Of a DNA stretch of 40,268 bases, positions 1 through 40,268 are shown one piece after another. The stretch comes from an uncultured Clostridia bacterium (lineage in GTDB: Bacteria; Bacillota; Clostridia; Oscillospirales; Acutalibacteraceae): contig CAMVRG010000002.1 of the NCBI GenBank assembly GCA_947169815.1, positions 1 to 40,268 on the forward strand. The letters run 5' to 3'. The notes under the pieces were generated by a model. The model saw only the letters and a program-made list of their open reading frames with translations. It searched no databases and was not told the origin of the DNA. The position numbers were made by a program, and so were the translations under genes. Position 1 is the first letter of the stretch. Every line of letters begins with the position of its first letter.

Positions 1-140
1 CTTTGCAGTTTAAAATGAGCGGATTTGGTTTAGGTCAAGGCAAAAAACGCAGGAATACTTTCGTATTCCGAGTATTTTTAACGCAGAGATAAGGCAAATC
101 TGCCATTTTAAACCGGGTTCGGATTCGTCTCGCTCTGCTT
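1..140. repeat. Imperfect palindromic intergenic element
   Basis: A noncoding stretch before hypB forms a large nested inverted repeat. Outer arms at about 9-26 (TTTAAAATGAGCGGATTT) and 97-112 (AAATCTGCCATTTTAAA) face each other. A perfect 7-bp hairpin, GGAATAC-TTTC-GTATTCC, lies at 52-69. The right flank at 118-136 matches, in reverse complement, 29771-29789 at 17 of 19 positions, so this is one member of a dispersed family. It has no coding capacity. The element may be cut by the window start. Confidence 0.6.
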
Positions 141-158
141 AAACGAAAGGAAAATATA

Positions 159-827
159 ATGAGCGAATTTAAAGTAATTGAAATCAAAAAAAGCGTTTAC
201 GAAAATAACGACCGCGAGGCGGACAGACTCCGCGCAAAGCTTAAGGAAAACAAAACGTTTCTTTTAAACCTTATGTCCTCCCCCGGAAGCGGTAAAACAA
301 CAACTCTTAAGCAGACTATTTCAAGGCTTAAGGACGAATACCGCCTCGGCGTTATGGAGGCGGATATAGACTCCGACGTTGACGCAAAAACGATAAGCGA
401 AACGGGAGCAAAGGCAATTCAGCTCCACACGGGCGGTATGTGCCACCTCGACGCGGGTATGACCGAGCAGGGACTCGACAGTATCAACGCCGACGAGTTC
501 GATTTCATAATTCTTGAAAACGTAGGAAATCTCGTATGCCCCGCCGAATTCGACACGGGCGCAAGCAAAAACGCTATGATTCTCTCCGTCCCCGAGGGCG
601 ATGACAAGCCGCTTAAATACCCCCTTATGTTCACTATAAGCGACTGCGTGCTTATCAATAAAATTGATACGAAAAGCGTCTTCGATTTCGACGACGAAGC
701 GGTCGTAGAGCGTATTCACAAGCTTAACCCGAAGGCTGAAATTTTCTTCATTTCCGCAAAGACGGGCGAGGGCATAGACGCGTGGTGCGACTGGCTGAGA
801 AAAGAAATAGATGAATGGAATAAATAA
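159..827 (+). CDS. hypB: Hydrogenase nickel incorporation GTPase HypB
   Basis: A 222-residue SIMIBI-class GTPase that supplies Ni(II) to [NiFe]-hydrogenase, and in some organisms to urease, normally working with HypA. Visible motifs are the P-loop SSPGSGKTTTL (about 40-50), switch-region MEADIDSD, the metal-site Cys-His in TGGMCHLDAG (about 91-100), the second metal Cys in NVGNLVCPAEFDTG, and the base-specificity motif NKID (about 168). These G-domain metal ligands are those known for HypB. The N-terminal His-rich Ni-storage stretch found in some homologues is absent. The start is ATG with GAAAGG about 9 nt upstream. No hypA or hydrogenase gene is in view, and the upstream 158 bp are a repeat, so it appears detached from a hyp operon. 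A transporter gene follows 16 bp downstream. Confidence 0.93.
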   Translation: MSEFKVIEIKKSVYENNDREADRLRAKLKENKTFLLNLMSSPGSGKTTTLKQTISRLKDEYRLGVMEADIDSDVDAKTISETGAKAIQLHTGGMCHLDAGMTEQGLDSINADEFDFIILENVGNLVCPAEFDTGASKNAMILSVPEGDDKPLKYPLMFTISDCVLINKIDTKSVFDFDDEAVVERIHKLNPKAEIFFISAKTGEGIDAWCDWLRKEIDEWNK

Positions 828-843
828 TACACGGAGGGCAAAA

Positions 844-2310
844 ATGAATCAGACTCTGACCAAAAAGAAACGGTTCGGTTATGCCTTCGGTATTTTTACC
901 GAATCGCTCGTATATAATATGTTTTATACATATTATCTGACCTTTCTTAACGAAATCGTCGGAATACAGCCGAAATTCAGCGCAATCATTATCTTTATCT
1001 CAATTGCGTGGGACGCGGTTACCGACCCGTTAATCGGAAATTATACGGACCGCCCGGGCGTTGACAAGAGAAAGGTTATGAGAATTTCAATTCTTCCGCT
1101 TGCCGTAACCTTTATCGCAGCGTGGACAAGTATCGGCGCAGGGCTCTCGTCCCAGACGGTAAAAATCCTGCTCTATACGTTTATCTCAATGCTCGTATGG
1201 ATATTCTATACGCTTTATTCAATCCCGTACTATGCGGTAGTCGCGGAGCTTACCGAGGACTATGACGAAAGAACCCAAATCCGTTCTCTCTCCTCTCTCC
1301 TCAACGCCTTTGCGGTAGGGCTCGGAAACATCCTTCCCGCCCTCGTTCCAACCGTTGCGGTCTTACTCACGAAGAAATATGAAAGCAATTCCTACGCGGT
1401 AATCGCTGCGCTAATAAGCGTTATCTCGGTTGCGCTCGGCTATATCTGCTGCGCCTCACTCAAGGGCGTTTATCAGCCGAAGCAAATCGCCGAGGGTGAA
1501 AGCTACGAAAGGCTTACGGTTAAATCAACCGTTAAATCCTTCTCGGATATTCTTAAGCTCAAGCCGACTAAATGGTTCTTAATCTTCGTATTCTTCTATC
1601 TTGCCTTTTCTTCAATGATTCAGTCCAATTTAACCTATATGGTTATCGACTGTATCGGAATGGAATACGATAAGGGAATAGCGATAGTTATTATAACCCT
1701 TGTTATCTCAATGGCGGCTATCGTTCCGCTCGTTGAAAAGGTTGCCGAGAAAAAGGACAGGCGCTTTGCGTGTATCGTATTCTTAAGCATCGCCCTCGTC
1801 GGCGAGATACTCATTAAGCTCGTAGGTCTTGACTTTACCGTCGGCTCATTTAAGATTATGTGTATCATAAGCCCCGCCTGCCTCGGACTTGCGGCAGGAA
1901 CCTTCTGGACGCTCTTCTATTCAATGGGCTACGACCTCGTTGAGCTCAATGAATTCAAAACGGGCGAGAGAAAGGAATCAACGATTACCTCGCTTCCTCA
2001 GTTCGTTCAGAAATTCGGCTCGGCGTTCGGTATTCTTATGGCGGGTCAGTTCCTTTCGGCATATGGCTACGATTCCTCTAAGGATATCGCGGGAAACGAA
2101 TCCCTCTTTGCGAAGGTAACCGACGTTAAAATTATCAACGGTATGGAAAATATCTCAACGATTATTCCCGCCGCGTTCCTTGCAGTTTCAATTATCGCGG
2201 TTATCGTTTATCCGATGACAAAAGAAAAGTTCAACGCGCTTATGCTTCAGCTTGAAAAGAAGAGAAAGGGCGAGGAATACAATACCGACGGACTGGATAA
2301 GCTTCTGTAA
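844..2310 (+). CDS. GPH-family (MFS_2) sugar:cation symporter
   Basis: An integral membrane transporter of 488 residues with about 12 hydrophobic segments. The loop WDAVTDPLIGNYTDRPGVDKRKVM near residue 60-80 is the characteristic MFS_2/GPH (MelB-like glycoside-pentoside-hexuronide:cation symporter) motif. The substrate cannot be read from the sequence. I moved the start from the ORF-track 811 to 844 because ACGGAGGG lies 6-7 nt upstream of that ATG, whereas 811 is inside the end of hypB without a ribosome site. It may be co-transcribed with hypB (16-bp gap), although the functions are not obviously related. A strong hairpin terminator follows. Confidence 0.85.
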   Translation: MNQTLTKKKRFGYAFGIFTESLVYNMFYTYYLTFLNEIVGIQPKFSAIIIFISIAWDAVTDPLIGNYTDRPGVDKRKVMRISILPLAVTFIAAWTSIGAGLSSQTVKILLYTFISMLVWIFYTLYSIPYYAVVAELTEDYDERTQIRSLSSLLNAFAVGLGNILPALVPTVAVLLTKKYESNSYAVIAALISVISVALGYICCASLKGVYQPKQIAEGESYERLTVKSTVKSFSDILKLKPTKWFLIFVFFYLAFSSMIQSNLTYMVIDCIGMEYDKGIAIVIITLVISMAAIVPLVEKVAEKKDRRFACIVFLSIALVGEILIKLVGLDFTVGSFKIMCIISPACLGLAAGTFWTLFYSMGYDLVELNEFKTGERKESTITSLPQFVQKFGSAFGILMAGQFLSAYGYDSSKDIAGNESLFAKVTDVKIINGMENISTIIPAAFLAVSIIAVIVYPMTKEKFNALMLQLEKKRKGEEYNTDGLDKLL

Positions 2311-2316
2311 TAAAAG

Positions 2317-2354
2317 AAGACCGTGTAGGTTTTCTACACGGTCTTTTATTTTTT
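2317..2354. terminator. Bidirectional intrinsic terminator
   Basis: Arms AAGACCGTGTAG and CTACACGGTCTT form a 12-bp stem followed on the plus strand by TTTATTTTTTT. The minus strand also has a T-rich exit (CTTTTATT). It separates the convergent symporter gene and hpt. Confidence 0.85.
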
Positions 2355-2402
2355 TAATAGTATTTTGCAAGCCGCGGCAACGCCCCGTAAAACTCGAAAT
2401 GC

Positions 2403-2954
2403 TTATTCATAAATCTCTCTTTTGAGCGCTCCGATATACGGAAGGTTACGGTATTTCTGGTCGTAGTCAAGGCCGTAGCCTACAACGAATTCGTCGGGCA
2501 CGTCGCAGCCTACGTAATCGGGAACGAGGTCAATGTCGGGAGCGCGTCTGGCAGGCTTGTCAAGAAGAGTGCAAATCGAAATAGAGTTTGCGCCCCTTGT
2601 CTGAAGCATTCTGCTTACGTAGTCGAGCGTTCTGCCAGAATCGAGAATGTCCTCAATAAGAAGAACGTCGTATCCCGCAAGGTCGATATCAATATCCTTT
2701 ACGATTTTTACCGCGCCCGATGAGCGGGTGCCGCCACCATAGCTTGAGACCGCGAGGAAATCGAGCTTAAGCGGAAGGTCGATATAACGGGTAAGGTCAG
2801 TCATAAAGTATACCGAGCCCTTCAGAATTCCTATAACGATAAGGTTTTTATCCTTGAAATCCTTTGTAATCTGCGCTCCGAGACGTTTGTTGATTTCTCT
2901 GAGCTCCTCCTCGGTTACAAGCACCTCGGAAATGTCATTTGCTAAATTTGCCAT
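2403..2954 (-). CDS. hpt: Hypoxanthine(-guanine) phosphoribosyltransferase
   Basis: A cytosolic enzyme converting hypoxanthine or guanine plus PRPP to IMP or GMP. The 183-residue length is typical for bacterial Hpt. The PRPP-binding motif VLLIEDILDSGRTL is at about 99-112, KGSVYFMTDL gives the N-terminal loop, and SSYGGGTRSSG is the flexible catalytic loop. The ATG is preceded by TTTGAGGT. It is the last gene of the minus-strand purine operon, 51 bp after the second permease. That gap contains a palindromic hairpin repeat rather than a terminator with a T-run, so read-through from the transporter genes is likely. Confidence 0.95.
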   Translation of the reverse strand: MANLANDISEVLVTEEELREINKRLGAQITKDFKDKNLIVIGILKGSVYFMTDLTRYIDLPLKLDFLAVSSYGGGTRSSGAVKIVKDIDIDLAGYDVLLIEDILDSGRTLDYVSRMLQTRGANSISICTLLDKPARRAPDIDLVPDYVGCDVPDEFVVGYGLDYDQKYRNLPYIGALKREIYE

Positions 2955-2971
2955 AATTATACCTCAAAAAA

Positions 2972-3000
2972 CCGCAGGGGACGATGACAGCATCGTCCCG
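2972..3000. repeat. Dispersed hairpin repeat, copy 1
   Basis: GGGACGATG-acag-CATCGTCCC forms a 9-bp stem preceded by CCGCAGG. Two related copies with the same CCGTAGGGG-type lead lie at 23160-23227. It sits between hpt and the permease gene inside an operon. No T-run follows in either direction that would make it a standard terminator. Confidence 0.65.
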
Positions 3001-3005
3001 CATTT

Positions 3006-4007
3006 TTATCTTTCTTCTCGGAAGTATGAAAGTCCTAGCGCCTCGGGCGGCTGATTTTCCTTCTTCTTTCTCGCCGAAACAACGATAAGAACTGCTATCG
3101 TTACAACGTAGGGAAGCATTTTGAAAAGCTCCTGCGCCTTAAGAGAAAGTCCGGGGATAAACAGATAAACTATATAAAGTCCGCCGAAAATAATCGAGGC
3201 GAAAATTCCGAGGTTCGGTCGCCATATAGCGAAGATAACAAGCGCGATTGCAAGCCAGCCTCTGTCGCCGAAGCCGCCGTTCGACCATACGCCGTTGGCG
3301 TAGTCCATTACGTAGTAAAGTCCGCCGAGACCCGCGATAACCGAGCCTATACAGGTAGCGAGATACTTTGACTTGGTAACGCTTATACCTGCCGCGTCAG
3401 CGGTTGCGGGGTTTTCGCCTACCGCGCGGAGATGAAGTCCGCCCCTCGTTCTGTTGAGGAAGAAACCGCAGATAATCGCAATAATAATTGCAACGTACGC
3501 AAGGAAGCCGTAGGATAAAAACAGCTTTCCGAAAACTCCGAGGCTCTTTGCGAACGGAAGCTTGGTTGAGAAGAACGCGCTCGTTCTTGAAAGAGCTACC
3601 GACGGAACGTCGCTGCCCGTAAGCTTAATGAGGGAAGCGCCGAAAAAGTTACCGAAGCCTACGCCGAAGGTTGTAAGCGCAAGACCCGTTACGTTCTGAT
3701 TAGCGCGAAGCGTAACCGTAAGGAAACAGTAAATAAGTCCTGCGAGAAGCGAACCGATTACCGTACAGATAAGCGGAATGAATATAGCAAGGAAACCGTT
3801 AAGCGCGTTACCCGCTCCGACCGAATGCTCGTAAAGGAACGCGCCTATAACGCCGCTGATACCGCCGATATACATAATACCCGGAATACCGAGGTTGAGA
3901 TTGCCCGCTTTCTCGGTCATAATCTCGCCCGTTGCGCCGTAGAGAATCGGTACGCCCTGCATAACAGCGCGGGGGAATAAAGAAATTAAAAGATTAATGA
4001 ATCCCAT
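3006..4007 (-). CDS. Purine nucleoside ABC transporter permease (NupQ/YufQ-like)
   Basis: A 333-residue membrane permease of the branched-chain/BMP-type family (related to B. subtilis NupQ/YufQ). It has about 8-10 hydrophobic segments, the early motif YGATGEIMTEKAGNLNLGIPGIM typical of this subunit, and AVGENPATADAAGISV in the cytoplasmic coupling loop. The start ATG has GGAGGT 7 nt upstream. Only one base separates it from the upstream permease stop, so translation is probably coupled. The paired permeases, double ATPase and BMP lipoprotein make a complete importer. Neighbouring xpt and hpt indicate purine nucleosides or bases as substrate (inference). Confidence 0.9.
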   Translation of the reverse strand: MGFINLLISLFPRAVMQGVPILYGATGEIMTEKAGNLNLGIPGIMYIGGISGVIGAFLYEHSVGAGNALNGFLAIFIPLICTVIGSLLAGLIYCFLTVTLRANQNVTGLALTTFGVGFGNFFGASLIKLTGSDVPSVALSRTSAFFSTKLPFAKSLGVFGKLFLSYGFLAYVAIIIAIICGFFLNRTRGGLHLRAVGENPATADAAGISVTKSKYLATCIGSVIAGLGGLYYVMDYANGVWSNGGFGDRGWLAIALVIFAIWRPNLGIFASIIFGGLYIVYLFIPGLSLKAQELFKMLPYVVTIAVLIVVSARKKKENQPPEALGLSYFREER

Positions 4008-4008
4008 A

Positions 4009-5121
4009 TTACTTTACCTCCTTGCTGCTTTTGTTGAATTTAATTTCATAGTTTACGAAGAATTCGCAACCGATAATGAAGAAGAGGATAATTCCTGTAA
4101 GAATATCCGAGAAGGACTTGTTGAGTCCAAAATCGGTAGCTATCTGCTGAGCTCCCGCCTCGAGGAAGGAGAGAAGGAGCGCCGTAAGAATCATTACAAC
4201 GGGATTGAACTTTGCTAGCCACGATACCATAATCGCGGTAAAGCCGCGTCCTCCCGCCGTTTCGGTTGTAATCGTATGGCTTGTTCCGCCTACAAGAAGA
4301 AGTCCCGCTATACCGCAGATTGCGCCCGAAAGAAGCATCGTTCTTATGATTACCTTTTTAACGTTAAGGCCGATATATCTCGCCGTGTTCTGGGATTCGC
4401 CCACTACGGCAATCTCATATCCGTGCTTGCTGTATTTAAGATATACATACATAAATACCGTAAGCGCAAGAACAATAATTACGTTGAGAAGATATTTCTG
4501 GTTACCTATTTCGGGGAACCAGCCCGCCTCGGTTGTGGCATTGATAATTCCGATTGTGCCCGAGCCCTTGGGGTTTTCCCATACGCGGGCGAAATACGCA
4601 ACAAGCTGAATACCTACGTAGTTCATCATAAGGGTAAACAGGGTTTCGTTTGTATTTAAGGTAGCCTTGAACACGGCGGGAATTACCGCCCAGATTGCGC
4701 CTGCGAGAATACTTGCAACAATCATTGTTATTATCAGAAGCGCGTTCGGAAGCCTGTTTCCGAAAAGAATCATACACGCCGCCGAAGCGAGACCGCCTAT
4801 AAGCACCTGTCCCTCGGCGCCGATATTCCAGAAGCGCATTTTAAACGCGGGCGTTACCGCAAGCGATACGCAAAGAAGCATTGAAAGGCTCTGTAAAAGG
4901 TTCCATATTCTTCTTGACGTTCCGAAGGCGCCGTCAAGCATTGTGGCGTATACCTTTATCGGGTTTTCGCCCGTAAGCGCCATAGTTACAAACGCGCATA
5001 CAATCAGCGCGGCTACTACCGAGCCTGCTCTTACTAGGGTTGCCTTGAGCGGCGGCATCGTTTCACGCTTTGCAACGTGGAACAGCGGCTCGCGCTTTTT
5101 ATTTGAAGCGTTACTGCTCAT
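4009..5121 (-). CDS. Purine nucleoside ABC transporter permease (NupP/YufP-like)
   Basis: The larger permease partner, 370 residues. An N-terminal cytoplasmic stretch is followed by about 9-10 membrane segments. MRFWNIGAEGQVLIGGL (about 115-131) and VVGESQNTARYIGLNVKKV (coupling helix, about 238-256) are family hallmarks. The start overlaps the stop of the ATPase gene by 11 bp, and the stop lies one base from the next permease ATG, giving a fully coupled ATPase-permease-permease order. It forms the membrane heterodimer with the NupQ-like protein. Confidence 0.9.
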   Translation of the reverse strand: MSSNASNKKREPLFHVAKRETMPPLKATLVRAGSVVAALIVCAFVTMALTGENPIKVYATMLDGAFGTSRRIWNLLQSLSMLLCVSLAVTPAFKMRFWNIGAEGQVLIGGLASAACMILFGNRLPNALLIITMIVASILAGAIWAVIPAVFKATLNTNETLFTLMMNYVGIQLVAYFARVWENPKGSGTIGIINATTEAGWFPEIGNQKYLLNVIIVLALTVFMYVYLKYSKHGYEIAVVGESQNTARYIGLNVKKVIIRTMLLSGAICGIAGLLLVGGTSHTITTETAGGRGFTAIMVSWLAKFNPVVMILTALLLSFLEAGAQQIATDFGLNKSFSDILTGIILFFIIGCEFFVNYEIKFNKSSKEVK

Positions 5122-6664
5122 TTTCCGAACCCTCCTTCTTGTTTACGCTCTTGGTCATAAGTAATCCGAGCTCTTCCTTCTTGGCGGTCTTGCCGTCAAC
5201 GATTCCCGTAACGTTACCCGAATTTATTACCATTATTCTGTCGCAAAGGGCAATCAGAACGTCGAGGTCCTCGCCTACGAAGATAATTGATACGCCCTCC
5301 TCCTTCTGCTTGTTGAGAAGGTTATAAATCATATATGACGAGTTGATATCAAGTCCTCTTACGGGATAAGCTACCATAAGAACTCTCGGCTCAAGGGCGA
5401 TTTCACGTCCTACGAGTACCTTCTGTACATTACCGCCCGAAAGACGTCTTACAGGGGTGTTCGTACCCGGCGTTACTACCTCAAGCTCGTCGATAATTTC
5501 CTCTGCGAGTTTCTTCGGCTTCTTTCTGTCGAGGAATTCGCTCTTACCGCTCTTGTAGGAACGGAGCATCATATTATCGGTAATGTCCATGCTTCCTACA
5601 AGTCCCATTCCGAGTCTGTCCTCGGGAACGAAGGACATTGCAACGCCGAGCTTTCTTATCTCTCTCGGAGTCTTTCCGACGAGCTGCTGTTCAACCTCGT
5701 CCGTATCCGTAAAGAGAATGCTTGAGCCCTTTTCGCATTTCTGAAGTCCCGCGATAGCTTCAAGAAGCTCCTTCTGTCCGCTTCCCGAAATGCCCGCTAC
5801 GCCGAGAATTTCGCCGCTGTTTACGGTAAACTTTACGTCGGTCAGCGCGTTTGAGCCGTCGCGGTTTTTAACGTTAAGCTTTTTAACAACAAGTCTCGGC
5901 TCGGGGTCCTTCGGGTCCTTTCTCTCGATATTGAGGTCAACCTTTTCGCCTACCATCATCTCGGTAAGCGACGCCTCGGTTGCGTCCTTTGTATCTACCG
6001 TTCCGACGTTTTCGCCCTTTCTGAGGGTCGATACCCTGTCGGAGATTTCAAGCACCTCGTGGAGCTTGTGGGTAATTATAATAATTGACTTATCGTCCGC
6101 TCTCATATTGCGGAGAACGTCAAATAATTTACTTGTTTCCTGAGGCGTCAGTACAGCGGTCGGCTCGTCAAGAATAAGAATATCCGCGCCTCTGTAAAGC
6201 ACCTTGATTATTTCAACCGTCTGTTTTTCCGAAACAGACATCTCGTATACCTTCTTGTCAAGGTCGAGAATAAAACCGTACTGGTCAACAATTTTTTTTA
6301 TTTCCTGCTTGGCTTTTTTTATGTTGAATTTCTTTCCGTCGTCAATGCCAAGCACTATGTTTTCGGCAGCCGAGAAAATATCTACCAGCTTAAAATGCTG
6401 GTGAATCATACCGATTCTGAAGGAAAAGGCGTCCTTGGGAGAACTGATAACAACGGGCTTTCCCTCAACAAAAATCTCTCCCTCGTCGGGGTAATAAATA
6501 CCCGAAACCATATTCATAAGCGTGGTTTTACCGCTTCCGTTTTCGCCGAGAATTGCGAGAATTTCGCCCTTGTATACCGTTAAGTCAACATTTTTGTTAG
6601 CAACTACCTTGGTTCCGAACGCCTTGGTAATTCCCTTTAACTCGAGTGCAACTTTTTTGCTCAT
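5111..6664 (-). CDS. ABC transporter ATPase with two ATP-binding domains (NupO/YufO-like)
   Basis: A 517-residue cytosolic ATPase with tandem nucleotide-binding domains of the sugar/nucleoside (RbsA, YufO) type. Domain 1 carries Walker A GENGSGKTT (about 40-48), Q-loop MIHQHFKLVD, signature-like MSVSEKQTVEII and Walker B ILILDEPTAVLTP. Domain 2 is the usual degenerate one: GISGSGQKEL replaces a proper Walker A, the signature RRLSGGNVQK is good, and VLMVAYPVRGLDI lacks the catalytic Glu. Asymmetry of this kind is normal for the family. It overlaps the downstream permease by 11 bp and follows the lipoprotein gene after a 97-bp gap holding a hairpin. Confidence 0.94.
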   Translation of the reverse strand: MSKKVALELKGITKAFGTKVVANKNVDLTVYKGEILAILGENGSGKTTLMNMVSGIYYPDEGEIFVEGKPVVISSPKDAFSFRIGMIHQHFKLVDIFSAAENIVLGIDDGKKFNIKKAKQEIKKIVDQYGFILDLDKKVYEMSVSEKQTVEIIKVLYRGADILILDEPTAVLTPQETSKLFDVLRNMRADDKSIIIITHKLHEVLEISDRVSTLRKGENVGTVDTKDATEASLTEMMVGEKVDLNIERKDPKDPEPRLVVKKLNVKNRDGSNALTDVKFTVNSGEILGVAGISGSGQKELLEAIAGLQKCEKGSSILFTDTDEVEQQLVGKTPREIRKLGVAMSFVPEDRLGMGLVGSMDITDNMMLRSYKSGKSEFLDRKKPKKLAEEIIDELEVVTPGTNTPVRRLSGGNVQKVLVGREIALEPRVLMVAYPVRGLDINSSYMIYNLLNKQKEEGVSIIFVGEDLDVLIALCDRIMVINSGNVTGIVDGKTAKKEELGLLMTKSVNKKEGSENEQ

Positions 6665-6706
6665 AGTCTGTCTCTCTTTTCAATATTTCGATAATAAGAG
6701 TAGATA

Positions 6707-6733
6707 GCCGTGACTGTAAAATACAGCCACGGC
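6707..6733 (-). other. Intra-operon mRNA hairpin after the lipoprotein gene
   Basis: Arms GCCGTGACTGTA and TACAGCCACGGC (one mismatch, loop AAA) form a strong stem between the BMP lipoprotein gene and the ATPase gene. On the transcribed strand no T-run follows, so I read it as a 3'-end stabiliser or partial attenuator that lets the binding protein be made in excess, as is common in ABC operons (inference). Confidence 0.55.
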
Positions 6734-6761
6734 CGTTACTATTAGGTTTGCTTTTTATATC

Positions 6762-8000
6762 TTAAAAAGCAGTATTAAGAAGAGTGATACCGTCAATCTG
6801 TACGTCGAAGTAAGGAGCTGAACGGAATTCTGACTCGTGGAAGAAGCCGTCCTTAACTACCTCTGTGTCGCCCTTGAACTCAGCGTCTGTATCAACGTCA
6901 GCCTGATAGGTGTCAAGAGTCTTGCCTTTAACCGTGAAGTTAGCTGTATCGAATACGTGAACGGAACCGTCCTCAAGGCCCTTCTTAACCTCGTCAATCT
7001 TAGCCTGAGTATCCTTAGCGGCAGCCTGCTCGTTAACCTCTGTGAGCTCAACGGAGCCTGTTGCGATAGTGCCTGTCCAGTCAGCGTCGATAGCTTCGCC
7101 CTTCTGAACCTGACCTACCATATACTTGAAATAAGGAGCCCAGTTAATTCTTGAAGATACGATAAATGTATTCGGGCAAGCGTCCTTTGTTGAACCGTTG
7201 TAGGAAATGTCGGGGATACCTGCGTTTTCACAAGCGGTGGGAGCGCCCATTGAGTCAGCGTGCTGTGAAATAAGGTCAGCACCGCCGTCGATAAGAGCCT
7301 GAGCAGCTTCCTTCTCAGCAGCCTCGTCATACCATGAGCCTGTGAACTTAACGTCCATGATAACGTCGGGGCATACGCTCTTAGCGCCGAGATAGAATGA
7401 TGTGTAACCGCTGATAACCTCTGCATAAGTATAAGCGCCTACATAACCCATCTTCGGAACTTCGCCCTTAAGCTTTCCTGCTTCCTTGATTTCGTTGAGC
7501 TTGAGACCTGCTGCAACGCCGGCAAGATATCTGCCCTCATAGATAGAAGCGAAAGCATTGTGGAAATTGGGAAGGTTTTCGGTGTGAGCCTTTGTACCTG
7601 TTGCGTGACAGAACTCTACGTCCTTGAATTCCTTAGCAGCCTGAATAAGGAAATCCTCGTGGCTGAAGGAGTCAGCGAATACGATGTTGCAGCCCTGGTC
7701 AACAAGGTCGGCAGCAGCCTCGTAGCACTCGTTGCTCTCGGGAACGTTAGTCTTGAGAACATACTCTACGCCGAGCTCTTCGCAAGCTTCCTTAGCGCCG
7801 TTGATGAAGTTAAGGTCATAGGTTGAGTTTTCGTCGTGTAAGAAGATGAATCCAACCTTAACAGCCTTAGCGTCTTCGGCAGCCTTTGTTGTGCTCTCTG
7901 CTTCTCCGCCGTTTCCGCCCTTGGAGCAAGCAACAAAAATGCCTGCTACTGCGAGGAGAACTGCGAGAACGATAGCAACAATTTTCTTTGAGTTTTTCAT
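6762..8000 (-). CDS. BMP-family (BmpA/PnrA/NupN-like) substrate-binding lipoprotein
   Basis: The extracytoplasmic nucleoside receptor of the transporter, 412 residues. A lipoprotein signal MKNSKKIVAIVLAVLLAVAG ends in lipobox FVAC, with lipidated Cys about 25, followed by a Gly/Glu/Ser linker. The BMP fold begins at VKVGFIFLHDENSTYDLNFINGA. Later motifs include ADSFSHEDF, GTKAHTENLPNFHNAFASIYEGRYLAGVAAG and VGAYTYAEVISGYTSFYLGAKSV. I chose ATG at 8000 because GGAGGG lies 7 nt upstream; the longer ORF start at 8015 would place that ribosome site inside the coding sequence. It sits 59 bp downstream of xpt and is presumably co-transcribed. Confidence 0.93.
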   Translation of the reverse strand: MKNSKKIVAIVLAVLLAVAGIFVACSKGGNGGEAESTTKAAEDAKAVKVGFIFLHDENSTYDLNFINGAKEACEELGVEYVLKTNVPESNECYEAAADLVDQGCNIVFADSFSHEDFLIQAAKEFKDVEFCHATGTKAHTENLPNFHNAFASIYEGRYLAGVAAGLKLNEIKEAGKLKGEVPKMGYVGAYTYAEVISGYTSFYLGAKSVCPDVIMDVKFTGSWYDEAAEKEAAQALIDGGADLISQHADSMGAPTACENAGIPDISYNGSTKDACPNTFIVSSRINWAPYFKYMVGQVQKGEAIDADWTGTIATGSVELTEVNEQAAAKDTQAKIDEVKKGLEDGSVHVFDTANFTVKGKTLDTYQADVDTDAEFKGDTEVVKDGFFHESEFRSAPYFDVQIDGITLLNTAF

Positions 8001-8059
8001 TCGTTTTCCCTCCAAAAAATAATATGTTTATATTACAAGGCCGAATTGCCTTAATAACC

Positions 8060-8635
8060 TTATCTGAATACGATTTCGCCCGTATCAGCGTTCATGCTTT
8101 CAACTATCGCAAGGGATTCAACCTTGATTCCCTCTTCGCGGAGCTTATCGCCGCCGTGCTGGTAACCCTTTTCAATTACCGTTCCGCAGCCCGCAAGCTC
8201 GGCGCCGCTGTCCTTAACGAGCTGAATAAGACCTCTGAGCGCGTTTCCTATCGCAAGAAAATCGTCGACGATAAGAACCCTGTCGCCCTCGCCGAGGAAC
8301 CTTCTGGAAATCATAATGTCGTAGGTAGTACCGTGTGTAAACGATTCGACCTGAGTCGTGTAAACGTCGCCCGCGATGTTTTTAGTCTTTGTTTTTTTTG
8401 CAAAAACTAAAGGGCATCCAAATTCCTGCGCGACAAACGCACCGATAGCAATGCCCGATGCCTCTATTGTCAGGATTTTGTTTACGCCCTCGTCCTTGAA
8501 CAATCTGTGAAATTCTTTTCCGACCTCGTGTAAAAACACGCAGTCTATCTGGTGGTTGAGAAAGCAGTCTACCTTTAAGATATTGCCCTCGTATACTTCA
8601 CCCTCATCAAGAATTTTCTTTTTAAGAAGGTCCAT
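8060..8635 (-). CDS. xpt: Xanthine phosphoribosyltransferase
   Basis: Makes XMP from xanthine and PRPP in purine salvage. The protein has 191 residues from the chosen ATG, close to B. subtilis Xpt. Diagnostic segments are ILKVDCFLNHQID near the N-terminus, ILTIEASGIAIGAFVAQEFGCPLVFAKK, the PRPP motif VLIVDDFLAIGNAL (about 124-137) and GCGTVIEKGYQHGGDKL. The ORF track begins at a GTG four codons earlier. GGTGGTGAG overlaps that GTG and sits just upstream of the ATG, so the ATG is preferred, and it aligns with the known Xpt N-terminus. It is the first gene of the salvage operon. Confidence 0.94.
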   Translation of the reverse strand: MDLLKKKILDEGEVYEGNILKVDCFLNHQIDCVFLHEVGKEFHRLFKDEGVNKILTIEASGIAIGAFVAQEFGCPLVFAKKTKTKNIAGDVYTTQVESFTHGTTYDIMISRRFLGEGDRVLIVDDFLAIGNALRGLIQLVKDSGAELAGCGTVIEKGYQHGGDKLREEGIKVESLAIVESMNADTGEIVFR

Positions 8636-8677
8636 AAGACTCACCACCGATAATTTATAATTTTAAATTACACAACT

Positions 8678-8706
8678 ATAATATAGGAAATCATTTTTAA
8701 TTTCAA
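8678..8706 (-). promoter_or_regulatory. Sigma-A type promoter of the purine salvage operon
   Basis: On the minus strand TTGAAA (8701-8706), a 17-bp spacer and TATTAT (8678-8683) precede xpt. The predicted transcript starts about 8671, giving a leader of only about 35 nt. That is too short for the roughly 70-nt purine riboswitch aptamer usually found before xpt in Bacilli. Confidence 0.65.
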
Positions 8707-8754
8707 CAATATTTTCAAATTGATACCGTTTTTTAATTTTTTTCAGTTTTACAC

Positions 8755-8780
8755 ATAAAAACCGACGAAAATATCGTCGG
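8755..8780 (-). terminator. Intrinsic terminator of the secreted hydrolase gene
   Basis: Stem CCGACGA/TCGTCGG with loop AAAAT or its complement, followed on the minus strand by TTTTTA. It lies 24 bp past the stop of the hydrolase gene and insulates the xpt promoter. Confidence 0.75.
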
Positions 8781-8803
8781 CTAGTTGTTTATTTTGCTGA
8801 TAT

Positions 8804-9973
8804 TTATTTTACCTTGACGGTCTTTACCGCGCTGTATGTCGAATAATGTGTCTTCTTTCCGACCTTCGTATACGCCCTTACTCTTACATAGTATTTACCC
8901 TTTTTGAGCTTTTTAACCGTCTTTTTAACGCTCTTTGCGCCTTTTACGGTTACGGTCTTTTTATTCCTGAAGCTCTTGCTCTTCGAGTATTCGAGCTTGT
9001 AGCCGTTTGCGGTATTTACCTTAGCCCATTTAGCGTAAAGCGCAGCCTTCTTTCCCTTGGCGGTTTTAAGCTTTATGCTCTTTTTCGTGAGCTTGTAATT
9101 AAAGTCCTGCCATTCGGGGTTTGCCTTAAGCTCGGGTGCCGCGCCCGTAAATGCCTTCGCCGCAAACTCGTCGCCGTAAAAGCGGTAATCAAACCACGCA
9201 AGCATATACGGATGCATCGTCTCAAAGCTTCCTGCATGCTCAACGTCCTTCATTCTCGCCATATATACGTCGCTCTGAATGTTCCTGAAATTCGGCTTAA
9301 GGCTTGTGTCGATAGGGCAGATAAACTTGCTGTCCGTCATGCCCGTTCCCGCTACCAGACAGGTCGGAACCTTAACCTTCGTTGTATCGTAGGGACAGTT
9401 CTGCATTTCCTCTATCGCGTTTGTCGGAATTGACGCGGCGTAAATCGCCTTGTAGTACCTTGCGTTAGCGTACTTTTCGGGGTCTGAAAGATTTACCGTG
9501 CAGGCGGCACCCTGGGAGTGTCCCGCAAGACCGACTCTGCTTAAATCAACCTTGCCGTAAAGCCTGCTCTTTGAGTCCTTGCTGAGGGCTATGAGCTTAG
9601 TCATACCCGCGTCCATGCTCGCGCCCGTTCCGCAGTCCTTATCGGTATTCGTAAGGGCGATATAGCCGTAAGACGCCGCCTTTGAAAGAAATCCCGCGGT
9701 GTTGTTCTGCATGGTATAATTGGAGCCCGTTCCGTTACAGTAAAGAATAACGGGGCGCTTGCTCATTTTTTTAATATCCTTCGGATACCATACTTTATAA
9801 GTAAAATCGTTTTCATTAAGCGTAAACTCAAAGCTGCTGACCTTGTATTTTCCGTTTGCCGAATAATGCGCGAACACCTCTTTTTTGTTCGCCGCATACG
9901 CAAATGAGGCAACGCTCATCGCGCAGACAAGCATTACAAACGCAAGAAATAATGAAGCAATTCTCTTTTTCAT
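8804..9973 (-). CDS. Secreted alpha/beta hydrolase with C-terminal FN3-like domain
   Basis: A 389-residue exported protein. Signal peptide MKKRIASLFLAFVMLVCAMSVASFAYA is followed by an alpha/beta hydrolase domain (about 30-290) resembling chlorophyllase or PAF-acetylhydrolase-type lipases/esterases. RPVILYCNGTGSN is the oxyanion-hole strand and GLAGHSQGAA is the nucleophile elbow with Ser about 153. DVEHAGSFETMHP near 245-255 probably gives the catalytic His. The C-terminal 85 residues are very Lys/Tyr/Val rich and end in YYVRVRAYTKVGKKTHYSTYSAVKTVKV, a fibronectin-III-like beta domain common at the Clostridia surface. The substrate is unknown. The ATG is preceded by GGGAGG and the gene is monocistronic between its own promoter and terminator. 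Confidence 0.82.
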   Translation of the reverse strand: MKKRIASLFLAFVMLVCAMSVASFAYAANKKEVFAHYSANGKYKVSSFEFTLNENDFTYKVWYPKDIKKMSKRPVILYCNGTGSNYTMQNNTAGFLSKAASYGYIALTNTDKDCGTGASMDAGMTKLIALSKDSKSRLYGKVDLSRVGLAGHSQGAACTVNLSDPEKYANARYYKAIYAASIPTNAIEEMQNCPYDTTKVKVPTCLVAGTGMTDSKFICPIDTSLKPNFRNIQSDVYMARMKDVEHAGSFETMHPYMLAWFDYRFYGDEFAAKAFTGAAPELKANPEWQDFNYKLTKKSIKLKTAKGKKAALYAKWAKVNTANGYKLEYSKSKSFRNKKTVTVKGAKSVKKTVKKLKKGKYYVRVRAYTKVGKKTHYSTYSAVKTVKVK

Positions 9974-9999
9974 TTTATTACCTCCCTTTCCTTATTTTT

Positions 10000-10028
10000 A
10001 TTCTACACTTTTATATATCCGAAATCAA
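10000..10028 (-). promoter_or_regulatory. Promoter of the secreted hydrolase gene
   Basis: Minus-strand TTGATT (10023-10028), 17-bp spacer, TAGAAT (10000-10005), followed by GGGAGG before the ATG. Confidence 0.5.
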
Positions 10029-10049
10029 CAGAATTGAGGAAAGACTACC

Positions 10050-10154
10050 AACCGCACGCCGACTGTCGTTTTTCTCGCTGCGTCGGCAACATCATTTGCC
10101 CCATGGGCAAACATCATTCACAAAAGGTCGGCAGTGCCGACCTTTTGTGCGGTT
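10050..10154. repeat. Multi-arm palindromic module
   Basis: Nested inverted repeats with no believable protein. An outer pair AACCGCAC (10050-10057) / GTGCGGTT (10147-10154) encloses GCCGAC/GTCGGC (10058-10063/10082-10087), TTTGCC/GGCAAA around 10095-10110, and a 15-bp perfect hairpin CACAAAAGGTCGGCA / TGCCGACCTTTTGTG (10119-10149). The layout looks like a folded RNA or a cruciform-type intergenic repeat. It lies downstream of the tRNA on its strand. Confidence 0.6.
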
Positions 10155-10164
10155 CAATCTTATG

Positions 10165-10209
10165 GCCAATATTAAAAGCCGTTCTTTAGGAACGGCTTTT
10201 AATATTGGC
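10165..10209. repeat. 20-bp perfect inverted repeat
   Basis: GCCAATATTAAAAGCCGTTC and its exact reverse complement flank a 5-nt loop TTTAG. On the minus strand it directly follows the tRNA 3'-end duplicate, overlapping its CCA, much as the real tRNA is followed by its own terminator. It has no terminal T-run on the minus strand beyond the stem, so its terminator role is uncertain. Confidence 0.75.
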
Positions 10210-10225
10210 ACCCACAGAGGGAATC
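10206..10225 (-). repeat. Duplicate of the tRNA-Arg 3' end (att-like)
   Basis: Twenty bases, TGGCACCCACAGAGGGAATC, are identical to 10364-10383, the CCA, acceptor and T-arm end of the intact tRNA-Arg. The match stops abruptly after the T-arm. A tRNA 3'-end repeat is the classic footprint of tyrosine-recombinase integration, or of a decayed tandem tRNA copy. No integrase lies nearby. Confidence 0.75.
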
Positions 10226-10326
10226 TCCTCTTAACAACGAAACAGTCCACTGGACTGTTTCTCCCGATTCTCGCTCCCTTCGGTCGTGACAATCGGTGTT
10301 GCGTTTCTCATCCCTCGCGGCTACTG
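10226..10326. other. Noncoding spacer between tRNA duplicate and terminator
   Basis: About 100 bp without a supported gene. It contains the palindrome AAACAGTCCA-C-TGGACTGTTT at about 10240-10260 and a short CTCCCTTCGG-type stretch. ORFs called across it are translations of tRNA and hairpin sequence. Confidence 0.5.
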
Positions 10327-10363
10327 AAAAACCCGAAGCGCCCCGTTGGGCGCTTCGGGTTTT
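10327..10363 (-). terminator. tRNA-Arg intrinsic terminator
   Basis: A 17-bp perfect stem (AAAAACCCGAAGCGCCC and its complement, loop CGTT) begins directly after the tRNA CCA and ends in TTTTT on the minus strand. Confidence 0.9.
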
Positions 10364-10438
10364 TGGCACCCACAGAGGGAATCGAACCTTCATCTAATCC
10401 TTAGGAGGGACTTATTCTATCCGTTGAACTATGTGGGC
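10364..10438 (-). tRNA. tRNA-Arg (CCT anticodon)
   Basis: Read on the minus strand, acceptor GCCCACA pairs with TGTGGGT (one G-T pair). The D-arm region is TAGTTCAACGGATAGAATA. Anticodon stem AGTCC/GGATT encloses loop CTCCTAA, giving anticodon CCT, which decodes AGG. T-arm is GAAGG-TTCGATT-CCCTC-like, discriminator G, and the 3' CCA is encoded. Length is 75 nt. It has its own strong promoter and terminator. Confidence 0.93.
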
Positions 10439-10465
10439 GTATATATTTTTGTTTTTCCGTCAATA

Positions 10466-10494
10466 ATTATATATGCTCTTTTTCGTTTTGTCAA
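10466..10494 (-). promoter_or_regulatory. Consensus promoter of tRNA-Arg
   Basis: Minus-strand TTGACA (10489-10494), exactly 17 bp, then TATAAT (10466-10471), about 28 bp before the tRNA 5' end. Both hexamers are perfect. Confidence 0.88.
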
Positions 10495-10847
10495 TCAAAA
10501 ACACGCCCGTAACAGTAATAGTTATAATATATATCTTATTATATATAATAGAGCCCGTTCGGGAGCGCCCCAGTTATTTCGCAAAACTTTTTTCTACATC
10601 TTGAGGGCCAATAAGGGAAGTCAACACCGCAGCTCAATATCTTGCGCTTTTTCGTGAAATCTATAATTTATGAGGGGCAGTTTTCAACATCCGATTTGGC
10701 GATTTCTTCCATTTTAAACAAAAATCTTTTTTCGTGCTTTAATTCGCTAAACCACAAAACCACAACATTTTGTGGCTCCCCGTGTTCCCTGCCCTATTAA
10801 AAAAGTTACATTTGTTAAATTTGCACAGTTTTTTTGTAATCTTCGGA
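10495..10847. other. Unassigned intergenic tract
   Basis: About 350 bp with no supported gene. It contains an AT-only run near 10525-10550, CCCG-TT-CGGG, paired blocks AGCGC/GCGCT about 80 bp apart, GGGGCAG (near 10675) facing CTGCCCT (near 10788), and CCACAAAA/TTTTGTGG. In one plus frame it reads as peptide pieces interrupted by several stops. It could be a degraded gene or dispersed repeat, or hold a structured RNA. I could not match it to 6S, SRP, RNase P, tmRNA or a known riboswitch. Confidence 0.35.
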
Positions 10848-10875
10848 TTGACAAGTTGTTTGCTTGTGCTATAAT
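10848..10875 (+). promoter_or_regulatory. Promoter of the YabE-like gene
   Basis: TTGACA (10848-10853), 16-bp spacer, TATAAT (10870-10875). The roughly 70-nt leader contains a weak AT-rich stem (AAGATAA...TTATCT) just before the AAGGAG ribosome site. Confidence 0.8.
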
Positions 10876-10953
10876 GCCAACTGCTTTGCAAAAAGCCCGA
10901 ACGTATATAAAAAGATAAGAACATTATCTATATAAATACTAAGGAGAATTAAG

Positions 10954-12189
10954 ATGACTAACGAATCAAGAACTGCAAGTAAGCGCATTTCCAAGGCAGT
11001 GCTTGCGGTCGTAATTGCAATCGCGGTTATCGTCACGGTGTTCACGTCTACCGCCTTCGCTGACAGCTCAACGAAGTATAACGTGACCATTATTGACGCG
11101 GGCGAGGAAATTGCAGTTACAACAACTGAGACGGAACCTATCGAAATCCTCAAATCGGCCGGTATTACAGTAGACTCCGGCGACAAGCTCAACCTCACCG
11201 AATTTGTCGGCGGCGAGGGCGGAAAAATCACAATCAGCAGAAAGAACACAATCAACGTTGATTATGACGACAATATCCAGACTTACAGCGTTTACAGCAC
11301 AACCGTTGGAGACGCTTTAGATGAGATAGGCGCAAAACTCGGCAAAAAGGATAAGGTTAATTATTCATTAACAGACAGCATTAAGGACGGTATGGTTCTT
11401 CAGATTAAGACCGCGTTTACCGTATCCGTTAAGGCTGACGGAAAGAAAACAAAGCTTGCTCTCGCTGAGGGAACGGTCAAAGACGCTCTCACAACGGCGA
11501 ACATCAAGCTCGGAAAACACGATTACACCGAGCCTTCGCTCAATACCGAGCTTGAGGCAGGTATGAAGGTTAAGGTATACCGCGTAACTTATAAGAAGGC
11601 TACCAAGACCGCCGCCGTTCCCTTTGAAACAAAGAAGGTAAACGACAACACGCTCTATAAGGGTACCGAGCAGGTAGCCGTTCAGGGTGCTGAGGGCGAG
11701 AAGGTTATAACCTATAACGTAAGATACGTAAACGGAAAAGAAGAAAGCCGCGAAAAGGAAAGCGTAGAGGTTACAAAGCAGCCCGTAACAAAGGTTGTTA
11801 AGGTCGGAACAAAGAAAAAGGCTCCGGGCGCCGACGCTACTCCTAACGGAGTCAAGTCCAAAAACGGCTATAAATTAGGCGACGTAATTCAGGGAAGATA
11901 TACTCACTACTGCGCGTGCGCAAGATGTAACGGAAACGGCAGAGGAGTTACCTCAAGCGGAAGACGTATTTCAAACGGAATGCAAAATCCTTACTATATC
12001 GCCTGCAACTGGCTTCCTATGGGAAGCGTAATTAACGTTGACGGAACAAACTACACGGTAGTTGACCGCGGCGGAAGCGGCCTCTCGAGAAAGGGCAGAA
12101 TTGATATCTTCACTCCCGAAGGTCACTCAGCCTGCTACCGTCTCGGAACAGGCTCATGTACAATTAAAATAGTCCGTCTCGGATGGTAA
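10954..12189 (+). CDS. YabE-like cell-wall protein (DUF348, G5, 3D domains)
   Basis: A 411-residue exported protein acting on or binding peptidoglycan. Residues 1-37 hold an N-terminal signal/anchor (ISKAVLAVVIAIAVIVTVFTSTAFA). Two or three DUF348 ubiquitin-like repeats follow (NVTIIDAGEEIAVTTTETEPIEILKSAGI; NVDYDDNIQTYSVYSTTVGDALDEIG; FTVSVKADGKKTKLALAEGTVKDALTTANI). Next comes a G5 domain (AAVPFETKKVNDNTLYKGTEQVAVQG...EVTKQPVTKVVKVGTK) and a C-terminal 3D domain with Cys-rich entry YTHYCACARCNGNG and acidic residues in VVDRGGSGLSRKGRIDIFTPEG. The 3D domain shares the double-psi barrel of lytic transglycosylases such as MltA. The architecture matches Firmicute YabE/Rpf-analogue proteins. ATG has AAGGAG 8 nt upstream, and promoter and terminator are visible. 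Confidence 0.88.
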   Translation: MTNESRTASKRISKAVLAVVIAIAVIVTVFTSTAFADSSTKYNVTIIDAGEEIAVTTTETEPIEILKSAGITVDSGDKLNLTEFVGGEGGKITISRKNTINVDYDDNIQTYSVYSTTVGDALDEIGAKLGKKDKVNYSLTDSIKDGMVLQIKTAFTVSVKADGKKTKLALAEGTVKDALTTANIKLGKHDYTEPSLNTELEAGMKVKVYRVTYKKATKTAAVPFETKKVNDNTLYKGTEQVAVQGAEGEKVITYNVRYVNGKEESREKESVEVTKQPVTKVVKVGTKKKAPGADATPNGVKSKNGYKLGDVIQGRYTHYCACARCNGNGRGVTSSGRRISNGMQNPYYIACNWLPMGSVINVDGTNYTVVDRGGSGLSRKGRIDIFTPEGHSACYRLGTGSCTIKIVRLGW

Positions 12190-12200
12190 AAGAAAAACAA

Positions 12201-12229
12201 AAAGGACAACGCGCGTTGTCCTTTTTTTA
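12201..12229. terminator. Bidirectional terminator between yabE-like and sleB-like genes
   Basis: AAAGGACAAC-GCGC-GTTGTCCTTT followed by TTTTT on the plus strand. On the minus strand the complement runs into GTTTTT, serving the convergent hydrolase gene, whose stop codon overlaps the T-run. Confidence 0.9.
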
Positions 12230-12928
12230 TATGCAGAAATAATGATTGCCTATTACCTTTACTACCCGTCTTGTGCGCATCCATGCGTTTGAGGTTTTCG
12301 CGGGATTATAGTAATAGATTGCTCCTCCGCTCGGGTCCCAGCCGTTAATCGCGTCCCGCGCGGCTCTTTTTGCGCTCTCCGCTACGGGCTGATACCAGTT
12401 TGAATCGTTTACGCACGAAAACGCGCCCTTCTGATATATAACCCCGCTGAGCGTATCGGGAAAGGAGGGGTGCGCAACCCTGTTGAGTATTACGGCGCCT
12501 ACGGCAACCTGTCCTTCGTAGCTTTCGCCCCTCGCCTCGGCTGAAATTACCTTTGCAAGAAGATTAATATCGCTGCTTGAATACGAGCCGCCGCCCGAAC
12601 CGCCGCCCGAGCCGAGCCCGAGATAAAGAAGCGTCTGGGGTCCCGCTATACCGTCGGCGGTAATTCCGCAGCTTTTCTGAAACGCCGTAACGGCGTTTTT
12701 TGTCTGCGTTCCGTAAATTCCGTCTACCGCTCCCTTATAAAAGCCGAGCGATTTGAGCTTTTTCTGAACGCTCGTAACCTCGCTTCCCGTCGAGCCGTAG
12801 CGCGAAAGCGCGTATTCGCTCCTGCCCTCAAAAAGCGCGTCGTACGCCGTATAGCCGAGCGCTCCCGCTCCCGCGATTATCGCCGCCGTCATTATTACAA
12901 TTATTATTCTTTCAACCGTATTATTCAT
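12227..12928 (-). CDS. SleB/CwlJ-type cell wall hydrolase with peptidoglycan-binding domain
   Basis: A 233-residue exported wall hydrolase. An N-terminal membrane segment (RIIIVIMTAAIIAGAGALGYTAY) precedes a PG_binding_1 domain (GSTGSEVTSVQKKLKSLGFYKGAVDGIYGTQTKNAVTAFQK, about 45-95). After a Gly/Ser linker comes a Hydrolase_2 domain starting at INLLAKVISAEARGESYEGQVAVGAVILNRV, with the predicted catalytic Glu in SAEARGE. The layout is that of the germination enzyme SleB, but vegetative wall enzymes share it, and no ypeB or spore gene is adjacent. I chose ATG at 12928 with CGGTGA just upstream rather than the GTG at 12937. It faces the YabE-like gene. Confidence 0.88.
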   Translation of the reverse strand: MNNTVERIIIVIMTAAIIAGAGALGYTAYDALFEGRSEYALSRYGSTGSEVTSVQKKLKSLGFYKGAVDGIYGTQTKNAVTAFQKSCGITADGIAGPQTLLYLGLGSGGGSGGGSYSSSDINLLAKVISAEARGESYEGQVAVGAVILNRVAHPSFPDTLSGVIYQKGAFSCVNDSNWYQPVAESAKRAARDAINGWDPSGGAIYYYNPAKTSNAWMRTRRVVKVIGNHYFCI

Positions 12929-12958
12929 ATTAATCACCGAAAATATTTTATCCTGTTT

Positions 12959-13225
12959 TTATGCTATTATTCCCATTATTACCGTAAGCGCGGCTCCCGC
13001 TCCGACCCCGAGAAGAATACACCCCGCGGTCATAAGTCTGTCCTTTACGCTTTTTCTCGTTTTCGGCGGCTTTACCGCCTGAGAGGAAAGCTTCTGCGCC
13101 TCGCGCTGAAGGGTTCCCTCATCGGTTTTCGCCCCCTCGGGGCGTACAAAAAACACTATTTTTTCAAAATACGGCGACTCCGTATTTGTAATCTCAAGAA
13201 TCTGTTTATTAACTCCTTTAAGCAT
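12959..13225 (-). CDS. Small membrane protein of unknown function
   Basis: An 88-residue protein of a type seen in Clostridia; no function is assigned. The N-terminal soluble part MLKGVNKQILEITNTESPYFEKIVFFVRP is the conserved-looking block. A basic stretch and one C-terminal hydrophobic helix (AGCILLGVGAGAALTVIMGIIA) follow, so it is probably a tail-anchored inner-membrane protein. ATG at 13225 has GGGAGTGAG 5 nt upstream; the ORF-track start ten codons earlier has no ribosome site. It precedes the SleB-like gene by 30 bp on the same strand and is probably co-transcribed, suggesting an envelope role (inference). Confidence 0.72.
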   Translation of the reverse strand: MLKGVNKQILEITNTESPYFEKIVFFVRPEGAKTDEGTLQREAQKLSSQAVKPPKTRKSVKDRLMTAGCILLGVGAGAALTVIMGIIA

Positions 13226-13635
13226 ACGCTCACTCCCGAATTGTTTTTTATACAAATAGTGTTATAAAAGCCCTCGGGTTTTATACAAATTAATCCGATA
13301 AAAATTTGTATAATTTTTTCAAAAATTTTTACTTGACAAACCGCTTTAATAACGCTTTGTAATAGCGTGATTTTAAAAAAGCTCGTGGAAAAGTCGGTGG
13401 AAAATGTGAAAAACTTTTCTCAAAACCCTTAAAAATACGCGTTTTTGCCCCGTTGAAAACCTTCTTTTACAGCTTGTACAATTTACTTTTCAACATTTTA
13501 CACATAGTTTTCAACATTACAAAAATTGTTATAATTTTTGTGAATTTTGCCGATTTTGACTTTCCCTCTTGACAAAAAGATGCTATAATTCAATTATTAC
13601 TGGATGTGATAAATTATTCGTTTTCGGAGAAGACT
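13226..13635. other. Intergenic region with TTTTCCAC/GTTTTCAAC motifs
   Basis: A 410-bp AT-rich gap between divergent genes. It holds two inverted TTTTCCAC motifs (read as GTGGAAAA at 13385-13392 and 13398-13404), repeated TTTTCAACATT at about 13487 and 13508, and GTTGAAAAC at 13452-13460. TTGACA at 13570-13575 with AATTAT 17 bp later is a candidate promoter for the glycosylase gene. TTGTAT/TATAAC around 13260-13290 on the minus strand is a weak candidate for the membrane-protein gene. No gene or RNA was recognised. Confidence 0.4.
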
Positions 13636-14454
13636 ATGAAAATATGTGTCGAAAAAAATAACATAAGAGTGAGCGGAGTCGAATGTCTTGACCTCGACCT
13701 GACGCTCGACTGCGGTCAGGCATTCCGCTGGGAAAAGCAGGAGGACGGCTCTTACAGCGGGGTTGCGGGCGGTTATTTTCTCAATATAAAAAAAGAAAAC
13801 GGCGACCTTATATTTAAAAACACCGATAAAGCCGCCTTTGATTCGTTCTGGAGGAATTATTTCGACCTCGACAGAGATTATGTGAAAATCTGTGAAACGC
13901 TTAAAGAGGACAGCCTACTTTCCTCAACAATCGACGCGTATTACGGAATTCGCATATTAAATCAGGAAAGCTGGGAAGCGCTCTGCTCATTTGTTATAAG
14001 CCAGCAGAATAATATTAAACGTATTAAACTTATAATAAACCGGCTTTGCGCCGCGTACGGGGTCGACCTCGGGGACGGCAATTACACCTTTCCGAGCGCC
14101 GAAAGACTTTCCGCGCTCAGCGTTTCGGATTTCGAGGCTCTCGGCTGCGGCTACCGCGCGAAATACCTTGAACGTCTTTCAAAGGACGTCGCCTGCGGCG
14201 CGGTAGATTTAAAAAAAATAAAAGCCCTTCCGCTTGAAGAGGCAAGAAAGGCTCTTCTTGAAATCTACGGGGTCGGAATTAAGGTTGCAAACTGCGCGCT
14301 TCTCTTCGGCTTCGGCTTTTACAGCGCCTTCCCCGTCGACGTGTGGATGAAACGCGTAATGGAATACTATCCCGACGGACTTCCCGAATGCTTTTCGGGT
14401 ATCGAGGGTATCGCCCAGCAGTATCTCTTCCACTGGGCAAGAAACAACTTGTAA
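13636..14454 (+). CDS. 8-oxoguanine DNA glycosylase/AP lyase (OGG1 type)
   Basis: A base-excision repair enzyme removing oxidised guanine. An N-terminal TBP-like domain (LDLDLTLDCGQAFRWEKQEDGSYSGVAGG) precedes the all-helical HhH-GPD domain (about 100-272) with SFVISQQNNIKRIKLIINRL and the hairpin LEIYGVGIKVANCALLFGF. Lys216 in GVGIKVA and Asp235 in FPVDVWM are spaced 19 residues apart, exactly as catalytic Lys249/Asp268 in human OGG1, so glycosylase and lyase activities should both be present. I chose ATG at 13636 (GGAGA 6 nt upstream) over the GTG at 13606. The promoter of the next gene overlaps its stop. Confidence 0.92.
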   Translation: MKICVEKNNIRVSGVECLDLDLTLDCGQAFRWEKQEDGSYSGVAGGYFLNIKKENGDLIFKNTDKAAFDSFWRNYFDLDRDYVKICETLKEDSLLSSTIDAYYGIRILNQESWEALCSFVISQQNNIKRIKLIINRLCAAYGVDLGDGNYTFPSAERLSALSVSDFEALGCGYRAKYLERLSKDVACGAVDLKKIKALPLEEARKALLEIYGVGIKVANCALLFGFGFYSAFPVDVWMKRVMEYYPDGLPECFSGIEGIAQQYLFHWARNNL

Positions 14455-14477
14455 TTTATGAACGTTTGTCTTATAAT
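14449..14477 (+). promoter_or_regulatory. Promoter of the DUF2974 gene
   Basis: TTGTAA (14449-14454, overlapping the previous stop), 17-bp spacer, TATAAT (14472-14477), then AGAGGGG before the ATG. Confidence 0.6.
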
Positions 14478-14509
14478 GTAATTAACAAATAATTATAAGA
14501 GGGGATAAT

Positions 14510-15670
14510 ATGTCATTTGTAAAGGATTATGTTGACTGCTACGGATATCTTTCCTTTAAGGATAAGCCTTTTACCAAGGAAGATAACGTCGCTATGTGTA
14601 TGAGCTTTTATATGCCGCTTGACAAGGTCGTTTCCCCGTCGTTTGACGAGGAGCCGAGACCGTTTGCGGACGTATGCAAAGAGCTCTTTGAACTCAGAGG
14701 AAACGTACATAAGCCCGTCGGTCTTGTACTGAAAAAGGAAATCAGCATGCTCTTAATGGCTATGGCTGAGCAGAAGAGATACAACGAAATGAAGGTTGTC
14801 GCATGTACGGATAATTTCTGCGAAAAGCCCGCGGTTCAGTTCAATTCCTGCACCTTCCTTCTTCCCGACGGAAATATCGTAGTTCTTTTCAGGGGAACCG
14901 ACGATACCCTTACGGGCTGGAAAGAGGACCTCGATATGCTCGCCTCAAAGGAGGGTATTCCCTCGGAGCATCTCTCCGTTGAATATCTCGGCGAGGTAGC
15001 AAAGAGATTCAAGGGAAATATTATCGTCTGCGGTCATTCAAAGGGCGGCTACGTTGCTCAGTACGCCGTAATGAATTCGCCCAAAGAAATCCGCGACAGG
15101 GTTATTGCGCTATATAATAACGACGGACCGGGCTTCGCAAGCTACGATTATCTTAACTCCGACGTATATAAGGAGCTTCTCCCGAAATATCACCACCTTA
15201 TTCCGCAGTCCTCGTTTATCGGTATGATGCTTCTTCACGACGGCGACTATACCGTAATCAAGAGCAACGGAATTATTGGTCCGCTTCAGCACGATTTACT
15301 TACCTGGGTATTCGACGGCGACAAGCTCGTTGAGTGTAAGGATATAACGAAGAGGAGTAAGGTCTCCGACCTCGCGTTTTACGATATAGTAACGGGCGTT
15401 TCCGAGGAGCAGCTTGACGCAACCGAAAAAGCCGTAGGAAGCGTTCTTCAGGGCATAGGCCAGAGAGGTCTCCTCGACGTTAAGGATAACGTTAAGGATT
15501 CCGCAAAGGGCGCGGTTAAGGCGTGGAAGGAAATCGACAAGGACTCAAAAGCGGTTCTTAAGGAAACCGCGAAGGACGCCGCGAAAGCGGTAACGAAGGC
15601 GGTTAAGGCGGTCGCTAAAAACGAGGTAACCCCCGTAAGCGAGCGCGCAAAGCCCGCGGAAGAACAGTAA
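14510..15670 (+). CDS. DUF2974 (Mbeg1-like) lipase-type protein with amphipathic C-terminal tail
   Basis: A 386-residue cytosolic protein without signal peptide. Residues about 20-300 are an alpha/beta hydrolase of the DUF2974/Mbeg1 class. NIVVLFRGTDDTLTGWKEDLDML is the lipase class-3-like oxyanion strand, VCGHSKGGYVAQYA is the nucleophile elbow (Ser177), and LPKYHHLIPQSSFIGMMLLHDGDY and GPLQHDLLTW carry candidate His and Asp residues. The last 80 residues change character to Lys/Ala/Asp/Val repeats (DNVKDSAKGAVKAWKEIDKD, KETAKDAAKAVTKAVKAVAK), resembling LEA or apolipoprotein amphipathic helices. The substrate is unknown; a phospholipid or acyl-ester is likely (inference). It has its own promoter and terminator. 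Confidence 0.82.
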   Translation: MSFVKDYVDCYGYLSFKDKPFTKEDNVAMCMSFYMPLDKVVSPSFDEEPRPFADVCKELFELRGNVHKPVGLVLKKEISMLLMAMAEQKRYNEMKVVACTDNFCEKPAVQFNSCTFLLPDGNIVVLFRGTDDTLTGWKEDLDMLASKEGIPSEHLSVEYLGEVAKRFKGNIIVCGHSKGGYVAQYAVMNSPKEIRDRVIALYNNDGPGFASYDYLNSDVYKELLPKYHHLIPQSSFIGMMLLHDGDYTVIKSNGIIGPLQHDLLTWVFDGDKLVECKDITKRSKVSDLAFYDIVTGVSEEQLDATEKAVGSVLQGIGQRGLLDVKDNVKDSAKGAVKAWKEIDKDSKAVLKETAKDAAKAVTKAVKAVAKNEVTPVSERAKPAEEQ

Positions 15671-15676
15671 AAATTT

Positions 15677-15706
15677 GGAACCGTCTTAATGACGGTTCCT
15701 TTTATT
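15677..15706 (+). terminator. Intrinsic terminator of the DUF2974 gene
   Basis: GGAACCGTC-TTAAT-GACGGTTCC followed by TTTTATT. Confidence 0.9.
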
Positions 15707-15733
15707 GACTCTTATATCTCCGTATGCTATAAT
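15705..15733 (+). promoter_or_regulatory. Promoter of the secreted membrane-anchored protein gene
   Basis: TTGACT (15705-15710), 17-bp spacer, TATAAT (15728-15733), immediately after the preceding terminator. Confidence 0.8.
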
Positions 15734-15773
15734 AAAATTACAAAATTTTAAAATTGTAAAAGGAGTGCTAAAA

Positions 15774-16520
15774 ATGAAAAAAGTAATGTTTTCAGTTGTT
15801 CTGGCTCTCTGTCTGCTCATTACCCCTTTTGCAGCTTTCGCAGACGCCGAGCCGACTGAAATTACCGACGAAACCGCAAACGTAACCTTTACCGTTCCCT
15901 CAGGCTGGAGCCGTGTATCAGCAGCTGAAACCGATTCAATCAAATACGCCTTCCAGAAGGACGGCGACGATAAGCAGCAGTTTCTCGGCTATTCCGTAGT
16001 TGATATTTACGAGGGCAGCGACGAAAGCCTTAAATCCTCGTACAGCAGAAGCGAGATTGACAACTCTATAATGACGGCAAAAGAGTTTGAAGAAAAGATG
16101 ATAGGCTCAGCAGCCGATTCGGGCATTACCGACCCGAAGGTTGGAAGCGTAACGGTCGGAAAGTACGATTTCTTTAAGCTTACCTTTAAACAGAAGGTCA
16201 GCGAGGAGTCGACCGTAAACGTAGTTCTTTACGCTCATATCGTAAACGGTTACTCGGTATACTTCCGCTTCCAGACCTATAACGGCGAGCCCGACGCGGC
16301 TGATATTGACGCTGTTATAACCTCGGTTAATTTCGCCGACGAGAAAGAAAAGAGCGAAACAAAGCCCTCGGAAGAAGCCGAAAGCGAAACGAAAGCCGAC
16401 GATAACACGAAAAAGAAGAGCGCCTCTTCACGCACGGCAAAGGGCGGAATTGTCGGAGGAGGAACGGCCTTTATTCTTGCCGTTCTCGGCTTAATTCTCA
16501 GAAAGCTCAGAAAAAGATAA
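15774..16520 (+). CDS. Secreted, C-terminally membrane-anchored protein of unknown function
   Basis: A 248-residue protein whose family I do not recognise. Signal peptide MKKVMFSVVLALCLLITPFAAFA is followed by a globular domain (about 28-185) starting FTVPSGWSRVSAAETDSIKYAFQKDGDDKQQFLGYSVVDIY, reminiscent of PsbP-like or DUF1795-type folds for stress or lipoprotein partners (weak inference). A Glu/Lys/Ser linker leads to a C-terminal helix GGIVGGGTAFILAVLGLILRKLRKR with a positive tail, so it is probably anchored with the domain outside. The ORF-track start 15705 lies in the promoter; ATG 15774 has AAAGGAG 8 nt upstream. Confidence 0.75.
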   Translation: MKKVMFSVVLALCLLITPFAAFADAEPTEITDETANVTFTVPSGWSRVSAAETDSIKYAFQKDGDDKQQFLGYSVVDIYEGSDESLKSSYSRSEIDNSIMTAKEFEEKMIGSAADSGITDPKVGSVTVGKYDFFKLTFKQKVSEESTVNVVLYAHIVNGYSVYFRFQTYNGEPDAADIDAVITSVNFADEKEKSETKPSEEAESETKADDNTKKKSASSRTAKGGIVGGGTAFILAVLGLILRKLRKR

Positions 16521-16550
16521 AAAGAAGAGGACTTTGTCCTCTTCTTTTTT
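16521..16550. terminator. Bidirectional terminator between convergent genes
   Basis: AAAGAAGAGGAC-TTT-GTCCTCTTCTTT with T-runs on both strands, between the anchored protein gene and rsmE. Confidence 0.9.
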
Positions 16551-16551
16551 A

Positions 16552-16632
16552 ATGTTGAGTCTTCGGTTTTGAGTTGTCGGGCGCAGCGCCATCAAACTGA
16601 AAACTGAACACCGAACACTCAAAACTACTCAA
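16552..16632. repeat. Degenerate inverted-repeat tract
   Basis: TTGAGT (16555-16560) faces ACTCAA (16627-16632), enclosing TTCGGTTTTGAGTT-like and ACTGAAAACTGAACACCGAACACTC-like runs. It looks like a small decayed palindromic intergenic repeat. It overlaps the rsmE stop codon. Confidence 0.4.
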
Positions 16633-17347
16633 GGTTTCCCGTTAAGAGCATTATCGCCGTGAGCGCCGCTACGGGCGCGGTCTGAGTACGGAGTATTCTT
16701 GCGCCGAGGGTCGCGCAGACCGCTCCGCTTTTTACTATTTCCTCAACCTCGTCCTTTTCAAAGCCGCCCTCGGGGCCTATATATATTGATACCGATTCGG
16801 TATCCTTTTTTATTATGTCTGTAAGCCTCTCGCCGCCGCCCTCGTAAAAGACGATTTTAACCTCGCTTTTATCCGCCGAAAGCGCCTGCTTCAGGCTCAT
16901 CATTTCGCTTACCTCGGGAACCGTTCCCCTTCCGCTCTGCTGCGCCGCTTCAAGGGCGATTTTTCTGTATCTTTCGCTCTTTTTCTTCGCGCTTTTTTCG
17001 TCGGGGCGGCTCACGCACCGCTTTGTAAGAGTCGGAACGAATCTTACCGCGCCGAGCTCCGTGCATTTCTGAATAACGTCCTCGAGCTTGCTTCCCTTGG
17101 GAACGCCCTGATATACGGTTACCGCGCAGGAGGGCTCGCTTTTTACCGCCTGTTTATAACAGACCTTAAGGCGTACCGTCTCTTTCGTTATCTCATCTAT
17201 CTGACAGCCGAAATCCGTACCGCCGCCGTCGGTTACGCAAAGCATATCGCCGACCTTCATTCTCAGCGATTTGGCTATATGCCGCGCCCTTTCCCCGTCA
17301 AGAACAATTTCGTTTTCGGGAGTATAATCAATAAAAAGTTTTTGCAT
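16625..17347 (-). CDS. rsmE: 16S rRNA m3U1498 methyltransferase RsmE
   Basis: A cytosolic SPOUT-class enzyme methylating U1498 of 16S rRNA with SAM; 240 residues, normal length. An N-terminal PUA-like domain (EIVLDGERARHIAKSLRMKVGDMLCVTDGGG) precedes the knotted methyltransferase domain. Diagnostic motifs are KGSKLEDVIQKCTELGA, RYRKIALEAAQQSGR, IYIGPEGGFEKDEVE and LGARILRTQTAPVAAL. In many Firmicutes rsmE follows prmA; here the gene immediately upstream (3 bp) is an ArsR-type repressor, which probably co-transcribes it. Confidence 0.96.
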   Translation of the reverse strand: MQKLFIDYTPENEIVLDGERARHIAKSLRMKVGDMLCVTDGGGTDFGCQIDEITKETVRLKVCYKQAVKSEPSCAVTVYQGVPKGSKLEDVIQKCTELGAVRFVPTLTKRCVSRPDEKSAKKKSERYRKIALEAAQQSGRGTVPEVSEMMSLKQALSADKSEVKIVFYEGGGERLTDIIKKDTESVSIYIGPEGGFEKDEVEEIVKSGAVCATLGARILRTQTAPVAALTAIMLLTGNLE

Positions 17348-17350
17348 GTC

Positions 17351-17632
17351 CTACTCCTCAACATGCTCGATCGCGCTGTTTATAATGATTTTTACGTGCT
17401 CGTCGTCAAGCGAGTAAAATATGTTTTTTCCCGCTCGCCTTCCCTTGACAAGATGTGAGTTTTTTAGCGCCCTGAGCTGATGGGAAACGGCGGTCTGCGT
17501 TGCGCCGACCTCGTTTACAATATCGCCTACGCTCCTCTCTCCGTCAAATAGAGAGAGAAGGATTTTTATTCTTGTTGAATCCGCAAAAGCCTTGAATAAC
17601 TCGGCTATTTCATTAATCTCGTTTATATTCAT
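17351..17632 (-). CDS. ArsR/SmtB-family metal-sensing repressor
   Basis: A 93-residue winged-helix dimeric repressor. The recognition helix is in GATQTAVSHQLRALKNSHLV and the wing is KGRRAGKNIFYSL. The C-terminal helix reads DEHVKIIINSAIEHVEE: Asp77-x-His79 and His90-x-x-Glu93, with the exact 11- and 3-residue spacings of the SmtB/CzrA alpha-5 zinc site, so Zn(II) or a similar divalent ion is the likely inducer. I start at the second ATG (17632) because AGGTG sits just upstream of it. A perfect palindrome lies in its leader. The downstream rsmE is separated by 3 bp. Confidence 0.88.
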   Translation of the reverse strand: MNINEINEIAELFKAFADSTRIKILLSLFDGERSVGDIVNEVGATQTAVSHQLRALKNSHLVKGRRAGKNIFYSLDDEHVKIIINSAIEHVEE

Positions 17633-17654
17633 AATACACCTCATATGCCGTTTC

Positions 17655-17668
17655 CGTTCATATGAACG
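17655..17668. promoter_or_regulatory. Candidate ArsR operator
   Basis: Perfect 14-bp palindrome CGTTCATATGAACG, resembling the TGAAC...GTTCA core of SmtB/CzrA operators. It lies just downstream of the -10 box, overlapping the early transcribed region, a position suited to autorepression. Confidence 0.75.
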
Positions 17669-17682
17669 TTTTCCGCAAGTGT

Positions 17683-17711
17683 ATTATAGGATAATTACTC
17701 TCCGCTGTCAA
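17683..17711 (-). promoter_or_regulatory. Promoter of the arsR-rsmE transcript
   Basis: Minus-strand TTGACA (17706-17711), 17 bp, TATAAT (17683-17688), both perfect. The -35 lies inside the 3' end of the DUF421 gene. Confidence 0.85.
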
Positions 17712-18198
17712 CAGGGTTTTTTTCAAACACGTCTATTCTTCCCGATTCGGTAACGGTTGCAAGAAGGATGTTTTCAAGCCTCCGTCCCCTTGAGAGTAAA
17801 ACGGTCATAATTTCCTCGCGCTTTATTTCCGCTTTTTCGAGCTCTTCCTCAATTATTTCCCCGTTTTTCACGATAACACGCGGTATTCCGTCCCTGACGG
17901 GGGCGAAATTAAAGTCCTTCGGCGTGAGCCGACGGCACGTCGGCTTTAAGAGAAAGCTTATTTTTCCGCTCTCTTCAAGAACGGCGGTATCAACGTCCCC
18001 GAGATTAAAACAGCCCTTCTCCCTCGCCTGTGAAAAAAGCTCCTCAATGCTTATCTGCGCGCGTTCGAGCGCGCCCTCTGTAAACTCTCCCTCTCTCATA
18101 ATTACCGTTTTTTTAACCCGTTTTTTTCTCGTCTGAGCTAAAAGCGCAAGTAAAAGAATAATATTAATTACAAGTAAAATTACCTCAACAGCGTCCAT
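17695..18198 (-). CDS. Membrane-anchored DUF421 (YetF-like) domain protein
   Basis: A 167-residue protein with a single N-terminal helix (VEVILLVINIILLLALLAQ) rather than the three helices of typical YetF/YdfR proteins. It carries two DUF421-type units: VKKTVIMREGEFTEGALERAQISIEELFSQAREKGCFNLGDVDTAVLEESGKISFL, then IPRVIVKNGEIIEEELEKAEIKREEIMTVLLSRGRRLENILLATVTESGRIDVF. The FNLGDVDTAVLE segment is the DUF421 hallmark. The family is linked to spore or membrane functions of uncertain role. GGTGA precedes the ATG. It lies upstream of arsR but is probably separated from it by the arsR promoter. Confidence 0.8.
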   Translation of the reverse strand: MDAVEVILLVINIILLLALLAQTRKKRVKKTVIMREGEFTEGALERAQISIEELFSQAREKGCFNLGDVDTAVLEESGKISFLLKPTCRRLTPKDFNFAPVRDGIPRVIVKNGEIIEEELEKAEIKREEIMTVLLSRGRRLENILLATVTESGRIDVFEKNPVDSGE

Positions 18199-18244
18199 TA
18201 AATCACCTTTTAACCGTTTATTGATATTATTATTATTTTAATTA

Positions 18245-18274
18245 TTGTAAAAAATATACTATTTGTGTTATAAT
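18245..18274 (+). promoter_or_regulatory. Possible promoter of the CDF-like gene
   Basis: TTGTAA (18245-18250), 18-bp spacer, TATAAT (18269-18274). The -35 is weak. It is the only candidate before the five-gene run that starts at 18301. Confidence 0.45.
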
Positions 18275-18300
18275 GTAAAAAAACATAAGACGGTGAGCGT

Positions 18301-18903
18301 TTGAAGAATGTAAGACTTAGCGCAGCTCTTTTCGGGCTGCTTCTTAATTTTGCTTTATTTCTTACCAAGCTTTACATAGGCATCAGCTCGGCGTCTCTGA
18401 CGATTTACTGCGATGCCGTAAATAACTTAGGCGATACCTTCGCCTGCGCGGTTGCCCTCTTCGGCTTCGTTATGATAAAACGACTCGGGGAAAAGCAGTC
18501 CGACCGCGCGCAGAGTCTCTGCACCTTTGTAATAAGCCTTCTTATTGCGGGAACTGGAATATACTTTGTATATAACGGTCTTGAAAGAATGATGTATCCC
18601 GTACCCGTTCGGAGTATGCCCGTATATTTAGCGGTTATAAGCTGTACGGTAGCCGTAAAGCTCTTTATGGGGCTTGTGTTCAGAGCGTTTGATAAAAAGG
18701 CGCCCTCTCCCGTAATAAAGGCACTTTCGCTCGACTCGTTTTTAGACTGCTTCATAACCCTTTCGGCTGTTATGAGCCTTGCGCTCGTATCAAAAATAAA
18801 CTATGCCGTTGACGGCCTTTTCGCAATTATCACGGGAAGCGCGATAACCGTATCGGCAATAAAAAATATTATCAGCGAAACAAAATTTCTTATAAACAAT
18901 TAA
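18301..18903 (+). CDS. CDF-like cation transporter lacking the cytosolic domain
   Basis: A 200-residue membrane protein with six predicted helices resembling the transmembrane half of cation diffusion facilitators (Zn/Fe/Mn exporters of the CzcD/FieF type). The helix-2 site aligns as YCDAVNNLGDTF, giving Asn-xxx-Asp where family members have His/Asp-xxx-Asp. Helix 5 has LDSFLDC, an Asp-xxx-Asp. The usual C-terminal ferredoxin-like metal-sensing domain of about 80-90 residues is absent, and the ORF ends right after helix 6. The start is TTG with GGTGAG 3 nt upstream, so initiation is probably weak. It is 17 bp upstream of the phosphoesterase gene. Metal specificity cannot be deduced. Confidence 0.78.
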   Translation: MKNVRLSAALFGLLLNFALFLTKLYIGISSASLTIYCDAVNNLGDTFACAVALFGFVMIKRLGEKQSDRAQSLCTFVISLLIAGTGIYFVYNGLERMMYPVPVRSMPVYLAVISCTVAVKLFMGLVFRAFDKKAPSPVIKALSLDSFLDCFITLSAVMSLALVSKINYAVDGLFAIITGSAITVSAIKNIISETKFLINN

Positions 18904-18920
18904 TTACAGGAGTGAAAATT

Positions 18921-20252
18921 ATGGCAAAAACCAAAGAAAAGAAAGTAAAGGTTAAGAAAACCCCTAAAGAGAAGGCTAAAAAGGCAGGCAAGGTTCTTCT
19001 TATAATCCTTCTTGTAATCGCAATTATTGCCGCGGTAACGGCGGTAGTAAATGCCGTTTCGGTAAAGAGCGAGAGAAGCTTTATTAACAATTCGCTCTCT
19101 CCCGCAGCCTACGGCGAGCAGCTTGTTCCCGAGCTTGACGGCGACGGTTACTACACCTTTACCTGCGACCGCGATTTTAAGGTTATGCAGCTTACCGACG
19201 TACATATCGGCTCGGGCTTTATGAGCGTTAAAAAGGACCAGAGCGCGCTCAACGCCGTTGCCGCTATGATTACAGAGGAAAAACCCGACCTTGTAATCGT
19301 TACGGGCGACGTCGCTTATCCCGTACCCTTCCAGTCGGGAACCTTTAACAATCTTCCCGGCGCCGTAACCTTTGCTTCCCTTATGGAAAAGCTCGGCGTT
19401 TACTGGTGTATGTGCTACGGTAACCACGATACAGAGGCGTATTCCTTCCATTCAAGAGACTCTGTTTCGGATAAGGTTTACTGCGATAAGGAAAAATATC
19501 CCCACTGCCTTTTCCAGAAGGGTCCCGAGGACGTTGACGGCGTAGGTAACTATGCGGTTAAGGTTAAGAACTCAAAGGGCGAAATTACCCAGACCTTCTT
19601 CGTTTTTGACTCTCACGCATATACTGACGGCGACTATTTCGGAATTATGTGGAAATATGACGCTATACATAAAAACCAGGTTGAGTGGTACGAGAAAACC
19701 GTTAAGGAATTTACCGACGAAAACGGCGGCGTACAGCCGAAATCCCTCGCCTTCTTCCATATTCCGCCCGTTGAGGAAAACGACGCTTATAAGGAGCTTA
19801 AGGAATCGGGCGGCAAGGATACCGAAAACGTAAAATTCAAATACGGAAAAATCGCCGAGGGCGGCGAGGTTATCTGCTCAAGTAAGTATAACAACGGCTT
19901 GTTTGACGCGTTTATGAAGAACGGCACTCAGGGCGTATTCTTCGGCCACGACCACCTCAATAACCTTTCGGTTAACTATAAGGGCGTTCAGCTTACCTAC
20001 GGTTATTCAATAGACTATCTTGCTTACAGCGGAATTTATAAATACGGTCTTCAGCGAGGTTGTACTATTATAAACACGAGACCTGACGGTTCCTTTGACA
20101 ACTACGGCGAAAACTATTATCAGGATAAGTATTCGCCCGTTAACGCCAAGGAAGAGGTTGACCTTGAACACGAAATGAGCGAGGTTGAAGATAACGCGGG
20201 CGCAGTATTTGATTTCCAGGCTGAAAACAATAACGGAGCCGCACAGGAGTAA
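18921..20252 (+). CDS. Membrane-anchored metallophosphoesterase (calcineurin-like)
   Basis: A 443-residue protein. A very basic N-terminus (MAKTKEKKVKVKKTPKEKAKK) and one helix (VLLIILLVIAIIAAVTAVVNAV) orient the catalytic domain outward. Dinuclear-metal motifs are present in order: QLTDVHIGSG (about 90), VIVTGDVAYP, CYGNHDTEAYSFHS, FFHIPPVEE and GVFFGHDHLNN (about 345). The fold matches exported phosphodiesterases/phosphatases of the calcineurin superfamily; the substrate is unknown. ATG 18921 has AGGAG 8 nt upstream and is preferred to the GTG at 18912. Its stop overlaps the next ATG (TAATG), with CAGGAG supplied by its own last codons. Confidence 0.9.
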   Translation: MAKTKEKKVKVKKTPKEKAKKAGKVLLIILLVIAIIAAVTAVVNAVSVKSERSFINNSLSPAAYGEQLVPELDGDGYYTFTCDRDFKVMQLTDVHIGSGFMSVKKDQSALNAVAAMITEEKPDLVIVTGDVAYPVPFQSGTFNNLPGAVTFASLMEKLGVYWCMCYGNHDTEAYSFHSRDSVSDKVYCDKEKYPHCLFQKGPEDVDGVGNYAVKVKNSKGEITQTFFVFDSHAYTDGDYFGIMWKYDAIHKNQVEWYEKTVKEFTDENGGVQPKSLAFFHIPPVEENDAYKELKESGGKDTENVKFKYGKIAEGGEVICSSKYNNGLFDAFMKNGTQGVFFGHDHLNNLSVNYKGVQLTYGYSIDYLAYSGIYKYGLQRGCTIINTRPDGSFDNYGENYYQDKYSPVNAKEEVDLEHEMSEVEDNAGAVFDFQAENNNGAAQE

Positions 20253-21028
20253 TGGAATTGAACTTTAAAGACGATAAATTTATGACCGTTCTCGCTCTGT
20301 GCGTTGTAGCGTTTGTTATAGCTCAGGCGGTATTCTTCCTCATAAGAGCCGTAAAAAGAGCGAGAGAACTCGGAATAGAAAAATCAACAATAAAAAATAC
20401 GGTTATGTCCTCGGCGCTATTTACTATAGCGCCCGCGATAGGAATAGTCGCAACCGTTTTAACCCTCGCCTCAGCCCTCGGCTACGTGCTTCCGTGGATA
20501 AGGCTTTCGGTTATCGGCAATATCTCATACGAGGTAACCGCGGCGACTAACGCTATCGAGGCTTACGGGCTTGCGGGCGGTATTTCTCAGGAGATAACCG
20601 ACCCGACCGTATTCGGAACAGTCGCGTGGGTTATGACGCTCGGCTCAATGATGCCGCTTATTCTCACGCCGATTATGATAAAAAAGGTTCAGAAAAAGGT
20701 AGGCAGCGCCGTTTCGGGAAACAAGGCGTGGGCTGACGTAATGAGCGCCGCGGCGTTCATAGGCCTTATCGCCGCCTTTGTCGCAAGAGCGATTGCGGGA
20801 AAGGGCGCAGCTGAAATCGTCGGCGACGGCGCAGGCGTTCTTTCTGTTTCCGCTCTCATATTTTCAATTATACTTATGCTTATCCTTTCAAAGCTCGCAA
20901 CGCTTCCTAAAATGAAGTGGCTCGAAAGCTTTGCAATGCCGTTTGCTATGATAGGCGCTATGGCGCTCGTTATGCTTCTCGCTCAGGTATTGCCCCACGG
21001 TATAGCGTTTACGGAATGGAGGGGTTAG
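20252..21028 (+). CDS. DUF5058 membrane protein
   Basis: A 258-residue protein with six to seven predicted helices, of the uncharacterised DUF5058 family. Family-type landmarks are the first helix, a basic loop VKRARELGIEKSTIKNTVMSSALFTIAPAIGIV, LPWIRLSVIGNISYEVTAATNAIEA and TLGSMMPLILTPIMIKKVQKKVG. It is translationally coupled to the phosphoesterase gene by a one-base overlap and followed at 1 bp by another membrane protein gene. The pair then overlaps an M20 peptidase gene. A two-subunit transporter or channel for a peptidase substrate or product is the natural guess, but no function is established. Confidence 0.82.
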   Translation: MELNFKDDKFMTVLALCVVAFVIAQAVFFLIRAVKRARELGIEKSTIKNTVMSSALFTIAPAIGIVATVLTLASALGYVLPWIRLSVIGNISYEVTAATNAIEAYGLAGGISQEITDPTVFGTVAWVMTLGSMMPLILTPIMIKKVQKKVGSAVSGNKAWADVMSAAAFIGLIAAFVARAIAGKGAAEIVGDGAGVLSVSALIFSIILMLILSKLATLPKMKWLESFAMPFAMIGAMALVMLLAQVLPHGIAFTEWRG

Positions 21029-21029
21029 T

Positions 21030-21695
21030 ATGGATAATAAATATATCAATAAAACTCATACCTACGGAAGAATATGGATGGTTGTAACCCTTCTCGTATT
21101 CCTTTCGGTTCCGACTATGATTTGCGCCCACCTCGGCGTACATCCCGAGCTCGGAAAAATCGCAAAGGGGCTTGCGACGGTTGCGCTTGTATTCTATCCT
21201 ACGGCGGTAATCGAGGTTATTACCTATACTCCGCTACTCGGTACGGGCGGAACCTATCTCGGCTTCGTAACAGGTAATATAACTAACCTTAAGCTCCCCG
21301 TTGCGCTCAGCTCTATGGAGAGCGCCAAGGTTGATTCAAACAGCGACGAGGGCGAGGTTATTTCAACTATTTCAATAGCCGTGTCCTCAATAGTAACTAC
21401 GGTAATTATCGCGGTATTCGTTCTTCTTTTCAGACCGATACTTAAGGATATTACGGGCGAGGGCTCTCCCTTCGCTCCCGCATTTCAGCAGGTTACGCCC
21501 GCGCTTTTCGGCGCGCTTTGCGCCTCATATCTCGCAAAGCACTGGAAAATATCAATTCTTCCCATCGCCGTTCTTACAGTTATTTTAATTTTTGCGGGCA
21601 CGCTCGCCACGGGCGTATTAATACCGATAGGAGTTGTAGTATCTCTTCTCGGCGCGCACCTTATGTATAAGAAAGGCTGGGTAGGACAGGAATGA
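21030..21695 (+). CDS. Membrane protein partner of DUF5058
   Basis: A 221-residue protein with about six helices and no named function. It starts NKTHTYGRIWMVVTLLVFLSVPTMICA, and residues 60-80 contain TAVIEVITYTPLLGTGGTYLGFVTGNITNLKLPVAL, a Gly/Thr-rich re-entrant-like stretch that could line a transport path. The ATG follows GGAGGGG and lies one base after DUF5058. Its last four bases overlap the start of the M20 gene (ATGA). Such tight coupling argues that the two membrane proteins are made in equal amounts and form a complex (inference). Confidence 0.72.
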   Translation: MDNKYINKTHTYGRIWMVVTLLVFLSVPTMICAHLGVHPELGKIAKGLATVALVFYPTAVIEVITYTPLLGTGGTYLGFVTGNITNLKLPVALSSMESAKVDSNSDEGEVISTISIAVSSIVTTVIIAVFVLLFRPILKDITGEGSPFAPAFQQVTPALFGALCASYLAKHWKISILPIAVLTVILIFAGTLATGVLIPIGVVVSLLGAHLMYKKGWVGQE

Positions 21696-23155
21696 TAGGA
21701 AAAAGTATTTTAATTATTATAGCCGCTTTTTTAGTTATTACCGCAGTCCGCGCGGCGTTCTTTAAGATTAAGCGCCCCGAGGTTGAGCCTATGCCCGACG
21801 AGAGAGTAGACTCCGAAAGAGTTCAGCGCCACCTCACCGAGGCAATTCAGATAAAAACAATTTCAAACGTTGACGAGGATAAGGTAGACTGGGCGGAATT
21901 TGACCGCTTTCACGAATTCCTTGAACGGGAATTCCCCTTAACTCATAAAACGCTCAAGAGAGAAAAGGTTTCTCTCGCCTCCCTGCTCTACACCTGGGAG
22001 GGCAAAAACCCCGAGCTTGACGGAATCGCGTTTTTATCTCACCAGGACGTAGTCCCGATTTCAGAGGGAACCCTCGACGACTGGGAGCATCCCCCGTTTG
22101 AGGGCTATAACGACGGCGAATTTATCTGGGGCCGCGGCGCGCTTGATATGAAAAACCACCTTATCTGCGTTATTGAGGCGGTTGAGTCGCTCCTCGAGGA
22201 CGGCTTCGTTCCCGAAAGAACTATTTACCTCTGCTTCGGTCACAACGAGGAAATAGTAGCGGGTAAGAATAACGGCGCCCACGCTATAATGGAAACGCTT
22301 AAGGCGCGCGGAGTACATCTTGACTCAACTATCGACGAGGGCGGCGCAATCCTCCCCGCGAACGTCAAGGGAATTCTCAAAGGCAACCTCGCGGGAGTCG
22401 GCATCGCTGAAAAGGGCAATACGGATATAAAGATTACCGTCCACGCCAAGGGCGGTCACTCCTCTCAGCCCCCGCAGCATACGGGCGTAGGTCTTGTCTC
22501 CGACGTCGTTCACGACCTTGAAAAGCACCAGTTCAGAGCAAAAATGCTCCCAATGGTTGACGATATGTTTAATACTATCGGAAAGCATATGACCTATCCC
22601 GCAAGACTCGTTATGTGTAACCTTCCGCTTATTAAACCCCTCGTTCTCGCCATAGCAAAAAAAATACCGCCTGCGGCGTCCTTTATAAGAACGACCACGG
22701 CGTGTACTATGCTTGAGGGCTCTCCCGCGGCTAATGTGCTTCCCCAGACGGCAAGCGTTACGGTTAATTTCCGTCAGCTCCCGGGTACGACTACGGACGA
22801 TTTGTTCGCCCATATCCGCAAGGTTGTAAGAAATAAGGATATTGATATAGAATATATTAAGGGAAAGGAGGCGTCGGCAATTTCTCCGACAGATACGAGA
22901 GCCTTTGAAACCCTTACCCTTCTTTCGCACCAGATGGATAAATACAATATCGTAGCGCCCTATCTCGTAATGGGCGGAACGGATACCTATCACTACGAGG
23001 ACATCTGCGATAATCTTTACCGCTACGCTCCGTTTACGGTAGGAACCTCGCTTCTTCTTACAACTCATTCGACTAACGAGCGCTGCCCCGTAGAACCGCT
23101 TACGCAGGGCGTACAGTTCTTCAAGCGCTATATGAAAATTATGGCAAGCGAATAA
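21692..23155 (+). CDS. M20-family metallopeptidase (PM20D1-like), membrane-anchored
   Basis: A 487-residue zinc-dependent peptidase/amidase of the M20 group, resembling carboxypeptidase S and PM20D1-type N-acyl amino-acid hydrolases. An N-terminal helix (KSILIIIAAFLVITAVRAAFF) anchors it. Metal and catalytic residues are visible: FLSHQDVVP (His-x-Asp, about 115), GRGALDMKNH (bridging Asp about 150), CFGHNEEIVAGKNNGA (catalytic and metal Glu pair about 183), and a dimerisation domain with HAKGGHSSQPPQHTGVG. YLVMGGTDTYHYED supplies the C-terminal His ligand. It overlaps the upstream membrane gene by 4 bp. Small peptides or N-acyl amino acids are plausible substrates. Confidence 0.9.
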   Translation: MIGKSILIIIAAFLVITAVRAAFFKIKRPEVEPMPDERVDSERVQRHLTEAIQIKTISNVDEDKVDWAEFDRFHEFLEREFPLTHKTLKREKVSLASLLYTWEGKNPELDGIAFLSHQDVVPISEGTLDDWEHPPFEGYNDGEFIWGRGALDMKNHLICVIEAVESLLEDGFVPERTIYLCFGHNEEIVAGKNNGAHAIMETLKARGVHLDSTIDEGGAILPANVKGILKGNLAGVGIAEKGNTDIKITVHAKGGHSSQPPQHTGVGLVSDVVHDLEKHQFRAKMLPMVDDMFNTIGKHMTYPARLVMCNLPLIKPLVLAIAKKIPPAASFIRTTTACTMLEGSPAANVLPQTASVTVNFRQLPGTTTDDLFAHIRKVVRNKDIDIEYIKGKEASAISPTDTRAFETLTLLSHQMDKYNIVAPYLVMGGTDTYHYEDICDNLYRYAPFTVGTSLLLTTHSTNERCPVEPLTQGVQFFKRYMKIMASE

Positions 23156-23159
23156 CCCC

Positions 23160-23227
23160 CGTAGGGGGCGGCGTCCCCGACGACCCGCCAACGAACTACC
23201 GTAGGGGACGATGCCCACATCGTCCCG
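23160..23227. repeat. Dispersed hairpin repeat, copies 2 and 3
   Basis: Two tandem versions of the unit at 2972: CCGTAGGGGGCGGCGTCCCC (23159-23178 region) and CCGTAGGGGACGATG-cccaCATCGTCCCG (23199-23227). Copy 3 shares the GGGACGATG/CATCGTCCC arms with copy 1. They lie between the M20 stop and the convergent terminator. Confidence 0.7.
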
Positions 23228-23251
23228 AAAAAACATAACACCTAATACAAC

Positions 23252-23280
23252 AAAAGAGGCTGATTACTCAGCCTCTTTTT
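23252..23280. terminator. Bidirectional terminator
   Basis: AAAAGAGGCTGA-TTAC-TCAGCCTCTTTTT between convergent genes. The stem includes the stop codon of the minus-strand FN3 protein. Confidence 0.85.
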
Positions 23281-24445
23281 CCGTATCCTCAACCTCGGGA
23301 TACTGTTCAATTTTTACAATGTCGCCTCTGAACTGTTCAAGGTTACCGTAGCTTCCCGCAATTCCTCTCGGGAGCTTACCCTTTTCAATATAGAACTCCA
23401 TAATGTCCTTATTGTTAACGGCGTACTGGTGCTTTTCGTCGGTATGTCTGTTCGCCTTCTGGTCACAGAGAATACAGTTAAGCTCCTTAATCTCCTCGCC
23501 GTCCTGAAGCGTAATACGGTATTTTGTTCCTATCTTGGTTCCGTAGAACGAGCCGAGAGCAATACAGTAAAAACCGTCAACCATACGGATTCCCGTTTCC
23601 TCGTCGGTATAGCACTCCTCGGAATTGAGAAGCTTGTACTGAGGAGTACTCTTTGCGGTTACCGCCTTATAATAAGCGTAGGTTTTTGTTGCGCCGCTTA
23701 TTCCCTCGGGAAGCTCAAAGTTTTTAAGCGTTTTTGCCTCAACCGTGCGGCTGACCTTGCTTACGTTCTTTCTGTTCGCTCTGTTTGTAACGCATTTTAC
23801 TCTGTAAGAGTAAGTTGTTTCTTCTTTTACATCAGTATCGGTATAAGTATCCGAATTTACCTCGGCGAGTTTTTCAAATTTTCCGCCGTTTTCGCTTCTG
23901 TAAAGCCATACCCTCGCAACGCTTTCGGTATGTCTTATTCTGAGCTCAACCGAATCCGAAGCGACGTGCTTAAGAGCAACCGACGCGGTTTTTACCGCGG
24001 TTGTAAAGCTTACCTCGGAAAGCCCCTCCATAGTAGCGGCGTTGAAAATTCCGAAGCGGTAATCCGTATCCTCGTCAAGCCCGCTGAGCTGAAGCTCGTT
24101 TTCGGTCGTATTGAGGTATTCCTCCCAGCAGTGGTTAATTACGTTATACCTGTAAACGGCATAGCTTAAAATAAGCGTGTCGCTTTCCCAGCTGAGTTTC
24201 GCGCTGTCAGTCGTAACTGAATCGGCTGTTAAGATAAAGCCCTCTTTCGCTCTTATAGGCTTGTGCATAGCGGCTATTATTCTCGAATCCTCTTCTGCCT
24301 GAACCGCCTGATTCTTAAACGGTATTCCGAACGGAAGGTCAAACGCGAGCGCGTCAACGCTGCCCGAAACCGCCATTATAAGAACGAGTATTACCGATAC
24401 GATTTTTGCTGATTTAAGTCTGATAAAATCGTCTCCTTTTTGCAT
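23264..24445 (-). CDS. Secreted protein with FN3-like domains and a C-terminal barrel-like domain
   Basis: A 393-residue exported protein of unknown function. A signal peptide (AKIVSVILVLIMAVSGSVDALA) is followed by two fibronectin-III-like domains (about 68-150, with DSAKLSWESDTLILSYAVYRYN; about 152-240, with TYSYRVKCVTNR). The last 150 residues form a separate domain, FYCIALGSFYGTKIGTKYRITLQDGEEIKELNCILCDQKANRHTDEKHQY, a pattern I associate with surface proteins of Clostridia and possibly a double-psi barrel like the 3D domain (tentative). The start ATG has GGAGGG very close (3-4 nt) and a second GGAG just inside the gene without an ATG after it. It is divergent from ribU. Confidence 0.75.
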   Translation of the reverse strand: MQKGDDFIRLKSAKIVSVILVLIMAVSGSVDALAFDLPFGIPFKNQAVQAEEDSRIIAAMHKPIRAKEGFILTADSVTTDSAKLSWESDTLILSYAVYRYNVINHCWEEYLNTTENELQLSGLDEDTDYRFGIFNAATMEGLSEVSFTTAVKTASVALKHVASDSVELRIRHTESVARVWLYRSENGGKFEKLAEVNSDTYTDTDVKEETTYSYRVKCVTNRANRKNVSKVSRTVEAKTLKNFELPEGISGATKTYAYYKAVTAKSTPQYKLLNSEECYTDEETGIRMVDGFYCIALGSFYGTKIGTKYRITLQDGEEIKELNCILCDQKANRHTDEKHQYAVNNKDIMEFYIEKGKLPRGIAGSYGNLEQFRGDIVKIEQYPEVEDTEKEAE

Positions 24446-24468
24446 TTCCCTCCGAAACGCGTAAACAC

Positions 24469-24497
24469 ACTATAACAGATTGTAACCGTTTTGTCAA
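24469..24497 (-). promoter_or_regulatory. Promoter of the FN3 protein gene
   Basis: Minus-strand TTGACA (24492-24497), 17 bp, TATAGT (24469-24474). Confidence 0.8.
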
Positions 24498-24535
24498 TAT
24501 TTTTATTCACAATTTGTTCATACTTCACAAAACAC

Positions 24536-24563
24536 TTGACATAACCGCCCCATTGATTATAAT
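24536..24563 (+). promoter_or_regulatory. Promoter of the ribU leader
   Basis: TTGACA (24536-24541), 16-bp spacer, TATAAT (24558-24563), about 25 bp before the FMN aptamer. Confidence 0.82.
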
Positions 24564-24591
24564 GATTTATAGGATTTGTTAATCCTGAAAT

Positions 24592-24730
24592 ATTTCGGGG
24601 CGGGGTGCAACTCCCCACCGGCGGTAAAGTCCGCGACTCCCTTATGGGACTGATACGGTGAAATTCCGTAACCGACGGTAATTATCATTATGTTATAATG
24701 GTATAAGTCCGGATGAGAGAAATTATACTT
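24592..24730 (+). promoter_or_regulatory. FMN riboswitch (RFN element)
   Basis: Contains the conserved RFN blocks in order: TTCGGGGCGGGGTGCAACTC, CCCCACCGGCGGTAAAG, TCCGCGACTC, GTGAAATTCCGTAACCGACGG and AGTCCGGATGAGAGAA. Together with the downstream terminator it forms a transcription-attenuating FMN switch that shuts off ribU when flavin is plentiful. The variable P3-P5 insert TTATCATTATGTTATAATGG is of ordinary size. Confidence 0.96.
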
Positions 24731-24740
24731 ATGTATTTAC

Positions 24741-24770
24741 CCCGATACGTCCGTATCGGGTTTTCTCTTT
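24741..24770 (+). terminator. FMN riboswitch expression-platform terminator
   Basis: CCCGATACG-TC-CGTATCGGG followed by TTTTCTCTTT, located between the aptamer and the ribU ribosome site (AAGGAGG). Confidence 0.88.
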
Positions 24771-24788
24771 CCCAAAAAGGAGGAAAAT

Positions 24789-25388
24789 ATGAAATCACAA
24801 AACAAAAAACTCAACAGAACTCGCCTTATCGCAGGCTGCGGAATGCTTACCGCCGCCGCTGTCGTGCTTCAGTACCTTGAGATCCCTATTCCGTTTATAC
24901 CGAGCTTTATTAAACTCGACTTTTCGGATTTGCCCGAGCTTATAGGCGCCTTCGCCTACGGTCCCGTTGCAGGAATTATTATCGCTCTCGTTAAAAATAT
25001 TATCCACCTTGCGGTAAGCCAGAGCGGATACATCGGCGAGCTCTCGAATTTTATTCTCGGCGCGGTATTCGCAGGCTGCGCAGGGCTCGTTTATAAGTAT
25101 AATAAAACTATGAAGGGCGCCCTCGTCGGCGGTATTGTCGGCGCTCTCGCTATGGCGGCGCTGAGCTTTCCGTCAAACCTCTTCATAGTATACCCGTTTT
25201 ATTATAACTTTATGCCGAAGGAGGCGGTTCTTCAGGCGTATCAGACAATAGTCCCCTCAATGAAAAGCATTGAACAGTCTCTTCTCGTGTTTAACGTACC
25301 CTTTACGCTTATAAAAGGACTCTTCTGCGTAATAATATCAATGCTTATTTATAAACCCCTTTCCCCAATTCTTCACGGGAAGGAATAA
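24789..25388 (+). CDS. ribU: Riboflavin ECF transporter S-component RibU
   Basis: A 199-residue integral membrane riboflavin-binding subunit that works with the shared EcfAA'T energising module, which is encoded elsewhere. It has six helices, with the family opening LIAGCGMLTAAAVVLQYLEIPIPFIPSFIKLDFSDLPELIGAFAYGPVAGIIIALVKNIIHL. The ALSFPSNLFIVYPFYYNFM stretch is typical of RibU. Control by the FMN riboswitch independently fixes the substrate. The start has AAGGAGG 6 nt upstream. It is monocistronic; the aldolase gene downstream has its own promoter. Confidence 0.95.
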   Translation: MKSQNKKLNRTRLIAGCGMLTAAAVVLQYLEIPIPFIPSFIKLDFSDLPELIGAFAYGPVAGIIIALVKNIIHLAVSQSGYIGELSNFILGAVFAGCAGLVYKYNKTMKGALVGGIVGALAMAALSFPSNLFIVYPFYYNFMPKEAVLQAYQTIVPSMKSIEQSLLVFNVPFTLIKGLFCVIISMLIYKPLSPILHGKE

Positions 25389-25394
25389 ATATAT

Positions 25395-25423
25395 TGCTAT
25401 TTAATATAGTTTGTAGTATAATA
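25395..25423 (+). promoter_or_regulatory. Promoter of the aldolase gene
   Basis: TTGCTA (25395-25400), 17 bp, TATAAT (25418-25423). Confidence 0.7.
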
Positions 25424-25456
25424 ATACCCGCAAATAAATTATAGGAGATTAAAATT

Positions 25457-26398
25457 ATGCCACTTGTAACAACAACCGAAATGTTCAAAAAAGCATACGA
25501 GGGCGGCTACGCTATCGGCGCTTTTAACGTAAACAATATGGAAATCGTTCAGGGTATTACAAGAGCCGCTAAAAAACTTGAGGCTCCCGTAATTCTTCAG
25601 TGCTCCTCGGGCGCAAGAAAGTATGCTTCTCACGACTATCTTGTAGCCATGGTAAAGGCTGCCGCTGAGGAGACGGGGCTTCCTATCGCTCTTCACCTTG
25701 ACCACGGTCCCGATTTTGAAACCTGTAAAAGCTGTATCGACGGCGGCTTTACCTCCGTTATGATTGACGGCTCGTCTCTCCCCTATGAAGAGAATATCAA
25801 GCTTACAAAGCAGGTAGTTGAATATGCCCACGCTCACGGCGTAGTAGTTGAGGGCGAGCTCGGAACTCTCGCGGGCGTTGAGGACGACGTAGTAGTAGAA
25901 GCGGGTAACGAATCCTATACAAGACCCGAGGAGGTTTACGATTTCGCAACGAGAACGGGCGTTGACTCGCTCGCTATCGCTATCGGAACAAGCCACGGCG
26001 CATATAAGTTCAAGCCCGGTCAGAAGCCGCAGCTCCGCTTCGATATTCTTGAAGAGGTTGCAAAACAGCTTCCCGAATTCCCGATAGTTCTTCACGGCGC
26101 AAGCTCGGTAAATCAGGAACACATTAAGCTTATCAACGAATTCGGCGGCGAAATGCCCGACGCTATCGGTATCCCCGAGGATATGCTCCGCAAGGCTGCC
26201 GAGATGGCTGTTTGTAAGGTAAACGTTGACTCCGATATCCGTATCGCAATGACCGCGGCTATCCGTAAGCACTTTGCCGAGAACCCGACTCACTTTGACC
26301 CGCGTCAGTATCTTACTCCCGCAAGAGCCCTTATCGAAGAGGTTGTTGCTCATAAGATTGATAAGGTATTCGGCTCAACAGGCCACGCATTTGATTAA
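25457..26398 (+). CDS. fba: Class II fructose-1,6-bisphosphate aldolase
   Basis: A glycolytic zinc enzyme cleaving FBP to DHAP and GAP; 313 residues. Family signatures are IALHLDHGPDFETCKSCIDGGFTSVMIDGSSLPYEENI (catalytic Asp and zinc His), VVEGELGTLAGVED, LAIAIGTSHGAYKF (zinc His), FPIVLHGASSV (zinc His) and KVNVDSDIRIAMTAAIRKH (phosphate site). The size and motifs fit the FbaA/GatY group; tagatose-bisphosphate specificity is less likely but cannot be excluded by eye. ATAGGAG precedes the ATG. Codons are strongly biased, as expected for a highly expressed gene. Confidence 0.95.
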   Translation: MPLVTTTEMFKKAYEGGYAIGAFNVNNMEIVQGITRAAKKLEAPVILQCSSGARKYASHDYLVAMVKAAAEETGLPIALHLDHGPDFETCKSCIDGGFTSVMIDGSSLPYEENIKLTKQVVEYAHAHGVVVEGELGTLAGVEDDVVVEAGNESYTRPEEVYDFATRTGVDSLAIAIGTSHGAYKFKPGQKPQLRFDILEEVAKQLPEFPIVLHGASSVNQEHIKLINEFGGEMPDAIGIPEDMLRKAAEMAVCKVNVDSDIRIAMTAAIRKHFAENPTHFDPRQYLTPARALIEEVVAHKIDKVFGSTGHAFD

Positions 26399-26408
26399 TA
26401 CTTTTATT

Positions 26409-26437
26409 CGGGAGGGTACAAACCCTCCCGTTATTTT
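26409..26437 (+). terminator. Intrinsic terminator of fba
   Basis: CGGGAGGGT-ACAA-ACCCTCCCG followed by TTATTTT. Confidence 0.88.
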
Positions 26438-26485
26438 CACCAACGATTATACTATTTGTATATGATAATTATACAATTATTAATA

Positions 26486-26514
26486 TTGACATCCCCTCTG
26501 CGTTCTATTATAAT
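26486..26514 (+). promoter_or_regulatory. Promoter of the E2-like acyltransferase gene
   Basis: TTGACA (26486-26491), 17 bp, TATAAT (26509-26514), both perfect. Confidence 0.88.
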
Positions 26515-26543
26515 ATTCTAAACTAAACCGAAAGGGTGTTTTT

Positions 26544-28133
26544 ATGGCAAAAAAGGATAACGTAATCAAGACCGAGCATTTCGGAATTCAGCGTAAAATC
26601 GTTGCGAATATGACTACCGAAAGCTGGCAGAATATTCCCCACGTTACATATACCTACGAGCCCGACGTAACCGAGTTTATGACTCAGTACAAACGTCTTA
26701 ACGAGGGCGTTGAAAAGGAAAACAGGATAACCGTAAATACGCTTATGCTCAAGGTTATCTGCGAGGGACTTAAGGCGTGTCCCGCTATGAACGCCCATAT
26801 TGACTTTGATAAAAAGTATGTAAGGGGCGTAATTCATACCCTTTCCGAGATTAATATTTCAATGCCTATGGTGCTTCCCACGGGCGAGATGATGACGATT
26901 AACCTTCATAATTTCGAGAATAAAAACCTTGACGATATGGTCGATTATCTTAAAGACGTTAACCGACGTATGGCTAACACAAATCTCAACGAGGTTATGT
27001 TCGACGTTTCTATGGATAATACGATTACGGGGTTAAAAGAGGGTAAAATCGCCCAGACCATTAACCGTATAATCGGCTCAAAAACGGGTAAGCACAAGGT
27101 TAAAACCCTTAAGGGCAAAGAGAAAAAGGCTTACGAGGCTATCCCCGAAACCGACCGTCTTACCAAGCACGATATTGAACAGGGCTCAATTACAATTTCT
27201 AATATCGGCTCCGTTTACCGTGAGCAGAGAGGCGCCGCCGCGCTGATTGAGATTATTCCTCCCCAGGTTACGGCTATCGCCGTCGGCGCGGTACAGGATA
27301 AGCCCGTCGTTATCATAAACGAAAATGACGAAAAGGAAATCGCTATCCGCCAGGTTCTCCCCTTTACTATCGTATTTGACCACAGAGCGCTTGATTTCGG
27401 CGATATCGTTCCGTTTATCAAAAAGCTTGACGAAATCTTCGAGGCGCCCGAGGTTATGTTCAGCTGGAAGCGCGAACAGACTATTACCGCGGCTGAAATT
27501 GAAGAGATTAAGGTTGAGCGCGTTGAGCGTGAGACTAAGTTCGAGGAAAGCAAGAAGCGTGAAAAGGAAAGACGCGAGGCTGAGCGCGACGCTCAGAAGG
27601 CGGGCGACCGCGCTGTAAAGGCGGAAAAAGAGGCGGAAAAAGCGCTTAAGGAAGCCGAGGAGCGCGCTGCCAAGGCTGAAAGCGAGCTTGCCGAGGCGCA
27701 CGAAAAAGCAGATAAAAAGGCACTCAGAGAGGCTGAAAAGGCTGAAAAGGACGCTATCGAGGCTGAGGAAAAGGCAAAGCGCGAGATTGAAAAAATAAAG
27801 GCTGCCGCCGCTGAAAAGATTGAAAAGGCTAAAAAGGAAGCGGAGGACAGAAAAGAAAAGGCTATCCGCAACGCAGAAAAGGCGCAGGAGGAAGCTCTCG
27901 CAAAGGCAGACAAGGCCCGTCAGGAAGCCGAAAAGAAGCGTAGGGAAGCCGAGGCTAAGAAGGAAAAGGCTCTCGCAGGGGCGGAAAAGGATAAAAAGGA
28001 CGCGCTCGAAAAGGCGCAGAGAGAAAAGGAAAAGGTTCAAAAAGAGCTTGAAAAAGCAAGAGCCGAGGCTGAAAAAGCTAAGGCAAAAGCAGAAGCCGCT
28101 CAGGAAAAGGTCGACTCCTTTAACGGGGAATAA
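26544..28133 (+). CDS. Lipoyl-less E2 acyltransferase core fused to a long charged helix
   Basis: A 529-residue protein. Residues 1 to about 310 match the catalytic domain of 2-oxoacid dehydrogenase E2 subunits: IQRKIVANMTTESWQNIPHVTYTYEPDVT at the N-terminus, ITISNIGSVYREQRGAAALIEIIPPQVTAIAVGAV, and the active-site segment FDHRALDFGDIVPF with catalytic His. The usual DHRxxDG is altered by one inserted Phe. No lipoyl or E1/E3-binding domain precedes it, and no pdh/bkd genes adjoin. From about 315 to 529 the chain is almost only Glu, Lys, Ala, Arg, Asp and Gln (KAEKEAEKALKEAEERAAKA and similar), predicted as a single alpha-helix or coiled coil. A role as an acyltransferase scaffold is inference. 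AAAGGG precedes the ATG. Confidence 0.82.
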   Translation: MAKKDNVIKTEHFGIQRKIVANMTTESWQNIPHVTYTYEPDVTEFMTQYKRLNEGVEKENRITVNTLMLKVICEGLKACPAMNAHIDFDKKYVRGVIHTLSEINISMPMVLPTGEMMTINLHNFENKNLDDMVDYLKDVNRRMANTNLNEVMFDVSMDNTITGLKEGKIAQTINRIIGSKTGKHKVKTLKGKEKKAYEAIPETDRLTKHDIEQGSITISNIGSVYREQRGAAALIEIIPPQVTAIAVGAVQDKPVVIINENDEKEIAIRQVLPFTIVFDHRALDFGDIVPFIKKLDEIFEAPEVMFSWKREQTITAAEIEEIKVERVERETKFEESKKREKERREAERDAQKAGDRAVKAEKEAEKALKEAEERAAKAESELAEAHEKADKKALREAEKAEKDAIEAEEKAKREIEKIKAAAAEKIEKAKKEAEDRKEKAIRNAEKAQEEALAKADKARQEAEKKRREAEAKKEKALAGAEKDKKDALEKAQREKEKVQKELEKARAEAEKAKAKAEAAQEKVDSFNGE

Positions 28134-28138
28134 GATAA

Positions 28139-28168
28139 AAAGAGGTAACCCGTGTTACCTCTTTTTTA
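28139..28168 (+). terminator. Intrinsic terminator of the E2-like gene
   Basis: AGAGGTAAC-CCGT-GTTACCTCT followed by TTTTTT. Confidence 0.9.
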
Positions 28169-28197
28169 TTGACTAATTTAATATTTTATAATAAAAT
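28169..28197 (+). promoter_or_regulatory. Possible promoter of the transglutaminase-like gene
   Basis: TTGACT (28169-28174), 17 bp, TAAAAT (28192-28197). Two TATAAT hexamers nearby have poor spacing. The -35 overlaps the tail of the preceding terminator. Confidence 0.45.
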
Positions 28198-28227
28198 ATA
28201 ATCAGAATTATGAAAGGACTGAGCCAT

Positions 28228-29712
28228 ATGAAAAAGCTCCCCCTTCAAATTTTAATATCGTTTATCCTTATTCTTGCCCTCGCTGCGCCGATTTTCGTTT
28301 TCGGCTATACCAAAGAGGACGAGGGCGAAGCTGCGCTTTTACAGGAGGGCGAGCTTGATATTGAGAGCGCCGACCTTTCAGGGTATACCCTTCCTCTGCG
28401 CTCAGCTTCTACGGTTGAGGACTGCTTATACGACGGTCTTATTTCACTTTCAGACAGAATAAATATCACGTCGTACAGCGTTTCCGTAAACGACATAGGC
28501 GCGGTTTATTCAGGCGTAATTAACAGCCACCCCGATTTATTCTTCGTATCGGGAGCATATTCAATCAGCTATTCTCCCGCTACAAATACCGTTCTCTCGA
28601 TTGCCCCGTCTTATAAACTGTCTTACGACGAGGCTATGGCAGCACTCGACGTATTTCACAGCGGCGCCGATAAAGCCCTCGCCGAGGTCGACAGCAGTAT
28701 GAACGATATACAAAAGGCGCTGACCATACACGACTATATGATTTCCGTTGCGGATTATCCGAACGTTTTTGACGAGGAAGGAAACTATTCTCAGGCGCTT
28801 GATAACGACGAGAATCACAACGCCTACGGATTTTTTAAAAATTACAGAGTCGTCTGTCAGGGCTTTACGCTTGCATATATTTATCTTATGAACCGTCTCG
28901 GTATCCCCTGCGTATACGTAGCGTCCGATACTATGAACCACTCCTGGAACCTTATAGAAATTGACGGCGCGTGGTACAACGTCGACGTTACCTTCGACAA
29001 TCACGACTACGATATGGATACAAACACATACGGCTCCGTTCTCCACTCGTATTTTCTTAAAAGCGATTCATATTTTTCAGGCAAAACGGGTATTCATTGG
29101 CATTACGGCGGAGTTCCCGATAACGGCTGCGCCGCGGTCAGCACCCTTTACGATACCGCCTTCTGGGACGACGTAACCTCGCGTATTTACACAATCGGCG
29201 GTGATTATTATTATCTTGACCCGCCGAACGCCGCAAGCGTTTATACCTTCCTTAAAAGGAGAACTCCCTCGGGCGAGGAGACGAATCTATGTACCGGCTT
29301 CACTTCGCTTCTCGTTAACTATTCCGGCGGCTTTCGCGACGAAAACGGCAATCCTCAGAGCTATACCTTCAGGGACCGTCTTGCAAGACTTACATATCTC
29401 GATAACCGCTTCTACGTAGCGGCTTCAAAAAATATTTATTCCGTCGTTCCAACGGGAAACGGCTATACGCGATACGATATCTGTACGCTTTCCGACTATC
29501 CGTCGGGGCTTGGTGTAAACGGTAAAAATAATCTTATTTATCATACAAGAAATACCGAAAACGCGCTTTACGAGCTTGATAAATATGAATTTTTTAAAGA
29601 CCATATAACGGCTGAAAAGGGCGTAAACTATAATAATTATCCCGATATTAACCTCGACGGCGTTATAAACGGAAAGGACGCCGCAAGCATAATTCACGAT
29701 ATAAATAACTAA
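28228..29712 (+). CDS. Secreted transglutaminase-like protein with one dockerin-type repeat
   Basis: A 494-residue exported protein. Signal peptide is MKKLPLQILISFILILALAAPIFVFG. A transglutaminase/protease-like core lies around 150-260: VVCQGFTLAYIYLMNRLGIPC (Cys210), MNHSWNLIEIDGAWYNVD (His238) and VDVTFDN (Asp253) give a complete Cys-His-Asp triad. Residues 280-470 look like a beta-rich display or propeller-like region with short repeats. The C-terminus NYPDINLDGVINGKDAASIIHDINN is a single calcium-binding dockerin-type repeat, half the normal dockerin. I chose ATG 28228 with AAAGGA upstream over the ORF-track ATG 28210. Protein cross-linking or peptidase activity at the cell surface is plausible; the substrate is unknown. 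Confidence 0.84.
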   Translation: MKKLPLQILISFILILALAAPIFVFGYTKEDEGEAALLQEGELDIESADLSGYTLPLRSASTVEDCLYDGLISLSDRINITSYSVSVNDIGAVYSGVINSHPDLFFVSGAYSISYSPATNTVLSIAPSYKLSYDEAMAALDVFHSGADKALAEVDSSMNDIQKALTIHDYMISVADYPNVFDEEGNYSQALDNDENHNAYGFFKNYRVVCQGFTLAYIYLMNRLGIPCVYVASDTMNHSWNLIEIDGAWYNVDVTFDNHDYDMDTNTYGSVLHSYFLKSDSYFSGKTGIHWHYGGVPDNGCAAVSTLYDTAFWDDVTSRIYTIGGDYYYLDPPNAASVYTFLKRRTPSGEETNLCTGFTSLLVNYSGGFRDENGNPQSYTFRDRLARLTYLDNRFYVAASKNIYSVVPTGNGYTRYDICTLSDYPSGLGVNGKNNLIYHTRNTENALYELDKYEFFKDHITAEKGVNYNNYPDINLDGVINGKDAASIIHDINN

Positions 29713-29756
29713 TTTTTACACTTTTATTATTTTCATTTTTTCAAACAATATTATTG

Positions 29757-29840
29757 CCCGGGCAAAAGACAGAGCAAGACAAATCCGAATCGCCGAAAAC
29801 GCAGTTTTTAAGCGAAATCTGACATTTCGTTCTTGCTTGG
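29757..29840. repeat. Palindromic intergenic element, second copy
   Basis: AGAGCAAGACAAATCCGAA (29771-29789) matches the reverse complement of 118-136 at 17 of 19 positions. GCAAATCTGCCATTTT-type sequence of the first copy recurs here as GCGAAATCTGACATTTC, and GCAAGA/TCTTGC arms close it (about 29774 and 29831). It ends just before the ribosome site of the small gene at 29854. Confidence 0.6.
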
Positions 29841-29853
29841 AAAAGGAGAAAAA

Positions 29854-30030
29854 ATGAAAACAAATACTTCAAAAATGATTATGAAGGGCGTCGGCGCAAC
29901 GCTTGCGGTATGCTCGGCTCTCGCTATGGCGAGCTCAACTAAGTCCGACAGTATGTTCGCAAAAAAGGCGGTAAAAAAGACCGCTAAAAAGATGGCTGAC
30001 GTAGTGGATTCAATCTCATCCTTTATGTAA
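29854..30030 (+). CDS. Small 58-residue protein, possibly exported
   Basis: A short ORF with a good AAAGGAG ribosome site 8 nt upstream of ATG 29854 and a strong terminator 3 bp after the stop, which argues it is real. The N-terminal half (KMIMKGVGATLAVCSALAMASS) is mildly hydrophobic and could be a weak signal or anchor. The C-terminal half (MFAKKAVKKTAKKMADVVDSISSFM) is a basic amphipathic helix. Function is unknown. The ORF-track TTG start seven codons earlier is unlikely. No promoter is evident; the palindromic repeat occupies its upstream region. Confidence 0.65.
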   Translation: MKTNTSKMIMKGVGATLAVCSALAMASSTKSDSMFAKKAVKKTAKKMADVVDSISSFM

Positions 30031-30060
30031 AAAAAGACAGGTTTTACCTGTCTTTTTGTC
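30031..30060. terminator. Bidirectional terminator between small gene and folK
   Basis: AAAAAGACAGGT-TTT-ACCTGTCTTTTT with T-runs on both strands. Confidence 0.88.
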
Positions 30061-30065
30061 TTTTT

Positions 30066-30536
30066 TTATATCTGTTTAACCTGCTGTCCCTTTATACCGA
30101 ACATACTGCTTTTAAATTCAGTTCCGTAAGCCTCGCCGTCGGGGAAAAGCTCAAGAAGCGGAATTAAGACGAAGCGCCTTTCCTTAAACCTCGGATGGGG
30201 AACGGTAAGATTTTCGGTATCAATTCTCTTGTTTTCAGCGAGAATAATATCCAAATCAATTATTCTCGGGCCGTTTCTGAACTCCCTGATTCGCCCGAAG
30301 CCCGCCTCTATTCCGAGACAGATTCCAAGCAATTCGTTCGGCTCAAAACCGCTTTCAATTTCAACGCAGATATTATAAAAGCTGTCCTGTTCGGCGTAGC
30401 CTACGGGCTCGGTCTCGTATACCGACGAGCGTCTTAAAACCTCGGTTTTCGGAACAAGGGAAAGCGCCCCCACGGCGTTTTCAATATTCTCTTTTTTATC
30501 GCCTATATTCGTTCCTATTCCGATAATATATTTCAT
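30066..30536 (-). CDS. folK: 6-hydroxymethyl-7,8-dihydropterin pyrophosphokinase
   Basis: Transfers pyrophosphate from ATP to hydroxymethyl-dihydropterin, the step before DHPS. The length of 156 residues is typical. Motifs are IGIGTNIGDKKENI at the N-terminus, RRSSVYETEPVGYAEQDSFYNICVEIESG (pterin-binding), FGRIREFRNGPRIIDLDIIL (catalytic Arg and Mg-binding Asp pair) and VPHPRFKERRFVLIPLLEL. Its ATG overlaps the folB stop by 4 bp. It is the last gene of the folate cluster. Confidence 0.96.
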   Translation of the reverse strand: MKYIIGIGTNIGDKKENIENAVGALSLVPKTEVLRRSSVYETEPVGYAEQDSFYNICVEIESGFEPNELLGICLGIEAGFGRIREFRNGPRIIDLDIILAENKRIDTENLTVPHPRFKERRFVLIPLLELFPDGEAYGTEFKSSMFGIKGQQVKQI

Positions 30537-30895
30537 ATTCGTTTCCTCGTAAGCGATACAGCCATATAATCAAACTCCGCTTTTACGGGAGCCTCGGGCT
30601 TTTTCAGAGTTATATCTATCCTCTGTATCTCCTCAAACTCCTCAAAAAGCGCCTCACAGACTCTCTGCGCCGCTTTTTCGATTAAATCATAGGATTTTCC
30701 TGTAAATACTCTTCGTATAGTTTTTACCGCCTTTGCGTAGCTTACCGTATCGTCAAGACAGTCGCTTTCGCACGCCTTTGATAAATCAAGGTAATAATCA
30801 AGGTCGATATAAAAGGTCTGTCCGTTTTCCTTTTCTTCGGGATTTACGCCGTGGTAAGCAAACAGTTTTAAGTTTTTAACAGTTATCTTATCCAT
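30533..30895 (-). CDS. folB: Dihydroneopterin aldolase
   Basis: Converts dihydroneopterin to hydroxymethyl-dihydropterin and glycolaldehyde; 120 residues. It opens KITVKNLKLFAYHGVNPEEKENGQTFYIDLDYYLD, which contains the conserved YHGV...E segment, followed by DTVSYAKAVKTI and SYDLIEKAAQRVCEALFEEF (catalytic Lys region). IDITLKKPEAPV is the closing strand. It overlaps folP upstream by 13 bp and folK downstream by 4 bp, so all three are translationally coupled. Confidence 0.95.
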   Translation of the reverse strand: MDKITVKNLKLFAYHGVNPEEKENGQTFYIDLDYYLDLSKACESDCLDDTVSYAKAVKTIRRVFTGKSYDLIEKAAQRVCEALFEEFEEIQRIDITLKKPEAPVKAEFDYMAVSLTRKRI

Positions 30896-31668
30896 TTTTT
30901 TATCTCGTCAGCCGTTCTGACGCCCTTTATTTCGTTTTTTACGTCGTGTATACGGATTATATCCGCTCCGCCTAAAATCGCCGCTGTGTCGGCGGCTATG
31001 TTACCGTAAACCCTTTTTTCGGGCTTATCCTCGCCGCTTGCCGCGCCTATTACCCGCTTTCGGCTTACTCCGAGAAGAAGCGGCACGCCCTGGGGTTTAT
31101 ACTTTTCAACGTTCGCAATAAGCTCTAAGTTTTCCTCATAGCTCTTGCCGAAGCCTATGCCCATATCAAGACATAGCTGTTTTTTATTACAGACTGTAAT
31201 AGCCTTTTCAAAAAACGCCTTGACCTCGCTGACTCCGCCAGCGCCGTTATGGGTTATAACCCAGCCCGCGCCGCTTTCGTTAATCAGGTTCGCCATTTCT
31301 TTATTAAGACTGCCGCTGACGTCGTTAATTATATCCGCCCCGTTTTCAAGGGCGTTTTTTGCAACGTACGGAAAATACGTATCTACCGAAACGGGCTTTT
31401 CCGTCAGAGGTCTGAGCTTTTTTAATACGCCCTCAAGCCGGGCCCACTCCTCTTTCGGCGGTATTTCTTCATACCCCGGACGGGTTGACTGGGCGCCTAA
31501 ATCTATTATATCCGCTCCATCGTCAATCAGCTCAAGCGCGTGTTTTACTGCGTTTTCTTCGTCAAAGCATTTTCCCCCGTCGGAAAACGAATCGGGGGTA
31601 ATATTGACTATGCCCATAATGAGCGTTCTTTTTCCGTATTCAATTTTCTTATCTCTGCAGTACCACAT
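30883..31668 (-). CDS. folP: Dihydropteroate synthase
   Basis: Condenses the pterin pyrophosphate with p-aminobenzoate and is the sulfonamide target. A TIM-barrel of 261 residues. Signatures are LIMGIVNITPDSFSDGGKCFD, IDLGAQSTRPGYEEIPPKEEW, PVSVDTYFP, DIINDVSGSLN, LLLGVSRKRVIG and IIRIHDVKN. No clear Shine-Dalgarno precedes the ATG, which starts one base after the folE stop, so translation probably depends on coupling. It overlaps folB by 13 bp. Confidence 0.96.
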   Translation of the reverse strand: MWYCRDKKIEYGKRTLIMGIVNITPDSFSDGGKCFDEENAVKHALELIDDGADIIDLGAQSTRPGYEEIPPKEEWARLEGVLKKLRPLTEKPVSVDTYFPYVAKNALENGADIINDVSGSLNKEMANLINESGAGWVITHNGAGGVSEVKAFFEKAITVCNKKQLCLDMGIGFGKSYEENLELIANVEKYKPQGVPLLLGVSRKRVIGAASGEDKPEKRVYGNIAADTAAILGGADIIRIHDVKNEIKGVRTADEIKKWIR

Positions 31669-31669
31669 A

Positions 31670-32239
31670 TTATTTCGTCAGAAGTGAAAGTACTTCCGCC
31701 CTCGTTCTCGCGTCGGTTCTCATACTGCCTCTGAGCGCTGAGGTCTGGGTTTTTGAGCCGCTCGCCCTCGCTCCTCTTATAGTCATACAGCTGTGTTCAG
31801 CCTCAATTATAACCGCAACGCCCTTCGGCGAAAGATTTTCGTTAAGAAAATCGGCAATATCGTGGGTCAGCCTTTCCTGAACCTGAGGCTTTTTAGCAAA
31901 ATTATCAACAATTCTTGCAAGTTTTGAAAGCCCGATAATCTTATTATCGCTCGGAATATACGCTATATGAGCCTTTCCGACAAAGGGAAGAAGATGATGC
32001 TCGCACATTGAAGAAAACGGAATGTCTCTGACTATTACAATTTCGTCGTTTGACTTTTCGTTAAACATTTTAAGGTGCTGCTTCGGGTCCTCTCTGAGCC
32101 CCGAAAAAAGCTCCTCATACATATTTGCAACCCTCTGAGGCGTTTCTGCGAGACCCTCTCTGTCGGGGTTTTCACCTACCGCGATAAGTATATCCCTTAC
32201 CGCTTTTTTTATAATTTCCTTATTTTCGTTACTTATCAT
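31670..32239 (-). CDS. folE: GTP cyclohydrolase I
   Basis: The first folate-pathway enzyme, GTP to dihydroneopterin triphosphate; 189 residues from the chosen start. Motifs include [48 protein letters not shown] (zinc Cys and His, catalytic His) and [27 protein letters not shown], with the second zinc Cys in [22 protein letters not shown] start at ATG 32239, 5-6 nt after GAGGA, rather than the GTG at 32251 that overlaps the upstream stop. Together with folP, folB and folK it covers much of de novo dihydropteroate synthesis. Confidence 0.96.
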
Positions 32240-32247
32240 ATTCTTCC

Positions 32248-33171
32248 TCACTTGCTGAAATAGCCCTTGATATTTTTAACCGAGGTATCCGTAAGCTTAT
32301 TTGTATCGTCAAATTCCGTAGCAGCCGAATAAAGCGTTAAATCCGTACTCAGCGTACAGAATACCATAACGCCGTTTTTACCGTTTTCAAAATCTCTTAC
32401 CGTAATATCGGTAGTACAGTTTTTCATAAAGAGCTTGAAAAGCGAATCCGCGTTTTCATAATTTTTCTCGTTAAGAAGCTCGGGCAACGCCTTTAAAATA
32501 AGCTCGTTTTCAGCGCTGTAATTTTTAGTTTTTTCGGTAAAATATCTTAAAAGATTCGAGGTTTCGCTTCCGCTTACGGTCTGTTCTCCCTCTTTTATTT
32601 TAAGAGTATACTTATCGTCCTCTTTATTATCGCTGTAATCTATCTTTTCGTTTGAAATATATACATAGCTTCCGAGCTTATTAACAACCTCAACGAAGCC
32701 GCTGTTTTCAAAATCGGCGTAGTAATCGATTTCAAAGCCCAGGTATTCGGTTAGTTTTGCTTTAAGCCCGGCTCCGCCCGACGCGGTATATATTTTCTGA
32801 ACCGTTGAATCGCCTACGCTCATATCGGGCGAAAGCGCCGCTGTTTTATATGCTCTGTTATCCCTGTCAGCCTGAACTAAAAAGATATAGTGAATTTTTT
32901 CTTTATTTTCATCGGTTTCCATTACTAAAAAATTCGTTTTTCCCTCTGTTTCGGGAAGAATTTCTTTAATATTTTCCTCTTTTTCGGTAGTCGTTACCTC
33001 GCCTCTTGCAAAAAAGTCGGCGGCGCTTGAATAATTTTTATGAAGATAGGCGGTAAATACAGCCGTAAAAACAACTATTACCGCAAGCAGAGCATATAAA
33101 ATCTTTGCCTGATTTGACATCTTTTTCGACTTTGAAATATAAATATCTCCTCTGTTTTTAAATATCTTCAC
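32248..33171 (-). CDS. Divergent LytR-CpsA-Psr (LCP)-like membrane protein
   Basis: A 307-residue protein with a short basic cytosolic N-terminus, one helix ([20 protein letters not shown], about 24-43) and an extracytoplasmic domain. The order [69 protein letters not shown] and a late GxQxLxGxxALxYxR-like position ([20 protein letters not shown]) follows the LCP fold. The canonical catalytic SIPRDT segment reads ALSPDMSV, lacking the Arg, so glycopolymer ligase activity is doubtful. The start is GTG with GGTGAG 4 nt upstream. It leads the folate genes, with its stop 8 bp before the folE start, and shares its upstream region with dnaA. Confidence 0.72.
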
Positions 33172-33193
33172 TTTCTCACCGCCTTTCGGGTTA

Positions 33194-33222
33194 ATTATAT
33201 ATTATTAAACGATAAAAAACAA
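33194..33222 (-). promoter_or_regulatory. Promoter of the LCP-folate operon
   Basis: Minus-strand TTGTTT (33217-33222), 17 bp, TATAAT (33194-33199). Confidence 0.6.
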
Positions 33223-33229
33223 GTAATAC

Positions 33230-33238
33230 TTTTCCACA
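33230..33238 (+). promoter_or_regulatory. DnaA-box-like site
   Basis: TTTTCCACA differs from the consensus TTATCCACA at one base. It lies between the divergent LCP and dnaA promoters, upstream of the dnaA -35, where DnaA commonly controls its own gene. Confidence 0.6.
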
Positions 33239-33267
33239 ACACTTAAAATATAATGTTAAAAATAATA

Positions 33268-33296
33268 TTGACATATTATAAATTATATATTATAAT
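33268..33296 (+). promoter_or_regulatory. dnaA promoter
   Basis: TTGACA (33268-33273), 17-bp AT-only spacer, TATAAT (33291-33296). A leader of about 50 nt ends in AAGGAGG before the ATG. Confidence 0.82.
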
Positions 33297-33354
33297 AAAT
33301 ATTTGTATTAGTATATATATTACTATAAATATATAAAGAAGGAGGATAAAATTT

Positions 33355-34701
33355 ATGAACAGTATGACGGAACTCTGGAAAAATGTTGTTGATTATATTA
33401 AAGAAAGAATTAACGAGACCGTATATAACGTATGGTTTTTTGATATAGAATTACTCGATTTTCAGAACGGAACGGCTAATCTTCTTTTTACAACAGATTT
33501 TAAAAAGAAAACCGTATATCACGAATACGATTCTTTAATCCGCGAAGCGTTTAAGGCTGTATGCGGATTTGAGTGTAATATTGAATATACCTGTATAGAT
33601 GAAATATCGTCGGTGCCTAATAAGCTTTCAAAGGTTGACCTTGAAGATTTAAGAAATTCAACCTTTACCTTTGAAAACTTTATTTCAGGTCCCTCAAATA
33701 AATTCGCATATACCGCGGCTAAGGCGGTTGCGGATAATCCGGGCGGAATATTCAATAACGGCGTAAATCTTACCGATTATAACCCTCTTTTTATCTACGG
33801 CGCGTCGGGTCTCGGTAAAACTCACCTTTTAAACGCCATAAGCCACGAGGTTAAAAATAAATATCCCGAGCTTAATATTAAATATATAAGCGCAGAGGAA
33901 TTTACTAACGAATTTATTGCCGCTCTCGGAGATAAAACGGTTAACGAATTTCACGATAAATACAGAAATAATATCGACGTTCTTCTTGTAGACGATATTC
34001 AGTTTATTGCAGGTAAAACTCAGACAGAGGAAGAATTTTTCCATACCTTCAATTCCCTTGTTGATAACGGAAAGCAGGTTGTACTGACCTCGGACAGACC
34101 TCCAAAAGAAATTCATTCTTTGACTGACAGACTCCGTTCACGCTTTGTTTCAGGTCTTCTCGCCGATATTCAGACTCCCGAGTTTGAAACGCGCTGCGCA
34201 ATTATAAAGCGTAAGGCAAAGCTTCTTAATTTTAAAATTGACGATTCGGTAGTTGAATTTATCGCCGAAAAAATAAAGTCGAATATCCGTCAGCTTGAGG
34301 GTATTACCAAAAAACTCCACGCTATGTGTACCTACGGCGAACAGATTGCGCCTACTATCGCTATTGCCCAGAGCGCGATTAAAGATATTATTGTAAACGA
34401 TGTTCCTCCGCTTCCAGTTACTATTAAAAAAGTAGTTGACGAGGTAAGCCGTACAACAGGCGTTTCGGTTGAGGATATATATTCAAAAAAGCGTACCGCA
34501 AATATAGCTATGGCACGGAAAATGACCTTTTATATTATCAGAAAGGTTACTGAAATGAGCTATGAGTCTATCGGTAAGGAATTTGATAAGGACCATTCAA
34601 CCGTTATGTATAACTATGAGGAAATGGAAAAACTTCTCGCCAATAATTCAAGCCTTAATTCTCAGGTTCTTGATATAATCAACAACATAAAAGAAGAGTA
34701 A
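33355..34701 (+). CDS. dnaA: Chromosomal replication initiator DnaA
   Basis: Binds DnaA boxes and opens the origin. It has 448 residues in four domains. Domain I (MTELWKNVVDYIKERINETVYNVWF) is followed by a short linker and the AAA+ domain starting TFENFISGPSNKFAYTAAKAVA, with Walker A YGASGLGKTHLL (about 150-161), Walker B VLLVDDIQFIAGK and sensor region VVLTSDRPPKEI. Domain IV carries the helix-turn-helix signature KRTANIAMARKMTFYIIRKVTEMSYESIGKEFDKDHSTVMY. A short domain II is usual in Clostridia. The AAGGAGG site is 9-10 nt upstream. Confidence 0.98.
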   Translation: MNSMTELWKNVVDYIKERINETVYNVWFFDIELLDFQNGTANLLFTTDFKKKTVYHEYDSLIREAFKAVCGFECNIEYTCIDEISSVPNKLSKVDLEDLRNSTFTFENFISGPSNKFAYTAAKAVADNPGGIFNNGVNLTDYNPLFIYGASGLGKTHLLNAISHEVKNKYPELNIKYISAEEFTNEFIAALGDKTVNEFHDKYRNNIDVLLVDDIQFIAGKTQTEEEFFHTFNSLVDNGKQVVLTSDRPPKEIHSLTDRLRSRFVSGLLADIQTPEFETRCAIIKRKAKLLNFKIDDSVVEFIAEKIKSNIRQLEGITKKLHAMCTYGEQIAPTIAIAQSAIKDIIVNDVPPLPVTIKKVVDEVSRTTGVSVEDIYSKKRTANIAMARKMTFYIIRKVTEMSYESIGKEFDKDHSTVMYNYEEMEKLLANNSSLNSQVLDIINNIKEE

Positions 34702-34975
34702 GTATTCCACATATTTTTCCTTTTAAACAATTAAATATTTTTAAAAGCTGTTAAAAATTAAAGTTTTCCATATTATTAACATTTTTTCCATATTTTTTTC
34801 AACAGAAAAGATTAATAAAAAATGAGAAAAAATAAACGTTTAAGAAACTTTTTAACAATTTCTTCCGTTTATATTAATGAGAGTATGTAATTATTATCTT
34901 TTTCTGCGAAAAAAATAAAAATTTCATTTTCATTTTTTTATCAATCAAAAATTTTTTCTGAAAGGCGGAATACAA
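34702..34975 (+). other. AT-rich dnaA-dnaN intergenic region, probable oriC component
   Basis: About 274 bp, very AT rich, with DnaA-box-like sites TATTCCACA (34703-34711) and two TTTTCCATA (34764-34772, 34784-34792; 20 bp apart). Long T/A runs up to the dnaN ribosome site suit an unwinding element. The boxes are weak, so the exact unwinding site is not fixed. The dnaN promoter is not clear. Confidence 0.55.
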
Positions 34976-36088
34976 ATGAAATTCATCTGCAGTACAAAAG
35001 AACTCAATATTGCCTGTAATAATGTTATAAGAGCGGTAAGCACTAAGGTAACAATGCCTACTATCGAGGGAATATTAATCGAATGCGGTTCAAATACTCT
35101 TTCTCTTACAGGCTACGATTTTGAATTCGGTATTAATACCATATTAAGCGCAGAGGTTGAAGAAGCGGGCGCTATTATTATTAATGGCAAAATTCTCTGC
35201 GATATTTTAAAAAAGCTCCCTGACGAAACGGTAACTTTTGAAACTAACGGAAACGCGGTTTCAATTATAAGCGGTGCGGCTCAGTATAATATTTCGGGTA
35301 TCGACGCTGACGATTATCCCGAGCTTCCCTCAGTTAACGGAGGCCAGAATATTGAGCTTAATCAGAAGCTTTTACATTCAATGATTATTCAGACTGTTTT
35401 CGCGGTTGCGGATAACGAAAGCTCTAAACCCGTTTATACAGGACTTAAATTTGATATTACAAGTAATGAAATTACTCTCGTTGGCATTGACGGTTACCGT
35501 CTTGCTATAAGAAAAGAGGCTGTTTCATATAACGGCGACGACCTTACCTTTATAGTACCTAAAAAGACTATAAGGGAAGTTATTAAGCTTATGAATCCCG
35601 AAAGCGATGAAACTATTAAAATCAATATCGGAAGACGCCACATTATTTTTGAAGTTGAGAATTATTCAATTATCTCACGTCTTCTTGACGGCGATTTTCT
35701 TGATTACAGAACGGCTGTTCCGGGTACTGTTTCAACAACCGTATTAATTAATACAAACGACGCGATTAACTGTATCGACAGAACTCTTCCCGTTATTGAA
35801 AATAATCAGAAAAACCCGATTCGCTGTCTTTTTGATAATGACCAGCTCAGAGTTTCAACAGTTTCATCTCTCGGCCGTGTAATAGATTATACCCACGCTA
35901 ACACCCAGGGCGACAGAGTTGAGATAGGCTTTAATTCAAAATTTATGATTGACGCTCTTAATGCAGCGGATACCGACGAGGTAAGAATTGAGCTTGCAGG
36001 TCCCGTAAGTCCCGTTAAGATTATGCCTATCGAAGGTAACAGTTTCCTTTTCTTAGTTCTTCCCATGAGGCTTAAAAATGAAAATTAA
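34976..36088 (+). CDS. dnaN: DNA polymerase III beta sliding clamp
   Basis: A ring-shaped processivity clamp, 370 residues in three repeated domains. Typical segments are [44 protein letters not shown]-like ([13 protein letters not shown]), [24 protein letters not shown] and the C-terminal [23 protein letters not shown], which closes the ring and forms the partner-binding pocket. It overlaps the following S4-domain gene by 11 bp. Confidence 0.98.
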
Positions 36089-36329
36089 GGTTAAGGTTGC
36101 CGAGCATAAAAAAGAAACCGCCGAAATTAATACTGAATTTATTCAGCTTCAGGCGTTTTTAAAGTTTATGGGACTCGCTGAAACGGGCGGAGAGGCAAAA
36201 GAGATAATTCAGGACGGAATTATTAAGGTTAATAATGAAATCTGTACCGCAAGAGGAAAAAAGCTGAGAGACGGAGACGTTGTCTCAGCCTTCGGTACCG
36301 ATTACACAATAAAATATGAAAATAAATAG
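36078..36329 (+). CDS. yaaA: S4-domain RNA-binding protein YaaA
   Basis: An 83-residue small S4 protein found between dnaN and recF in many Firmicutes (B. subtilis YaaA). The S4 fold is seen in [48 protein letters not shown]. Suggested partners are ribosomal or structured RNA; the exact role is unsettled. It overlaps dnaN by 11 bp and recF by 14 bp. Confidence 0.93.
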
Positions 36330-37401
36330 AATAGAACTTGAAAATTTCAGAAATTTCAGTTTTCTTGAAGCCGATTTTGACGACGTAAATATAATCTGGG
36401 GCGAAAACGCACAGGGTAAAACAAATCTTATAGAGGCAATTTATCTTTTTACGGGCGCAAAAAGTTTCAGAGGAGCTAAGGATAAAGAGCTCGTTAAATT
36501 TGACAGCGAAAAAAGCAGAATAAAAATTGAATTTGATAATAATGAAAGAGAGCAAAGCGCTGAAATTATTATTGATAATAAAAGAAGCGTAAGCCTTAAC
36601 GGAGTTAAAAATAAAAGGGACGAGCTGAGCGAGGAGCTTAAAGCGGTTATATTTTCACCCGTACATTTAAGTATGGTTAAGGACGGACCCCGCGAAAGAC
36701 GTTATTTTATTGACTCCGCTCTCTGTCAGATTAAATCAAATTACCGAAAGCTGTTAAAGGAATATAACAGAGCTCTCTCACAGCGTAATTCTCTTTTAAA
36801 GGATTTGGTAAAGCATCCCGAGCTTGACAGTATGCTTTATATATGGAATCAGAATTTAGCGAGAACGGGCGCAAAAATAATCTATCAGAGACTTAAATAT
36901 ATCGACGCGCTTATGCCTTATGCAAGCGAGGTATATCTCGGTATAAGCTCAAATAAAGAAAAAATTGAGCTTAAATACAGCGGATGCGACGAATTTATAG
37001 AGGATGTTTATGATATCGAAGAAAAGCTCCTGAAGGCTTTTGAGGAGTCAAAGCTCCCCGATATAATGAATCGTAATACTACAAAAGGTCCTCACAGAGA
37101 CGATATAGAAATTATGATTAACGGTAAAAGCGCAAGAGTTTACGGCTCCCAGGGGCAGCAGAGAAGCTGCGTGCTCGCTATTAAACTCGCCGAGGCGGCG
37201 CTTTTAAAGAAAATGACGGGGGTTGAGCCCGTCGCGCTTCTTGACGACGTTATGAGCGAGCTTGACGAAAAGCGTCAGGATTATATTTTAAATAACATAA
37301 AAAGCTCTCAGGTGTTTATTACCTGCTGCGATAAGGAACAGATTCTCCGTCTTAAAAAAGGAAAAACGATTCATATAGAGGACGGAAAAATAATTGACTG
37401 A
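36316..37401 (+). CDS. recF: Recombination mediator RecF
   Basis: An SMC-like ATPase that helps load RecA at gaps and stalled forks; 361 residues. Walker A is [19 protein letters not shown] (about 28-46), [12 protein letters not shown] lies mid-chain, the ABC-type signature is [23 protein letters not shown], and Walker B is [16 protein letters not shown]. The 14-bp overlap with yaaA suggests coupled translation. It is followed 2 bp later by the DUF370 gene. Confidence 0.97.
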
Positions 37402-37403
37402 TT

Positions 37404-37637
37404 ATGTTTATACATTTAGGCGAAAATACGGTAATTACCGATAAAAAAATAATCGGCGTGTTTGATATGGATACCTCGACGGTAAATAAGGCTACGAGGG
37501 ATTATCTTTCCGCCGCCGAAAAGAATAAAAAGGTTGAATACGTAAATTTTGACCTTCCGAAAAGCTTTATCGTGACTGATGAAAAAATATATATCAGCCC
37601 GATAAATACAAGTACGATAAATAAAAGAAGTAAATAA
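37404..37637 (+). CDS. remB: DUF370 regulator RemB (YaaB)
   Basis: A 77-residue protein of the RemA/RemB DUF370 family, at the conserved recF-gyrB position. It opens MFIHLGENTVITDKKIIGVFDMDTSTVNKATRDYL and ends KSFIVTDEKIYISPINTSTINKR. In B. subtilis RemB takes part in biofilm matrix control, and its homologue RemA is an oligomeric DNA-binding protein. Only two bases separate it from recF, and no clear ribosome site exists apart from recF coding sequence (GAGGACGG). Confidence 0.92.
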   Translation: MFIHLGENTVITDKKIIGVFDMDTSTVNKATRDYLSAAEKNKKVEYVNFDLPKSFIVTDEKIYISPINTSTINKRSK

Positions 37638-39665
<2,028 letters not shown>

Positions 39666-39690
39666 GGTTTCATAATAAGGAGGAAACACA

Positions 39691-40268
39691 ATGAACGAAG
39701 AAATCCGTTATGATAACCAGAAAATCGTAGACGTAGAAATAAGCGACGAGATAAGAAAGGCGTTCCTTGATTATTCAATGAGCGTTATCGTATCGCGTGC
39801 GCTACCCGACGTAAGAGACGGCTTAAAGCCCGTACACAGGCGTATTTTATACGCTATGTATAAAAACAATCTTTATCCTACTAATCCGTACAGAAAGTGC
39901 GCAACGACCGTCGGCGACGTGCTCGGTCATTATCACCCCCACGGCGACGCTTCGGTTTACGACGCTATGGTAAGGCTTGCACAGACCTTCTCAATGAGAC
40001 ATATCCTCGTTGACGGTCACGGAAACTTCGGTTCAATCGACGGCGACCCCGCCGCCGCTTACAGATATACCGAATCCCGTCTTTCAAAAACGGCAATGAA
40101 AATGCTTGAGGATATTAAGAAGGATACTGTCGACTGGGCTCCGAACTTTGACGATACCGAAAACGAGCCTACCGTCCTTCCCGCCCGTTTTCCGAACCTT
40201 CTCGTAAACGGCTCTTCGGGTATAGCCGTAGGTATGGCAACGAATATTCCGCCTCATAATATGCGCGA
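39691..40268 (+). CDS. gyrA: DNA gyrase subunit A, N-terminal part (cut by window edge)
   Basis: The first 192 codons of the DNA-cleaving subunit, absent from the ORF track because it has no stop in the window. It begins [56 protein letters not shown]. The quinolone-resistance region reads [17 protein letters not shown], with Ala87 where E. coli has Ser83 and Ser88 for Ala84. The catalytic Tyr is Tyr126 in [17 protein letters not shown] precedes the ATG. It follows gyrB by 25 bp. Confidence 0.97.

Follow-up and report, generated by a model that had tools for sequence, protein, structure and literature searches.

The window, a 40,268-nt stretch on contig C2 of a Clostridia MAG (1.76 Mb in 165 contigs, 87.8% complete), contained a gene predicted to encode an E2-type acyltransferase core continued by a long charged C-terminal tail. 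The gene and the features associated with it were located as follows:

26486..26514, plus strand: promoter TTGACA-17-TATAAT of the sigma-A-type consensus (12/12 match), with the end of the -10 element 29 nt from the ATG
26544-28133, plus strand: fusion open reading frame, ATG start, 529 aa
26544..27476, plus strand: core, residues 1-311, E2-type acyltransferase, assigned from PF00198, PDB sequence matches and AlphaFold/Foldseek
26976..27143, plus strand: insert of ~55 residues (approximately residues 145-200) separating the two PF00198 halves
27378..27398, plus strand: active-site motif D279-H280-R281-A-L-D284-F285, with D279, H280 and D284 conserved across the family cores
27477..28130, plus strand: tail, residues 312-529 (218 aa), Glu/Lys/Ala-rich, assigned from AlphaFold helices and composition
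28137..28166, plus strand: terminator-like hairpin AAAAAGAGGTAAC-ccgt-GTTACCTCTTTTT, just 3' of the fusion gene

The hairpin was listed on the minus strand; it is palindromic, and T's also trail on the plus strand. The perfect promoter and own terminator described in an earlier reading of the sequence alone (hereafter, the sequence-only reading) were both recovered, the latter as a terminator-like hairpin. With at most one mismatch, TTGACA-17-TATAAT preceded 8 of 27 tailed genes of the family and 11 of 43 untailed ones, and after shuffling of the upstream regions of family loci, no promoter match with fewer than two mismatches was obtained. The strength of this promoter suggests that the fusion protein is abundant. 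The gene upstream encoded a class II fructose-bisphosphate aldolase and that downstream a secreted-looking transglutaminase, neither of which gives a hint of a pathway for the fusion gene. The latter neighbour (nt 28210-29712), which adjoins the fusion gene, encoded a 500-aa protein with a signal-like start and a transglutaminase core, the C-terminus of which gave a weak dockerin-like match (E 0.018, below cut-off); farther upstream, a fibronectin type III domain was observed in a 393-aa protein (nt 23264-24445, minus strand).

The acyltransferase core in a genome lacking 2-oxoacid dehydrogenase components

PF00198 (2-oxoacid_dh) matched the core twice (E 2.2e-35 and 122.6 bits for the whole protein, cut-off 23) and was the only Pfam family to pass in the 529-aa protein; a lipoyl domain was not found, and no Pfam match to a peripheral subunit-binding domain was obtained in the fusion protein at E values up to 1. 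In a PDB sequence search, the core matched E2p structures. AlphaFold prediction of the core alone gave a pTM of 0.85 and a mean pLDDT of 84.8, and the Foldseek matches listed for this model were all E2 cores, the best being 7q5r_A (E 2.2e-18; TMt 0.82, target-normalised). The structure prediction of the monomer proposed in the sequence-only reading thus returned an E2 fold, not one unlike the E2 and chloramphenicol acetyltransferase (CAT) families. A short predicted helix, residues 302-308, sits at the position of the cage-forming C-terminal helix of E2s.

The insert, which is lineage-specific and had been overlooked in the sequence-only reading, was predicted by AlphaFold to form three helices (148-165, 169-180, and 191-198). 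It had no E2 counterpart, profile positions ~144-197 being unmatched in the PDB alignments shown, and it was conserved across the family with many invariant residues (V155, T160, G167, G178, G182).

The active-site segment, FDHRALDFGD, had been read as one residue longer than the E2 motif DHRxxDG. It is instead in register (D279-H280-R281-x-x-D284), with F285 replacing the Gly, and this position was occupied by F, Y, M, A, L or C across the family. Asp279, His280, and Asp284 were invariant among 65 family cores, and R281 was present in at least 90%. The three invariant residues are the equivalents of Asp374, His375, and Asp379 in E. coli E2o, where substitution with Ala leaves 2.1%, 2.1%, and 9.5% of the activity, respectively (PMC5986005). 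Since the motif residues are conserved and the E. coli E2o Ala mutants are nearly inactive, the core is probably a working enzyme; dN/dS for the core was 0.02-0.08 in pairs with unsaturated dS. As the His of E2 has been argued to stabilise the oxyanion, unlike the general base of CAT (PMC5986005), CAT-style chemistry is not to be presumed.

No lipoyl, E1 or E3 gene had been noticed near the fusion gene, and this absence was found to hold genome-wide and in the genus. The sole biotinyl/lipoyl-type domain in the window's genome, considered as a possible lipoyl carrier, was that of a 119-aa protein with AMKMEN; this was rejected, as AMKMEN is the biotin motif and the protein a biotin carrier. GcvH was rejected as a hidden lipoyl acceptor because it was not found, the only match in the genome being sub-threshold and to the same 119-aa protein. 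The 22 genus relatives searched had at most one like-sized strong biotinyl/lipoyl match. For E1, matches in the genus did not exceed ~43 bits, whereas clear E1 genes from other families within the order scored 124-169 bits; the weak matches lay in frames sized like transketolase halves and related enzymes, which they may represent. For E3, no match in the genus passed the curated cut-off of 408.8 (the best in the window's genome had 40.9 bits), and matches above 460 bits were observed in six genomes from other families of the order. Close relatives with 97-99% completeness likewise lacked a lipoyl domain, E1, E3, and GcvH, so that the gap is not due to the partial state of the MAG. An E2 fold predicted in a genome without the lipoyl/E1/E3 system agrees with the stand-alone acyltransferase that the sequence-only reading had envisaged.

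Family members and their gene neighbourhoods

A pattern scan of named genomes yielded 253 relatives, and among the best 80 of these 253, which were kept, the nearest were MAGs of rumen and gut origin bearing the labels uncultured Eubacterium, Oscillospiraceae, and Ruminococcaceae. When 394 genomes from across the order were sampled, strong matches were confined to the window's own taxonomic family; outside this family, the order and phylum samples gave only weak matches, as strong as those given by ordinary E2s. Two E2-like copies per genome were common, and the second copy in the window's genome was untailed, with 306 aa and 50% identity. The literature searched contained nothing pertinent on E2-like proteins that stand alone or on such helix fusions.

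A search of genomes for the same fusion, as the sequence-only reading had recommended, found it in at least 27 named loci of related MAGs from separate assemblies. That reading had also allowed for relatives in which the helix is a separate gene; no homologue examined had this arrangement, and no charged-helix open reading frame was found in any forward frame downstream of the untailed relatives. In a maximum-likelihood tree of 93 cores, in which L086, possessing a 40-residue extension not of the charged-helix type, was counted as tailed, the tail label needed three changes, a number as low as this being reached in none of 500 shuffles. These changes may be explained most simply by one gain and two losses, which fits the untailed L015 and L071-L082, whose rows lie within groups of tailed ones, and one more loss is likely because L086 was labelled tailed without a charged-helix extension. 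As most family loci have no tail, the tail appears dispensable for core function.

Evidence from neighbouring genes belongs to the untailed paralogues. Directly upstream of these in 15 loci (L104, L107, L108, L110, L111, L113, L116, L120, L121, L124, L125, L127, L129, L131, and L132), which are from related species and so not independent, was a CoA-transferase gene (PF02550/PF13336), separated from the paralogue by 13-136 nt where measured; a good separate promoter was not visible in the two pairs with the shortest gaps (13 and 17 nt). Acyl-CoA ligase genes were located upstream of five further untailed paralogues, the ligase frame in L105 being broken. The untailed copy in the window's genome was divergent to an acyl-CoA ligase gene, followed further on by one for a 2-oxoacid:ferredoxin oxidoreductase subunit. 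Since the untailed paralogues adjoin CoA-transferase or acyl-CoA ligase genes, acyl-CoA is likely to be the donor. No gene for an acyl carrier protein was found between ligase and core, PF13336 CoA-transferase was absent from the window's genome, and tailed members had neither conserved neighbours beyond near relatives nor a conserved acyl-CoA neighbour.

Some further features of these loci were observed. The upstream gene in the 15 loci was of the acetyl-CoA hydrolase/transferase family, and several of these loci possessed, in the short gap, a perfect TTGACA-17-TATAAT for the untailed gene itself. The ligase divergent to the untailed gene of the window's genome (L044, nt 7269-9536) was encoded behind a fused XRE-type helix-turn-helix and cupin.

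The charged tail

As stated in the sequence-only reading, the core runs unbroken into the charged tail, the two being encoded in a single frame. The tail was composed of ~25% Glu, 24% Ala, 21% Lys, and 8% Arg, with zero Pro, a net charge of ~0, and large hydrophobics making up only ~10% of the residues. Two successive helices, 316-433 and 439-528, were predicted by AlphaFold, and the tail would measure ~31 nm if fully extended, at 1.5 angstrom per residue. Structure predictors readily call helix in low-complexity sequence, so that the predicted tail helix is weak evidence when taken alone. Opposite-charge pairs at i/i+4 numbered 28 and 28 in the two directions, compared with 18 ± 3 in shuffles.

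Apolar residues, mainly Ala, formed a stripe with a period of 3.62 along ~180 tail residues, and the large apolar residues shared the face with Ala. The Ala stripe of the window tail had a value of 0.47 versus a maximum of 0.32 in 1000 shuffles, and Ala periods of 3.61-3.64 across 160-270 residues were observed in 11 of the 12 orthologues tested. Tail apolar periodicity peaked at 3.60-3.65, with a power of 12-15 at 3.6 versus ~2 or less at 3.5. The periods required are 3.5 for a heptad coiled coil and 3.67 for a hendecad. Its ion pairs and stripe together set the tail apart from both a pure single alpha-helix and a heptad coil. Because the period of 3.62 is close to the pitch of the alpha-helix, the stripe is nearly straight, a geometry that would serve either straight bundling or docking.

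Values of dN/dS for the tail were 0.05 and 0.07 in two pairs with unsaturated dS; core and tail are both under purifying selection, the tail as a coding region. The tail diverged faster than the core (81% versus 95% identity to L054), and no match to it was found at E 1e-6 in other proteins of the genome or the genus sample. Complete tails, contig-cut ones left out, varied in length from ~160 to 310 residues. The longest, with 311 aa (L083, nt 7147-7668), possessed a 207-base direct tandem repeat of 2.5 copies that were 92% alike, so that this helix has grown through tandem duplication.

Proposed function and comparison with known systems

The best explanation, to which a probability of roughly 0.55 is assigned, is that the fusion gene encodes a soluble acyltransferase with the E2/CAT fold that depends on CoA, stands alone outside any 2-oxoacid dehydrogenase complex, and carries a long spacer or tether. 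The protein would be trimeric like other E2/CAT folds, would take acyl groups from acyl-CoA, and would transfer them to a small, soluble acceptor or a thiol in place of the lipoyl arm. This pairing of an acyl-CoA donor with an acceptor other than lipoyl is suggested by analogy with CAT; as the lipoyl arm is absent, the acyl group must go to either a free molecule or a second protein. The insert may contribute to the form of the acceptor site. The helix may be a stiff spacer or tether by which the enzyme, probably expressed at a high level, is kept close to a partner.

Other explanations differ mainly in what they make of the tail and of the catalytic residues. It is possible, if somewhat unlikely, that the enzyme is active but that the three tails of the trimer pack in parallel along the Ala stripe into a straight stalk, the protein being chiefly an assembly scaffold; the nearly straight stripe with Ala and large apolar residues on one face, its period shared by 11 of the 12 orthologues and its value above that of any shuffle, as well as the strong promoter, are consistent with this, but large hydrophobics are few, and the prediction was that of a monomer, whose stripe might just as well be a docking site for a partner. 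The picture drawn in the sequence-only reading, a 24- or 60-mer E2-like cage decorated with outward helical spokes, is distinctly unlikely. E2 cages rely on a hydrophobic C-terminal 3-10 helix (PMC10581250), and helix 302-308 of the predicted E2 fold is found where this helix would be; however, the contacts use the chain end, which is continued here by 218 residues, and some E2s, e.g. the trimeric one of C. glutamicum, form no cage (PMC10581250). For these two reasons, a free trimer would be at least as likely as a cage.

That the protein is a catalytically dead, E2-derived scaffold is very unlikely. A genome without a known substrate carrier and the replaced Gly of DHRxxDG might point in this direction, but the three residues important in E. 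coli E2o did not vary over 65 diverse cores, the dN/dS of the core was low, and paralogues have acyl-CoA gene neighbours, so that the loss of catalysis considered in the sequence-only reading is unsupported. The MAG source and the low complexity of the tail could be taken to indicate that two genes were artefactually joined or that the tail is an inconsequential product of composition. The chance of this is negligible: the fusion recurred in the 27 or more separately assembled loci, untailed close relatives had no separate helix frame or charged-helix remnant 3' of the gene, and the tail is conserved. An assembly or frame artefact was rejected on the first two of these grounds. Going beyond the preferred reading of a tethered stand-alone acyltransferase, a speculative and rather unlikely proposal is that, in anaerobic Clostridia of gut and rumen, an E2 core was recycled without any 2-oxoacid dehydrogenase machinery into a new family of stand-alone acyl-CoA enzymes with an insert, one branch of which would be a self-organising, rod-bearing particle with a straight, alanine-striped helical stalk that differs from classical coiled coils.

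With the E2 catalytic domain (PF00198; C. thermophilum E2p, 7q5r, and C. glutamicum AceF, 6zzi), the core shares the fold, the DHRxxD motif, and the order of secondary structure elements at ~20% identity to solved E2 structures, whereas the window protein is without a lipoyl or subunit-binding domain, its genome is without E1 and E3, and the ~55-residue insert, the 218-residue helical tail, and Phe for the motif Gly are additions of its own. An E2 core is kept as a conserved, often duplicated family, often behind a consensus promoter, where the lipoyl system is absent, so that the role of an E2 fold deprived of its swinging arm becomes testable. An active enzyme would represent an additional, unassigned acyl-CoA reaction in rumen and gut Clostridia. 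The resemblance to CAT is a mechanistic analogy only (stand-alone, acyl-CoA donor, and His-x-x-x-Asp motif), as neither the Pfam and NCBIfam scans nor the structural matches listed included a CAT. The tail differs from a heptad coiled coil in lacking a 3.5-residue apolar periodicity. With single alpha-helix spacers it shares a long charged helix with an excess of i/i+4 Glu-Lys pairs; however, it possesses a continuous Ala stripe (24% Ala) and is terminal, whereas those spacers bridge two folded domains. As a natural, length-variable charged helix with an Ala stripe, it should be of use in studying how single helices differ from straight bundles.
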